Below, one piece after another: positions 1 to 64,000 of a DNA stretch of 64,000 bases. Every line of letters starts with the position of its first letter. The first letter of the stretch is position 1. Source of the DNA: Klebsiella oxytoca (lineage in GTDB: Bacteria; Pseudomonadota; Gammaproteobacteria; Enterobacterales; Enterobacteriaceae); the NCBI RefSeq assembly GCF_009707385.1, contig NZ_CP046115.1, forward strand, positions 186,001 through 250,000. The letters are read 5' to 3'. The position numbers and the translations under genes are program-made. The notes under the pieces were generated by a model. That model did not search any database. It worked only from the letters and a program-made list of their open reading frames with translations, and was not told the DNA's origin.

Positions 1-201
1 AAACTCCGCAGCGCTAAATTCACAGGCCGCGATATTCTCTTTTGGCCCAGGAAGGAAGCGCTCTATCCAACCAAAATGATTAATTATCCGACGCTTAGGC
101 CAGAGTTCGGAAGGCATACCCATGGCGTCTCCTATGGCTTGCCCATAAAGACAGCCAAGAATACGGCTTTCAGCAGTATATGTAGGGCGAATATCAGACA
201 T
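1..201 (-). CDS. ADP-ribosylglycohydrolase family protein, YegU-like (3' end outside window)
   Basis: This gene starts at the ATG at 201-199 and runs off the left edge, so only the first 67 residues are visible. The residues read MSDIRPTYTAESRILGCLYG and go on with the QAIGDAMGMPSELWP segment, the N-terminal metal-binding signature of ADP-ribosylglycohydrolases, and closely resemble E. coli YegU. A GGGAG ribosome-binding site lies just upstream. Family members remove ADP-ribose from proteins or small molecules; in the E. coli yegTUV unit the gene travels with a sugar kinase and a nucleoside transporter under the GntR-type regulator YegW. Here it is divergent from a GntR/HutC regulator, the same arrangement. 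Substrate is unknown and the rest of the operon cannot be seen. Confidence 0.85.
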   Translation of the reverse strand, partial: MSDIRPTYTAESRILGCLYGQAIGDAMGMPSELWPKRRIINHFGWIERFLPGPKENIAACEFSAAEF

Positions 202-254
202 AGGCGGACTCCCTGTAAGACATGAATAAAAGTTGTACTAAAAATAAATCCAGA

Positions 255-268
255 TTAAGTCCACTTAA
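255..268. promoter_or_regulatory. Palindrome in divergent promoter region, candidate operator for the GntR regulator
   Basis: TTAAGT-CC-ACTTAA is a perfect 6-bp inverted repeat with a 2-bp centre, in the 221-bp gap between the divergent YegU-like gene and the GntR-type regulator. GntR/HutC dimers bind short inverted repeats in such gaps, so this is a reasonable operator candidate. Related TCCACT words recur at about 375 and 389. Binding is inferred from position and symmetry only. Confidence 0.45.
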
Positions 269-422
269 AGTCCTTAATGGTCACACTGTGATCGAAGACG
301 CATTCTGATAAAAAAATGAGGTACAGGAGGCCGTAAAGCGGCGTTATGATGAGGATATAGATGCCAGTATGGGTCCACTATGATAAATCCACTGCTACTT
401 ATTCCTGGAAGGTCGAGAAATT

Positions 423-1163
423 ATGTCGCAATCGCTGCTTGAGTATATAAAAGAGCGCCTGGATACCGAGGCTGCCGCACCACTTTATATGCAATTAAAA
501 CAAGCAATTGAAGCTGCGATGACGGATCGGTTACTGACTCATGGCAGTATTTTGCCTTCAGAACGCAAAATGTCTCAGGCTCTTGAACTATCGCGCGTGA
601 CCGTGGTGAAGGCGCTTGATGCGCTGCTGGAAGCCGGACTGGTGATCAAGCGTCACGGGAAAGGTACGGAGGTGAATCTGCCGGTAAGCTATAACCTTGC
701 CAGCGGCGGATTTTCTGCACAGCTACAAAATTCAGGGACGGTATCAAACCGTTGGCTGGTGAGGGAAAAGCTGGCGGCGGATGAGTTTCTGGCCCGTGAA
801 CTGGAAATTGCTGTCGGCGATCGGGTGGCGAAAATAAAACGCGTGCGTTTAGTCGATGCGCTTCCCGTTTCTATCGAAACCATGTTTATCCCCGAGCGTT
901 ATTTACCTCGCCCTGATTTGCTCGAAGGCTCGCTGTACGCGCACTGGGCAGAAAATGATATTTTTCCCGATCTTCAGGATTACTCCCTGACGGTACATAT
1001 CCCTTCGGCGGAAGAACTTAATTTGCTCGACCTGCCGCAAGGGGTGCCGTTGATGAAGATTACGCTGAAAAGCCGCAATGCGCAGGGGGAAGTGCTTGAG
1101 TACGGAACCGCATTTTGCCTAAGCAATTACTTTAATTTTGATTTCAGAGTGAAGCTGCAATAA
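423..1163 (+). CDS. GntR family (HutC/UTRA subfamily) transcriptional regulator
   Basis: A 246-residue protein with an N-terminal GntR winged helix (about residues 17-85: PLYMQLKQAIE, then LPSERKMSQ and SRVTVVKALDALLEAGLV with the HGKGT wing) and a C-terminal UTRA ligand-binding domain (about 105-240). UTRA regulators usually sense sugars, nucleosides or their phosphates. The ATG at 423 is preceded by GGAAGG at a suitable distance. It is divergently placed from a YegU-like ADP-ribosylglycohydrolase, matching the logic of E. coli yegW next to yegTUV, though the sequence differs clearly from E. coli YegW. It probably controls that neighbouring operon and itself; the ligand is unknown. Confidence 0.85.
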   Translation: MSQSLLEYIKERLDTEAAAPLYMQLKQAIEAAMTDRLLTHGSILPSERKMSQALELSRVTVVKALDALLEAGLVIKRHGKGTEVNLPVSYNLASGGFSAQLQNSGTVSNRWLVREKLAADEFLARELEIAVGDRVAKIKRVRLVDALPVSIETMFIPERYLPRPDLLEGSLYAHWAENDIFPDLQDYSLTVHIPSAEELNLLDLPQGVPLMKITLKSRNAQGEVLEYGTAFCLSNYFNFDFRVKLQ

Positions 1164-1252
1164 CCAGATCGGCCAGTGGTTAATGAGCGCCGTTTAGTTT
1201 TGTCCGTGAATAAAACGGGTAATCGTTTTAGGCAAAACCGATCGACTCAAGA

Positions 1253-2740
1253 TTACTGCTCATCGACCAGCAGCGGCCAGTGAACGTAGCTCTGCCACTG
1301 GCACTCTTGTTCGACCATTTCCCGGCCCAGCGGATGATTTTCCAGCCAACCCTGGGGGAGCGTGAGCGTCAGACTCTCATCTTTGGCAGCCAGCGCAATC
1401 ATCGGCAGCAGATCGTCGCGTCGACGGCTGGCAAACAGAATAGCCAGACGCAGCAGGCGACACATATGCTCCGCAACCCTTGGCGGAACCGCATTTTGTT
1501 GATGAATTGAAGAAAGATCGACGGCGTTGGTCTGATTTAACAACAGCGTTGCCAGAAGTTTTTTTTGTGCCGGGGTAAAGCCAGGCAGATCGAGATTGCG
1601 TACCAGCCAGGCGGCATGCAGAGGTGCCTGCTTATACTCCACGCTCAGGCCGATTTCATGCAGCTGGCAGGCGCTTTGCAGCAAATCGAAGCATAATGGC
1701 TCAATTTCCCAGCTATTTTCCACCTGGTGAACAAAATGGGCGGCCAGCTGGGCAACGCGCTGCGCCTGATCGGTATCCACCAGAAACCGACGCTGAATAT
1801 TGCGTAACGTACGGCTGCGAATATCCTGATCGACCGACAGGTGCAGCATGCCGTAGACAAGGCCCTCACGCAGCGCACCGCCAGCAAGGGTCATGCACTG
1901 AATATTCAGCTCTTTGAAAATGGCCATCAGAATCGCCAGACCGCTTGGAAAAACGAGCGCGCGTTCAAGCGTCAGGCCTTCAATCTCCAGCTCTTCCAGA
2001 CGACCGCACTGAATGGCGCGCTGTTTGAGCTGCTGCAGCTTGGCTAAGGTGATGCGTTCATCCATCCCCTGAGCCATCATGATTTCCTGTAACGCCTGAA
2101 CCGTTCCGGATGCTCCTACACACACCTTCCAGCCGTGATAGCGCAGCACGTCGGCGACGGGGCGCAAAACTTCACGCGCGGCGGTTTCGGCGAGGTCGAA
2201 GTTTTCTTTAGTCAGGCTGCGATCGGCAAAATAGCGCTCCAGCCAGGTGACGCAGCCCATCGACAGGCTGAAAAGAGAGGTAGTTTGCGCGCCGGTACCG
2301 GTAACCAGCTCGGTACTGGCTCCGCCGATATCCACGACCAGGCGCTGATCGGCACCGCCGGTTGTATGCGCGACGCCCTGATAAATCAGGCGTGCTTCTT
2401 CTTCGCCGCTGATAACCTGTACCGGACAGCCGAGGATATCCCGCGCTTTCTCCAGAAACTCTCCGGCGTTCACTGCCAGCCGCAGCGTTGCGGTGGCGAC
2501 CACGCGGATTTGCGTCGGGGGAATATCCTGCAAACGCTCGGCGAACAGGCGTAAACATTGCCAGCCGCGTTCCATAGCGTCCGTAGAGAGCGTGTTGTCG
2601 CTATTCAGGCCAGCGGCCAGACGGACTTTGCGTTTAATACGACTAAGGGTCTGGATGCTTCCGGCCACCTCGCGCACAACCAACATATGAAAACTATTAG
2701 ATCCCAGATCGATAGCTGCATAGAGCGAGGTGGAGCTCAT
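1253..2740 (-). CDS. gppA: Guanosine-5'-triphosphate,3'-diphosphate pyrophosphatase (exopolyphosphatase family)
   Basis: GppA hydrolyses pppGpp to ppGpp and acts on polyphosphate, in the stringent response. The 495-residue protein has the sugar kinase/Hsp70-like phosphate loops ([16 protein letters not shown] near residues 7-22 and [12 protein letters not shown] near 145) and a C-terminal HD-like half, full length for the family. I start it at 2740 ([10 protein letters not shown]) rather than at 2749, because AAGG lies 9 bases before that ATG and only one base before the earlier one, and this matches the E. coli N-terminus. It lies downstream of rhlB on the same strand, separated by an ERIC-like repeat whose end contains the ribosome-binding site. 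Confidence 0.96.
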
Positions 2741-2745
2741 ACACT

Positions 2746-2853
2746 TCATCCTTCAAGTTGCCTCTGCGTTGGCCGCGCGCGCTTACCCGAATTGCCTGAC
2801 AGAGTAAGTTCATCGGAATTGGTTCTCCCGGCGCCTTGCTGCAACTTGAATGA
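2746..2853 (-). repeat. ERIC-like imperfect palindrome between rhlB and gppA
   Basis: Both ends carry the same inverted word (TTCAAGTTGC at the left, GCAACTTGAA at the right), and the interior has GCGTTGGC and a central GAGTAAGTTCATCGG segment as in ERIC/IRU elements. It is diverged from the ERIC consensus. The left end, read on the minus strand (CAACTTGAAGGATGA), forms the gppA ribosome-binding site. Confidence 0.65.
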
Positions 2854-2874
2854 TTTTGTGTATGGCATATTGCA

Positions 2875-4140
2875 TTAACCTGAACGACGACGATTACGTG
2901 GTGGACCGTTGCGGCGCGGGCCGTTACCCGGGCGCGCACGTGTGAGGCGCAGCGGCTTAGGCAGTTCGGTCATGAGCGCGTCAGAATTGTATTTGCTGAC
3001 CGGAATCGAATGACCAATATAGGTCTCAATCGCCGGCAGGTTCAGCGCGTACTCTTCACAGGCCAGGCTGATGGAGTGACCGCTGGCGCCAGCACGGCCG
3101 GTACGGCCAATACGGTGCACGTAGTCTTCGCAATCGTCCGGCAGATCGTAGTTAAAGACGTGAGTCACGGCCGGAATATGCAGACCGCGAGCGGCGACGT
3201 CGGTCGCGACCAGGATATCAATATCGCCGCGGGTAAATTCGTCGAGAATACGCAGGCGCTTTTTCTGCGCGACGTCGCCGGTCAACAGACCAACGCGATG
3301 GCCGTCAGCCGCCAGGTGACCCCAGATATCTTCACAACGATGTTTAGTGTTAGCGAAAATAATTGCGCGGTCCGGCCACTCTTCTTCCAGCAGCGTCTGC
3401 AGCAGGCGCATTTTTTCTTCATTGGAAGGATAGAACAGCTCTTCTTTAATACGGTGGCCCGTTTTCTGCTCAGGCTCAACTTCGACATACTCGGCGTTGT
3501 TCATTTGTTCGAACGCCAGTTCACGTACGCGATAAGAAAGGGTGGCGGAGAACAGCATGTTCAGACGCTGATTCGCTGGCGGCATGCGGCGGAACAACCA
3601 ACGGATATCTTTAATAAAGCCGAGATCGTACATACGATCGGCTTCATCAAGAACGACAACCTGAATGGCACCGAGATTAACATGGTTCTGTTTGGCGTAG
3701 TCGATAAGGCGACCGGTGGTACCGATCAGAATATCAACCCCGCTTTCCAGCACTTTCAGCTGTTTATCGTAGCCGTCGCCGCCGTACGCCAGACCCAGCT
3801 TCAAACCGGTCGCCTGCGCCAGCGGTTCGGCGTCAGCATGGATCTGTACCGCCAGTTCACGCGTCGGAGCCATGATTAGCGCGCGCGGCTGATTGACCTG
3901 GCGGTCAGCGATCGCCGGGTGTGTGAGAAGATAATGAAACGTTGACGTCAGGAACGCCATCGTTTTACCGGTACCGGTTTGCGCCTGCCCGGCGACATCC
4001 CGACCTTCCAGCGTTAGCGGAAGAGCGAGAGCCTGAATGGGTGTGCAATTATGAAACCCTTTTTTTTCAAGGGCTTCAATCACTGCCGGGTGCAGGGCGA
4101 AGTCGGAAAACTTCTGTTCTGTTAAATGTGTTTTGCTCAT
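2875..4140 (-). CDS. rhlB: DEAD-box ATP-dependent RNA helicase RhlB
   Basis: RhlB is the RNA helicase of the RNase E degradosome, unwinding structured mRNA for PNPase. The 421-residue protein (same length as E. coli) carries the Q motif ([10 protein letters not shown]), Walker A (AQTGTGKT, about 50-57), the DEAD box in [13 protein letters not shown] (LFSATLS), and HRIGRTGR, with an Arg/Pro/Gly-rich basic tail (about 395-421) typical of RhlB. It is divergent from trxA and followed by gppA on the same strand, the conserved enterobacterial arrangement. Confidence 0.97.
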
Positions 4141-4481
4141 AGTGTGGTAGAATATCAGCTAACTATTGCATTAAGAAAGCGTATCCGGTGAAATAACGTC
4201 AACCTTTCGTTGGCTATGTATGAAATATTCAAGGTGCGTCTACAGCAACTGAACGAATCCTCGAAAGCTTAGACCACTAAGCGAGGCGAGGTGACAAATC
4301 TGCGATAAGCCGGTTTGAACGCGGGTTGCTTAACTTTTGCGAGGCAAAGTCCATGATGGATATTGTGACGCGGTGAGTTATAGAAAGAGGCATTCTGAAG
4401 AACAGCGTGCATAACGTAGTATCGACACGTCGTTGATGTCTGCGACACCAACACACCAGGCTTATTCCTGTGGAGTTAAAT
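4141..4481. other. Divergent rhlB/trxA intergenic region
   Basis: This 341-bp stretch separates rhlB (minus) from trxA (plus) and must hold both promoters. I see no convincing additional gene; a 61-codon minus-strand frame inside it has no supporting features. No promoter hexamers stood out clearly enough to call. Confidence 0.6.
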
Positions 4482-4811
4482 ATGAGCGATAAAATTATTC
4501 ACCTGACTGACGACAGTTTTGACACGGACGTACTCAAGGCTGACGGGCTAACCCTCGTCGATTTCTGGGCAGAGTGGTGTGGTCCGTGCAAAATGATCGC
4601 CCCGATTCTGGATGAGATCGCTGAAGAGTATCAGGGCAAACTGACCATTGCGAAACTGAACATCGATCAGAACCCGGGTACGGCGCCGAAATACGGCATT
4701 CGCGGCATCCCGACCCTGCTGCTGTTTAAAAATGGCGAAATTGCCGCGACCAAAGTTGGCGCGCTGTCCAAAGGCCAGCTGAAAGAGTTCCTCGACGCCA
4801 ACCTGGCGTAA
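4482..4811 (+). CDS. trxA: Thioredoxin 1
   Basis: Thioredoxin is the general cytoplasmic dithiol reductant, recycled by TrxB and donating electrons to ribonucleotide reductase and other targets. The 109-residue protein has the active site WCGPC at residues 32-36 and the cis-proline segment [11 protein letters not shown], and is nearly identical to E. coli TrxA. The start at 4482 (MSDKIIHL) is chosen over an ATG-like start 12 bases earlier because TGGAG is well spaced from it and it gives the E. coli length. It lies upstream of the rho leader. Confidence 0.98.
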
Positions 4812-4823
4812 GCGACTTGCTAT

Positions 4824-4868
4824 CCCGGCGTCCGGACTCCTATTTTTTGTGGATCTCTGGACGCCCGG
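4824..4868 (+). terminator. Inverted repeat after trxA, possible terminator or attenuator
   Basis: CCCGGCGTCC and GGACGCCCGG form a 10-bp near-perfect stem (one mismatch) flanking a loop that contains a T6 run. It begins 13 bases past the trxA stop. The T-run lies within the loop rather than after the stem, so intrinsic termination is uncertain. Confidence 0.35.
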
Positions 4869-4918
4869 CGAGAGTCGTGCTAAGTTAATCTCAGACTTCG
4901 TTTTAAACATACCTTTGT

Positions 4919-5053
4919 TTGAATCTTGTTTTACCCAAAGCGTCCCGCAAAAATGCGCGTGAGGCTTATAATCCGGGCTTATCACTCATTCCGTTTAGTC
5001 GTTTCAGTTCTGCGTTCTTTCCTGTGACCAGGCAACGTACAGACACGAGATGA
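4919..5053 (+). other. rhoL: rho leader peptide region (rhoL), reading frame altered
   Basis: In the frame ending at TGA 5051-5053 the encoded residues SRFSSAFFPVTRQRTDTR match the end of the E. coli RhoL leader peptide as I remember it. That frame has no nearby ATG or GTG. The ATG at 4953, in the position of the E. coli start, is in a different frame and gives a 24-residue peptide ending at 5027. Only a TTG at 4919, without an obvious ribosome-binding site, opens the conserved frame. Either a frameshift has broken rhoL or translation starts at TTG. The leader of rho mediates autoregulation by Rho-dependent attenuation; whether the peptide matters is unclear. Confidence 0.5.
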
Positions 5054-5140
5054 AGGCCGTTAACAGGCATGGATGTTCCTGCCATACCATTCACAACATT
5101 AAGTTCGAGAATTACCCCGAGTTTAAGAACCCACACCATT

Positions 5141-6400
5141 ATGAATCTTACCGAATTAAAGAATACGCCGGTTTCTGAGCTGATTACTCTCGGCGAAAAT
5201 ATGGGGCTGGAAAACCTGGCCCGTATGCGTAAGCAGGATATTATTTTTGCCATCCTCAAGCAGCATTCGAAGAGTGGCGAGGATATCTTTGGCGATGGCG
5301 TACTGGAGATACTGCAGGATGGATTTGGTTTCCTCCGTTCAGCAGACAGCTCCTACCTCGCCGGTCCCGACGACATCTACGTATCTCCCAGCCAAATCCG
5401 CCGTTTCAACCTCCGCACTGGTGACACCATTTCCGGTAAGATTCGTCCTCCTAAAGAGGGTGAGCGTTACTTTGCTCTGTTGAAAGTTAACGAAGTTAAC
5501 TACGACAAGCCGGAAAACGCGCGTAACAAGATTCTGTTCGAGAACTTAACCCCTCTGCACGCAAATTCACGTCTGCGTATGGAGCGCGGTAATGGCTCAA
5601 CGGAAGACTTAACCGCTCGCGTCCTGGATCTGGCCTCGCCGATCGGTCGCGGCCAGCGTGGTCTGATTGTTGCTCCGCCGAAAGCGGGTAAAACCATGCT
5701 GCTGCAGAACATCGCACAGAGCATTGCGTACAACCATCCTGATTGCGTGCTGATGGTTCTGCTGATCGATGAACGTCCGGAAGAAGTGACCGAGATGCAG
5801 CGTCTGGTCAAAGGTGAAGTGGTTGCTTCTACCTTTGACGAACCAGCATCCCGCCACGTTCAGGTTGCGGAAATGGTTATCGAGAAGGCGAAACGTCTGG
5901 TTGAACACAAGAAAGACGTTATCATTCTGCTCGACTCCATCACCCGTCTGGCGCGTGCTTACAACACCGTGGTCCCGGCTTCCGGTAAAGTGTTGACCGG
6001 TGGTGTGGACGCTAACGCCCTGCACCGTCCGAAGCGTTTCTTCGGTGCCGCACGTAACGTGGAAGAGGGCGGTAGCCTGACCATCATCGCGACGGCCCTG
6101 ATCGATACCGGTTCTAAGATGGACGAAGTTATCTACGAAGAGTTTAAAGGCACCGGTAACATGGAGCTGCACCTCTCTCGTAAGATTGCAGAAAAACGCG
6201 TCTTCCCGGCTATCGACTACAACCGTTCCGGTACTCGTAAAGAAGAGCTGCTCACCACTCAGGAAGAGCTGCAGAAGATGTGGATCCTGCGTAAAATTAT
6301 TCACCCGATGGGTGAAATCGACGCGATGGAATTCCTCATCAATAAACTGGCGATGACTAAAACTAACGATGACTTCTTCGACATGATGAAGCGCTCATAA
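5141..6400 (+). CDS. rho: Transcription termination factor Rho
   Basis: Rho is the hexameric RNA-dependent ATPase that terminates transcription at C-rich rut sites. The 419-residue protein is almost identical to E. coli Rho: N-terminal helical bundle ([14 protein letters not shown]), cold-shock-like primary RNA-binding domain (DGFGFLRS, about 60-67), Walker A ([10 protein letters not shown], about 178-187), Walker B ([11 protein letters not shown]), and the R-loop ([11 protein letters not shown], about 281-291). The frame is open upstream to 5069, but the start at 5141 gives the exact E. coli N-terminus. Followed directly by an intrinsic terminator. Confidence 0.99.
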
Positions 6401-6414
6401 GTTAAAAAAGCCAG

Positions 6415-6447
6415 AAAACGCCACGCTATTGCGTGGCGTTTTGTTTT
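6415..6447 (+). terminator. Intrinsic terminator after rho
   Basis: ACGCCACGC-TATT-GCGTGGCGT followed by TTGTTTT starts about 17 bases past the rho stop codon: a 9-bp GC-rich stem, 4-base loop and T-rich tail. Confidence 0.9.
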
Positions 6448-6642
6448 CCGGGTTTGTATGATCCAGCAAGGGAAAACAAAATGGGTGTTAACGTATGCTG
6501 CGCGCAGCAGGACGGCAGGCAGAGACTGCTTTAAGGGTCTAAAATTTCTACAATAAATTTGTAATGTTCTGCTTTGCCCCTTCTGGAGTTGAGGCATCGT
6601 CGTTATACTTCCCGGATTAACTATGCTGAGAGCACATGCGTT

Positions 6643-7737
6643 GTGAATTTACTCACTGCTATTACTGAATTAATCAGTATTTTCTTATTCACCACTCTGT
6701 TTATATTTGTCGCGCGCAAGGCGGCAAAAAGAGTTGGACTGGTGGATAAGCCGAACTATCGCAAACGGCATCAGGGTTTGATTCCGTTAGTCGGTGGTAT
6801 TTCAGTTTTCGCAGGTATTTGTTTTACGTTTGCCATCGCCGATTATTACATTCCTCATGCAAAGTTATATCTGGGCTGTGCCGGGGTACTTGTGCTGGTC
6901 GGCGCACTGGATGACCGCTTTGATATCAGCGTAAAAATTCGTGCGGTTATTCAGGCCGCCATCGCCGTCATTATGATGATGGTGGGTAATCTTCATCTCA
7001 GTAGCCTGGGCTTTATATTCGGCTCATGGGAGCTGGTGCTCGGCCCCTTTGGCTTCTTCCTCACCCTTTTCGCCGTTTGGGCCGCGATCAATGCCTTCAA
7101 TATGGTTGATGGTATCGATGGTCTGCTTGGTGGCCTGTCTTCGGTCTCTTTCGCGGCAACGGGCATCATTCTGTGGTTTGATGGCCAGTACAGCCTGGCA
7201 ATGTGGTGTTTTGCGATGATTGCCGCCATTTTGCCCTATATTTTACTTAATCTCGGTGCCCTTGGCCGTCGCTATAAAGTCTTTATGGGCGACGCGGGCA
7301 GCACCATGATTGGCTTCACGATTATCTGGATCCTGCTGGAAACTACCCAGGGCAAAACGCACCCCATTAGCCCAGTGACTGCGCTATGGATTATTGCGAT
7401 CCCGCTGATGGATATGGTGGCGATTATGTACCGCCGCCTGCGTAAAGGGATGAGTCCTTTCTCCCCGGACCGTCAGCACATTCATCATCTGATCATGCGT
7501 GCCGGGTTCACTTCCCGTCAGGCGTTCGTACTGATTACTCTGGCCGCCGCCCTTCTGGCGTTGGTTGGCGTAGTGGCGGAATACACCCGTATTGTTCCTG
7601 AATGGGTGATGTTAATACTCTTTTTGTTAGCCTTTTTCCTTTATGGCTACTGCATTAAACGCGCCTGGAAAGTGGCGCGCATGGTTAAGCGCATCAGACG
7701 CAGAATACGGCGACACAGCGGCAATAATCCAAATTAA
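6643..7737 (+). CDS. wecA: Undecaprenyl-phosphate GlcNAc-1-phosphate transferase
   Basis: WecA transfers GlcNAc-1-phosphate from UDP-GlcNAc to undecaprenyl phosphate, making lipid I of ECA and priming many O antigens. The 364-residue inner-membrane protein has about 11 membrane helices and the family motifs DDRFD (about 88-92), NAFNMVDGID (catalytic Asp region) and the HIHH histidine cluster near residue 279. I choose the GTG at 6643 (MNLLTAITEL), as in E. coli; an ATG at 6574 would add 23 residues unlike the family. First gene of the 12-gene ECA cluster. Confidence 0.96.
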   Translation: MNLLTAITELISIFLFTTLFIFVARKAAKRVGLVDKPNYRKRHQGLIPLVGGISVFAGICFTFAIADYYIPHAKLYLGCAGVLVLVGALDDRFDISVKIRAVIQAAIAVIMMMVGNLHLSSLGFIFGSWELVLGPFGFFLTLFAVWAAINAFNMVDGIDGLLGGLSSVSFAATGIILWFDGQYSLAMWCFAMIAAILPYILLNLGALGRRYKVFMGDAGSTMIGFTIIWILLETTQGKTHPISPVTALWIIAIPLMDMVAIMYRRLRKGMSPFSPDRQHIHHLIMRAGFTSRQAFVLITLAAALLALVGVVAEYTRIVPEWVMLILFLLAFFLYGYCIKRAWKVARMVKRIRRRIRRHSGNNPN

Positions 7738-7758
7738 CCAAGTAAATCTGGGGACGTG

Positions 7759-8805
7759 ATGACTCAACCATTACCGGGAGCACAAGCAGTGAACGTTGAG
7801 AATGAGCTGGATATTCGCGGGCTGTTTCGCGCCTTATGGGCTGGAAAAAGCTGGATAGCAGGTATCGCAGTGCTCTTTGCACTGATTGTTCTGGTTTATA
7901 CCTTTTTTGCTCGCCAGGAGTGGAGCGCGACGGCAATTACCGACCGGCCAACGGTAAACATGCTGGGGGGGTACTATTCGCAACAGCAGTTCTTACGCAA
8001 TCTTGATATCAAGGCCAATCTTGTCTCGGTCGATCAACCTTCGGTAATGGACGAAGCATATAAAGAGTTCATCATGCAGCAGGCGTCATGGGATACCCGC
8101 CGCGACTTCTGGCTGCAAACGGACTACTACAAACAGCGCCAGTCGGGTAACGCTCGCGCCGATGCCGCTCTGCTTGACGATCTGATTAACGATATCCAGT
8201 TTATGCCCGGCGATGCGTTAAAAAGCGTTAACGACAGCGTGAAACTGACCGCGGAAACCGCTCCGGATGCCAATAATCTGCTGCGCCAGTACGTGGCTTT
8301 CGCCAGCCAGCGCGCAGCGGGGCATCTGAACGATGAGCTCAAAGGCGCCTGGGCCGCGCGTACCGTACAGATGAAAGCCCAGGTGAAGCGTCAGGAAGAG
8401 GTGGCGCGCGAGATTTTTAATCGCCGCATGAATAGCGTGGAGCAGGCGCTGAAGGTCGCGCAGCAGCACAACATTTCCCGCAGCGAAACCGATATTCCTC
8501 CAGATCAACTTCCTGATTCTGAACTGTTTTTACTGGGGCGGCCGATGCTGCAGGCCCGGCTGGAAAACCTGCAGGCGGTAGGGCCGCAGTACGATATTGA
8601 TTATGACCAAAGCCGCGCCATGTTAACGACATTGAACGTTGGTCCAACCCTGGACCCACGTTTTCAGACTTACAGGTATTTGCGAACGCCTGAAGAACCG
8701 GTAAAACGCGATAGCCCGCGCCGCATGTTTCTGATGGTGATGTGGGGGATTGTGGGCGCGCTCATCGGCGCAGGCGTTGCATTATCGCGTCGCCGTGTCC
8801 AGTGA
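7759..8805 (+). CDS. wzzE: ECA polysaccharide chain-length modulator
   Basis: WzzE sets the modal length of ECA chains, working with the polymerase WzyE in the inner membrane. The 348-residue protein (E. coli length) has a first membrane helix at about residues 31-50, a long periplasmic domain rich in helix and coiled-coil, and a second membrane helix near 325-345 followed by a short basic tail (SRRRVQ). The ATG at 7759 is favoured over the GTG one codon earlier because of spacing from the GGGG ribosome-binding site. It follows wecA by 21 bases. Confidence 0.95.
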   Translation: MTQPLPGAQAVNVENELDIRGLFRALWAGKSWIAGIAVLFALIVLVYTFFARQEWSATAITDRPTVNMLGGYYSQQQFLRNLDIKANLVSVDQPSVMDEAYKEFIMQQASWDTRRDFWLQTDYYKQRQSGNARADAALLDDLINDIQFMPGDALKSVNDSVKLTAETAPDANNLLRQYVAFASQRAAGHLNDELKGAWAARTVQMKAQVKRQEEVAREIFNRRMNSVEQALKVAQQHNISRSETDIPPDQLPDSELFLLGRPMLQARLENLQAVGPQYDIDYDQSRAMLTTLNVGPTLDPRFQTYRYLRTPEEPVKRDSPRRMFLMVMWGIVGALIGAGVALSRRRVQ

Positions 8806-8861
8806 ATGCAGCCTGTGGTGAAGGACATGTAGCCTTTATCACCTAATCGAAGAGAATCGAT

Positions 8862-9992
8862 GTGAAAGTACTAACGGTATTTGGCACGAGACCAGAAGCT
8901 ATCAAGATGGCTCCTCTGGTTCATGCGCTGGCAAAGGATCCTCATTTTGAGGCGAAAGTTTGCGTGACCGCGCAGCATCGGGAGATGCTCGATCAGGTGT
9001 TGAAACTTTTTTCTATTGTTCCGGACTACGACCTTAACATCATGCAGCCGGGTCAGGGGTTGACGGAGATTACCTGTCGCATCCTTGAGGGGTTAAAGCC
9101 GGTTCTGGAGTCGTTCAAGCCAGATGTGGTGCTGGTGCATGGCGATACCACCACGACAATGGCGGCAAGCCTGGCTGCGTTCTATCAGCGCATTCCGGTA
9201 GGGCATGTGGAAGCCGGACTGCGTACGGGCGATTTGAGCTCGCCGTGGCCGGAAGAGGGGAACCGGACGTTGACCGGGCATCTGGCAGCGTACCATTTTG
9301 CGCCGACGGAAACTTCGCGGCAGAACCTGCTGCGGGAAAACATTGACGACAAGCGCATCACGGTGACCGGCAATACGGTTATCGATGCGCTGTTCTGGGT
9401 GCGCGATCGGGTGTTGAGCGATGAGGCCCTGCGCAACGAACTGACCCAGCGCTACCCGTTCCTCGTCAGCAGCAAGAAGATGATTCTGGTCACCGGGCAT
9501 CGTCGGGAAAGCTTTGGCCGCGGCTTTGAGCAAATTTGCCAGGCGTTGGCGGAGATCGCCGCTAACAATCCGGACGTTCAAATTGTCTATCCGGTACATC
9601 TGAACCCGAACGTCAGCGAGCCGGTAAACCGTATTCTCGGCCATATTGATAACGTCATACTGATTGAACCGCAGGATTATTTGCCGTTTGTCTGGCTGAT
9701 GAATCGCGCGTGGTTGATCCTGACCGATTCCGGCGGTATCCAGGAAGAGGCGCCATCGCTCGGTAAGCCGGTGCTGGTGATGCGCGAAATGACCGAGCGT
9801 CCGGAAGCGGTCAGCGCGGGAACCGTATGCCTGGTCGGAACCGATAGCCAGCGCATCGTCAATGAAGTCACGCGCTTGCTGCATGATGAGTCTGCGTATC
9901 AGGCTATGAGCCGGGCGCATAATCCGTACGGCGATGGACAAGCGTGTCATCGTATTTTGTCTGCACTTAAAAATAATCAGGTAACGCTATGA
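8862..9992 (+). CDS. wecB: UDP-N-acetylglucosamine 2-epimerase (non-hydrolysing)
   Basis: WecB interconverts UDP-GlcNAc and UDP-ManNAc, supplying the precursor of ManNAcA for ECA. The 376-residue protein starts at GTG 8862 ([18 protein letters not shown]) and matches E. coli in length. Visible family residues: GTRPEAIK near 8-15, [10 protein letters not shown] and PEEGNR (Glu117 and Glu131 region), [10 protein letters not shown] (His213 region) and [17 protein letters not shown] for UDP binding. It overlaps wecC by 4 bases, so the two are translationally coupled. Confidence 0.97.
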
Positions 9993-11251
9993 ATTTTTCT
10001 ACCATTTCAGTGATTGGCCTTGGATATATTGGCCTGCCAACCGCTGCCGCGTTCGCCTCCCGGCAAAAGCGGGTGGTCGGCGTTGATATCAATCAACACG
10101 CCGTGGAGACCATTAACCGTGGTGAAATTCATATCGTGGAGCCGGATCTGGCGAGCGTCGTCAAAACGGCGGTCGAGCAGGGCTACCTGAGCGCGACTAC
10201 TGCGCCGGTTGAGGCCGATGCCTATCTTATTGCGGTGCCGACGCCGTTTAAAGATCGGCATGAGCCGGATATGATTTTTGTCGAATCGGCGGCTAAATCC
10301 ATTGCGCCGACGCTGAAGAAAGGCTCGCTGGTTATTCTTGAGTCCACCTCGCCGGTTGGCGCCACCGAGCAGATGGCGGGCTGGCTGGCGGAAATGCGCC
10401 CTGACCTGAGCTTTCCGCAGCAGGCCGGTGAAGCCGCAGACGTTAATATCGCCTACTGTCCTGAGCGCGTTTTGCCAGGGCAGGTGATGGTTGAGTTGAT
10501 TAAAAACGACCGCGTGATCGGCGGCATGTCGCCGGTTTGCTCAGCCCGCGCCAGCGAGCTGTATAAAATCTTTCTCGAAGGCGAATGCGTGGTGACCAAC
10601 TCGCGCACTGCCGAAATGTGCAAGCTGACGGAAAATAGCTTCCGCGACGTTAATATCGCTTTTGCCAATGAACTTTCACTTATTTGCGCCGATCAGGGGA
10701 TTAACGTCTGGGAATTGATTCGCCTGGCGAATCGTCATCCGCGCGTCAATATTCTCCAGCCAGGCCCGGGCGTTGGCGGCCACTGTATCGCCGTAGACCC
10801 GTGGTTTATCGTGGCGCAAAACCCGCAGCAGGCGCGGCTTATCCGCACCGCGCGTGAAGTAAACGACCATAAGCCTGAATGGGTTATTGAGCAGGTTAAA
10901 ACGCAGGTCGCTGATTGCCTTGCGGCCAGTGATAAACGCGCCAGCGAGCTGAAAATCGCCTGCTTTGGCCTTGCGTTTAAGCCGAATATTGATGACCTGC
11001 GTGAAAGCCCTGCGATGGCTATTGCCGCGCAAATCGCCCGCTGGCATGGCGGCGAGACCCTGGTCGTTGAACCAAATATTCATCAGCTGCCGAAAAAACT
11101 TGATGGCCTGTGCACTCTGGCATCTCTGGACGACGCGCTGGCGAGCGCCGATGTGCTGGTGATGCTGGTCGATCATAAAGAATTTAAAGCGATGAGCGGT
11201 GACAGCGTCAGCCAGCAGTTTATCGTCGATACCAAAGGGGTCTGGCGGTGA
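9989..11251 (+). CDS. wecC: UDP-N-acetyl-D-mannosamine dehydrogenase
   Basis: WecC oxidises UDP-ManNAc twice, using NAD, to UDP-ManNAcA. The 420-residue protein has the N-terminal NAD-binding Rossmann motif ([10 protein letters not shown], about 7-16), the central dimer domain, the catalytic Cys in [12 protein letters not shown] (about 265), and the C-terminal UDP-binding domain ([17 protein letters not shown]). The start ATG overlaps the wecB stop and the stop overlaps the rffG start. Confidence 0.97.
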
Positions 11252-12315
11252 GAACGATTCTGGTCACTGGCGGCGCCGGGTTTATCGGTTCGGCGGTGGT
11301 GCGCGAAATCATCACCGCAACCAGCGATAACGTGGTGGTGGTGGATAAGCTGACCTACGCCGGAAACCTGATGTCGCTGGCGCCGATCGCTGAAGATCCG
11401 CGTTTTGCCTTTGAGCAAGTGGATATCTGCGATCGCGCCGAACTCGACCGGGTCTTCCGTCACTACCGGCCCGATATCGTGATGCATCTGGCTGCCGAAA
11501 GCCACGTCGACCGCTCTATTGACGGCCCGGCGGCGTTTATCGAAACCAACATTGTCGGCACTTATACGCTGCTGGAAGCGGCTCGGGCCTGGTGGAATAC
11601 GCTGGCGAGCGATAAAAAAGACGCCTTTCGTTTCCACCACATCTCAACGGATGAGGTCTACGGTGATCTGCACGACAGCGGCGCATTTTTCACCGAAACC
11701 ACGCCCTATGCGCCCAGCAGCCCCTATTCGGCCTCCAAGGCCAGCAGCGATCATCTGGTGCGTGCCTGGCAGAGAACCTACGGCCTGCCGACCCTGGTCA
11801 CCAATTGCTCGAATAACTACGGACCGTATCATTTCCCGGAAAAACTGATCCCGCTGACTATCCTGAACGCGCTGGCGGGCAAATCCCTTCCGGTTTATGG
11901 CAACGGACAGCAGATTCGCGACTGGCTATACGTTGAAGATCACGCCAGAGCGCTCTATCGGGTGGCAACGAGCGGTGAGCCGGGCGAAACTTACAACATC
12001 GGCGGCCATAACGAGCGGAAGAATATCGAGGTGGTGGAAACCATTTGCGATCTGCTGGAAGAACTGGCGCCGTGCAAACCGGATGGCCTGGCGCGCTATC
12101 GCGATCTCATCACCTTTGTTACCGATCGTCCCGGCCACGACCTGCGCTACGCCATTGATGCGGCGAAAATAGCGCGTGAGCTGGGCTGGACGCCGGCTGA
12201 AACGTTCACCAGCGGGATGCGCAAAACCGTTGTGTGGTACCTGGCCAATGAAGCCTGGTGGCAGCAGGTGCTGGACGGCAGTTATCAGGGTGAACGCCTG
12301 GGTCTGCAGGCCTGA
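11248..12315 (+). CDS. rffG: dTDP-glucose 4,6-dehydratase (ECA)
   Basis: RffG converts dTDP-glucose to dTDP-4-keto-6-deoxyglucose on the route to dTDP-Fuc4NAc. The 355-residue protein is an extended short-chain dehydrogenase: NAD-binding GGAGFIGS (about 7-14), [10 protein letters not shown] with the catalytic Thr-Asp-Glu, and the YSASKASSD segment with the Tyr-x3-Lys pair. Start is GTG at 11248, overlapping the wecC stop. It is a paralogue of RmlB but its place in the ECA cluster identifies it as RffG. Confidence 0.95.
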
Positions 12316-12332
12316 GCGTCTGAGGGGGAAAA

Positions 12333-13214
12333 ATGAAAGGTATTATTCTGGCTGGCGGATCGGGTACCCGCCTGCATCCGATCACGCGCGGCGTCTCAAA
12401 ACAGCTGCTACCCATCTACGATAAGCCGATGATCTACTATCCGCTCTCGGTGCTGATGCTGGCCGGGATTCGCGAAGTGCTGATCATCACCACCCCGGAT
12501 GACCAGCGTGATTTCCAGCGCCTGCTTGGCGATGGCTCGGAGTTCGGCGTACAGCTAAGCTACGCTGCACAACCAAGCCCGGATGGGCTGGCGCAGGCTT
12601 TTATCATCGGCGAGGCGTTTCTCAACGGTGAGCCCTCATGTCTGGTGCTCGGTGACAATATCTTTTTCGGCCAGGGCTTTAGCCCGAAGCTGCGCAGCGT
12701 CGCGGCCCGCACGACCGGAGCGACGGTATTCGGCTATCAGGTGATGGACCCGGAGCGCTTTGGCGTGGTGGAGTTTGATGACGATTTCCGCGCGATTTCG
12801 CTGGAGGAGAAGCCAAAGCAGCCCAAATCCAACTGGGCGGTAACCGGCCTCTATTTCTACGACGGTAAAGTGGCGGAGTACGCGAAACGGGTTAAACCCT
12901 CGGCGCGCGGCGAGCTGGAGATCACCTCCATCAATCAAATGTATCTCGATGATGGCGCGCTAACGGTTGAGCTGCTGGGCCGCGGTTTTGCCTGGCTGGA
13001 TACCGGCACGCACGATAGCCTGATCGAGGCCAGCATGTTTGTGCAGACGGTGGAAAAGCGGCAGGGATTTAAGATTGCCTGCCTGGAAGAGATAGCCTGG
13101 CGTAACGGCTGGCTGGACGACGACGGCGTGAAGCGCGCGGCGAAACGGCTGGAAAAAACTGGCTACGGCCAATACTTACTGGATTTACTCCGTGCCCGTC
13201 CGCGCCAGTATTGA
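12333..13214 (+). CDS. rffH: Glucose-1-phosphate thymidylyltransferase (ECA)
   Basis: RffH makes dTDP-glucose from glucose-1-phosphate and dTTP, the step before RffG. The 293-residue protein has the nucleotidyltransferase signature GGSGTRLHP (about 8-16), [11 protein letters not shown], the LGDNIFFG metal-binding segment and [28 protein letters not shown] ribosome-binding site precedes the ATG. Its 3' end overlaps the start of wecD by 23 bases. Confidence 0.95.
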
Positions 13215-13866
13215 GCCCCTGCAGTGGGAAAACCGCTTCTTTGGCGTCAATAGCGCCATCCTGCGCTTTGGCGATGATGCGCCGCCGCTGACGGTGGATG
13301 CGCTGGCGAACTGGTCGCGGGTACAGGCGAAAGTCGCGGCGGACGATACCGCACGTCTGGATGCGCTACAGGCATTAGGCTTCCGGCTGGTAGAGGGTGA
13401 AGTGGATCTCGCGCTTTCGCCTGCGGCTACTGGTGATATCGGCGCCGGGCCAGCGACGGAGATGGATATTCCCCGGCTGCGCGAACTGGCGGCGCAGGCT
13501 TTTGCGCAGAGCCGTTTCCGCGCGCCCTGGTACGCGGCCGACGCCAGCGGTCGTTTCTATGCCCAGTGGATAGAAAATGCTGTACGCGGAACCTTCGATC
13601 ATCAGTGTCTGGTGTTTCGCGCCCCTGGCGGCGATATCCGCGCGTTTGTCTCCCTGCGCCAGCTCAATGAGCATGAGGCAAGAATCGGCCTGCTGGCCGG
13701 GCGCGGCGCCGGAGCGGAATTAATGCATGCGGCGCAGCGCTGGGCGGCGCTGCGTGGGCTGACGATACTGCGCGTGGCGACCCAGATGGGCAATACCGCC
13801 GCGCTTAAACGTTACATTCTTAGCGGTGCGAATGTCGAAAGCACCGCGTACTGGTTATACAGGTGA
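13192..13866 (+). CDS. wecD: dTDP-4-amino-4,6-dideoxy-D-galactose acyltransferase
   Basis: WecD N-acetylates dTDP-4-amino-4,6-dideoxygalactose with acetyl-CoA to give dTDP-Fuc4NAc. It is a 224-residue GNAT-fold enzyme (E. coli length); the C-terminal half has the acetyl-CoA binding region ([16 protein letters not shown]) and the conserved ending [19 protein letters not shown] use the GTG at 13192 ([20 protein letters not shown]), which overlaps rffH by 23 bases, because it gives the family N-terminus. Confidence 0.93.
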
Positions 13867-13870
13867 CATG

Positions 13871-15001
13871 ATGATTCCATTTAACGCGCCGCCGGTGGTG
13901 GGAACCGAACTTGATTATATGCAGTCCGCGATGGGTAGCGGCAAGCTGTGCGGCGATGGTGGTTTTACCCGTCGTTGCCAGCAGTGGATGGAACAACGTT
14001 TCGGCACCGCGAAAGCGCTGCTGACGCCATCCTGCACCGCGTCTCTGGAAATGGCGGCGCTGCTGCTGGATATTCAGCCGGGCGATGAAGTGATTATGCC
14101 GAGCTACACCTTTGTTTCTACCGCTAACGCCTTTGTGCTGCGCGGTGCGAAAATCGTCTTCGTTGATATTCGTCGCGACACTATGAATATCGATGAAACG
14201 CTGATTGAGGCGGCAATCACCGACAAAACCCGCGCGATTGTGCCGGTTCATTATGCCGGCGTGGCCTGCGAGATGGACACCATTATGGCTATCGCCAACA
14301 AACATAATCTGTTTGTGGTCGAGGATGCCGCGCAGGGCGTGATGTCGACCTATAAAGGCCGGGCGCTGGGAACTATCGGCCATATTGGCTGCTTCAGCTT
14401 CCATGAAACCAAAAACTACACCGCTGGCGGTGAAGGCGGTGCGACGCTGATTAACGATCGCAAGCTGGTCGAGCGCGCGGAGATCATTCGTGAAAAAGGC
14501 ACCAACCGTAGCCAGTTTTTCCGTGGTCTGGTGGACAAATATACCTGGCGGGATATCGGCTCCAGCTATCTGATGTCCGATTTACAGGCGGCCTACCTGT
14601 GGGCGCAGCTGGAAGCGGCTGAGCGGATTAACCAGCAGCGCCTGGCGCTGTGGCAGAACTACTACGATGCCCTGCTGCCGCTGGCGCGTGCCGGGCGTGT
14701 CGAATTGCCCGCGATTCCTGACGACTGCGGACACAACGCACATATGTTCTACATCAAGCTGCGCGATATTGACGATCGCAGCAAGCTGATAGCCTGGCTG
14801 AAAGAGGCGGAGATTCTGGCGGTGTTCCACTATATCCCGCTGCATAGCTGCCCGGCCGGGGAGAACTTCGGCGTATTCCACGGGACGGACCGCTACACCA
14901 CCCAGGAGAGCGAGCGCCTGCTGCGTCTACCGTTATTCTATAACCTGTCGAGCGTAAACCAGCGCACGGTGATTAACTCGCTGCTGAGCTATTTCTCCTG
15001 A
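13871..15001 (+). CDS. wecE: dTDP-4-amino-4,6-dideoxygalactose transaminase
   Basis: WecE is the PLP-dependent aminotransferase that converts dTDP-4-keto-6-deoxyglucose, using glutamate, to the 4-amino sugar. The 376-residue protein belongs to the DegT/DnrJ/EryC1 family; the PLP lysine lies in SFHETKNYTAGGEGG (about residue 181) with VVEDAAQG holding the PLP ring. The ATG at 13871 gives MIPFNAPPVV as in E. coli; another ATG one codon earlier is too close to the AGGTG ribosome-binding site. It starts 4 bases past wecD. Confidence 0.96.
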   Translation: MIPFNAPPVVGTELDYMQSAMGSGKLCGDGGFTRRCQQWMEQRFGTAKALLTPSCTASLEMAALLLDIQPGDEVIMPSYTFVSTANAFVLRGAKIVFVDIRRDTMNIDETLIEAAITDKTRAIVPVHYAGVACEMDTIMAIANKHNLFVVEDAAQGVMSTYKGRALGTIGHIGCFSFHETKNYTAGGEGGATLINDRKLVERAEIIREKGTNRSQFFRGLVDKYTWRDIGSSYLMSDLQAAYLWAQLEAAERINQQRLALWQNYYDALLPLARAGRVELPAIPDDCGHNAHMFYIKLRDIDDRSKLIAWLKEAEILAVFHYIPLHSCPAGENFGVFHGTDRYTTQESERLLRLPLFYNLSSVNQRTVINSLLSYFS

Positions 15002-15002
15002 T

Positions 15003-16253
15003 ATGTCGCTGGCTAAAGCTTCTCTGTGGACCGCGGCGTCCACGCTGGTCAAAATCGGCGCCGGTCTGCTGGTGGTGAAACTGCTGGCGGTGTCGTTCGG
15101 CCCGGCAGGCGTAGGGCAGGCGGGAAACTTCCGCCAGCTGGTGACCGTGCTTGGCGTGCTGGCGGGGGCCGGAATATTTAACGGCGTCACTAAGCTGGTG
15201 GCCCAGCACCATGACGATCGCCGGCAGTTGCACAACGTTGTCGGTACCGCTTCAGCGATGGTGCTGGGTTTCTCTACCCTGCTGGCGCTGATATTCCTGC
15301 TGGCGGCGGCGCCGATAAGCCAGGGGCTGTTCGGTCATCAGCATTACCAGAACCTGGTACGGCTGGTGGCACTGGTACAAATGGGGATCGCCTGGGCAAA
15401 CTTCCTGCTGGCGTTGATGAAAGGCTTTCGCGATGCGGCAGGCAATGCGTTGTCGCTTATCGCCGGGAGCCTGATTGGCGTGGCGGCGTACTATGCCTGC
15501 TACCGTTTCGGCGGTTATCAGGGAGCATTACTTGGTCTGGCGCTGGTGCCCGCGCTGGTGGTGGTTCCGGCGGCGATGGTACTGTGGCGACGCGGCAATA
15601 TTCCGCTGAGCGCGCTGCGTCCGCGCTGGGACAATGGTCTGGCGGGGCAGCTGTCGAAATTTACCTTAATGGCGCTGATTACCTCGGTGACGTTGCCAGT
15701 TGCTTACGTGATGATGCGTAACCTGCTGGCTGCGCATTATGGTTGGGATGAGGTGGGGATCTGGCAAGGTGTGAGCAGCATCTCCGACGCCTATTTGCAG
15801 TTTATTACCGCTTCGTTTAGCGTGTATCTGCTGCCTACGCTTTCTCGCCTGACTAACAAAGCGGATATCACCCGCGAAATTGGCAAATCGTTAAAATTTG
15901 TCCTCCCGGCGGTGGCGGCAGCGAGCTTAACCGTGTGGCTGCTGCGCGATTTCGCTATCTGGCTGCTTTTTTCCGAGCGTTTTACGGCGATGCGCGACCT
16001 GTTTGCCTGGCAGCTGGTGGGCGACGTGCTGAAGGTCGGAGCCTATGTTTATGGCTATCTGGTGATCGCTAAAGCCTCACTGCGTTTTTATATTCTGACG
16101 GAAATCAGCCAGTTCACGCTACTGACCGCATTCTCGCACTGGTTGATACCGGCGCACGGCGCGATCGGCGCGGCGCAGGCGTATATGGCTACGTATATTG
16201 TTTATTTCGCTCTTTGTAGCGGCGTGTTTTTAATTTGGCGTAAACGGGCATGA
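15003..16253 (+). CDS. wzxE: ECA lipid III flippase
   Basis: WzxE moves the undecaprenyl-linked ECA trisaccharide (lipid III) across the inner membrane. The 416-residue protein is a polytopic MOP/Wzx transporter with about 12 hydrophobic helices, E. coli length, and conserved text such as [15 protein letters not shown] at the N-terminus and [14 protein letters not shown] in the middle. It starts 1 base after the wecE stop and overlaps wecF by 4 bases. Confidence 0.95.
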
Positions 16254-17329
16254 CAGCACTGATACATGTACTGGGATCGGATATCCCACACCACAACCAG
16301 ACCGTTCTGCGGTTCTTCAATGATGAGCTTGCCGTTGATGACGAGCAGGCCCGCATATTTATGGTCGTCGGTGATGCGACAGGAGTTCGTGAAGCCTATC
16401 CCGCGTTATCTATCAGCTGTTATCCGGGGAAAAAGTCGCTGGCGCAGGCGGTTATCGCGCTGGCAAAAGCGAACCGGCAGCAGCGCTTTTTCTTTCACGG
16501 TCAGTTCAATACCGGCCTGTGGCTGGCGCTGCTCAGCGGCGGGATCCGACCGGCGCAGTTTAACTGGCATATCTGGGGCGCGGACCTGTATGAGAATTCC
16601 GCCAGCCTGAAGTTCCGGCTGTTCTATCCGCTGCGGCGCATGGCGCAGGGGCGGGTGGGGCGCGTGTTTGCTACCCGCGGCGATTTGAGCTGGTTCTCCG
16701 CCCGTCATTCAGGTGTACCGGGCGAGCTGCTCTATTTCCCGACTCGTATGGATCCAGCGCTAAATTCGCTGGCAGAAAGCGCGCCGCGCGGCGATACGCT
16801 GACTATTCTGGTGGGGAATTCCGGCGACCGTAGCAATGAGCACATCGCCGCGCTGCGTGCGATTCATCAGCAGTTCGGCGATACGGTCAACGTTGTCGTG
16901 CCGATGGGCTATCCGGCCAACAATAGTGACTATATCGATGAAGTTCGCGAGGCTGGTGCGGCGCTGTTCAGCCCGCAGCATCTTCAGGTCCTGGGCGATA
17001 AGCTGGCGTTTGATGACTATCTGGCCCTGCTGCGTCGTTGCGATCTTGGCTATTTCCTGTTTGCCCGTCAGCAGGGTATCGGCACGCTGTGTCTGCTGAT
17101 TCAGGCGGGGATCCCCTGCGTTCTGAACCGGGAGAACCCCTTCTGGCAGGATATGTCGGAGCAGCATATTCCGGTACTCTTTACCAGCGATGCGCTGGAC
17201 GCGGCCGTGGTGCGTGAAGCACAGCGTCAGCTTGCTGGCGTGGACAAGAATCAGATAGCCTTCTTTCGTCCGAATTACCTGACGGGATGGCGACGAGCGT
17301 TACGGATTGCCGCGGGGGTGGACGCATGA
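16250..17329 (+). CDS. wecF: TDP-Fuc4NAc:lipid II Fuc4NAc transferase
   Basis: WecF adds the third sugar, Fuc4NAc, to lipid II, completing the ECA repeat (lipid III) on the cytoplasmic face. The 359-residue protein (E. coli length) is a GT56-type glycosyltransferase with the recognisable segments [13 protein letters not shown] and [17 protein letters not shown] [17 protein letters not shown]. Both ends overlap neighbours by 4 bases (wzxE and wzyE). Confidence 0.94.
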
Positions 17330-18672
17330 CATTAATGCAATTTAGCGGGCTGCTGCTGGTCTGGCTGCTGTCGACGCTATTTATCGCTACCGCCACTTAC
17401 TTTGAATTTCGTCGTGTGCGTTTCAACTTCAACGTCTTTTTCTCGTTATTGTTTCTGCTGACTTTTTTCTTCGGCTTCCCGCTGACCAGTATTCTGGTGT
17501 TCCGCTTTGACGTGGCGGTCGCCCCGCCGGAAATCCTGCTGCAGACGCTGTTGGTGTCCGTCTGTTTTTATGCGGTCTACTACGTCACCTATAAAACGCG
17601 GCTGCGCCCGGCGGGCCGGGATAATCAGCATCGTCCTCTGTTTACGATGAATCGCGTGGAGACTCATCTGGCATGGGGCATTTTGCTGGGGCTGGCGTTG
17701 CTTAGCGTCGGTATCTTCTTTGCGCATAACGGCTTCCTGTTATTCAAGCTCAACTCCTATAGTCAGATTTTCTCCAGCGAAGTCTCCGGCGTGGCGCTAA
17801 AGCGCTTCTTCTACTTTTTCATCCCGGCAATGCTGGTGGTCTATTTCCTGCGTCAGGACTATAAGGCGTGGATATTCTTCCTCGTCAGCACCGTTGCGTT
17901 TGGTCTCCTGACTTACGCCATCGTTGGCGGTACCCGGGCGAATATTATCATTGCGTTTGCCATCTTCCTGTTTATCGGCATTATTCGCGGTCGGATCAGC
18001 CTGTGGATGCTGGCGGCGGCGGGCGTGCTGGGTATCGTCGGTATGTTCTGGCTGGCGCTCAAACGCTACGGCATGAACGTCAGCGGCGACGAGGCGTTTT
18101 ATACGTTCCTCTATCTGACCCGCGATACCTTCTCGCCGTGGGAAAACCTGGCCCTGCTGTTACAAAACTACGACAAGATTGAGTTCCAGGGGCTGGCGCC
18201 AATCGTCCGGGATTTCTACGTTTTCATCCCCAGCTGGTTGTGGCACGGTCGGCCGACAATGGTGCTTAATGCCGCTAACTATTTCACCTGGGAAGTGCTG
18301 AATAATCATTCTGGACTGGCGATTTCGCCGACCCTGATTGGCTCGCTGGTGGTGATGGGCGGCGTCTGGTTCGTCCCGCTCGGCGCGGTGGCGGTTGGGC
18401 TGATTATTAAATGGTTTGACTGGCTGTACGAACTGGGTAATCGGGAGACGAACCGCTATAAAGCGGCGATCCTGCATAGTTTCTGTTTTGGCGCTATCTT
18501 CAACATGATCGTGCTGGCGCGTGAAGGGCTGGATTCATTTGGCTCTCGCGTGGTTTTTTTCCTCGTTATCTTTGGGCTCTGTCTTCTGGCGGCAAAGTTG
18601 CTGTACTGGCTACTGGATAGCGTGGGGCTGATTCACAAGCGGGCTAAACCGCTGACGCAACCTCAAGTCTGA
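17326..18672 (+). CDS. wzyE: ECA polymerase
   Basis: WzyE polymerises ECA trisaccharide repeats on the periplasmic face, with WzzE controlling length. The 448-residue protein is highly hydrophobic with about 11 membrane helices and closely matches E. coli WzyE (for example [20 protein letters not shown] and [20 protein letters not shown]). I start it at the ATG at 17326 overlapping the wecF stop ([10 protein letters not shown]); the frame is open 13 codons further upstream but the E. coli protein begins here. Confidence 0.94.
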
Positions 18673-18683
18673 TAAGGGTGTAC

Positions 18684-19424
18684 ATGACTGAGACTACATC
18701 CGCGCCGTTGTACCTGCTGAGAGGGCTGCAACTCATTGGTTGGCGCGATATGCAGCACGCTCTGGATTATCTGTATGCCGATGGCGAGATCCGCACGGGT
18801 ACGCTGGTGGCGATTAATGCAGAGAAGATGCTGGCGGTAGAAGACAACCCCGAGGTTCGGGCGCTGATTGAAGCCGCAGAGTTTAAATATGCTGACGGCA
18901 TCAGCGTGGTGCGCTCATTACGTAAAAAATATCCTCAGGCGCAGGTGTCCCGCGTTGCCGGAGCGGATTTATGGGAGGCTCTGATGGCGCGTGCTGGCGC
19001 TCAGGGAACGCCGGTATTTCTGATCGGCGGCAAGCCCGACGTACTGGCGCAGACCGAACGGCAGCTTCGGCAGCGCTGGGACGTGAATATTGTCGGTAGT
19101 CAGGACGGCTATTTCGCCGCTGACCAGCGTCAGGCGCTGTTTGAGCGTATTCGCGCTAGTGGAGCGAAAATCGTCACCGTGGCAATGGGGTCGCCGCGTC
19201 AGGAGATCCTGATGCGCGATTGCCGGAAAGTTTATCCACACGCTCTATACATGGGCGTTGGTGGAACCTATGACGTCTTTACCGGCCACGTTCAGCGGGC
19301 GCCGAAGTTCTGGCAGGACCTTGGCCTGGAGTGGTTTTATCGCCTGGTTTCGCAGCCAAGCCGCATAAAAAGGCAGGCGCGTTTGCTGCGCTATTTACGT
19401 TGGTATTACACCGATAAGCTTTGA
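18684..19424 (+). CDS. wecG: UDP-ManNAcA:lipid I transferase (ECA lipid II synthase)
   Basis: WecG (RffM) adds ManNAcA to lipid I, the second sugar of the ECA repeat. It is a 246-residue GT26 (WecG/TagA/CpsF) protein with the family core ([49 protein letters not shown]). The ATG at 18684 lies 3 bases past the AAGGGTG ribosome-binding site region and gives the E. coli length. Last gene of the ECA cluster; E. coli names rffM and wecG are both in use. Confidence 0.94.
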
Positions 19425-19664
19425 TTTTCCACTGAGAACGGGCGGGTTTACCCGGACATTCTATGTAATGTATTTACTCGCCTGATACTTTATTTGCCAT
19501 TTTCCTGAAATTCATTAACCATTCGCATGCTTAAGGCGCGGCGGGCTATTTTACCGTCGCGCAGGCAGGGCTATTCCATTGGTTCATTCATAAAAATAAC
19601 CGGTATATACACATCCTGGTTGGGATGCGTTTAAACCCGGAGCAGGGCAAACACAAGAGGCTAT

Positions 19665-21047
19665 ATGACTGAGAAAAAAGCGGAACTTCAGCGGGGACTG
19701 GAGGCGCGGCACATTGAGCTAATTGCTCTTGGCGGCACGATTGGTGTGGGATTGTTTATGGGCGCGGCCAGTACGCTGAAGTGGGCCGGCCCCTCGGTTC
19801 TGCTGGCGTATATTATCGCGGGGCTCTTTGTCTTCTTTATCATGCGTTCGATGGGCGAAATGCTGTTCCTCGAACCGGTAACCGGCTCGTTCGCCGTGTA
19901 TGCACATCGCTATATGAGCCCGTTTTTTGGCTATCTCACGGCATGGTCCTACTGGTTTATGTGGATGGCGGTCGGGATATCGGAGATTACGGCTATCGGG
20001 GTCTATGTACAGTTCTGGTTCCCGGATATGGCGCAATGGATACCGGCGTTGATTGCTGTCGGGCTGGTGGCGCTGGCGAACCTGGCTGCGGTACGGCTGT
20101 ATGGCGAAATTGAGTTCTGGTTTGCGATGATCAAAGTCACCACCATTATCGTCATGATAGTGGTCGGGCTGGGCGTTATTTTCTTTGGTTTTGGCAACGG
20201 CGGGCACTCCATCGGCTTTGGCAATCTGACCGAGCACGGTGGCTTTTTCGCTGGCGGCTGGAAGGGCTTCCTTACGGCGCTGTGTATTGTCGTCGCCTCC
20301 TATCAGGGCGTAGAGCTTATCGGTATTACCGCCGGTGAAGCGAAAAACCCGCAGGTCACACTGCGCAGCGCGGTCGGTAAAGTGCTGTGGCGAATCCTGA
20401 TTTTCTACGTGGGAGCGATTTTCGTTATCGTCACTATTTTCCCCTGGGATCAGATTGGCTCCAACGGCAGTCCGTTTGTTCTGACCTTCGCTAAAATCGG
20501 CATCACCGCGGCGGCTGGCATTATCAACTTTGTGGTGCTGACGGCGGCGCTTTCCGGCTGTAACAGCGGGATGTACAGCTGCGGGCGTATGCTTTACGCG
20601 CTGGCAAGAAACCGCCAGCTCCCTGCGGCAATCGCCAAAGTCTCGCGCAACGGCGTACCATCAGCAGGCGTGGCCCTCTCGATTCTGATTCTGTTGGTTG
20701 GCTCGTGCCTGAACTACATTATTCCTAATCCACAGCGGGTATTTGTCTACGTCTACAGCGCCAGCGTGCTGCCGGGTATGGTGCCGTGGTTTGTGATTCT
20801 GATCAGCCAGCTGCGTTTTCGTCTTGTGCATAAAGAAGCGATGGCCAGCCATCCGTTCCGTTCGCTGCTGTTTCCGTGGGCGAACTATTTGACTATGGCG
20901 TTCCTGGTTTGTGTGCTGGTAGGGATGGGATTTAATGACGATACGCGTATGTCGCTCTTTGTCGGGATTATTTTCCTCGCCGCTGTGACGCTTATTTATA
21001 AGGTATTTGGCCTTGGTCGACGCGGAAACGTGGATAATGTGGCGTAA
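19665..21047 (+). CDS. yifK: Amino acid permease YifK (AAT family)
   Basis: A 460-residue amino acid/proton symporter of the APC superfamily with about 12 membrane helices; the first holds the family motif [13 protein letters not shown]. Very close to E. coli YifK, which has been reported to carry threonine and serine and in enterobacteria is controlled by Lrp and the sRNA GcvB. The upstream 240 bp contains AAACACAAGAGG over the ribosome-binding site, an ACA-rich stretch of the sort GcvB pairs with, but that is inference. Stands alone between wecG and argX. Confidence 0.94.
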
Positions 21048-21102
21048 TAAGCGACAAAACGCACAAAGCATGAGCAAACGATAATTTTCTTTAAAAAGGC
21101 AC

Positions 21103-21131
21103 TAGACAGCGGGGTAGGAAGTCCGTATTAT
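21103..21131 (+). promoter_or_regulatory. Promoter of the argX-hisR-leuT-proM tRNA operon
   Basis: A -35 TAGACA (21103-21108) and a -10 TATTAT (21126-21131) are 17 bp apart, followed by a GC-rich discriminator (CCGACCCCG), which is typical of stringently controlled stable RNA promoters. The first tRNA begins 22 bases later. Confidence 0.8.
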
Positions 21132-21152
21132 CCGACCCCGCAACGGCGCTAA

Positions 21153-21229
<77 letters not shown>

Positions 21230-21283
21230 TTTACCCGGTGCTGGAGCTGCGGTGGTTTCAATACCGCGTAAAAGATTTGTAGT

Positions 21284-21360
21284 GGTGGCTATAGCTCAGT
21301 TGGTAGAGCCCTGGATTGTGATTCCAGTTGTCGTGGGTTCGAATCCCATTAGCCACCCCA
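21284..21360 (+). tRNA. hisR: tRNA-His (GTG)
   Basis: A 77-nt tRNA including the extra 5' G (G-1) characteristic of tRNA-His, anticodon GTG in GATTGTGATTC, and encoded CCA at the 3' end. Confidence 0.97.
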
Positions 21361-21382
21361 TTATTTAGAAAGTTGTGATATT

Positions 21383-21469
21383 GCGAAGGTGGCGGAATTG
21401 GTAGACGCGCTAGCTTCAGGTGTTAGTGTTCTTACGGACGTGGGGGTTCAAGTCCCCCCCCTCGCACCA
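21383..21469 (+). tRNA. leuT: tRNA-Leu (CAG)
   Basis: An 87-nt class II tRNA with a long variable arm, anticodon CAG in GCTTCAGGTGT, T-loop GTTCAAGTC and encoded CCA. Confidence 0.97.
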
Positions 21470-21515
21470 CGACTTTATAAAGAATTGAACTAAAAATTCA
21501 AAAAAAGCAGTACAT

Positions 21516-21592
21516 CGGCGAGTAGCGCAGCTTGGTAGCGCAACTGGTTTGGGACCAGTGGGTCGGAGGTTCGAATCCTCTCTCGCCGACCA
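21516..21592 (+). tRNA. proM: tRNA-Pro (TGG)
   Basis: A 77-nt tRNA with acceptor CGGCGAG/CTCGCCG, anticodon TGG in GTTTGGGACC and encoded CCA. Last gene of the tRNA operon. Confidence 0.97.
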
Positions 21593-21598
21593 ATTTTG

Positions 21599-21624
21599 AA
21601 CCCCGCTTCGGCGGGGTTTTTTGT
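21599..21624 (+). terminator. Terminator of the tRNA operon
   Basis: AACCCCGC-TTCG-GCGGGGTT followed by TTTTGTTTT, 7 bases after proM: an 8-bp stem with a stable TTCG loop and a T tract. Confidence 0.93.
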
Positions 21625-21757
21625 TTTCTCATTCTGCAAAAAAATCTTTTATCTTCCTGATATCGCGGAAAATATTTCGTTATCCCTGACGCGATTTATT
21701 GTCCAGAATAATCCCAATTCATTGTTCAGATAGATGCATCTTCTGCAGATCCTGTGC

Positions 21758-21763
21758 GATAAT
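21758..21763 (+). promoter_or_regulatory. Candidate -10 element of glmZ
   Basis: GATAAT lies 6 bases before the expected GlmZ 5' end at 21770. A good -35 is not visible (TGCATC at the 17-bp spacing), and a clear sigma-54 -24/-12 pair is not obvious either, although glmZ is sigma-54 dependent in several enterobacteria. Confidence 0.5.
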
Positions 21764-21876
21764 AAACGGGTAGATGCTCATTCCATCTCTTATGTTCGCC
21801 TTAGTGCCTCATAAACTCAGGAATGATGCAGAGCCGTTTTACGGTGCTTATCGTCCACTGACAGATGTCGTATTTT

Positions 21877-22002
21877 ATATGCTAAATCATTCATGATGTG
21901 TCGAGACGGCCAGCACGGGAATCCACAGGAGCTTACAAAGGTAAGTGACTGGGGTGAGCGTGTGCAGCCAACGAAGAGACAGCGTGAAGGATGAAGCATA
22001 TA
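21877..22002. repeat. ERIC element inside glmZ
   Basis: A 126-bp element ending in inverted ATATGC/GCATAT, with the diagnostic ERIC core at 21918-21960 (CAGGAGCTTAC, then GTAAGTGACTGGGGTGAGCG, which differs from the standard ERIC2 primer word by one base) and GCAGCCAACG. Length agrees with the canonical 126-127 bp. It is largely self-complementary and would fold as a long hairpin in RNA. Confidence 0.92.
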
Positions 22003-22069
22003 GCCTCATCAAACACCATGGACACTACGTTGAGTGAAGCACCCAATTGTTGTCAAACAGACCTGTTTT

Positions 22070-22104
22070 AACGCCTGCCCTGGTTTCAGAGCAGGCGTTT
22101 TTTT
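22070..22104 (+). terminator. GlmZ intrinsic terminator
   Basis: AACGCCTGC (22070-22078) pairs with GCAGGCGTT (22091-22099) across a 12-base loop, followed by a run of T. The stem matches the E. coli GlmZ terminator. Confidence 0.92.
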
Positions 22105-22178
22105 CTTTTCAGGGAGCGGTAAGCGTTCAGGCGGGAAAGGAAGAGACATTCTCGCCCCCGGCGGAGGCGAGAATGTGG

Positions 22179-23375
22179 TTATTGCTGTGGATTATTTTGT
22201 AGGGTTAACAGCAGGCCATCGCGACGCATCGTCGCCGCTTCTTCCGGCTGATGCAGGCGATCGAGCGTATCGGCCAGCCACGCGTAGTCAAATGCATCCG
22301 GGCGCTGCTTGAGCGCGGCACGGAACGCGATGCTGGCTTCCTGCCACTCGCCGTGGCGCATGAGCGATTGCCCCAGCGTGCTCCACAGCAGAGGGCGGTC
22401 GCCGACCGTTTTAAGCTGCTGGCGCAGCGCTTTCTCAAGCTGTTCCGGATTATTGGTTTTCAGCCGTGGAATCGGCATGACCAGCCGATCGTCGTAGTGT
22501 TTTTTCAGACCATCGATAATAATCTGCTGCGCGGTATCATGATCGTCGCTTTCGATAAGGCGATTAGCCATTGCCACCTGTAACGCCACCTGACCGCGGG
22601 TTTTACGATTCTGGCTTTTCCACCAGTCACGCAAACCTTCACTACCGCCGTCGGCCAGCGCTTTATCCATCAGACCAATCCACGCCAGCTGTTCCAGTTC
22701 CGCGCGATGCTCTTCATCGCTGACGTTGGCTTTCGCCATGGATGGAATGATATCCAGCAGCGAATTCCAGGCACCGGTACGAATGTAGGCTTGCTCGGCG
22801 AGACGGAGTACTTCCGGATGGCGCGGGGTGATTTCCAGTAGCCTGTCGATACCGTGGCGGGCGGCATGATTTTCATTACGCGCCAGCTGCAGGCGCACGC
22901 GGGTTATCTCGACAGGAATCAGATCGTCGCCGGCTAATTCGGTTGCGCGCTCCAGATGCTGGTTGGCGCGGGCTTCATCCCCACGCTGCTGGGCTGCTTC
23001 AGCGGCCAAAAGATAGTTAACCACCGGCTGCTCCGCGTGATCGGCATTTTTCGCCATCAGCTTCTCAACCTGCTGATAATCACCTTCCGCCAGCTTCAGC
23101 AGCGCCTGCTCGGTTTGCTTACGAGCACGACGACGCTTGCGGCCCACGAACCAGCCGCGGGTATGCGCGCCGGTACGGAAAATGCGCCGCAGCAGCCACT
23201 CAATAGCAAACAGCACCACCATGGTGAGGATCATGATGATCGCTAACCCGGTAACGCTGGTTTCAATATTGTAGTTATCGGTCTGGATCAGGACGTAGCC
23301 CTGATGACCCGCGATCATCGGCCCGACAACGATCCCGGCAATCAGCAGCGCGAAAAGTAAGAGAATTTTCAACAT
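22179..23375 (-). CDS. hemY: HemY, haem-operon TPR membrane protein
   Basis: HemY is a 398-residue inner-membrane protein with two N-terminal membrane helices (about residues 2-22 and 42-62), a basic linker (RKRRRARK) and a C-terminal series of tetratricopeptide-like helices. It is the last gene of hemCDXY and is thought to act in late haem synthesis as a scaffold; it is not the protoporphyrinogen oxidase of the same name in Bacillus. Length equals E. coli HemY. Start ATG at 23375 is 3 bases past hemX. Confidence 0.95.
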   Translation of the reverse strand: MLKILLLFALLIAGIVVGPMIAGHQGYVLIQTDNYNIETSVTGLAIIMILTMVVLFAIEWLLRRIFRTGAHTRGWFVGRKRRRARKQTEQALLKLAEGDYQQVEKLMAKNADHAEQPVVNYLLAAEAAQQRGDEARANQHLERATELAGDDLIPVEITRVRLQLARNENHAARHGIDRLLEITPRHPEVLRLAEQAYIRTGAWNSLLDIIPSMAKANVSDEEHRAELEQLAWIGLMDKALADGGSEGLRDWWKSQNRKTRGQVALQVAMANRLIESDDHDTAQQIIIDGLKKHYDDRLVMPIPRLKTNNPEQLEKALRQQLKTVGDRPLLWSTLGQSLMRHGEWQEASIAFRAALKQRPDAFDYAWLADTLDRLHQPEEAATMRRDGLLLTLQNNPQQ

Positions 23376-23378
23376 GCG

Positions 23379-24605
23379 TTATTCTCCTTGTGGCGCATGG
23401 TCTGCAGGTGCAGGTGCAGGTGCAGGTGCAGGTGCAGGTGCAGGTGCAGGTGCAGGTGCAGGTGCAGGTGCAGGGGTATTGGCCTGTGCTTCAGCCGGCT
23501 GCGCCATCAGATTACGTACCCGTGTCTGCATCAGCTTCTCCAGCAGCGCCTGGCTTTGCAGGCTTTCCGGTACGTTCATGGTGATGCTTTGCTGGCTGAG
23601 CTTGTCCACATCCTCAAGGAAGGCTTTAGTCGTGGCGTCTTCAGTGTCGTAATAGGCGCGAACCCAGGTTGAGACGTTATCCAACGCCTGTTTGTAGGTT
23701 TCTTCCTGATGGCGCGGCACGGCCTGCGCGGCGACGAGCAGACGGGAGCGAATATTTTCGCGCAGATAGACGTCCTGGTTTGGTGCCAGCAGCGGCACGG
23801 CGGTTTCGTCACGACGACGGACGGTAATAAAGCTGTCCATAAAGTTCTGCCAGCTTTTTTGCAGGTTTACCCGCCACTCGCGAATAGAGCTGGATAGCTC
23901 ATCGCTATCGGAATCCATCGGGGTGTCATCGTCGTTATTGTCCGCCAGACGTAAATTATCGATCTGGTTGGCGAGCTGGTTCACTTTCAGAATGATGCCG
24001 TCATAATCAACCTGACTCACGGCGGAAAGCGAGGCGATATCATCGGTGATGGCGCGACGGGCGCCGATCAGGCTTGGGTCGTTCATATCGGCCAGGCTGG
24101 CATCAGCGCTCTTTAGCAGCGCGGCGGCGGTCGTTACATCCTGATCGCTCCACAGCTTACGTCCGGCCAGTTTCACCAGGAAATCAGCTTGTGCGAGCAG
24201 CCAGGTTTTTGCATCACCGCCGGAGATGACCGCTACTTTTTCCTGCACTTCTTCCAGCTTTTTCGCCAGCGAATCCTGCTGACGCTGCGCTTCCGCCAGC
24301 TGGTCGGTCTGCTGCTTAATGATGCCTTCGAGTTCGCTTTTCTGGCTTTCCTGTGCTTTTTGCAGCGCGGCGATTTGGCTGGAGAGCCCGGCGCTGGTTT
24401 CGTTCTGGCGAGCCGTTTGCGTCTTTGTCAGCCCATAAAGACCTACCCCAGCGGCGAGGGCGATAGCGATGGCTATCGCGCTCAGAGCGAGACTGGTTTT
24501 ACTGCCGCCGTTTTTCTTTTCTACGTTGTTTTCTGGCTGTGGCGTTGTGTCCACGGCCTCCCTGGTCTCTTCAACCACGGCGGATTGATTCTGTTGTTCC
24601 GTCAT
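23379..24605 (-). CDS. hemX: HemX, haem-operon membrane protein with Ala-Pro repeat tail
   Basis: HemX is a 408-residue bitopic inner-membrane protein: acidic cytoplasmic N-terminus, one membrane helix (about 43-62), a periplasmic coiled coil (about 75-135) and a conserved domain. Often annotated as uroporphyrinogen-III C-methyltransferase, but it lacks that enzyme fold and its role is unproven. The start at 24605 ([18 protein letters not shown]) agrees with E. coli; an earlier ATG adds 4 residues. The C-terminal tail contains about 12 Ala-Pro dipeptides made by a perfect hexanucleotide repeat, making it longer than the roughly 393-residue E. coli protein. Confidence 0.94.
23404..23474. repeat. 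Hexanucleotide microsatellite (GCAGGT)n in hemX
   Basis: Eleven perfect copies plus five bases of GCAGGT run uninterrupted from 23404 to 23474. On the hemX strand this reads as alternating Ala and Pro codons. Unit gain or loss keeps the hemX frame. Confidence 0.97.
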
Positions 24606-24626
24606 TATGGCTTCCAATGTTGAGAG

Positions 24627-25367
24627 TTATTGTAATGCGCGTAGCAGCGCATCGTTGTCGGCGCTATCGGCAACCTGGATATCCTGCCAGCCCAATTCCC
24701 TGGCCTGCTCGGCCAGACGTTCACTGACAACTAAAATGCGACAGCTCAGGAGCCAACGTTCGCGATACCACTGCGGTATTAACGTCCAGAGCTGCTGCAG
24801 CATTTCACCGCTGGTAATGACCAGCGTCGAAACCCCGCGAGACTGCCAGCGCATTGCTTCTTCTGCGCCATCATAGTGCTTTGCACTACGTTGATAACAT
24901 TCACAAAAAGTGACATCGGCACCGCGTTCGCGAAGCGTGTCACCAAGTAATTCCCGCCCACCGTTGCCGCGCAGGATGAGCGCCTTTTTCCCCGCAATGT
25001 TTTGTAATTCAGGTAATTGTAGCAAGACTTCGCTGATTTCCCGATCTAATGGATAGCGAACATCACGACTGCTGACTTTATGCAGGGCCAGCGCGGTGGT
25101 GCGACCGATAGCAAAATAATCGGGCGCAAAAGGCCAGCGTAGCCTTTGCTGCTGGAGGCGAGAGTGGGCAAACTCAACGGCGTGCTGCGATAGCGCGAAG
25201 AGTAAATCACCCGCCGCAAGGCTTGCCAACTGGCCGCCCAGCTCAGGGAGCTGGGTGCCTGGGGTAAATTCAATAAGCGGAAAGCTCCAGGCTACGCGTC
25301 CCAGCGCGCGCAGGCGACTGACCAGCTCTTCGCCTTGCGGCAGCGGACGGGTAACCAGAATGCTCAT
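24627..25367 (-). CDS. hemD: Uroporphyrinogen-III synthase
   Basis: HemD cyclises hydroxymethylbilane with inversion of ring D to uroporphyrinogen III, the branch point to haem, sirohaem and B12. The 246-residue protein matches E. coli in length; recognisable segments are [18 protein letters not shown] at the start, [23 protein letters not shown] and the C-terminal TSGEMLQQL and [15 protein letters not shown]. Its start overlaps the hemC stop by 4 bases, so the two are coupled. Confidence 0.95.
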
Positions 25368-26305
25368 CGAGGCGCTTCTCCCGCGTAGACGGCGGCGAGA
25401 ATATCGCGGGCACCGTTATCCAGAAGTTCTTCGGCAAGGGAAACGCCGAGCTTTTCGGCATCTTCCGGACGGCCACGCCGCTCGCCGCGAACGAGCTTTG
25501 AGCCATCCGGCGCGCCGACTAATGCCCGCAGCCATATTTCACCGTCGATCAGCTCGGCGTAGCTACCGATAGGCACCTGACAACCGCCCTCAAGACGGGT
25601 GTTCATTGCCCTTTCGGCACGTACCCGTATAGCCGTTTCCGTATGGTTCAACGGAGCCAGTAAAGCTTTGGTCCACTCGTCGTCAAGACGACATTCGATG
25701 CCTACTGCGCCCTGACCGACGGCGGGCAGAGATTGCTCCGGCGCCAGCGGTTGACGAATACGTGATTCCAGCTTCAGGCGCTTTAGCCCCGCTGCCGCGA
25801 GAATGATGGCGTCATACTCGCCGTTATCGAGTTTACCCAGACGCGTGCCAACGTTGCCGCGAAGGGAGCGGATCACCAGATCCGGCCGCTCCGCAGCCAG
25901 CTGGCATTGACGGCGTAAACTTGACGTGCCAACGACGCTACCGTGCGGCAGTTCAGCAATCGAAGCGTAGTGGTTCGAGACAAACGCATCGCGCGGATCT
26001 TCACGTTCGCAAATGGTGACCAGCCCCAGACCTGCAGGAAACTCCACCGGCACGTCTTTCATTGAATGGACGGCGATATCGGCGCGGCCTTCCAGCATGG
26101 CCAGCTCCAGTTCTTTCACAAACAGACCTTTACCACCCACTTTTGCAAGGGGTGTATCAAGGATCACGTCGCCGCGGGTGACCATCGGCACCAGTTCAAC
26201 GGAAAGCCCCGGATGACAGGACTCGAGACGCTCTTTTACATAATGTGCCTGCCATAGCGCAAGCGGGCTTTGCCTTGTGGCAATTCTTAAAACTTTGTCT
26301 AACAT
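25364..26305 (-). CDS. hemC: Hydroxymethylbilane synthase (porphobilinogen deaminase)
   Basis: HemC joins four porphobilinogens into hydroxymethylbilane. The 313-residue protein has the N-terminal [14 protein letters not shown], the substrate-binding VHSMKDVP and [11 protein letters not shown] segments, and the dipyrromethane-cofactor cysteine in [11 protein letters not shown] (about Cys242). I start at 26305 (MLDKVLRI), the E. coli start; an ATG 15 bases upstream is in frame. First gene of hemCDXY, divergent from cyaA. Confidence 0.96.
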
Positions 26306-26652
26306 GCTTGTTACCGTCATAGTCGACCACTAACCATCCTAACATTGTTGCCTTAGGGATGTTAGTTTTGTGGGGTTAAGGGTCGCGGCCATCCTTTTTA
26401 GCCTTTCATGCGTTTACGGGTTGTCGCAAACGTAGTGAAGAATTTACACGTATTAAAGGGTGCTACACTTGTATGTAGCGCATCTTTCTTTACGGTCAAT
26501 CAGCAAGGTGTTAGATTGATCACGTTTTAAACCATTTGTCAGTCAGCAGTTCATCACAACCACACCGATGACGAATGGTGACGGTTTTTGTTGAAATACT
26601 GAAACTCTCCGTACTATTGTACGTCGGGTTTTTGAACATCAGGCGATATGTC
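26306..26652. other. hemC/cyaA divergent control region
   Basis: A 347-bp gap holding the promoters of hemCDXY (minus) and cyaA (plus). A CRP-site match lies in the right half (see separate entry). I could not assign promoter hexamers with confidence. No gene is apparent; the open frame from 26575 is the upstream extension of cyaA. Confidence 0.6.
26506..26527 (+). promoter_or_regulatory. CRP-cAMP site upstream of cyaA
   Basis: TGTTA-GATTGA-TCACG (26509-26524) matches the CRP consensus TGTGA-N6-TCACA in 8 of 10 key bases and sits at the same relative place as the known E. coli cyaA P2 site, where CRP-cAMP represses cyaA (negative feedback). Confidence 0.8.
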
Positions 26653-29202
26653 TTGTACCTCTATATTGAGACACTGAAACAGAGACTGGATGCCATCAAC
26701 CAATTGCGCGTGGATCGCGCCCTTGCTGCCATGGGACCCGCTTTCCAGCAGGTTTACAGTCTACTGCCGACATTATTACATTATCATCACCCGCTGATGC
26801 CGGGTTACCTTGACGGTAACGTTCCCCGTGGCATTTGCCTTTACACGCCTGATGAAACCCAACGCCACTACCTCGATGAACTCGAACTCCACCGTGGAAT
26901 GCTGACCCAGGAGCCGCCGAAAGGCGAACTGCCGATCACCGGCCTTTACTCGATGGGCAGTACTTCTTCCGTTGGTCAAAGCTGCTCTTCCGACCTTGAT
27001 ATCTGGGTTTGCCACCAGTCCTGGCTGGATAGCGAAGAGCGACAGCTGCTGCAGCGTAAATGCAGCCTGCTTGAAAGCTGGGCCGCGTCGTTGGGCGTTG
27101 AGGTGAGCTTCTTCCTGATCGACGAGAACCGCTTCCGTCACAATGAAAGCGGTAGTCTGGGCGGCGAAGACTGCGGTTCGACTCAGCATATCCTGCTGCT
27201 GGATGAGTTTTACCGCACCGCGGTGCGCCTTGCCGGGAAACGTATCCTGTGGAATATGGTGCCGTGCGAAGAAGAGGAACATTACGACGATTATGTCATG
27301 AGCCTCTATGCGCAGGGCGTGCTGACGCCGAACGAATGGCTGGATCTCGGCGGCCTGAGCTCGCTGTCGGCGGAAGAGTATTTCGGCGCCAGCCTGTGGC
27401 AGCTGTATAAAAGCATCGACTCGCCCTATAAGGCGGTGCTGAAGACGCTGCTGCTGGAAGCTTATTCCTGGGAATATCCCAACAACCGACTGCTGGCGAA
27501 GGATATCAAGCAGCGCCTGCATGACGGCGAAATCGTCTCGTTTGGCCTCGATCCTTACTGCATGATGCTGGAGCGCGTGACGCTCTATCTGCAGGCTATC
27601 GAAGATGAAACGCGCCTCGATCTGGTGCGTCGATGTTTCTATTTAAAAGTTTGCGAGAAGCTGAGCCGCGAGCGCGCCTGCGTCGGCTGGCGTCGCGAAG
27701 TTGTCAGCCACCTTGTGAAAGAGTGGGGCTGGGATGAAAAGCGTCTGATGATGCTCGACAACCGGGCCAACTGGAAGATCGACGAAGTCCGTAAAGCGCA
27801 TAACGAACTGCTTGATGCGATGATGCAAAGTTACCGTAACCTGATTCGTTTTGCGCGCCGCAATAACCTGAGCGTTTCTGCCAGTCCGCAGGACATTGGC
27901 GTACTGACGCGTAAGCTGTATGCCGCTTTTGAAGCGCTACCGGGGAAAGTGACCCTGGTGAACCCGCAAATCTCGCCGGACCTGTCTGAGCCGAATTTGA
28001 CCTTTATCCACGTGCCGCCGGGCCGTGCTAACCGAACCGGTTGGTATGTCTATAATCGCGCGCCGGATATGGAGTCGATCATTAGCCATCAGCCGCTGGA
28101 ATATAACCGTTATCTTAATAAGCTGGTGGCCTGGGCCTGGTTTAACGGCCTGTTGACGTCACGAACTCGCCTGTTTATTAAGGGCAACGGCATTGTCGAT
28201 CTGGCGAAGCTGCAGGAGATGGTGGCCGATGTTTCGCACCACTTCCCGCTGCGTCTGCCGTCCCCGACGCCGAAAGCGCTGTACAGCCCGTGTGAAATTC
28301 GCCACCTGGCGATTATCGTCAACCTGGAATATGACCCGACGGCGGCCTTCCGCAATCAGGTGGTGCATTTTGACTTCCGCAAGCTGGATGTTTTCAGCTT
28401 CGGTGAAGAACAAAAATGCCTGATTGGCAGCGTTGATCTGCTGTACCGCAACTCGTGGAACGAAGTGCGCACGTTGCACTTTAACGGCGAGCAGGCGATG
28501 ATCGAAGCGCTGAAAACCATTCTCGGCAAGATGCATCAGGACGCCGCGCCGCCGGATAGCGTGGAAGTTTTCTGCTATAGCCAGCATCTGCGCGGGTTAA
28601 TCCGCACTCGCGTGCAGCAATTGGTCTCTGAATGCGTTGAGCTGCGCCTCTCCAGCACCCGTCAGGATACCGGTCGCTTTAAAGCGCTACGCGTTTCCGG
28701 GCAAACCTGGGGACTGTTCTTCGAGCGTCTTAACGTTTCGGTACAGAAGCTGGAAAACGCCATTGAATTTTACGGCGCGATTTCGCATAACAAACTGCAC
28801 GGCCTGTCGGTGCAGGTGGAGACCAACCACGTCAGGCTGCCGCAGGTGGTGGACGGTTTTGCCAGCGAAGGGATTATCCAGTTCTTCTTTGAAGATGCGG
28901 ATAACGATAACGGTTTTAACATCTATATCCTTGATGAGAGCAACCGCGCCGAGGTGTACCACCACTGCGAAGGTAGCAAAGAAGAGCTGGTGCGCGACGT
29001 CAGCCGCTTCTACTCTTCATCTCATGACCGCTTTACCTACGGCTCCAGCTTTATCAACTTTAACCTGCCGCAGTTTTATCAAATCGTCGACGTCGATGGC
29101 CGCGAACAGGTCATTCCGTTCCGCAGCCAGGCGATTGCCGCGGCGAGCCTTGCCGCAGGTGAAGATTCCGCGACATCATCGATGCTGCAGCACTATTCCT
29201 GA
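26653..29202 (+). CDS. cyaA: Class I adenylate cyclase
   Basis: CyaA makes cAMP from ATP, signalling sugar status to CRP. The N-terminal catalytic half has the nucleotidyltransferase motif [18 protein letters not shown] (about residues 101-118, with the paired Asp residues); the C-terminal half is the regulatory domain responding to the PTS. I place the start at the TTG at 26653 ([19 protein letters not shown]), preceded by AGGCGA, giving 849 residues against 848 in E. coli. The frame is open 26 codons further, but those residues are not in the family, and the weak TTG start is a known expression limiter in E. coli. Confidence 0.96.
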
Positions 29203-29280
29203 ACCTGAACTATACGGGTACCTGCGGGGGAGCGATCGGTCTGAAATCTGGTGCCGGTGAACTTCCTGGGGCGCTTCGCT

Positions 29281-29327
29281 TGCCCGGGATACGAGTATGT
29301 GCGGTATTGTATCGTGTCACCCGGGCA
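29281..29327 (+). terminator. Hairpin after cyaA, possible terminator
   Basis: TGCCCGGG (29281-29288) pairs perfectly with CCCGGGCA (29320-29327) and is followed by GTTTTG. The loop is long (31 bases) but has partial internal pairing. It lies 78 bases past the cyaA stop, in the convergent cyaA/cyaY gap. Confidence 0.5.
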
Positions 29328-29335
29328 GTTTTGTT

Positions 29336-29366
29336 GCCCGGATAAGGCGTCAGCCGCAATCCGGGG
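29336..29366. repeat. REP (palindromic unit) element
   Basis: GCCCGGATAAGGCGTCAGCC followed by GCAATCCGGGG is the standard enterobacterial REP palindrome, in the convergent cyaA/cyaY gap where such elements commonly sit. Confidence 0.85.
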
Positions 29367-29384
29367 AGATCGAATTACGTTCGC

Positions 29385-29705
29385 TTAGCGAAAACTCACC
29401 GCTTCACCGGCCTGGCTGGTCGCCGCCTGTTCCAGCAGATCCCAGAACGTCTCGCCGCTGCGGTCGCATATCCACTCGTCGCCTTTTAAGTCGAAATGGT
29501 AGCCGCCCTGTTTCGTGGCCAGCCACACCTGGTGCAGCGGCTCCTGACGGTTGATAATAATTTTGCTGCCGTTTTCGAAGCTGATAGTTAGCACGCCGCC
29601 GTTGATTTCACAGTCGATATCGCTGTCGCCATCCCAGTCGTCGAGGCGCTCTTCGATGGTCATCCACAGGGTATCGGCCAGGCGATGGAATTCACTGTCG
29701 TTCAT
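29385..29705 (-). CDS. cyaY: Iron-sulfur cluster assembly regulator CyaY (frataxin)
   Basis: The bacterial frataxin binds iron and the cysteine desulfurase IscS and slows Fe-S cluster formation. The 106-residue protein begins [14 protein letters not shown] and has the acidic helix rich in Asp and Glu ([16 protein letters not shown]) and the frataxin sheet ([17 protein letters not shown], then [11 protein letters not shown]). Start at 29705 gives the E. coli length. Convergent with cyaA, divergent from lptM. Confidence 0.96.
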
Positions 29706-29843
29706 GGTTTTTTCCCGCTTTTTTGATAGTGGCGGCAGTATAGCGCGAAACAAAAGCGCGTGCAGTGGGATGCTAAACGCTTGCTTTTACGTCTTCTCCT
29801 GCGATGATAGAAAGCAGAAAGAATGAATCACGGGCAACTATCC

Positions 29844-30047
29844 ATGAAAAACGTTTTCCCAGCGCTTGCCGTTTTATTAGCGGTCATTAGCCTCACCGGC
29901 TGTGGCCTGAAAGGGCCGCTTTATTTCCCGCCAGCGGATAAAACGGCGCCTCCGCCGACTAAACCGGTTGATAGCGGTGTCCAGAGTTCTACGCCGGATC
30001 GTAACGACCGCGGCGATAGCGGTGGCCCGACTCAGGTGAATTACTGA
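29844..30047 (+). CDS. lptM: LPS-assembly lipoprotein LptM (YifL)
   Basis: A 67-residue lipoprotein with a signal peptide ending in the lipobox LTGC (Cys19-20 region), followed by GLKGPLYFPPADK and a Pro/Asp-rich tail. In E. coli the protein YifL was renamed LptM after it was found to help oxidative maturation of the LPS translocon LptD/LptE. The ATG at 29844 (MKNVFPALAVLL) is the family start; an in-frame ATG 7 codons earlier would spoil the signal peptide. It lies 25 bases upstream of dapF. Confidence 0.92.
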   Translation: MKNVFPALAVLLAVISLTGCGLKGPLYFPPADKTAPPPTKPVDSGVQSSTPDRNDRGDSGGPTQVNY

Positions 30048-30072
30048 CAATTCCGCGCAGCTGGAGTAGATG

Positions 30073-30897
30073 ATGCAGTTCTCTAAAATGCATGGCCTTG
30101 GCAACGACTTTATGGTCGTTGACGCGGTAACTCAGAATGTTTTTTTCTCACCGGAACTGATTCGCCGCCTGGCGGATCGGCATCTTGGCGTGGGCTTCGA
30201 TCAGCTGCTGGTGGTTGAACCGCCCTACGATCCCGAGCTCGATTTCCACTATCGAATCTTCAATGCAGACGGTAGCGAAGTGGCGCAATGCGGCAACGGC
30301 GCGCGCTGTTTCGCTCGCTTTGTGCGCCTGAAAGGTCTGACCAACAAGCGTGACATCCGCGTGAGTACGTCGAATGGCCGTATGGTATTAAGCGTAACGG
30401 AAGACGATCTGGTACGCGTTAATATGGGTGAGCCGAACTTTGAACCCTCACAGGTACCGTTCCGCGCTAACAAAGCGGAAAAGACCTATATTATGCGCGC
30501 CGCTGAACAGACAATATTGTGCGGCGTGGTATCGATGGGTAACCCACACTGCGTTATTCAGGTCGATGATGTAGAAACCGCGACGGTGGAAACGCTCGGC
30601 CCGGTGATGGAAAATCACGAGCGCTTCCCGGAGCGGGCGAACATCGGCTTTATGCAGGTGGTCAGCCGTTCCCATATTCGTCTGCGCGTGTATGAACGCG
30701 GCGCGGGCGAAACTCAGGCCTGCGGCAGCGGCGCCTGTGCTGCGGCGGCAGTCGGTATCCAGCAGGGATTACTGGGCGAGGAGGTCCGCGTGGAATTACC
30801 CGGCGGGCGTCTTGATATCGCCTGGAAAGGCCCGGGCCAACCGTTGTATATGACTGGCCCGGCGGCACATGTCTATGACGGATTTATCCATTTATGA
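30073..30897 (+). CDS. dapF: Diaminopimelate epimerase
   Basis: DapF converts LL- to meso-diaminopimelate for lysine and peptidoglycan. The 274-residue protein has both catalytic cysteines, in AQCGNGARC (Cys73) and TQACGSGAC (Cys217). The second of two adjacent ATGs (30073) has the better spacing from GGAG and gives the E. coli length. The stop overlaps the yigA start, beginning the overlapped set dapF-yigA-xerC-yigB. Confidence 0.97.
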
Positions 30898-31601
30898 AAC
30901 AAGTCGGGGAAGAACAGCAGGAACTCGCCAGCGAGCTGAACGATCGCGCAGTGGTGGACTATCTGTTGCAACATCCTGAATTCTTTATTCGTAATGCGGC
31001 GCTGGTGGAGCACATGTCGGTTCCGCATCCGGTGCGTGGTTCGGTCTCGCTGGTAGAGTGGCACATGGCGCGGGCGCGGAACCATATCAACGTGCTGGAA
31101 GAGAATATGACGCTGCTGATGGAGCAGGCGACGGCTAACGAAAGTCTGTTTCAGCGCCTGTTTAACCTGCAAACGCGGCTGGCGTCAGCCGATAGCCTTG
31201 ATGAAATGCTGAACCGTTTTCATCGCTGGGCGCGCGAGTTGGGGCTGGCGGGGGCTACGGTGCGCCTCTTTCCCGACAGCTGGTGGCTTGGTGCGCCTTC
31301 CAAATTCACCCATCTGGCGATAAGCCGTCAGGCGTTTGAACCCATTCGCATTCAGCGCCTTGGGCAGCAACGCCACTATCTTGGCTCATTAAACGGTCCG
31401 GAACTGCTGGTGGTACTGCCGGAAGCAAAAGCCATTGGCTCGGTGGCGATGTCGCTACTGGGGGGAGAGCAAGCGCCAGGCGTGATGCTGTTCAGCAGTC
31501 GCGATCCCCAACACTATCAGCAAGGTCAGGGGACGCAGCTATTGCAGGAAATTGCATCAATGCTCCCGGGATTGCTTGAGCGCTGGATCGAACGCGCATG
31601 A
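30894..31601 (+). CDS. yigA: DUF484 family protein YigA
   Basis: A 235-residue protein of the DUF484 family, GAF-like in the C-terminal half, of unknown function. The N-terminal segment ([26 protein letters not shown]) is the family hallmark, followed by a helix (about 55-100) likely to form a coiled coil. It overlaps dapF and xerC by 4 bases each, so it is translated together with the XerC recombinase gene, as in E. coli. Confidence 0.93.
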
Positions 31602-32500
31602 GCGACTCGCCGCTGCTTGCTTCCGTAGAGCGCTTTTTACGCTATCTCGGCGTAGAGCGTCAGCTGAGTCCGATAACGCTGCTGAACTATCGCCGTCAGC
31701 TGGAGGCGCTTATCATGCTGGCCGAAAACGCCGGGCTGAAAAGCTGGCAGCAGTGCGATGCCGCCCAGGTCCGTAGCCTTGCGGTGCGCAGCCGCCGTCA
31801 GGGGCTGGGGCCAGCCAGTCTGGCGTTACGTCTCTCCGCTTTGCGCAGCTTCTTTGACTGGCTGGTGAGCCAGGGTGAGCTGGCGGCTAATCCGGCGAAG
31901 GGGATTTCGGCGCCCAAAATACCGCGGCATCTGCCGAAAAATATCGATGTCGATGACGTTAACCGGCTGCTGGATATCGATCTTAACGATCCGTTGGCGG
32001 TCCGCGACAGAGCGATGCTGGAAGTGATGTACGGCGCCGGGCTGCGTCTGTCAGAGCTGGTGAATCTTGACATCAAGCACCTCGATCTGGAATCCGGCGA
32101 GGTGTGGGTGATGGGTAAAGGCAGCAAAGAGCGCCGCCTGCCGATTGGCCGCAACGCGGTGGTATGGATTGAGCACTGGCTCGACCTGCGCGGCCTGTTC
32201 GGTACCGATGAAGACGCCTTGTTCTTATCTAAACTGGGCAAGCGAATTTCAGCGCGTAACGTGCAAAAGCGCTTTGCCGAATGGGGCATTAAGCAGGGCC
32301 TCAACAGCCACGTGCATCCGCACAAGCTGCGCCACTCCTTCGCCACCCATATGCTGGAGTCGAGCGGCGATCTTCGCGGGGTACAGGAGCTGCTGGGCCA
32401 TGCTAACCTTTCCACCACTCAAATTTATACCCATCTTGATTTTCAACACCTTGCCTCGGTGTACGATGCGGCGCATCCGCGCGCCAAACGGGGGAAATAA
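31598..32500 (+). CDS. xerC: Site-specific tyrosine recombinase XerC
   Basis: XerC with XerD resolves chromosome dimers at dif, under FtsK control. The 300-residue protein has the SAM-like N-terminal core-binding domain (about 8-95) and the catalytic domain with Arg in GAGLRLSEL, Lys in [20 protein letters not shown], and the Tyr nucleophile in [10 protein letters not shown] (about 277). The start overlaps yigA and the stop shares one base with the yigB start (TAATG). Confidence 0.97.
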
Positions 32501-33216
32501 TGCGTTTTTACCGACCTCTGGGCCAGATTTCCGCGCTGACGTTTGACCTGGACGATACCCTTTACGATAACCGCCCGGTAATTGATCGGACGCTGCATGA
32601 GTCGCTGAGCTTCGTGCGCAGCTATCATCCTGCACTGAGCCAGTTTGATGCCAGCGAACTTAACCGGCTGCGCCAGACATTGCTGGCATCGGAGCCGGAG
32701 ATTTACCACGATGTGACCGAGTGGCGGCGTCGGGCGCTGGAGCTGGGGATGATCAACGCCGGGCTTTCTGCGGCGCTGGCGAAAACGGGGGCCGATGAAG
32801 CGATGGCGAACTTCGCCCACTGGCGCAGCCGGATCGACGTCCCGCAAGAGACGCACGATACGCTGGCTAAGCTCGCTGAAAAGTGGCCGCTGGTGGCGAT
32901 TACTAACGGTAACGCCCAGCCGGAACTCTTTGGCCTGAGCGACTACTTCCGTTTTGTCCTGCGTGCGGGTCCGGATGGGCGCTCGAAACCCTTTGCCGAT
33001 ATGTATCATCTGGCAGCGGAGCGGCTGGAGCTGCCGCTGGGGCAGATTCTGCACGTCGGGGACGATCTGACCACCGACGTGGCAGGCTCTATCCGCTGCG
33101 GCATGCAGGCCTGCTGGATCAAACTGCAGGGCGCAGACCTGATGCGCACCGCCGACAGCCGTCTGCTGCCGCACATCGAAATTTCACGGTTGGCATCTCT
33201 GACCTCGCTGATATAA
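32500..33216 (+). CDS. yigB: HAD-like phosphatase YigB
   Basis: A 238-residue HAD hydrolase with motif [10 protein letters not shown] (about 15-23), motif II ITNG (about 132) and motif [11 protein letters not shown]. In E. coli YigB dephosphorylates flavin intermediates (FMN and 5-amino-6-ribitylamino-uracil phosphate). Its start shares a base with the xerC stop. The uvrD promoter begins inside its 3' end. Confidence 0.93.
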
Positions 33217-33217
33217 T
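33190..33217 (+). promoter_or_regulatory. uvrD promoter
   Basis: TTGGCA (33190-33195) and TATAAT (33212-33217) are 16 bp apart, overlapping the last codons of yigB. Transcription would start near 33224, just before the LexA box, as in E. coli uvrD. Confidence 0.8.
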
Positions 33218-33228
33218 CGTCAGTAGTT

Positions 33229-33244
33229 CTGTATAAATTAACAG
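33229..33244. promoter_or_regulatory. LexA box of uvrD
   Basis: CTGTATAAATTAACAG fits the LexA consensus CTGT-N8-ACAG exactly with an A/T-rich centre. Its place just after the predicted start point means LexA would block early transcription, giving SOS induction. Confidence 0.92.
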
Positions 33245-33293
33245 TAGCCCGGTGAAGGTAACGTTGCCGGGCGCCTTATTTCCGGCGGTGCCA

Positions 33294-35456
33294 ATGGACG
33301 TTTCTTACCTGCTCGACAGCCTCAATGATAAACAGCGCGAAGCCGTTGCGGCATCACGTACTAACATGCTGGTTCTGGCGGGAGCGGGCAGCGGTAAGAC
33401 GCGCGTGCTGGTGCACCGCATTGCCTGGCTGCTGAGCGTTGAGAACTGTTCTCCTTACTCCATCATGGCGGTCACCTTTACCAACAAAGCGGCGGCGGAA
33501 ATGCGCCATCGTATCGGTCAACTGATGGGCACCACCCAGGGCGGTATGTGGGTAGGCACCTTCCACGGCCTGGCGCACCGGCTGCTGCGCGCTCATCACC
33601 TTGACGCCGGACTACCGCAGGATTTCCAGATCCTCGACAGCGAAGATCAGCTGCGCCTGCTTAAGCGCCTGATTAAGGCGATGAATCTCGATGAGAAGCA
33701 GTGGCCGCCGCGGCAGGCGATGTGGTACATCAACGGCCAGAAAGATGAAGGGCTGCGCCCGCATCATATTCAGAGCTACGGTAATCCGGTGGAGCAGACC
33801 TGGCAGAAGGTGTATCAGGCCTATCAGGAAGCCTGCGATCGCGCGGGGCTGGTGGATTTCGCCGAGCTGCTGCTGCGCGCGCATGAGCTGTGGCTTAACA
33901 AGCCGCACATTCTTCAGCACTACCGCGAGCGCTTTACCAATATCCTGGTGGACGAATTCCAGGATACCAACAATATTCAGTACGCGTGGATCCGTCTGCT
34001 GGCGGGCGATACCGGCAAGGTGATGATCGTTGGCGATGACGACCAGTCGATTTACGGCTGGCGCGGCGCGCAGGTGGAGAACATCCAGCGCTTCCTCAAC
34101 GATTTTCCCGGCGCGGAAACCATCCGTCTGGAGCAGAACTACCGTTCGACCAGCAATATCCTCAGCGCGGCCAACGCCCTGATTGAGAACAACAGCGGTC
34201 GTCTGGGCAAAAAGCTGTGGACCGACGGCGCCGACGGCGAGCCGATTTCGCTCTACTGTGCGTTTAACGACCTTGATGAGGCGCGCTTTGTCGTCAACCG
34301 CATCAAAACCTGGCAGGAAAACGGCGGGGCGCTGGAGCAGTGCGCGATCCTGTATCGCAGTAACGCCCAGTCGCGCGTGCTGGAAGAGGCGCTGCTGCAG
34401 GCCAGCATGCCGTACCGTATTTATGGCGGCATGCGCTTCTTCGAACGCCAGGAGATCAAAGATGCGCTCTCCTATCTGCGCCTGATCGCCAACCGTAACG
34501 ACGACGCGGCGTTTGAGCGCGTGGTGAATACCCCGACGCGCGGCATTGGCGATCGCACCCTGGACGTAGTGCGCCAGACCTCGCGCGACCGGCAGCTGAC
34601 GCTGTGGCAGGCCTGCCGCGAGCTGTTAAAAGACAAAGTCCTGGCCGGGCGCGCCGCCAGCGCTTTACAGCGCTTTATGGAGCTCATTGACGCGCTGGCG
34701 CAGGAGACCGCCGATATGCCGCTGCACGTGCAGACCGACCGGGTGATTAAAGACTCTGGCCTGCGCATGATGTACGAGCAGGAGAAAGGTGAAAAAGGCC
34801 AGACGCGTATTGAGAACTTAGAGGAGCTGGTAACGGCGACCCGCCAGTTCAGCTACAACGAAGAAGATGAAGATCTTATGCCGCTTCAGGCGTTTCTTTC
34901 CCACGCGGCGCTGGAAGCGGGCGAAGGGCAGGCGGATACCTGGCAGGATGCGGTACAGCTGATGACTCTGCATTCGGCGAAAGGTCTGGAGTTCCCGCAG
35001 GTATTTATCGTCGGGGTGGAAGAGGGGATGTTCCCGAGCCAGATGGCTCTTGATGAGGGCGGCCGCCTGGAAGAGGAGCGCCGCCTGGCCTACGTGGGCG
35101 TGACCCGCGCCATGCAGAAGCTCACGCTGACCTATGCGGAAACCCGCCGCCTGTATGGTAAAGAGGTTTATCATCGCCCATCGCGTTTTATCGGCGAGCT
35201 GCCGGAGTCGTGCGTGGAAGAGGTGCGGCTGCGCGCGACGGTGAGCCGTCCGGTCAGCCACCAGCGCATGGGGACCCCGATGGCGGAAAACGACACCGGC
35301 TATAAGCTGGGCCAGCGCGTGCGCCATGCCAAATTTGGCGAAGGCACTATTGTGAACCTCGAAGGCAGCGGCGAACACAGCCGCCTGCAGGTCGCGTTTC
35401 AGGGCCAGGGGATCAAATGGCTGGTAGCGGCCTATGCCCGTCTGGAAACAGTGTAA
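33294..35456 (+). CDS. uvrD: DNA helicase II UvrD
   Basis: UvrD is the SF1 3'-5' helicase of mismatch repair and nucleotide excision repair. The 720-residue protein has Walker A (LAGAGSGKTRVL, about 26-37), motif Ib/TxGx (GTFHGLAHRLLRAH), Walker B (ILVDEFQDTN, about 218-227), GDDDQSIYGWRGA, QNYRST, and motif VI VGVTRAM, plus the C-terminal Tudor-like region (LGQRVRHAKFGEGTI) that contacts RNA polymerase. The start at 33294 (MDVSYLLDSL) is the E. coli start; the frame is open 14 codons upstream. Confidence 0.98.
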   Translation: MDVSYLLDSLNDKQREAVAASRTNMLVLAGAGSGKTRVLVHRIAWLLSVENCSPYSIMAVTFTNKAAAEMRHRIGQLMGTTQGGMWVGTFHGLAHRLLRAHHLDAGLPQDFQILDSEDQLRLLKRLIKAMNLDEKQWPPRQAMWYINGQKDEGLRPHHIQSYGNPVEQTWQKVYQAYQEACDRAGLVDFAELLLRAHELWLNKPHILQHYRERFTNILVDEFQDTNNIQYAWIRLLAGDTGKVMIVGDDDQSIYGWRGAQVENIQRFLNDFPGAETIRLEQNYRSTSNILSAANALIENNSGRLGKKLWTDGADGEPISLYCAFNDLDEARFVVNRIKTWQENGGALEQCAILYRSNAQSRVLEEALLQASMPYRIYGGMRFFERQEIKDALSYLRLIANRNDDAAFERVVNTPTRGIGDRTLDVVRQTSRDRQLTLWQACRELLKDKVLAGRAASALQRFMELIDALAQETADMPLHVQTDRVIKDSGLRMMYEQEKGEKGQTRIENLEELVTATRQFSYNEEDEDLMPLQAFLSHAALEAGEGQADTWQDAVQLMTLHSAKGLEFPQVFIVGVEEGMFPSQMALDEGGRLEEERRLAYVGVTRAMQKLTLTYAETRRLYGKEVYHRPSRFIGELPESCVEEVRLRATVSRPVSHQRMGTPMAENDTGYKLGQRVRHAKFGEGTIVNLEGSGEHSRLQVAFQGQGIKWLVAAYARLETV

Positions 35457-35604
35457 CTTTAAGAAAAATATAATTATTTTGTAATATTCTGCTACCTTTA
35501 TACGTTAAGGAGCTTGAATTGCTCTTTAGCGTTCCGTTGCGTGTTGACGCCGTTTTTGCGCTGGCGTAACATGCGCGCACGATTACGCTAAGAGGACATT
35601 CGCC

Positions 35605-35661
35605 TTGGACACACCCAGTAGATGCTGGCTCAATTTCCTGTCCATCAGGAGCAACTCCTAA
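35605..35661 (+). CDS. corL: corA leader peptide CorL
   Basis: A short open frame from TTG at 35605 encodes the 18-residue peptide MDTPSRCWLNFLSIRSNS and ends in TAA at 35659-35661. AGAGGA lies 8 bases before the TTG. It sits in the 354-bp leader of corA, where Salmonella has the corL open frame, whose translation affects Rho-dependent termination and so CorA expression in response to magnesium. The identity with corL is from memory of that system; the ribosome-binding site and position support a translated leader. Confidence 0.7.
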   Translation: MDTPSRCWLNFLSIRSNS

Positions 35662-35688
35662 GGCTATCCTCTGATGCTGATAGCCTTA
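35659..35688 (+). promoter_or_regulatory. Hairpin in the corA leader overlapping the corL stop
   Basis: TAAGGCTATC (35659-35668) pairs perfectly with GATAGCCTTA (35679-35688) around a 10-base loop. The 5' arm starts with the corL stop codon, so a ribosome finishing corL would open the hairpin. This suggests a translation-coupled structural switch; the mechanism is inferred. Confidence 0.65.
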
Positions 35689-35810
35689 GCGGTTGTCGGC
35701 GACTCGTTCTATTCCCGTCGCTCTGAGTCAGGCTTAATGGTCTGAAACCCAAATTGTTTCTGTGTGCCCACCGAACTGTCCGATAATTTTTTGCATTGGG
35801 AGTCCCGGTC

Positions 35811-36761
35811 ATGCTGAGCGCATTTCAACTGGAAAACAATCGTTTAACGCGCCTGGAAGCCGACGAAATCAAGCACCTCGCCAGTTCGGTGTGGGTCGAT
35901 CTTGTCGAGCCTGACGATGATGAACGAAGCCGCGTGCAAACGGAATTGGGCCAGAACCTGGCGACGCGCCCGGAGCTGGAAGACATCGAAGCGTCAGCGC
36001 GTTTCTTTGAGGACGAAGACGGCCTGCATATCCACTCATTTTTCTTTTTCGAAGATGCAGAGGATCACGCCGGTAACTCTACCGTGGCGTTTACTATCCG
36101 CGAAGGCCGTTTGTTTACCCTGCGCGAGCGGGAGCTGCCCGCTTTTCGCCTGTATCGTATGCGCGCCCGCAACCAGTCGATGGTGGATGGTAACGCCTAC
36201 GAACTGCTGCTGGATCTGTTCGAAACTAAAATCGAACAGCTGGCGGATGAAATTGAAAACATCTACAGCGATCTGGAAAAGCTCAGCCGGGTAATTATGG
36301 AAGGCCGTCAGGGTGATGATTACGACGAGGCGCTCTCTACGCTGGCGGAGCAGGAAGATATCGGCTGGAAAGTTCGCTTGTGTCTGATGGATACCCAGCG
36401 CGCGCTGAATTTCCTCGTGCGTAAGGCGCGTCTGCCGGCAGGTCAGCTGGAGCAGGCGCGTGAGATCCTGCGCGATATCGAATCCCTGCTGCCGCACAAT
36501 GAATCTCTGTTCCAGAAGGTCAACTTCCTGATGCAGGCGGCGATGGGCTTTATTAACATCGAGCAGAACCGCATCATCAAAATCTTCTCGGTGGTTTCCG
36601 TGGTCTTTCTGCCGCCGACGCTGGTGGCTTCCAGCTACGGGATGAACTTCGAGTTTATGCCCGAGCTGCACTGGAGCTTTGGCTACCCCGGCGCGATTGT
36701 CTTTATGATGCTCGCCGGTCTGGCGCCGTATCTCTACTTTAAGCGTAAAAACTGGTTGTAA
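35811..36761 (+). CDS. corA: Magnesium/cobalt/nickel channel CorA
   Basis: CorA is the main constitutive magnesium uptake channel, a pentamer with a large cytoplasmic funnel. The 316-residue protein has the acidic N-terminal domain, a long stalk helix (about 200-270), and two C-terminal membrane helices with the diagnostic YGMNF motif (about 277-281) at the end of the first, then MPEL. The start at 35811 ([12 protein letters not shown]) follows GGGAG by 8 bases and gives the E. coli length. Preceded by a structured leader. Confidence 0.97.
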
Positions 36762-36787
36762 AAAAAGGAGCTTCGGCTCCTTTTTTT
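36762..36787. terminator. Bidirectional terminator between corA and rarD
   Basis: AAAAAAGGAGC-TTCG-GCTCCTTTTTTT directly follows the corA stop. A-rich and T-rich flanks on both sides allow it to stop both corA and the convergent rarD. Confidence 0.93.
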
Positions 36788-36803
36788 GACTACAGGTTTG
36801 TCT

Positions 36804-37697
36804 TTACGCCTTATACGTCCGGCGTAGTGTGTAAACAGCATCCATCACGAAAATCGCCAGCGCCACCCAGATAAAGGCGAAGGTCACCATCTTATCCACG
36901 CCCGGCACTTCGCCGTAGAAGGTCACAGCCAGCAGGAACATCAGCGTCGGACCGATATACTGGAAAAAGCCCAGCGTGGAGAGACGCAGACGCGTTGCTG
37001 CCCCGGTAAAGCACAGCAATGGGACCGTGGTGACCACACCCGCCGCCATCAGCAGCAGATTCAGCGACCATGGGTTCTGACCCATATGGCTGGTCGGGCT
37101 ATCGGCAATGCCGAACAGATAAATTGCCGCGACCGGCAGCAGCCATAGCGTTTCAAACAGCATCCCGGTTTGCGCATCAACGGCAATCTTTTTACGCAGC
37201 AGGCCGTAAAAAGCGAAGCTGAAGGCCAGGCCCAGCGCGATTATCGGCAGCGAGCCGAAGGTCCATAGCTGTACCAGCACGCCGCAGGCGGCCAGCAGTA
37301 CCGCCAGCCACTGCATCCGTCGGAAACGCTCCCCGAGAAAGAGCATCCCCAGCAGAATATTCACCAGTGGGTTAATAAAATACCCCAGGCTGGCTTCCAG
37401 CATATGATGGTTATTGACTGCCCAGATAAACAGCAGCCAGTTACCGCCCACCAGCACGGCAGACAGCGCCAGCAGGAACACTTTCTTCGGCGTTTTCAGC
37501 AGTCTTTTAACCTGCGGCCACTGACGGCTGACGCTGACCAGAGCCACCATAAAGAAGAAGGACCAGATCACGCGGTGAGTCAGAATTTCATCGGCGGGAA
37601 CATAGTAGATAAGCTTGAAGTACGCCGGCGCGATACCCCAGATAAAATAGGCGGCCAGGGCCAGCAGAACCCCTACCCGCGTTTGTTTAGCATCCAT
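36804..37697 (-). CDS. rarD: EamA/DMT family transporter RarD
   Basis: A 297-residue inner-membrane protein with ten predicted membrane helices in two EamA repeats (ALAAYFIWGIAPAYFK in the first; HHMLEASLGYFINPLVNI between). It is close to E. coli RarD, named as a chloramphenicol-sensitivity protein; the substrate is not established. The start at 37697 (MDAKQTRVGVLLALA) is chosen over an open frame 38 codons longer because those residues are not in the family. Confidence 0.94.
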   Translation of the reverse strand: MDAKQTRVGVLLALAAYFIWGIAPAYFKLIYYVPADEILTHRVIWSFFFMVALVSVSRQWPQVKRLLKTPKKVFLLALSAVLVGGNWLLFIWAVNNHHMLEASLGYFINPLVNILLGMLFLGERFRRMQWLAVLLAACGVLVQLWTFGSLPIIALGLAFSFAFYGLLRKKIAVDAQTGMLFETLWLLPVAAIYLFGIADSPTSHMGQNPWSLNLLLMAAGVVTTVPLLCFTGAATRLRLSTLGFFQYIGPTLMFLLAVTFYGEVPGVDKMVTFAFIWVALAIFVMDAVYTLRRTYKA

Positions 37698-37746
37698 CGA
37701 TACAAATCCATTGCCAAAGAGAGTGATGTTACTCGATTTATGGTAA

Positions 37747-38211
37747 TCAACCCACCATATACGTCGCCGTGGCGCTGGCGATATAAACCTGCTCTTCGTT
37801 ATGCAGCTCAACGCGGGCCACCGCGACTTTGTTACCGGCGCGCAGCAGGCTGCTGGTGGCGGTGAAGCGTTCCCCGCGGCCCGGTCGCAGATAGTCGACG
37901 CGCAGGTCGATGGTTCCCATCCGCGACAGGCGCTGGCGCAGTTCTTCTTCGTTGATGGTGTCGTGGCGAGTCAGCGTGCTGCCAACGCATACCAGTCCCG
38001 CAGCGACGTCCAGCGCAGAGGCGATCACTCCGCCGTGTAAAATGCTTTGCGCCCAGTTGCCAACCATCATCGGCTGATTGTTGAAACTAAGCTGAGCGAA
38101 CTCTTTTTCATAGCGCTCCAGCTCCAGCCCTAAGGCGCGGTTAAAAGGCATATGGTAGACGAAGATTTCTCCCACCAGCTTAAGGGCGGCGGCGGCGGTT
38201 AGTTCTGACAT
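37747..38211 (-). CDS. yigI: Acyl-CoA thioesterase YigI (hotdog fold)
   Basis: A 154-residue single hotdog-domain protein of the PaaI-like thioesterase family; [16 protein letters not shown] (about 60-75) is the catalytic helix region. E. coli YigI is reported to hydrolyse medium- and long-chain acyl-CoA. It is upstream of rarD on the same strand and divergent from pldA. Confidence 0.9.
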
Positions 38212-38366
38212 AACAACACTTCCATAAGTTAATGAAATGTTGATTTTATGCTTCTGAAATATTGATTTCTACTTTAAGAACGGATAACAGGTCAGAAGAC
38301 ACATAAATAGGTAGAATGCTTCCAGGGTTAAACAGAAATAATAATTATCCATCCAGGAGAACAGCA

Positions 38367-39239
38367 ATGCGTATCTCTTTGGCCTGCCTGCTGGCGCTTG
38401 TTGCGCTTCCGGCCGGCGTTCTGGCGCAGGACGCGCCAGTGAATAACCAGGTCCACGATACCCCGACCGTTCGCGGGAGCATTATCGCCAACCTGTTACA
38501 GGACCATGATAATCCATTCCTGCTGTATCCCTACGAGAGCAATTATCTGCTCTATACGTGGACCAGCGATCTCAATAAAGAAGCGATTCGCAGCTACGAC
38601 TGGGCGGAGAACGCGCGTAAGGATGAAGTGAAGTTCCAGCTTAGCCTGGCGTTTCCGCTGTGGCGGGGGATCCTCGGTGAAAATTCCCTGCTGGGCGCGT
38701 CTTATACGCAAAAATCCTGGTGGCAGCTCTCTAATAGCAAAGAATCGGCGCCGTTTCGCGAAACTAACTATGAGCCGCAGCTGTTCCTCGGTTTCGCGAC
38801 CGATTACTCGCTGGCGGGCTGGACGCTGACCGATGTTGAAATGGGCTATAACCATGATTCCAACGGCCGCTCGGATCCCACTTCCCGCAGCTGGAACCGC
38901 CTTTATACCCGGCTGATGGCGCAACATGGCAACTGGTTGGTAGAGGTGAAGCCCTGGTATGTGATTGGCAGCACCGACGATAATCCGGATATCACCAAAT
39001 ATATGGGTTATTACCGCCTTAAAGTGGGCTATCAGCTGGGCGACGCTATACTCAGCGCCCAGGGGCAATACAACTGGAATACCGGCTACGGCGGCGCCGA
39101 GCTAGGGGTGAGCTATCCGATCACCAAACACGTGCGCGTCTATACTCAGGTCTATAGCGGTTATGGCGAGTCACTCATCGATTATAATTTTAATCAGACC
39201 CGCGTTGGCGTCGGGCTGATGCTCAACGATCTGTTTTAA
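38367..39239 (+). CDS. pldA: Outer membrane phospholipase A
   Basis: PldA is the outer-membrane beta-barrel phospholipase that removes phospholipids misplaced in the outer leaflet. The 290-residue precursor has a signal peptide (MRISLACLLALVALPAGVLA), then the 12-strand barrel; the catalytic His and Ser are in YNHDSNGRSDPTSRSWNR with the Asn further on, and it ends in Phe, as barrels do. The start at 38367 follows AGGAGA; the open frame extends 17 codons upstream, but only this start leaves a clean signal peptide. Confidence 0.96.
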   Translation: MRISLACLLALVALPAGVLAQDAPVNNQVHDTPTVRGSIIANLLQDHDNPFLLYPYESNYLLYTWTSDLNKEAIRSYDWAENARKDEVKFQLSLAFPLWRGILGENSLLGASYTQKSWWQLSNSKESAPFRETNYEPQLFLGFATDYSLAGWTLTDVEMGYNHDSNGRSDPTSRSWNRLYTRLMAQHGNWLVEVKPWYVIGSTDDNPDITKYMGYYRLKVGYQLGDAILSAQGQYNWNTGYGGAELGVSYPITKHVRVYTQVYSGYGESLIDYNFNQTRVGVGLMLNDLF

Positions 39240-39257
39240 TCGTTGCACTCTGGCTCT

Positions 39258-39289
39258 CAGGCGCTGAAAATAGCGCCTGTTTTCTTTTC
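39258..39289 (+). terminator. Terminator after pldA
   Basis: CAGGCGCT (39258-39265) and AGCGCCTG (39272-39279) form an 8-bp stem with a 6-base loop followed by TTTTCTTTTC, between pldA and recQ. Confidence 0.88.
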
Positions 39290-39306
39290 TGGCATATGGG
39301 GTCAAC

Positions 39307-41133
<1,827 letters not shown>

Positions 41134-41194
41134 TCAACCAGGCGAAAAAGTGTAAAGATAGTTTTCGTCTTAACTATTTCCCTGCGAGTTAATT

Positions 41195-41815
41195 ATGTTG
41201 ACGCTCTTTTTCACCGTGGCCCTGGTGCATATCATTGCGCTAATGAGTCCTGGCCCGGACTTTTTCTTTGTCTCACAAACCGCCGTTAGTCGCTCCCGTA
41301 AAGAGGCGATGATGGGGGTGTTAGGGATCACCTGCGGTGTAATGGTGTGGGCAGGAATTGCGCTGCTCGGCCTGAACCTGATTATTGAGAAGATGGCCTG
41401 GCTGCATACCATTATTATGGTCGGCGGCGGCCTGTATCTGTGCTGGATGGGCTTCCAGATGCTGCGCGGCGCGCTGAAAAAAAATGAAGCGGCGGCTGCA
41501 GAACCGCAGGTTGAGCTGGCGCGCAGCGGTCGGAGCTTCCTGAAAGGTCTGTTGACCAATCTGGCGAACCCAAAAGCGATTATTTACTTTGGTTCCGTGT
41601 TCTCGCTGTTTGTCGGCGATAGCGTAAGTTCCGGCGCACGCTGGGGGATTTTCCTGCTGATCGTGCTGGAGACGCTGGCATGGTTTACGGTGGTTGCCAG
41701 TCTGTTTGCCCTGCCGGGCATGCGTCGGGGCTATCAGCGGATGGCGAAGTGGATCGACGGCATTGCCGGTACGCTATTCGCCGGCTTCGGTATTCATCTG
41801 ATTATTTCGCGCTAA
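41195..41815 (+). CDS. rhtC: Threonine export protein RhtC
   Basis: A 206-residue LysE/RhtB family exporter with six membrane helices. The first carries the family signature MSPGPDFFFVSQTAV and the middle the conserved LTNLANPKAIIYFGSVF. In E. coli it exports threonine. Convergent with the rpn gene inserted before rhtB. Confidence 0.95.
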   Translation: MLTLFFTVALVHIIALMSPGPDFFFVSQTAVSRSRKEAMMGVLGITCGVMVWAGIALLGLNLIIEKMAWLHTIIMVGGGLYLCWMGFQMLRGALKKNEAAAAEPQVELARSGRSFLKGLLTNLANPKAIIYFGSVFSLFVGDSVSSGARWGIFLLIVLETLAWFTVVASLFALPGMRRGYQRMAKWIDGIAGTLFAGFGIHLIISR

Positions 41816-41823
41816 GCGTTCTG

Positions 41824-41853
41824 CGGCCCGCCTGAGGGGTTATGGGCGGGCCG
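41824..41853. terminator. GC-rich hairpin after rhtC
   Basis: CGGCCCGCC (41824-41832) and GGCGGGCCG (41845-41853) form a perfect 9-bp stem in the convergent gap of rhtC and rpn. No T tract follows in either direction, so it may act as an mRNA 3' barrier rather than an intrinsic terminator. Confidence 0.55.
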
Positions 41854-41857
41854 GATA

Positions 41858-42766
41858 TTAATGACGGAGCTGCTGCAAATCGTCGTGCGTCAGACCGGTC
41901 ATTTCCATAACCGCCGCTGCATCAATCCCCCGTTCGAGCATGGCCTTCGCGACGCTAAGAAGCGCAGTGCGTTTGCCCTCTATTATGCCTTCCTTAATGC
42001 CCTTCTGCATACCTTCCTCAAGCCACTTTTCTGCCAGAGTCATCAGTACACCTCCATGTTGCGGCACCCGCTGTGCCAGCTCATATAATAGCGGCCGAAC
42101 ATCCTGCTCTTCTCCCGCCTGGGTCATATATTTTATCAGGACGGTAATTTGTTGTCTGCTCATCTGTTCCAGCATCAGCAGGCTGGTGAGCTTGTCGACG
42201 AGCTCAGCCATATCCCGCTGCCGTATATGCTTTTGTACCAGCGTCAGGGCCGCCATACTCCGGTGCTGCATGATTTCGTCATCGGGGATAACGGTAATAT
42301 CGACCAGCGGGAAGGCGGTGGAGTAAATCTGGCGCGCAGTTTCCGGATCGGCAAAGCTTTCCAGCCAGTCCAACGACCAGGGATAGGGGCTTCGCCGTCC
42401 CTGATAAAAAAGAATTGGGATCACCAGAGGTAGCGTTTTATGCCCTCCTTCGATGTGCCGCTGCATAGCCGCGATGGCGTAGCGCATTAAACGAAACGCC
42501 ATTAATTTATCTGGCGAGCTTTGATGTTCAATCAGGACGTGTACATAGCCGCAACCGCTGGTCGTTTCCAGAGAATAGAGGATATCGCTGTAGTATGGCC
42601 GCAGATCATCTTCAATAAAGCTTCCTGACTCAAGGCGTAGCGTATTCAGTTTACAAATTTGTCTGAGTGAGGGGGGCAGATGGATCTCTATAAAATCCCG
42701 CGCGGTTTCCACGCGGGAGAGAAAGGTTCTGAATACCGCATCGTGAGGGGTTGCCGCTTCTGCCAT
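41858..42766 (-). CDS. Rpn family recombination-promoting nuclease/putative transposase
   Basis: A 302-residue protein of the YhgA-like/Rpn family (PD-(D/E)XK nuclease). The N-terminus MAEAATPHDAVFRTFLS is the family start; the catalytic region shows YYSDILYSLE (Asp), VHVLIEHQSS (Glu-x-Gln) and MAFRLMRYAIAAM; the C-terminus has the usual KWLEEGMQKGIKEGIIEGK helical tail. Rpn proteins in E. coli (RpnA-E) are DNA endonucleases that promote RecA-independent recombination; their physiological role is unsettled, and phage defence has been proposed. I start at 42766, where GGATGA is well spaced. It is inserted between rhtC and rhtB, which are adjacent in E. coli. Confidence 0.88.
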   Translation of the reverse strand: MAEAATPHDAVFRTFLSRVETARDFIEIHLPPSLRQICKLNTLRLESGSFIEDDLRPYYSDILYSLETTSGCGYVHVLIEHQSSPDKLMAFRLMRYAIAAMQRHIEGGHKTLPLVIPILFYQGRRSPYPWSLDWLESFADPETARQIYSTAFPLVDITVIPDDEIMQHRSMAALTLVQKHIRQRDMAELVDKLTSLLMLEQMSRQQITVLIKYMTQAGEEQDVRPLLYELAQRVPQHGGVLMTLAEKWLEEGMQKGIKEGIIEGKRTALLSVAKAMLERGIDAAAVMEMTGLTHDDLQQLRH

Positions 42767-42928
42767 CGTTTTCATCCACGAAGAAGAGAATCTGGCGGCA
42801 TTCTGGCACTGGCGCAGCGAGGTCAACAGCGGGCAAAAAAATTATCTTCGTTCTTTGCGCACCTGCTCGGCTGATGATGTCGCTACGCCCGGAAATCTAA
42901 CGTTAATTTGCGAGCGAGCTTCCATTCA

Positions 42929-43549
42929 TCAGGCGTGGCGCGCGGAGGCCAGCAGGGCGCCGACCAGCATAAACAGCGAACCGAATACCTTATTCAACGC
43001 TTTCATCTGTTTCGGCCCCTTAATCCATGCCGCGATACGCTGCGCCAGCGTGGCGTAGCCGATCATCACGATAATATCGACCACGATGGTGGTGACGCCG
43101 AGCACGAGGTACTGCATCACCTGGGGCTGGTGCGGCACGATAAACTGCGGGAACAGCGCGGCGAGGAACACGATGCTTTTTGGGTTGGTCAGATTCACGA
43201 ACACCGCGCGTTTAAAGAGTTTGCCGCGGGTCTGCACTTTCGCCAGCGTATTCAAATCGATAGAGCCCGCGGCTCGCCATTGCTGAATACCGAGCCAGAT
43301 GAGATAAGCAGCGCCTGCCCATTTCAGGATTTCAAAGGCCAACAGCGAACGAGAAAATAGCGTACCCAGGCCAACGCCGACCAGTACGATATGGATTCCA
43401 AGCCCGGTCTGTAGCCCGGCAATGGAGGCTACAGCGCCGCGATAGCCATGGTTAATGGAGGTGGTCATGGTATTTATCGCCCCGGAACCCGGTGACAGGC
43501 TGAGAATAATTGATGTCAGCAGATAGGCAAACCACCACTCGAACGTCAT
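42929..43549 (-). CDS. rhtB: Homoserine/homoserine lactone efflux protein RhtB
   Basis: A 206-residue LysE/RhtB family exporter, with [19 protein letters not shown] in the first membrane segment and [21 protein letters not shown] in the middle, nearly identical to E. coli RhtB. Divergent from pldB. Paralogue of rhtC on the other side of the rpn gene. Confidence 0.96.
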
Positions 43550-43658
43550 GAGAAACTCCCTGATTGTCTGTTTTTATGCCACAATACGCTATTGTGTAAG
43601 CATTGTGTGATGCACGACAAAAAAACGATTTTCAGCGGTTATCAGGGGTGTAAGCCCG

Positions 43659-44651
43659 ATGTTTTTGCAGCAAAAGGACTGGGAAACACGAGAAAACGCG
43701 TTTGCGGCCTTTACCATGGGGCCACTGACCGATTTCTGGCGTCAGCGGGAAGAGGCCGAATTTACGGGCGTAGATAATGTTCCGGTACGCTTTGTTCGCT
43801 TCTGCGCCACAACTCACGACCGGGTAGTGGTTATTTGCCCCGGACGCATTGAAAGCTATGTGAAGTACGCTGAGCTGGCTTACGATCTTTTCCGCAGCGG
43901 CTTTGACGTGATGATTATCGATCATCGAGGTCAGGGACGCTCCGGGCGCATGCTTTCCGATACCCACCGCGGACACGTTGTTAATTTCAGCGATTACGTC
44001 GACGATCTCGCCGCTTTCTGGGAGCAGGAAGTGGTCCCCGGCCACTGGCGGAAACGGTTTATACTGGCCCACTCGATGGGTGGGGCAATTGCGACGCTAT
44101 TTTTGCAGCGCTACCACCAGTATTGCGATGCGATGGCGCTCTGCGCGCCAATGTTTGGCATTGTCATGCGCCTGCCTGACTGGATGGTGCGTCATATTCT
44201 CGATTGGGCTGAGGGCCATCAGCGCATCCGTGAAGAGTATGCCCTCGGAACCGGTCGCTGGCGGGCACTGCCCTTTGCGGTCAACGTACTGACGCACAGC
44301 CGTCAACGCTATCGTCGCAACCTCCGTTTTTACGCCGATGAACCACAGCTGCGGGTCGGCGGGCCAACGTTCCACTGGGTGCGCGAGGGGATTCTGGCCG
44401 GCGAAGAGGTGCTGGCCGGTGCGGCAAAAGACGTTACGCCAACGTTATTGCTCCAGGCGGAAGAAGAGCGAGTGGTCGATAACCGTATGCACGATCGCTA
44501 CTGTGAACTTCGCGCCGCTGGCGGTCATCCCTGTGAAGGGAATAAGCCGTTTGTCATAGAAGGGGCATACCATGAGATCCTTTTTGAAAAGGACGCCATG
44601 CGCTCGGTCGCGCTAAACGCTATCGTCGATTTTTTTAGTCGACACACTTAA
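43659..44651 (+). CDS. pldB: Lysophospholipase L2
   Basis: PldB is an inner-membrane-associated alpha/beta hydrolase that removes the acyl chain from lysophospholipids and can transfer it to phosphatidylglycerol. The 330-residue protein has IIDHRGQGRSGR, the nucleophile elbow ILAHSMGGAIATLF (Ser about 137), and the C-terminal His in EGAYHEILFEKD. AGGGGTG lies 8 bases before the ATG. It is followed by yigL after 43 bases; in enterobacteria the sRNA SgrS stabilises a pldB-yigL processing product, with its site in the pldB 3' end. Confidence 0.94.
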   Translation: MFLQQKDWETRENAFAAFTMGPLTDFWRQREEAEFTGVDNVPVRFVRFCATTHDRVVVICPGRIESYVKYAELAYDLFRSGFDVMIIDHRGQGRSGRMLSDTHRGHVVNFSDYVDDLAAFWEQEVVPGHWRKRFILAHSMGGAIATLFLQRYHQYCDAMALCAPMFGIVMRLPDWMVRHILDWAEGHQRIREEYALGTGRWRALPFAVNVLTHSRQRYRRNLRFYADEPQLRVGGPTFHWVREGILAGEEVLAGAAKDVTPTLLLQAEEERVVDNRMHDRYCELRAAGGHPCEGNKPFVIEGAYHEILFEKDAMRSVALNAIVDFFSRHT

Positions 44652-44694
44652 TCCGGCGAAACGCTCGTCGCCCTGTTTAGAGGTTAAAATTTTT

Positions 44695-45495
44695 ATGTAC
44701 CAGGTTGTTGCGTCTGACTTAGATGGCACGTTGCTTTCCCCCGATCACTGCTTAACCCCCTACGCCAAAGAGACGCTGAAGCTGCTTACCGCGCGCGGTA
44801 TCAATTTCGTATTTGCGACCGGCCGTCATTACATCGATGTCGGGCAAATTCGCGATAATCTCGGCATTAAATCCTATATGATCACCTCTAACGGCGCTCG
44901 CGTACACGATAGCGAAGGAAAGCAAATATTTGCTCACAACCTTGATCGCGATATTGCCGCCGATCTGTTTGAGGTTATGCGTAACGATCCGGCAATCGTG
45001 ACGAATGTGTATCGTGAAGATGAGTGGTATATGAACCGCCATCGTCCGGAGGAGATGCGTTTCTTCAAAGAAGCGGTATTTAACTACAAGCTTTACGAGC
45101 CGGGCGAACTCGATCCTGAAGGCATCAGCAAGGTCTTTTTCACCTGCGATAAGCATGAGCATCTGCTGCCGCTGGAGCAGGCAATCAACGCCCGCTGGGG
45201 CGATCGCGTGAACGTGAGCTTCTCTACCGTAACCTGCCTCGAAGTGATGGCCGGCGGCGTGTCAAAAGGACATGCGCTGGAAGCCGTCGCGAAAATGCTC
45301 GGCTATAGCCTGAAAGAGTGCATTGCCTTCGGTGACGGCATGAACGATGCGGAAATGCTGTCGCTGGCGGGTAAGGGCTGCATTATGGCCGACGCGCACC
45401 AGCGGTTGAAAGATTTGCATCCTGAACTGGAAGTGATCGGCAGCAACGCCGATGACGCCGTCCCGCACTATCTACGTAAACTCTATCTTGATTAA
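44695..45495 (+). CDS. yigL: Sugar-phosphate/PLP phosphatase YigL (HAD, Cof type)
   Basis: A 266-residue HAD-superfamily Cof-type phosphatase: motif I ASDLDGTLLSP (about 7-17), motif III GVSKGHAL and motif IV FGDGMNDAEML. In E. coli YigL dephosphorylates sugar phosphates and pyridoxal phosphate and helps relieve phosphosugar stress under SgrS control. Downstream of pldB in the same operon. Confidence 0.95.
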   Translation: MYQVVASDLDGTLLSPDHCLTPYAKETLKLLTARGINFVFATGRHYIDVGQIRDNLGIKSYMITSNGARVHDSEGKQIFAHNLDRDIAADLFEVMRNDPAIVTNVYREDEWYMNRHRPEEMRFFKEAVFNYKLYEPGELDPEGISKVFFTCDKHEHLLPLEQAINARWGDRVNVSFSTVTCLEVMAGGVSKGHALEAVAKMLGYSLKECIAFGDGMNDAEMLSLAGKGCIMADAHQRLKDLHPELEVIGSNADDAVPHYLRKLYLD

Positions 45496-45583
45496 AAAAG
45501 ATTGACGTTTGCTTTATAAGTGAACAGTTGTCAACCAATCACTTCGCTACAATGAGTGTTCTTTACTCTGTGAGACATTCATT

Positions 45584-46483
45584 GTGGCGCTACTGATTAT
45601 TACCACCATCCTGTGGGCCTTCTCCTTCAGCCTGTATGGCGAATATCTGGCAGGCCACGTCGATAGCTATTTCGCGGTGCTGGCGCGCGTTGGCCTGGCG
45701 GCATTAGTATTTTTACCTTTCCTGCGCTCCCGCGGGCAGAGCCTGTCAACCATCGGCCTGTATATGCTGGTAGGTGCGATGCAGCTTGGCATCATGTACA
45801 TGCTGAGTTTCCAGGCCTACTTGTACCTGACGGTGTCCGAACTTCTGCTGTTTACCGTCCTGACGCCGCTTTATATCACGCTGATTTACGATGTAATGAG
45901 CCGCCGCCGTCTGCGCTGGGGCTACGCCTTTAGCGCTCTGCTGGCGGTGATCGGCGCGGGGATTATCCGTTACGACCAGGTGACCGATCATTTCTGGACC
46001 GGTTTGATCCTGGTACAGCTCTCCAACATTAGCTTCGCTATCGGCATGGTGGGCTACAAGCGCCTGATGGAAACGCGTCCGATGCCGCAGCATAACGCCT
46101 TCGCCTGGTTCTACGTCGGGGCGTTTCTGGTAGCGACAGTGGCCTGGTTGATGCTGGGTAACGCGCAGAAAATGCCGGAAACCTCGCTGCAGTGGGGCAT
46201 TCTGGTATTTCTTGGCGTGGCGGCATCGGGAATTGGCTACTTCATGTGGAACTACGGCGCTACCCAGGTGGATGCCGGTACGCTCGGCATCATGAATAAT
46301 ATGCATGTGCCGGCCGGGCTGCTGGTAAACCTTGCTATCTGGCATCAACAGCCCCGCTGGCCAAGCTTTATCACAGGAGCTCTGGTGATCCTGGCCTCGC
46401 TATGGGTCCATCGGCGCTGGGTCGCTCCGCACTCCGCACAAACGGTAAATGATCGCAAGCGTGGTTCCGCGCTGAGCGAATAA
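45584..46483 (+). CDS. yigM: Biotin transporter YigM (EamA family)
   Basis: A 299-residue membrane protein with ten helices in two EamA repeats, E. coli length, starting at GTG 45584 ([19 protein letters not shown]). E. coli YigM is a high-affinity biotin transporter. Its 3' end overlaps the convergent metR coding sequence by 113 bp, so the two C-termini are encoded on opposite strands of the same DNA. Confidence 0.94.
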
Positions 46484-47324
46484 ACGCCTCGGTGGCCGGC
46501 TGATGCTGCTCGCCGTCGCGTACCGCGGCGTACAGTCGGCTCCACAGGCCCTCGCCGAGGGTTTTGGTGATCACCAGCCCCTGGCGCTCAAAGCTCTCCA
46601 CGACCCAGTGCGGCAGGGCGGCGATGCCCATCCGCGCAGCAACCATCTGAATTAACAGCAGCGTATTATCGACGCTCTTCAACTGCGGGCTGACCCCCGC
46701 TGGCTGCAGGAAGTGACGCCAGATATCCAGGCGCCCGCGCTGCACCGGATAAATCAGCAGCATCTCGGTTGCTAAATCCTCAGGCGCAATACGCGTCTTT
46801 GCCGCCAGCGGATGGTCCGGCGCCATTACCAGCCGCACTTCGTAATCAAACATCGGCGAATAGTGCAGGCCGCTGCGCGGCAGAATATCAGAGGTCATAA
46901 CCAGGTCCAGTTCGCCCTGCTGCAGGCCCGGCTGCGGGTCGAAGGTGACCCCGGACTGAAAATCCACTTCCACATGCGGCCAGCGGGCGCGGAAATTCTC
47001 CAGCGCCGGGGTGAGCCATTGAATACAGCTATGGCATTCGATGGCGATACGCAGACGGGTTTGCTGCGGCTCGTTGCAATCCTGCAGGGCGCGGCTAATT
47101 TGCGGCAGCACCTGATTGGCCAGCTGCAGCAGGATCTCTCCCTGCGGCGTAAAGCGCAGCGGCTGACTTTTGCGCACAAAAAGACGGAAGCCAAGGCGCT
47201 GTTCCAGATCGCTGAACTGGTGGGATAAGGCGGACTGTGTCTGGTGCAGGGCCGCCGCCGCGCCCGCCAGAGAACCGCTGTTCCGCAACGCCTGGAGCGT
47301 TTTCAGGTGTTTAATTTCGATCAT
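46371..47324 (-). CDS. metR: LysR-type methionine regulator MetR
   Basis: MetR activates metE and other methionine genes with homocysteine as coeffector. The 317-residue protein has the LysR helix-turn-helix ([20 protein letters not shown], then [19 protein letters not shown]) and a periplasmic-binding-type effector domain. Divergent from metE, with a MetR site overlapping its own start codon and a MetJ operator in the gap. The last 113 bp overlap yigM on the other strand. Confidence 0.96.
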
Positions 47325-47336
47325 GAAAGTCCTTCA
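47324..47336. promoter_or_regulatory. MetR binding site at the metR start
   Basis: TGAAAGTCCTTCA fits the MetR consensus TGAA-N5-TTCA exactly. It includes the first base of the metR start codon, consistent with MetR autorepression and metE activation from the divergent gap. Confidence 0.75.
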
Positions 47337-47395
47337 CTTCGGCATGAATAATTTGCGCTTGAGGAATATACAGTAACTGTCAATTATGGATGTGT

Positions 47396-47411
47396 AAACA
47401 TCTGGACGTCT
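47396..47411. promoter_or_regulatory. MetJ operator (two tandem met boxes) before metE
   Basis: AAACATCT-GGACGTCT are two adjacent 8-mers matching the met box AGACGTCT in 6 and 7 of 8 positions. A possible promoter (TTGAGG 47359-47364, 17 bp, AATTAT 47382-47387) would start transcription at about 47394, so MetJ with S-adenosylmethionine would cover the start point. Confidence 0.75.
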
Positions 47412-47423
47412 AAATCCTTTATC

Positions 47424-47524
47424 TTTCGAATTTATGGTGCGTTGGCTGCACTTCCTCACCCCAGTCACTTACTTCAGTAAGCTCCTGGGGATGAGCAAGT
47501 TTGCCGCCTTCCCTAAATCCGAAA
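47424..47524. repeat. ERIC element in the metE leader
   Basis: Contains the ERIC core CCTCACCCCAGTCACTTAC and TCAGTAAGCTCCTGGGGAT, GCGTTGGCTGC on the left, TTGCCGCCTT on the right, and inverted ends (TTCGAATTTATGG against CCCTAAATCCGAAA). It lies between the MetJ operator and the metE start codon, within 32 bases of the latter. Confidence 0.85.
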
Positions 47525-47555
47525 TCTTTCGGATTGCAATTATGAGGCTCAAAAA

Positions 47556-49817
47556 ATGACAATTATTAACCACACCCTCGGTTTCCCTCGCGTTGGCCTG
47601 CGTCGCGAGCTAAAGAAAGCGCAAGAGAGCTACTGGGCGGGTAAGACCAGCCGCGAAGAGCTGCTGGCTGTCGGCCGCGAGCTGCGCGCTCGTCACTGGC
47701 AGCAGCAGAAGCAGGCCGGCGTTGACCTGCTGCCGGTAGGCGATTTCGCCTGGTACGACCATGTTCTGACTACCAGCTTGCTACTGGGCAACGTGCCGGC
47801 TCGTCATCAGAACAAAGACGGCTCCGTCGATATCGATACTTTGTTCCGCATTGGCCGCGGCCGTGCGCCGACCGGCGAACCGGCTGCGGCGGCGGAAATG
47901 ACCAAATGGTTTAATACCAACTACCACTACATGGTGCCGGAATTCGTGAAAGGCCAGCAGTTTAAACTGAGCTGGAGACAGCTGCTGGATGAGGTGGACG
48001 AAGCGCTGGCGCTGGGCCACAAAGTGAAGCCCGTCCTGCTTGGGCCAGTCACCTATCTGTGGCTCGGTAAAGTAAAAGGTGAGCCGTTCGATCGTCTGAG
48101 CCTGCTGAACGATATTCTGCCGGTTTATCGGCAGGTACTGGCAGAGCTGGCAAAACGCGGCATTGAGTGGGTACAGATTGATGAACCTGCGCTGGTGCTT
48201 GAGCTGCCGCAGGCGTGGCTGGAGGCTTTCAAACCGGCTTATGAGGCGCTTAACGGCGAGGTTAAGCTGCTGCTGACCACCTACTTTGAAGGCATTACCG
48301 ATAACCTCGACACCATTACCGCGCTGCCGGTGCAGGGTTTGCATGTGGATCTGGTCCATGGCCAGGATGATGTCGCCGAACTGCATAAGCGCCTGCCTGC
48401 CGACTGGCTGCTCTCCGCGGGCCTGATCAACGGTCGCAACGTCTGGCGCGCCGATCTGAGCGAAAAATACGCGCAGGTTAAAGGGATTGTCGGCAAACGC
48501 GAGCTGTGGGTCGCCTCTTCCTGCTCCCTGCTGCACAGCCCGATCGATTTGAGCGTGGAAACGCGGCTTGATGCCGAAGTGAAGAGCTGGTTTGCCTTCG
48601 CCCTGCAAAAATGCCAGGAACTGGCGCTGCTGCGCGATGCGCTGAACAGCGGCGTTACCGCTGCGATTGCCGAATGGAGCGCGCCGATCCAGGCCCGTCG
48701 CCATTCAACCCGCGTACATAACGCGGCGGTAGAGCAACGCCTGGCGGCGATCACCGCTCAGGACAGCCAGCGCACGAGCGCCTACGAGGTTCGCGCAGCC
48801 GCCCAGCGAGCGCGCTTTAAGCTTCCGGCCTGGCCGACCACCACCATCGGTTCATTCCCGCAGACCACTGAGATCCGCGGCCTGCGTCTGGATTTCAAAA
48901 AGGGTAATCTCGACGCTAACCGCTACCGTACCGGCATCGCTGAACATATTAAGCAGGCGATCGTTGAGCAGGAGCGGCTGGGGCTGGACGTGCTGGTTCA
49001 TGGTGAAGCCGAGCGTAACGATATGGTAGAATACTTCGGCGAACATCTGGACGGCTTTATTTTCACGCAAAACGGCTGGGTGCAGAGCTACGGTTCCCGC
49101 TGTGTTAAGCCGCCGGTGGTGATTGGTGACGTCAGCCGCCCGGAGGCGATCACCGTTGAGTGGGCAAAATACGCCCAGTCGCTGACCGATAAACCGGTAA
49201 AAGGCATGTTGACCGGCCCGGTGACCATTCTCTGCTGGTCCTTTCCGCGTGAAGATGTCAGCCGTGAAACCATTGCGAAGCAGATAGCCCTTGCGCTGCG
49301 CGATGAAGTGGCCGATCTGGAAGCGGCCGGTATTGGCATTATCCAGATTGACGAACCGGCGCTGCGCGAAGGCCTGCCGCTGAAGCGCAGCGATTGGGAT
49401 GCTTACCTGGCGTGGGGCGTGGAAGCTTTTCGTATCAACGCTGCGGTGGCGAAAGACGACACGCAGATCCACACCCACATGTGTTATTGCGAGTTCAACG
49501 ACATCATGGACTCCATCGCCGCGCTGGATGCCGATGTGATCACCATCGAAACCTCGCGTTCTGATATGGAGCTGCTGGAGTCGTTTGAAGAGTTCGACTA
49601 CCCGAATGAAATCGGGCCGGGAGTGTACGATATTCATTCGCCAAACGTCCCGAGCGTCGAGTGGATAGAAGCGTTGCTGAAGAAGGCCGCGCAGCGTATT
49701 CCGGCAGAGCGCCTGTGGGTAAACCCGGACTGCGGTCTGAAAACGCGCGGCTGGCCGGAAACCCGCGCCGCGCTGGCCAATATGGTCAAAGCTGCGCAGA
49801 ACCTACGCCAGGCCTGA
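47556..49817 (+). CDS. metE: Cobalamin-independent methionine synthase
   Basis: MetE transfers the methyl group of 5-methyltetrahydropteroyltriglutamate to homocysteine using zinc. The 753-residue protein has two barrel domains; the C-terminal one holds the zinc ligands in [11 protein letters not shown] (His641, Cys643), the Glu in [13 protein letters not shown] and the Cys in [12 protein letters not shown] (Cys726). ATGAGGCTC supplies the ribosome-binding site. Regulated by MetR and MetJ from the upstream gap, and its leader contains an ERIC element. Confidence 0.98.
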
Positions 49818-49970
49818 TGGAGAGTGGTGGGAAGGGGTAAACAGAAGAGCATTAAGAACGTCTAACCAACAAGTCGCGATCCTGTGTCTTGAGTTTGCCC
49901 AGGAAGGATCTCTTTAGCTACAGTTAAGCGTTTCCTGAATCGGGCGAATGTCGCTCTTCGGAGGTAAATG

Positions 49971-50660
49971 ATGACTAAATATAACGATCGAAAGGGATAT
50001 TTGCGTTTTGCCATTAACCTGGGCAACCCGGTTCTCGCGACACTTCTGCCGGATGGCTCTCCGGGAGGGATAACCGTTGAGCTGGCGAACAAGCTGGCGG
50101 CAGAGAGTCAACGTGAGGCACGATTTGTCACCTGGCCGACTGCCGGGCAGGTGGTTGATGCGGCGTTACGGGATCAATGGGATATCGCTTTTCTGGCTAT
50201 CGACCCGGCGCGGGAAGATAAGCTTCGCTTCACGCCGCCCTACATCACTATCGAAAGTTCGCTGATGGTTAAAAAAGCCAGCAAGATCCAGTCGGTTCAG
50301 GAGATGGATCGGGAGGGTGTAGTGATTAACGTTGGTAAAGGTGCGGCCTACGAGCTGTATCTGATTCGCACGCTAAAACATGCGACGATGCGCCAGTACG
50401 CTACCTCTCAGGAAGCTATTCAGGCATTCATCAACGGCGAAGGCGATATGGCTGCCGGCATTCGCCAGCCTCTGGAGAAAGCGGCGCAGGAAAATCCGCA
50501 GTTTCGCGTTCTGCCCGACAGCTTCAGCCAGATACAACAGGCGGTATGCGTGCCGCGCAACGCGCCGCAGCACTATGAGTTTATTTGCCGCTACCTGTCT
50601 TCATGGATAGCGGACGGGACTATTGCCGGGATGGTCAGCCGCCATCTCGGCAATAGCTGA
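49971..50660 (+). CDS. Solute-binding family 3-like protein without a signal peptide
   Basis: A 229-residue protein resembling periplasmic amino acid-binding proteins (SBP_bac_3): LRFAINLGNPVLATLLPDGS near the start, GGITVELANKLAAE, WDIAFLAIDPAREDKLRFTPPYI, and the second lobe with VGKGAAYELYLIR. It has no signal peptide, and an in-frame TAA at 49965-49967 directly before the start rules out a longer N-terminus, so it should be cytoplasmic. GGAGG is 6 bases before the ATG at 49971. No permease or ATPase gene is near. It lies between metE and ysgA, which are neighbours in E. coli. Function unknown; a cytoplasmic sensor or enzyme of the same fold is possible. Confidence 0.82.
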   Translation: MTKYNDRKGYLRFAINLGNPVLATLLPDGSPGGITVELANKLAAESQREARFVTWPTAGQVVDAALRDQWDIAFLAIDPAREDKLRFTPPYITIESSLMVKKASKIQSVQEMDREGVVINVGKGAAYELYLIRTLKHATMRQYATSQEAIQAFINGEGDMAAGIRQPLEKAAQENPQFRVLPDSFSQIQQAVCVPRNAPQHYEFICRYLSSWIADGTIAGMVSRHLGNS

Positions 50661-50663
50661 TCT

Positions 50664-51476
50664 TTAGCCGCGCTTACCGCCATACTGGGCAAACCACGCC
50701 AGCATTCGCTGCCAGCCGTCTTTCGCCGATTCTTCATGATAGCTGGCGCGATAGTCAGCGTTAAAGGCGTGGTCGGCCTGGGGATAGACCACGATTTCCG
50801 CCGTGGCGTTGGCCGCACGCAGCGCCTGGCGCATGGTTTCTATTGTGTCCTGTGGAATACTGTCATCTTTTGCGCCATAAAGCCCTAACACTGGCGCGTT
50901 CAGATCGACGGCAATGTCGACCGGATGCTTGGGTGAATTCAGCGTTTTTTCACCAACCAGCCTGCCGTACCAGGCGACAGCCGCTTTTAGCTGCGGATTG
51001 TGCGCGGCGTAGAGCCAGGTAATACGTCCACCCCAGCAGAAGCCGGTAATGAGCAGGCGATGGGCATCACCGCCGTGTCGGGCGGCCCAGCTGGCGACAT
51101 GATCGAGGTCGGCCAGGACCTGAGAGTCTGGCACTGTTTTGACCAGTCCCTGGAACAGGGAAGGAATGTCGCTGTAATCATTAGGATCGCCCTGGCGGAA
51201 GTACAGCTCTGGCGCGACAGCCAGATATCCCTCCTTCGCCAGACGGCGGCATATGTCGCGAATATGTTCATGCACGCCGAAAATTTCCTGGACTACGATA
51301 ACCACCGGCAGAGGTCCGTCAACGTTGCCCGGACGGGCATGAAATGCCGGCATGTTATCTCCCTGAGAGGGGATTGATGTCTCTCCGGAGATGATGTTCT
51401 CATCTGATGTGTGAACGGCAGTTGAGGCGTGCGGCGTGGCTGCAGGTGCGAAGCCGGTTTGCTTAATTGTCGTCAT
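50664..51476 (-). CDS. ysgA: Dienelactone hydrolase family protein YsgA
   Basis: A 270-residue alpha/beta hydrolase of the dienelactone hydrolase family. Visible are VVIVVQEIFGVHEHIRD, the Cys nucleophile in ITGFCWGGRITWL (about residue 147), the Asp in LGLYGAKDDSIP and the His in YPQADHAFNADYR. Substrate unknown. It lies convergent to the solute-binding-like gene (3-base gap) and divergent from udp. Confidence 0.92.
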   Translation of the reverse strand: MTTIKQTGFAPAATPHASTAVHTSDENIISGETSIPSQGDNMPAFHARPGNVDGPLPVVIVVQEIFGVHEHIRDICRRLAKEGYLAVAPELYFRQGDPNDYSDIPSLFQGLVKTVPDSQVLADLDHVASWAARHGGDAHRLLITGFCWGGRITWLYAAHNPQLKAAVAWYGRLVGEKTLNSPKHPVDIAVDLNAPVLGLYGAKDDSIPQDTIETMRQALRAANATAEIVVYPQADHAFNADYRASYHEESAKDGWQRMLAWFAQYGGKRG

Positions 51477-51600
51477 GGTATTCTCCGTACCCTTAATGTA
51501 TTAGCGCAGCAATAACTATAGCTGCTCTGGACAGGACGTTAACAAAACACAGTGCCCGAAACAGGCTATCTTTTGTTCAGAGTTCGGCGATTTAACTTAT

Positions 51601-51622
51601 TAATGTGATTTTTATCACTATT
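51601..51622 (+). promoter_or_regulatory. Distal CRP site of udp
   Basis: TGTGA-TTTTTA-TCACT (51604-51619) matches the CRP consensus in 9 of 10 key bases. It lies 52 bp upstream of a second CRP site, the spacing at which CytR binds between two CRP dimers at the udp promoter of E. coli. Confidence 0.85.
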
Positions 51623-51652
51623 TAATGGAAAGTCATTGCAATGAGTTTCATT

Positions 51653-51674
51653 CATGGTGACTGTAGTCACAAAA
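51653..51674 (+). promoter_or_regulatory. Proximal CRP site of udp
   Basis: GGTGA-CTGTAG-TCACA (51656-51671) matches the CRP consensus in 9 of 10 key bases. With a -10-like TAAAGT at 51693-51698, the site is centred about 41 bases before the start point, a class II activation geometry. The sequence between the two CRP sites has CATTGCAATGA, a plausible CytR contact. Confidence 0.85.
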
Positions 51675-51743
51675 TAAAGGCGACAGCTTCTGTAAAGTAC
51701 CGTTTTGCTTCTGCTGACAATTCGACCCACAGAGGAGTTTCTT

Positions 51744-52505
51744 ATGTCCAAGTCTGATGTTTTTCATCTCGGCCTCACCAAAAACGATTTACAAGGGGCT
51801 ACGCTGGCTATCGTCCCTGGCGATCCGGAGCGTGTGGAAAAGATCGCCGCGCTGATGGATAAGCCGGTTAAACTGGCATCTCATCGAGAATTCACTACCT
51901 GGCGCGCTGAGCTGGATGGTAAAGCAGTGATTGTCTGCTCTACCGGTATCGGCGGCCCATCGACTTCTATCGCCGTGGAAGAGCTGGCCCAGCTGGGCAT
52001 CCGTACCTTCCTGCGTATTGGTACCACCGGCGCTATTCAACCGCACATTAATGTTGGCGATGTACTGGTGACGACGGCATCGGTTCGCCTTGACGGCGCC
52101 AGTCTGCACTTTGCGCCAATGGAGTTCCCGGCGGTGGCTGATTTTGAATGTACAACCGCGCTGGTTGAAGCGGCGAAATCTATCGGCGCTACCACCCATA
52201 TCGGCGTTACCGCTTCTTCTGACACCTTCTATCCGGGCCAGGAACGTTACGACACTTTCTCCGGTCGCGTGGTTAGGCGCTTTAAAGGTTCAATGGAAGA
52301 GTGGCAGTCGATGGGCGTGATGAACTATGAAATGGAATCCGCCACCCTGCTGACCATGTGCGCCAGCCAGGGCCTGCGCGCCGGTATGGTTGCCGGGGTT
52401 ATTGTAAACCGTACCCAGCAGGAAATTCCGAACGCGGAAACCATGAAGCAAACCGAAAGCCACGCGGTGAAAATCGTCGTGGAAGCGGCGCGCCGCCTGC
52501 TGTAA
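51744..52505 (+). CDS. udp: Uridine phosphorylase
   Basis: Udp splits uridine with phosphate to uracil and ribose-1-phosphate for salvage and catabolism. The 253-residue protein is nearly identical to E. coli Udp, with [28 protein letters not shown] and the [13 protein letters not shown] ribose-binding segment. The ATG at 51744 follows AGAGGAG; the open frame upstream is not used. Two CRP sites in its promoter indicate cAMP and CytR control. Confidence 0.97.
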
Positions 52506-52522
52506 TTATTCTCTCTTCGTAT

Positions 52523-52552
52523 AAGGGTCGGATTCTCCGGCCCTTCTTTTTT
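52523..52552 (+). terminator. Terminator after udp
   Basis: AAGGGTCGGA-TTC-TCCGGCCCTT (10-bp stem with one G-T pair) followed by CTTTTTT, 18 bases past the udp stop. Confidence 0.92.
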
Positions 52553-52643
52553 GCGTAGCGCCTCGCAGGAAAACCCTTTCCAACTGGACGTTTGTACAGC
52601 ACAATTCTATTTTGTGCCGTAAGTCGTTGCCGCAGGGGGCGTT

Positions 52644-54092
52644 GTGGATATCTCAATTGTTATAAGTGCCGTTGTGGCGCTGGCCATAGGTCTGATCGTC
52701 GGCTGGCTGGCAACTAAAGCGCATGCCGATCAAATTCGCGCCGATCTCATCGAAGAGCGGCGCGAACTGGATATTGAGCTGAGCGCCACCCGCCAACGCC
52801 TGGTACAGGAGTCCCACTGGCGCGAAGAGTGTGAACTGCTCAACAACGAGCTGCGCAGTCTGCGCGATATTAACGCCTCGCTGGAAGCCGATCTCCGCGA
52901 AGTGACCACCCGTCTTGAATCCACTCAGCTGCACGCTGAAGATAAAATCCGCCAGATGGTTAACAGCGAACAGCGGCTTAGCGAGCAGTTTGAGAACCTG
53001 GCAAACCGTATTTTTGAGCACAGTAATCGCCGGGTGGACGAGCAGAACCGCCAGAGCCTGCACGGGCTGCTGACGCCGCTTCGCGAGCAGCTGGATGGCT
53101 TTCGCCGCCAGGTACAGGATAGCTTTGGCCAGGAAGCGCGTGAGCGCCATACTCTGGCCCATGAAATCCGCAATCTTCAGCAGCTAAATGCGCAGATGGC
53201 CCAGGAAGCGCTAAATCTGACCCGCGCGCTCAAAGGCGATAACAAAACCCAGGGCAACTGGGGCGAGGTGGTGTTGACCCGCGTACTGGAAGCATCAGGG
53301 CTGCGGGAGGGCCATGAGTATCAAACCCAGGTGAGCATTGAAACGGAAAACCGTTCGCGGATGCAGCCTGATGTGATTGTCCGTTTACCGCAGGGGAAAG
53401 ATGTAGTTATCGATGCCAAGATGACCCTGGTAGCTTATGAGCGTTACTTCAACGCAGATGATGACTACACCTGTGAAGCGGCGCTGCAGGAGCATATTGC
53501 TTCCGTGCGCAACCATATGCGTTTGCTGGGGCGTAAAGACTATCAGCAGCTACCGGGCTTACGCTCGCTGGACTACGTTTTGATGTTTATTCCGGTAGAG
53601 CCGGCTTTTCTGCTGGCCATCGATCGTCAGCCGGAGCTAATTAGCGAAGCGTTGAAGAACAACATCATGCTGGTGAGTCCGACCACGCTGCTGGTGGCGC
53701 TGCGAACTATCGCCAATCTCTGGCGCTATGAGCACCAGAGCCGTAACGCGCAAAAAATTGCCGAAAGAGCGGGGCGGCTGTACGACAAGATGCGTTTGTT
53801 TGTCGACGATATGTCCGCTATTGGTCAGGGCCTCGATAAAGCTCAGGATAATTACCGTCAGGCAATGAAAAAGCTCGTCTCCGGGCGCGGTAATCTGCTG
53901 GTACAGGCGGAATCGTTCCGCGGCCTCGGCGTAGAGGTTAAACGTGGAATTAATCCTGACCTGGTTGAACAGGCAACGGCACAGGATGAGGAATACTTGC
54001 TTGCGAACGATGATAACCAACCAGAAGATAACGGTTTTTCGTCCGATAGCGCGGCGACTACCGCGTATGACAACCGCCCTCAACCGCGTTGA
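52644..54092 (+). CDS. rmuC: DNA recombination protein RmuC
   Basis: A 482-residue RmuC family protein: an N-terminal membrane helix (about 4-22), a long coiled coil (about 30-190) and a C-terminal PD-(D/E)XK nuclease-like domain with [28 protein letters not shown]. In E. coli it limits inversions at short inverted repeats. Start is GTG at 52644, after a GGGGGC ribosome-binding site, giving [11 protein letters not shown] as in the family. Followed by ubiE. Confidence 0.94.
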
Positions 54093-54162
54093 AGCGTATG
54101 GGAAGTGCGCTAAACCTGTTACACTCAACGAACATTTTCTTGATAAGCAAGCAGGCATTGAG

Positions 54163-54918
54163 ATGGTTGAGGATTCACAAGAAACGACGCATTTTGGCTT
54201 TCAGACTGTCGCCAAAGAGCAGAAGGCTGACATGGTGGCGCATGTATTTCATTCTGTGGCCGCAAAATATGACGTAATGAACGACCTGATGTCGTTCGGT
54301 ATTCATCGTTTGTGGAAGCGTTTCACCATCGATTGCAGCGGTGTGCGCCGTGGGCAAACCGTGTTGGATCTGGCTGGTGGTACTGGCGATCTGACGGCGA
54401 AATTCTCTCGCCTGGTGGGTGAAACCGGCCGCGTGATGCTGGCGGATATCAACGACTCGATGCTGAAAATGGGCCGTGAGAAGCTGCGCAACATTGGTAT
54501 CGTTGGCAACGTGGAATACGTCCAGGCTAACGCTGAAGCGCTGCCTTTTGCGGACAATACCTTTGATTGCATTACTATTTCTTTTGGTCTGCGTAACGTG
54601 ACTGATAAAGAAAAAGCGCTGCGTTCCATGTATCGCGTACTAAAACCCGGTGGCCGCCTGCTGGTGCTGGAATTCTCCAAACCAATTATTGAGCCGCTCA
54701 GCAAAGCCTACGATGCCTATTCTTTCCATATTCTGCCGCGCGTGGGTGAACTCGTGGCGAAAGATGCCGAAAGCTATCGCTATCTTGCAGAATCTATCCG
54801 AATGCACCCCGATCAGGACACCCTGAAAGGTATGATGCAGGACGCAGGCTTTGAAAGCGTCGACTACTACAACCTGACGGCAGGCATCGTTGCTCTACAC
54901 CGTGGTTACAAGTTCTGA
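54163..54918 (+). CDS. ubiE: Ubiquinone/menaquinone biosynthesis C-methyltransferase UbiE
   Basis: UbiE methylates C2 of the ubiquinone ring and converts demethylmenaquinone to menaquinone, using S-adenosylmethionine. The 251-residue protein has the SAM motif [14 protein letters not shown] (about 67-80) and the UbiE signature [17 protein letters not shown]. The frame is open to 53944, overlapping rmuC, but the ATG at 54163 ([13 protein letters not shown]) corresponds to the E. coli start and length. First of ubiE-ubiJ-ubiB. Confidence 0.96.
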
Positions 54919-54931
54919 CAGGAGGGACGCT

Positions 54932-55537
54932 ATGCCTTTCAAACCACTGGTTACCGCCGGTATTGAGACGGTCCTGAACGCTTTCCTCTGGCGGGATCGG
55001 GCGCTTAAACCCGCCCGCCAGCGTCTGCTGGGGAAAGTGCTGCGCGTCGAGTTGCAGGAGCTTTCCGAGCCGGTAGTGCTGGTTTTTAGCGAGCGCCAGG
55101 TGGATGTGCTGGGCGCGTGGGAAGGTGAGGCTGATTGCACCGTGCGTACCCGCCTTAGCGTGCTTCCGCAGTTGCGCAATCGTCAGCAGCTTACTGCGTT
55201 GATTCGCAGCGGCGATCTTGAAGTACAGGGCGACCTGCAGGTAGTGCAAAATACCGTCACGCTCTGCGATCTGGCGGAGTTCGATCCGGCTGAACTACTG
55301 GCCCCGTATGCCGGCGATGTGGTTGCGGAAGGTTTCAGTAAAGTATTCCGCAGCGGCACCCGCTTTCTTGTGCATGGCGCTCGGCGTCAGCAGCGCTATG
55401 TCGCGGAAGCGATTACCGAAGAATGGCGTCTGGCGCCGGGTCCGTTGGAGCTGGCCTGGTTTGCTGAGGAAACCGCTGCCGTGGAACGAACCCTGATGGC
55501 GCTGGAAAAACGGCTGGAAACGCTGGAGGGCAAATGA
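54932..55537 (+). CDS. ubiJ: Ubiquinone biosynthesis accessory factor UbiJ
   Basis: A 201-residue protein with an N-terminal SCP2 lipid-binding domain ([16 protein letters not shown] to about 120) and a C-terminal coiled coil ([17 protein letters not shown]). UbiJ with UbiK organises the soluble Ubi complex and binds hydrophobic intermediates. AGGAGGGA lies just before the ATG at 54932. The 3' part of this gene in E. coli also gives the sRNA EsrE; I cannot judge that here. Overlaps ubiB by 4 bases. Confidence 0.94.
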
Positions 55538-57174
55538 CGCCAGGAGAATTACGGCGCCTGTATTTCATCATCCACACCTTTTTGAGCTATGGGCTTGATG
55601 AGCTCATCCCTAAAATGCGCATTACGCTGCCGCTGCGGATCTGGCGGCGAATGCTGTTCTGGATGCCAAACCGCCATAAGAGCCGACCGCTGGGCGAGAG
55701 ACTACGCCTTGCACTGCAGGAACTGGGGCCGGTATGGATTAAGTTTGGTCAGATGCTCTCGACCCGTCGTGACCTCTTTCCGCCCCACATTGCCGATCAG
55801 CTGGCCATGTTGCAGGATCGCGTCGCACCTTTTGACGGTCTGCAGGCAAAAAAGCAAATAGAGCAAGCTATGGGCGGTCTGCCGGTAGAAGCCTGGTTTG
55901 ATGATTTCTCCGTTGAACCGCTCGCTTCCGCTTCCATCGCCCAGGTTCATACCGCGCGCCTGAAAGAGAACGGTAAAGAGGTGGTCATTAAGGTGATCCG
56001 CCCGGATATCATGCCCATTATCAAAGCGGATATGAAGCTTATCTACCGCCTTGCTCGCTGGGTGCCGCGTCTGCTGCCGGACGGCCGCCGCCTTCGTCCG
56101 CAGGAAGTGGTTCGCGAATATGAAAAAACGCTGCTGGATGAGCTCAACCTGCTGCGTGAATCGGCTAACGCTATTCAGCTTCGACGCAATTTTGAAGATA
56201 GCCCGATGCTGTATGTCCCTGAAGTCTACTCGGACTACTGCAGCGAAGGCATGATGGTAATGGAGCGAATTTACGGGATCCCGGTTTCCGACGTCGCCGC
56301 ACTTGAGGCGCAGGGAACCAATATGAAGCTGCTGGCCGAGCGCGGCGTACAGGTCTTCTTCACCCAGGTTTTCCGCGACAGTTTCTTCCATGCCGATATG
56401 CATCCTGGCAATATTTTTGTCAGCTATAACCATCCGGAGGATCCGCAGTACATCGGCATTGACTGTGGTATTGTCGGCTCGCTGAATAAAGAAGATAAGC
56501 GTTATCTGGCGGAAAACTTCATTGCTTTCTTCAACCGCGATTACCGTAAAGTTGCGGAACTGCACGTCGATTCCGGCTGGGTACCCGCGGATACGAATGT
56601 TGAAGAGTTTGAATTCGCTATTCGTACCGTCTGTGAGCCTATTTTTGAAAAGCCGCTGGCGGAAATCTCGTTTGGTCATGTTTTGCTGAACCTGTTCAAC
56701 ACCGCGCGACGCTTCAATATGGAAGTGCAGCCGCAGCTGGTTCTGCTGCAGAAGACATTACTTTACGTAGAAGGAGTAGGTCGCCAGCTCTATCCTCAGT
56801 TAGACTTGTGGAAAACGGCGAAACCGTTTCTTGAGTCGTGGATTAAAGAGCAGGTCGGCATTCCGGCTCTGGTGCGTGCGTTTAAAGAAAAAGCGCCGTT
56901 CTGGATTGAGAGAATGCCGGAAATACCGGAGCTGGTGTACCAGAGCCTGCAGCAAAGTAAGCAGCTGCAGAATAGCGTTGATACCATTGTGCGGGACATC
57001 CATGTACGAAACGTGCGTCAGGGCCAATCCCGCTATCTTTTTGGTATAGGCGCGGTTTTATTGCTGAGTGGTACGCTGTTGTTTATCCACCGCCCGGAGT
57101 GGGGCTTGATGCCGGGCTGGCTGATGGCCGCTGGCGTCGTAACCTGGCTTATCGGTTGGCGAAAGACTAACTGA
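55534..57174 (+). CDS. ubiB: Ubiquinone biosynthesis atypical kinase/ATPase UbiB
   Basis: A 546-residue ABC1/ADCK family protein needed for aerobic ubiquinone synthesis. It has the family KxGQ motif ([17 protein letters not shown], about 68-84), the Ala-rich loop in [20 protein letters not shown] with the nucleotide lysine, [11 protein letters not shown] and IDCGIVGSL, and two C-terminal membrane helices (about 497-540). Overlaps the ubiJ stop by 4 bases; E. coli length. Confidence 0.96.
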
Positions 57175-57230
57175 TAGCCGTCGCCTTTATCACTGCGCAT
57201 TACGTGTAGACATATATAATTCAGGTTTCA

Positions 57231-57280
57231 TCAAGGCGGCAAGCAAGCGCAGCCAACGCATATGCAACTTGAAGTATGAC
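57231..57280. repeat. ERIC-derived remnant upstream of tatA
   Basis: CAAGGCGGCAAG joined to GCGCAGCCAACGCATATGCA and ACTTGAAGTATGAC corresponds to the two outer parts of an ERIC with the central core missing. A TATAAT (57285-57290) lies 5 bases beyond its right end in the ubiB-tatA gap and may be the tatA -10. Confidence 0.6.
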
Positions 57281-57329
57281 TGTATATAATGCGTCCTAAT
57301 AATTCATCATCTGTCATAGGGGAATGTGT

Positions 57330-57581
57330 ATGGGTGGTATCAGTATTTGGCAGTTACTCATTGTTGTCGTCATCGTGGTTCTGCTTTTTGGGACAAAAAA
57401 GCTGAGCTCGCTCGGTTCGGACTTAGGGGCGTCAATTAAAGGCTTTAAAAAGGCCATGAGCGATGATGATAAACCGGAAAAATCCGCACCGGATGCAGAT
57501 TTCGCGGCGAAGACTCTTGCCGACAAGCCGGATGAAGCAAATAAAGACGAGACTAAACGTCACGACAAAGAGCAGGTGTAA
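57330..57581 (+). CDS. tatA: Sec-independent translocase subunit TatA
   Basis: TatA multimerises to form the Tat pore for folded proteins. The 83-residue protein has an N-terminal membrane helix ([19 protein letters not shown]), the hinge and amphipathic helix ([23 protein letters not shown]), then a charged tail, slightly shorter than E. coli TatA (89). The ATG at 57330 is 7 bases after AGGGG; an ATG two codons earlier is too close. First of tatABCD. Confidence 0.96.
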
Positions 57582-57584
57582 TTC

Positions 57585-58124
57585 GTGTTCGATATCGGTT
57601 TTAGTGAGCTGCTGCTGGTATTCGTGATTGGCCTTATCGTTTTGGGGCCACAGCGACTACCGGTTGCGGTAAAAACGGTAGTTAGCTGGATCCGTACGCT
57701 GCGGTCTCTGGCTGCTACCGTGCAAAATGAAATAACGCAGGAATTAAAACTGCAGGAGTTTCAGGAAAGCCTTAAAAAGGTGGAAAAAGCCAGCCTGGAT
57801 AATCTGACGCCGGAGCTAAAAGCTTCAATGGATGAGCTACGGGAAGCGGCGGAATCTATGAAACGCTCTTATTCAGTCCACGATCCTGAAAAAGCCAGCG
57901 ATGAAGCCAACACCATTCATAACCCGGTTGTAAAAGGGAGTGAAGAGCAGCGCAAGGACGTGACGCCCGCAACGGCTGAACATCAGGCCAGCGCGCCGGC
58001 TTATGCTCCTGAAAACGTAGCTGAAGAGTTCCCCGCTTCGCAGACTGATATTCCGGCAGCGAAAGCAAAAGTTGCCGTGCCAGTTTCTGAGCCCTCCTCC
58101 CCTGTATCGAGTGATAAACAGTAA
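57585..58124 (+). CDS. tatB: Sec-independent translocase subunit TatB
   Basis: TatB with TatC forms the twin-arginine signal receptor. The 179-residue protein starts at GTG 57585 ([21 protein letters not shown]), has one membrane helix, then the [12 protein letters not shown] amphipathic helix and a long variable charged tail that is somewhat longer than in E. coli (171). Three bases separate it from tatA and two from tatC. Confidence 0.95.
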
Positions 58125-58126
58125 AA

Positions 58127-58900
58127 ATGGCCGTAGATGATACTCAACCGCTAATTGCGCATCTGATCGAGCTGCGCAAGCGCTTGATCAACAGCATGCT
58201 TGCTATTCTGGTGATCTTCCTGGCATTGGTGTATTTCGCCAACGATATCTATCAGCTGGTCTCCGCACCGCTTATTCGGCAGATGCCGGTAGGTGCGACG
58301 ATGATCGCTACGGATGTGGCCTCACCTTTCTTCACTCCGATCAAGCTGACGTTCATGGTATCGATAATTTTGTCGGTGCCGGTTATTTTGTATCAGGTAT
58401 GGGCCTTTGTGGCGCCTGCGCTGTACAAACATGAACGTCGGCTGGTTATGCCGCTGCTGGTATCCAGTACCCTGCTGTTCTACATCGGTATGGCTTTTGC
58501 TTACTTTGTGGTTTTCCCGCTGGCGTTTGGTTTTCTGACCCACGCGGCGCCGGAGGGCGTACAGGTCTCTACTGATATACGCAGCTACCTTGACTTCGTC
58601 ATGGCGCTGTTTATCGCATTTGGCGTCTCGTTCGAGGTCCCCGTGGCGATCGTGCTGCTGTGCTGGATGGGCGTAACAACTCCGGACGATCTGCGCAAGA
58701 AGCGTCCTTATGTGCTGGTTGGCGCATTCGTTGTCGGGATGCTGCTGACGCCGCCGGATGTGTTCTCGCAAACCCTGCTGGCGATTCCGATGTACTGTCT
58801 GTTTGAGGTCGGAGTCTTCTTTGCGCGATTCTACTCCGGTAAACGTCTGACGCGTGACGAGGATGCCGCAGCCGAAGAGGCGCAGGGCAAAGAAGAATAA
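58127..58900 (+). CDS. tatC: Sec-independent translocase subunit TatC
   Basis: TatC recognises the twin-arginine signal peptide. The 257-residue protein has six membrane helices, the N-terminal [12 protein letters not shown] (signal-binding region), and the conserved [13 protein letters not shown] and [16 protein letters not shown] segments. It starts at ATG 58127, immediately after tatB. Confidence 0.96.
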
Positions 58901-58903
58901 GCT

Positions 58904-58925
58904 CAACCGCCCGTCAGGGCGGTTG
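58904..58925 (+). terminator. Hairpin between tatC and tatD
   Basis: CAACCGCCC-GTCA-GGGCGGTTG is a perfect 9-bp stem with a 4-base loop 4 bases past the tatC stop. It is followed only by TTGTA, so it may attenuate rather than end transcription into tatD, giving lower TatD than TatABC. Confidence 0.7.
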
Positions 58926-58941
58926 TTGTATGGGGGTGATG

Positions 58942-59724
58942 ATGTTTGATATTGGCGTAAATCTGACCAGTTCTCAGTTTTCACGCGATCGCGATGAGGT
59001 TGTTTCCCGTGCTCAGGCGGCGGGAGTCTCCGGAATGCTGTTAACGGGTACCAACCTGCATGAAAGCGCTCAGGCGCAGAAGATGGCGCGCCGTTATTCC
59101 GGATGCTGGTCAACCGTCGGAGTGCATCCCCATGACAGCAGCAGCTGGAACGACTCTGTCGCAGCAGAGATTTATACGCTGGCCCGTGAACCAGAGGTCG
59201 TTGCGGTGGGTGAGTGCGGGCTGGATTTTAATCGCAACTTTTCAACGCCTCAGGAACAAGAAGCGGCGTTCAGTGCCCAGCTGGCGCTGGCTGCGGAACT
59301 GTCGATGCCGGTATTTTTGCATTGCCGCGATGCGCACGAGCGCTTCCTGGATCTGCTTATCCCCTGGCTTGATAAACTCCCCGGAGCCGTGGTGCACTGC
59401 TTTACGGGTAGCCGCGAAGAGATGCGCGAATGCGTGGACCACGGTCTATATATTGGCATTACCGGCTGGGTATGCGATGAGCGTCGGGGGCTGGCGCTGC
59501 GAGAATTACTGGGCGATATCCCGGCCGAACGCCTGCTGATTGAGACCGATGCGCCGTATTTGCTACCGCGGGACATGCATCCAAAACCCTCTTCCCGCCG
59601 TAATGAGCCTGTGTATTTACCGCATATACTGACCAGTATCGCGCAATGGCGTGGGGAAGAGGCACAGTGGCTGGAAGAGGTTACTGATGCTAACGTCAGA
59701 AGACTCTTTGACGTGCGCTTTTAA
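58942..59724 (+). CDS. tatD: TatD, metal-dependent 3'-5' DNase
   Basis: A 260-residue TIM-barrel metal hydrolase with the nuclease motifs [12 protein letters not shown] (metal-binding N-terminus), [42 protein letters not shown] and [12 protein letters not shown]. In E. coli it is a 3'-5' exonuclease and is not needed for Tat export despite its place in the operon. The ATG at 58942 is best spaced from GGGGG and gives the E. coli length; two earlier ATGs are in frame. Confidence 0.95.
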
Positions 59725-59730
59725 GCGCCG

Positions 59731-60219
59731 TCAGATTTTATAAAAGTCAGTATTTTTAACGCTCTGTAGTACCTGCTTGTTAAGCAGGTTCAGCAGCAGC
59801 ATCGAGCGGGCTTCACCATCCGGTTCGGTGAAGATAGCCTGCAGACCTTCGAACGCGCCATCGGTTATCAGCACGCTGTCGCCTTCATGCGGCGTCTCCG
59901 GGTCGGTAATACCTTCCGGTTTATAGATGGAGAGCTGATGGATGACGGTGGATGGTACGATAGCGGGCATCGCGCCGAAGCGCACAAAGCTGTTCACACC
60001 GCGCGTTGCGCTGATGGTTGTGGTATGAATCACTTCCGGATCGAACTCGATAAATAGATAGTTTGGGAACAGGGGCTCGCTAACCATCGCGCGTTTACCG
60101 CGGACGATTTTTTCCAGTTCGATCGTTGGCATCAGGCAATTAACCGCCTGCCGTTCGAGATGTTCCTGGGCGCGTTCGAGCTGCCCACGTTTGCAATAAA
60201 GTAAGTACCAGGCTTGCAT
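59731..60219 (-). CDS. rfaH: Transcription antitermination protein RfaH
   Basis: RfaH is the NusG paralogue recruited at ops sites that lets RNA polymerase read long operons for LPS core, capsule, haemolysin and conjugation, and couples them to translation. The 162-residue protein has the NGN domain ([20 protein letters not shown] to about 100) and the C-terminal domain that switches from helix to barrel ([18 protein letters not shown], then [10 protein letters not shown]). The start at 60219 gives the E. coli length; the open frame upstream adds 13 unrelated residues. Convergent with tatD with a 6-base gap. Confidence 0.96.
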
Positions 60220-60396
60220 AATGACTCTTTCCAATGCTACTTGCTGCAAGCATAACAAAAGCCCGGTACGATCGCGAAATCATTGCGGGTGAAAACAAAA
60301 TTTCGGCGTTCTTTCACGCTAATTTAACAAAAATACAGCATAGCTCCGGCGAACGCCGTATAATCAGCCGCCTGTATAGAGGTCAATAACAACTCC

Positions 60397-61866
60397 ATGA
60401 AATACCACGATCTACGCGAATTTCTGACATTACTGGAGCAGCAGGGGGAATTGAAACGGATTTCCCTGCCGGTCGATCCTCACCTGGAAATTACCGAAAT
60501 TGCCGACCGTACTTTGCGTGCCGGCGGGCCGGCCTTGCTCTTTGAAAATCCTAAGGGCTACTCCATGCCGGTGTTATGTAATCTCTTCGGCACGCCGCGG
60601 CGAGTTGCGCTGGGGATGGGGCAGGAGGATGTCAGTTCTTTGCGCGAAGTGGGTAAGCTTCTGGCGTTTCTGAAAGAGCCGGAGCCGCCAAAGGGTTTCC
60701 GCGATCTGTTTGATAAGCTGCCGCAGTTTAAACAGGTACTGAATATGCCGACGAAGCGTCTGCGCGGAGCGCCATGTCAGCAGAAAATTATTCAGGGCGA
60801 CGATGTTGATTTATCCCGCATTCCCATCATGACCTGCTGGCCGGAAGATGCCGCGCCGCTTATCACGTGGGGGCTGACGGTCACTCGTGGCCCGCATAAA
60901 GAGCGGCAAAATTTGGGTATTTATCGCCAGCAGTTGATTGGCAAGAATAAGCTGATTATGCGCTGGCTATCGCATCGCGGCGGCGCGCTGGACTTTCAGG
61001 AGTGGTGCGCAGCGCATCCTGGCGAGCGTTTCCCGGTCTCCGTCGCGCTGGGAGCCGATCCGGCAACGATCCTCGGCGCGGTGACGCCGGTTCCGGATAC
61101 TCTCTCCGAATATGCATTTGCCGGGCTGCTACGCGGAACCAAAACCGAAGTCGTGAAGTGTATCTCGAACGATCTTGAAGTGCCTGCCAGCGCGGAAATC
61201 GTACTGGAAGGGTATATTGAGGCCGGGGAAATGGCACCGGAAGGGCCCTATGGCGACCATACTGGCTACTACAATGAAGTGGATAACTTCCCGGTCTTTA
61301 CCGTTACGCACATTACCCAGCGTGAAGATGCGATTTATCACTCGACCTATACCGGACGCCCGCCTGATGAGCCTGCGGTGCTGGGAGTTGCGCTGAACGA
61401 AGTGTTCGTCCCCATTTTGCAAAAGCAGTTTCCTGAAATTGTTGATTTCTATTTGCCGCCTGAAGGTTGCTCCTACCGCATGGCAGTGGTCACTATGAAG
61501 AAACAATACGCCGGACATGCTAAACGCGTCATGATGGGCGTCTGGTCGTTCCTCCGTCAGTTCATGTACACCAAGTTTGTGATTGTTTGCGATGATGATG
61601 TCAACGCACGCGACTGGAATGACGTGATTTGGGCGATTACTACCCGTATGGACCCGGCGCGTGATACGGTACTGGTAGAAAATACGCCAATTGATTATCT
61701 GGATTTTGCCTCGCCGGTTTCCGGCTTGGGTTCAAAAATGGGGCTGGATGCCACAAATAAATGGCCTGGTGAGACCCAGCGCGAGTGGGGTCGTCCGATT
61801 AAGAAAGATCCCGAGGTGACGGCGCGCGTTGACGCCATCTGGGATGAGCTGGCCATCTTCAAATAA
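60397..61866 (+). CDS. ubiD: 3-octaprenyl-4-hydroxybenzoate decarboxylase
   Basis: UbiD decarboxylates 3-octaprenyl-4-hydroxybenzoate in ubiquinone synthesis using the prenylated FMN made by UbiX. The 489-residue protein has the family segments [21 protein letters not shown], and the Glu-rich active-site region [13 protein letters not shown] with the metal-binding Glu. It is 8 residues shorter than E. coli UbiD: it starts at [10 protein letters not shown] (three codons later than E. coli) and stops at AIFK. The only nearby ribosome-binding site (AGAGG) is about 14 bases upstream of the ATG, longer than usual. Confidence 0.95.
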
Positions 61867-61920
61867 CAGTAAGCGGGGCTACGCCGCTGTTTTGCACAAT
61901 AGACCCGACAGAGGGGACGC

Positions 61921-62622
61921 ATGACAACCTTAAGCTGTAAAGTGACCTCGGTGGAGGCGATTACCGATACTGTGTATCGCGTTCGATTAGTGCCGGAAGC
62001 GGCGTTTTCCTTCCGTGCTGGTCAGTATCTGATGGTCGTGATGGACGAGCGCGATAAACGCCCATTCTCTATGGCTTCTATGCCGTCGGAACAGGAGTTT
62101 ATCGAACTGCATATCGGTGCATCTGAACTTAACCTGTATGCGATGGCGGTGATGGATCGTATTCTGAAAGAGCGCGAAATCGTGGTCGATATGCCGCATG
62201 GCGAAGCCTGGCTGCGCGAAGATGAAGAACGTCCGCTGATTTTAATCGCCGGAGGAACGGGCTTCTCTTACGTCCGCTCGATTCTGCTTACCGCCCTGGC
62301 GCGCAATCCGAACCGCGATATTGCCATCTACTGGGGCGGACGCGAAGCGAAGCATCTCTATGATTTGGCAGAGCTGGAAGCGTTGAGCGTGCAGCATCCA
62401 GGTTTACGCGTGGAGCCCGTTGTTGAGCAGCCTGAAGCCGAATGGCGCGGTCGTAGCGGAACGGTGCTCACGGCGGTTCTGCAGGATTACGGTTCTCTGG
62501 GCGAGCATGATATTTATATTGCTGGCCGCTTCGAAATGGCGAAAATTGCCCGGGATCTGTTCTGCAACGAGCGCGGAGCACGAGAAGATCGCCTGTTTGG
62601 CGATGCCTTTGCGTTTATCTGA
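61921..62622 (+). CDS. fre: NAD(P)H-flavin reductase
   Basis: Fre reduces free riboflavin, FMN or FAD with NAD(P)H and supplies reduced flavin to other enzymes. The 233-residue protein belongs to the ferredoxin-NADP reductase superfamily: flavin-binding RPFSMAS (about 46-52), nicotinamide-binding [13 protein letters not shown] (about 110-122), YWGGRE and the C-terminal GDAFAFI. E. coli length. GAGGGG lies just before the ATG. Downstream of ubiD. Confidence 0.96.
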
Positions 62623-62635
62623 TAGCCGCCCTGAA

Positions 62636-62667
62636 AGCATTCGGGTTTTGGCCCGGATGCTATTTTT
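62636..62667. terminator. Terminator between fre and the convergent small gene
   Basis: AGCATTCGGG-TTTTGG-CCCGGATGCT (10-bp stem with one G-T pair) is followed by ATTTTT on the plus strand. It overlaps the last codon of the convergent small gene by two bases. Confidence 0.88.
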
Positions 62668-62977
62668 ATCGGGAATCGCTGAAGTAAACGTACAGCGGAC
62701 GATCGTTTTCCAGTAAACAGAGCATTTTACCCTCGATATTCCCTTCTTTTTCCAGCGTGGCGGTCAGCTGCGTCGCGATATGCTGGCTGCCTACCTGTTC
62801 ATCGTATCGTTCGATATTAATATCGGTGATAGCCAGGTGCTTTAGGCGATCGCTTGCAGGATTCTGCGTCATTTTACTGATGCCCCATGAATGGCATGAC
62901 TGAGCGATATCCCGTTCACCAGCGAGTGCAGCGGCAGAAAATATAGTTAGCAGGAAAATGATTGATGGTATTCTCAT
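62666..62977 (-). CDS. Hypothetical small exported protein
   Basis: A 103-residue protein I do not recognise. The first 19 residues (MRIPSIIFLLTIFSAAALA) are a clear Sec signal peptide with an Ala-x-Ala cleavage site; the mature part (about 84 residues) has two cysteines (QSCHSWG and MLCLLEN) that could form a disulfide, so it is probably periplasmic. AAGGA lies about 12 bases before the ATG. It occupies the fre-fadA gap, which has no gene in E. coli. It lies beyond the fadBA terminator, so it needs its own promoter. Confidence 0.7.
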   Translation of the reverse strand: MRIPSIIFLLTIFSAAALAGERDIAQSCHSWGISKMTQNPASDRLKHLAITDINIERYDEQVGSQHIATQLTATLEKEGNIEGKMLCLLENDRPLYVYFSDSR

Positions 62978-63037
62978 AACTCGTTATTATCCTTAATAAT
63001 TATTGCGTACGTAGCGATAATAACTGAATAGCAGAAA

Positions 63038-63063
63038 TAAAAAACCCGCCCCTGACAGGCGGG
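63038..63063 (-). terminator. Terminator of the fadBA operon
   Basis: Read on the minus strand, CCCGCC-TGTCAGG-GGCGGG is followed by TTTTTTATTT, a standard intrinsic terminator. It lies 413 bases past the fadA stop, with three tandem repeats between. Confidence 0.85.
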
Positions 63064-63090
63064 AAGAACGGCAACTAAACCCTCTCTCTT

Positions 63091-63475
63091 CGCCATTGTC
63101 ACCATAACTGCGTTGGCTGCGTTCATTCACCCGAATCACTTACTATATGTAAGCTCATCGGGATTTATTCACTTGCCGCCTTGTTCTGGCACCAATGGCT
63201 TTGAGATGACTCTTCGATTCGCCATTGTCACCATCGCTGCGTTGGCTGCGTTCATTCACCCGAAGCACTTACTATATTTAAGCCCATCGGGAGTCATTTA
63301 CTTGCCGCCTTGTTCTGGCACCAATGGCTTTGAGACGACTCTTCGATTCGCCATTGTCACCAAAACTGCGTTGGCTGCGTTCATTCACCCGAAGCACTTA
63401 CTATATGTAAGCTCATCGGGATTTATTCACTTGCCGCTTTGTTCTGGCACCAATGGCTTTGAGATAACTCTTTGA

Positions 63476-63477
<2 letters not shown>
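63091..63477. repeat. Three tandem 129-bp ERIC-like palindromes
   Basis: Three copies (63091-63219, 63220-63348, 63349-63477) follow each other head to tail with an exact 129-bp period and a few substitutions each. Every copy is itself an imperfect palindrome: GCCATTGTCACC at one end, GGCACCAATGGC at the other, with CACTTACTATATGTAAG at the centre, and carries the ERIC-like words GCGTTGGCTGCG and CTTGCCGCCTTG. They fill the gap from the fadBA terminator to the fadA stop codon; the last copy overlaps the stop codon by two bases. Confidence 0.93.

Positions 63478-64000
<523 letters not shown>

Follow-up and report, generated by a model that had tools for sequence, protein, structure and literature searches.

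GlmZ is an RNA known from Escherichia coli that controls cell-envelope sugar synthesis. In a 64,000-nucleotide stretch of the Klebsiella oxytoca genome (contig NZ_CP046115.1, positions 186,001 to 250,000; hereafter the window), the glmZ gene carries a repeat element inside its second stem-loop (SL2). The locus raises the question of whether an RNA altered in this way is still a working GlmZ, a GlmZ with a new part, or a failing one, and how the element came to lie there.

A complete GlmZ gene interrupted in one hairpin loop

The earlier note, made from the letters alone, had proposed that an ERIC element sits in the apical part of SL2 of GlmZ, and a covariance model search bears this out. The Rfam model RF00083 is covered in full (1-214 of 214) at window positions 21770-22104 (+), where it scores 190.9 bits (the gathering score is 60) and has to accommodate a single long insertion, located in the apical loop of SL2; the insert-free GlmZ of K. 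grimontii scores 210.2 bits. The flanks, described in that note as intact, thus hold up against the model despite the insert, and the motifs that it named, GATG, CATC, GGTGCTT and AAGCACC, are all present at the places listed here:

21758..21763, + strand: GATAAT, a -10-like box in the presumed promoter of glmZ, unchanged across all 11 genus genomes compared, with insert or without
21770..22104, + strand: GlmZ sRNA gene with insert, 335 nt, matching the full RF00083 model
21843..21857, + strand: 5' side of SL2, GGTGCTT (21843-21849) and GTCCA (21853-21857), by predicted pairing with 22037-22043 and 22019-22023 respectively
21864..21867, + strand: GATG, the 5' strand of the apical helix at the foot of the insert, predicted to pair with CATC at 22007-22010 (p 0.98)
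21876..22002, + strand: ERIC element of 127 nt with TA on both flanks, one of six orthologous copies that form one clade
22007..22010, + strand: CATC, 3' side of the apical helix, predicted to pair with GATG
22019..22024, + strand: TGGACA, in which 22022 and 22024 are E. coli A125 and A127 by alignment with MG1655 glmZ (contacts as given in the available text of PMC9841335)
22037..22043, + strand: AAGCACC, 3' base of SL2, predicted to pair with 21843-21849
22047..22068, + strand: glmS-pairing stretch TTGTTGTC...ACCTGTTT, with its complement AAACAGGTTGACCGACAACGT in this genome's own glmS leader
22070..22104, + strand: SL3, the intrinsic terminator (helix p 0.95-1.0), within the RF00083 match

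At the sequence level only the hairpin loop is interrupted; the insert leaves SL1, the lower and middle parts of SL2, the terminator and the glmS-pairing stretch in place, so that the regulatory 3' part is unchanged, as had been proposed. E. coli GlmZ (SraJ, RF00083) likewise has hemY as neighbour and shares all of these preserved parts. It differs in having no ERIC and a length of about 207 nt (the sequence aligned; the MG1655 record annotates 172 nt), compared with 335 nt here. Four tRNA genes lie upstream of glmZ and the counterpart of E. coli hemY lies downstream. Further along, the frame at the place of E. coli hemX (window 23379-24617, -) ends in a long Ala-Pro repeat.

The one-contig genome of 5,394,761 bp was checked for a second intact glmZ elsewhere, and the RF00083 search found a single copy: the other match (68.6 bits) is GlmY, which scores 143.1 bits against its own model, RF00128. 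The genome also encodes RapZ (284 aa) and glmS, whose leader is complementary to GlmZ at AAACAGGTTGACCGACAACGT. GATAAT lies at a constant distance from the RNA start in all 11 genus genomes compared, and we call it a -10 box from its position only. A simple scan of 21600-22180, the GATAAT site included, detected no sigma-70-like promoter.

The insert belongs to a repeat family

With a TA counted at each side the palindromic insert spans 21876-22002 (127 nt). Its ends read TATA..TATA, so its exact border is ambiguous, and related insert-free loops offer a plausible empty site. It is a repeat: 42 matches or more occur in its own genome, and 40-41 or more in every one of four relatives, 40 candidates having been scored per genome. 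This repeat nature was tested here; the name ERIC follows the earlier note and the general consensus of such elements, as does the TAAGTGACTGGGGTGAGCG-type core that we take to be characteristic of them. Length, inverted ends, TA flanks and many copies per genome are all as in ERIC elements; the difference is the position within a regulatory RNA gene. A simple scan for terminators gave no candidate within the insert. Elsewhere in the window, partial ERIC-like matches lie at 2744-2788, 47440-47492, 63108-63165 and 63366-63423, all on the minus strand.

Distribution among relatives

GlmZ is present in 20/20 genomes of the genus sample, in three size classes whose large differences all fall at one spot, the SL2 loop. 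It measures 335-336 nt in six genomes, namely the window genome (G000), K. michiganensis (G008), K. oxytoca (G010), K. spallanzanii (G017), G005 and G007, the last probably 'Enterobacter sp. JUb54'. Four Raoultella-type genomes (G003, G009, R. planticola G011 and G015) have 259-260 nt, with an insert of about 48 nt at the same SL2 spot, and the other ten have 208-218 nt. G004, G006 and G012 denote K. grimontii, K. indica and K. pneumoniae. The insert junctions are the same in the six full-length carriers, four of which match named public records showing the same insert, and an assembly or annotation artefact is hardly credible.

The earlier note had also asked whether the ERIC is fixed in a clade. 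With one genome per species, its presence and absence can be followed across species: the insert does occur in several of them, but it is not fixed, since K. grimontii and G016, both within the oxytoca complex, are without it. The genome of K. pneumoniae ATCC 13883 has a short SL2 loop, and a search of 5,426 E. coli genomes returned no place covering 80% of the query.

In the wider family sample, 249 of 392 genomes have a GlmZ match above the cut-off. Only two of 248 GlmZ lengths (150 listed, 72 from 80 genomes and 26 from further genomes) exceed 238 nt, those of G000 and G007. Among named loci, the best 80 of 221 relatives in a HemY protein scan, glmZ could be read in 78 (not in L120 and L136). 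Measured from GATGT to TTGAGTGA, the apical segment has 38-39 nt in 67 of the 67 nearest named relatives outside Klebsiella/Raoultella. In the 11 loci inside that group it has 39, 41, 42, 44 and 48 nt once each, 91 nt twice and 166 nt four times. The constancy outside the genus, together with the rarity of long GlmZ in the family, argues against free tolerance of length. Four genomes of genus g46 (L225-L228), outside the 67, have an SL2 tip about 25 nt longer that is not an ERIC, which we count in favor of tolerated length. Within Klebsiella/Raoultella the SL2 cap varies in length (L061-L073), as if loosened before the ERIC entered. In two other genomes (L230, L231) it is the SL1 tip of GlmZ that is longer.

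A single origin with a complicated history

All six full-length glmZ ERICs fall into a single clade (support 99/100) in a tree of 45 ERIC rows, which argues for one origin; they are 89-98% alike, and the nearest other ERIC among those compared reaches 77-82% (one other ERIC of G007, L171, was included). A tree built from 6 kb of neighboring sequence groups the window genome, a member of the oxytoca complex, with K. oxytoca, K. grimontii and K. michiganensis and places the carriers in two clades, the oxytoca complex on the one hand and G007 among Raoultella-type genomes on the other (support 87/86). One ERIC origin and carriers in two clades can be reconciled only through losses or through exchange of the glmZ region. 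K. grimontii (G004, L008) and G016 (L009) have an identical short loop, GCGCAAGC, yet are not sisters on the neighbor tree, which hints at such an exchange.

When the ~48-nt Raoultella inserts were aligned to ERIC, three of the four beat all 500 shuffles, and the score of the R. planticola insert was reached by 12 of 500. Judged from these alignments, the short insert is probably a trimmed ERIC, and it is likely, not certain, that it is the same insertion as the full glmZ ERIC. All four align better to some other ERIC than to the glmZ ERIC, and the neighbor-gene tree has non-carriers between the two carrier clades, as would be expected had the oxytoca complex and the Raoultella clade each received an ERIC separately. 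The close likeness and single clade of the six full-length copies speak against two insertions, and the tree is accounted for if the glmZ region descended with losses or was exchanged; we regard separate events as very unlikely.

Predicted structure and RapZ contacts

The earlier note held that GATG and CATC can still pair and that the ERIC would add a rod to SL2, and structure prediction of the 335-nt RNA agrees on both counts. Three stem-loops are predicted, including the SL2 helices, and their pairing probabilities in the window RNA and in the insert-free K. grimontii RNA are, respectively, 0.92-0.95 and 0.90-0.95 for GUCCA/UGGAC, 0.98 and 0.99-1.0 for GAUG/CAUC, 0.95-1.0 and 0.96-1.0 for SL3, and 0.35-0.41 and 0.47-0.55 for the SL2 base helix (21843-21849/22037-22043). 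Across the five oxytoca-complex carriers the predicted values are 0.86-0.95 for GUCCA/UGGAC, 0.98-1.0 for GAUG/CAUC, 0.95-1.0 for SL3, 0.77-1.0 for SL1 and 0.35-0.93 for the SL2 base helix. SL2 is thus predicted to form around the insert, and we count the canonical helices, as in K. grimontii, together with the presence of RapZ, GlmY and the glmS leader, in favor of a GlmZ that still works.

Among the 11 genomes tested, the five oxytoca-complex carriers reach their minimum with a fold that holds SL1, GUCCA/UGGAC and GAUG/CAUC. Such a fold lies above the minimum by 1.4 kcal/mol in G007, by 2.3 in R. planticola and by 0.4 in G009, which counts against that reading. Perfect helices in the predicted rod reach at most 8 bp, which is short for RNase III.

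How the rod would sit in the processing complex can be gauged from a cryo-EM study (PMC9841335). In its available text, A125 and A127 of SLII are RapZ contacts, RNase E grips SLII and SLIII, with a lateral bulge pointed to, and SLII is a shared RapZ/RNase E binding site and the key determinant of recognition. The equivalents of A125 and A127 (22022 and 22024) are unchanged and lie below the insert in the MG1655 alignment. The SL2 side strand below the insert differs from E. coli by one change, CACAACG to CACTACG, which we count against an unaffected GlmZ. The same excerpt has SLII continue over a second RapZ subunit; the SL2 tip may therefore still matter, and a rod there might clash, again a point against unaltered function. 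According to the available part of PMC6602413, cleavage occurs 6-7 nt after SL2, whatever the sequence.

Conservation and tests for selection on the rod

Outside the insert, the GlmZ sequences of the five oxytoca-complex carriers are separated by no more than two substitutions and two gaps over about 201 positions, compared with 21-36% at the fourfold sites of hemY next door (G007 not included), and we count these near-identical flanks toward a working RNA. The insert itself is also well conserved, with 2-4 of 127 positions different across the five species. Other ERICs provide the yardstick: 15 of 51 ortholog pairs from 17 groups are as conserved as the glmZ ERIC or more so, eight of these 15 coming from the close pair G005-G017. 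Over the same 51 pairs mean divergence is 2.6% for the glmZ ERIC and 6.4% for the others, some of whose very divergent pairs may not be true orthologs. This difference would fit a function and speaks against mere tolerance; read from sequence, however, conservation of the glmZ ERIC is suggestive at best as a sign of function.

Twelve rod pairs vary among the six glmZ copies; seven are kept, one of them by a double change, and five are broken in at least one copy. The five-copy glmZ ERIC consensus differs from the ERIC consensus by 23 substitutions, which leave four pairs compensated, one kept after a single change and one broken, where random placement breaks 7.4. Eighteen other ERIC loci behave in the same way (32 compensated, 35 single changes kept, 25 broken), with 25/92 changed pairs broken there, against 1/6 in the glmZ consensus, 2/7 in the window and 4/9 in G007. 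These counts leave out 14 of 49 ERIC loci, ten being repeats of the same place and four partial or divergent (L165, L166, L168, L203). The pairing pattern therefore speaks of ERICs rather than of GlmZ, and we rejected compensated pairs as evidence for selection on the glmZ rod.

ERICs in hairpins and the tp2 parallel

At the first 23 ERIC sites there was no hairpin difference (p 0.27-0.39), and a post hoc cut-off gave hairpins at 3/24 ERIC sites compared with 14/713 (p 0.015). A larger set of 65 independent sites, 44 of them new (from 109 loci, 96 distinct), gave no hairpin preference (p 0.62-0.94), the post hoc cut-off now yielding 0/65 versus 9/1430 in a slightly different count window. Targeting of hairpins by ERIC was rejected on this set.

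Sixty ERIC-bearing loci, partly non-independent, were scanned against Rfam and gave four matches, one of which spans the ERIC. This is tp2 (RF02030), which in the window genome carries an ERIC in a hairpin loop (G000:C1:958481-958714; L168 941-1174, -). Across nine genomes compared, tp2 is 234 nt long in G000, G005, G010 and G016, 185 in G007, 130 in K. pneumoniae and 112 in G004, G008 and G017; by eye these are a full ERIC, an internally shortened ERIC, a small remnant and a short loop. As in glmZ, an ERIC lies in a hairpin loop in the same genus and is shortened or absent in other species, which suggests that the glmZ case is not alone. We know of no established function of tp2, in which GlmZ differs. 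In G017 a phenylalanine leader match (L176 879-1003) abuts an ERIC with a 3-nt overlap.

Discussion

Our results support the view that the ERIC-bearing GlmZ is a real, shared, single-origin variant of a known sRNA, most likely tolerated and possibly exapted. We think it probable that one old ERIC insertion has been tolerated and that the ~335-nt GlmZ still works; intact flanks and an insert shared by several species agree with the earlier note in favoring tolerance over decay. We envision a scenario in which a single ERIC entered the apical loop of SL2 at a TA, somewhere in the Klebsiella lineage. Transcription of glmZ would yield an RNA of ~335 nt, with an irregular rod on SL2 that lies outside the region known to be gripped by RapZ and RNase E, and RapZ would still present this RNA to RNase E, so that glmS would still be activated. 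The element would persist since the SL2 tip tolerates length, as a rod without a demonstrated task.

The rod could instead have been exapted, so that handling of GlmZ by RapZ and RNase E is changed and GlmS control differs in carriers, for example through slower cleavage or better competition with GlmY. The role of SLII as shared RapZ/RNase E site in the available text of PMC9841335 and the low divergence of the insert beside hemY give this idea weight. Yet 15 of 51 ortholog pairs of other ERICs are as conserved or more so, other ERICs keep their pairing about as well, five of the 12 variable rod pairs are broken in at least one glmZ copy, and K. grimontii and G016 do without the insert. We hold exaptation to be unlikely, and its fullest form, a mobile repeat domesticated as a new GlmZ domain whose SL2 rod tunes RapZ/RNase E handling, to be doubtful as well. 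A third outcome would be a GlmZ partly or wholly defective through misfolding or cutting in the rod, with GlmS control weakened in carriers. The review of MITEs PMC10969869, in its available part, describes ERICs at gene 3' ends in Yersinia enterocolitica that can expose an RNase E site and hasten decay, and the minimum fold of G007 differs from the canonical one. Set against this are the preserved flanks, -10-like box and glmS complementarity, and a canonical G007 fold within 1.4 kcal/mol of the minimum. The perfect helices of the rod are also short for RNase III, and a defect appears improbable. Tolerance of an old insertion remains the reading that we favor.

The earlier note knew of no description of an ERIC within GlmZ, and our search of titles and abstract openings, which covered few subscription journals, likewise found none. 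The accessible text of PMC10907235 has a single mention of GlmZ, whose expression it gives as high in K. pneumoniae MGH 78578, and that of PMC5193452 concerns another Yersinia sRNA. In the available part of PMC10969869, Coxiella sRNAs from QMITE elements are likewise small RNAs to which a MITE contributed sequence. Those RNAs are said to originate from the MITE, whereas here the MITE lies within an old conserved sRNA with a known target.

The glmZ locus is a clear case of a bacterial MITE lodged in a conserved trans-acting sRNA. GlmZ serves as a model of adaptor-guided RNase E cleavage, RapZ and RNase E meeting at SL2 according to the available text of PMC9841335, and the insertion is a natural test of how far this RNA can change. 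The short cap, the ~48-nt insert and the 127-nt ERIC, set on a near-identical base, form a natural series of SL2 tips that lets the importance of the tip be asked. If the element has been domesticated, species with a full rod, a trimmed rod and no rod would constitute a natural allelic series of envelope-precursor control.
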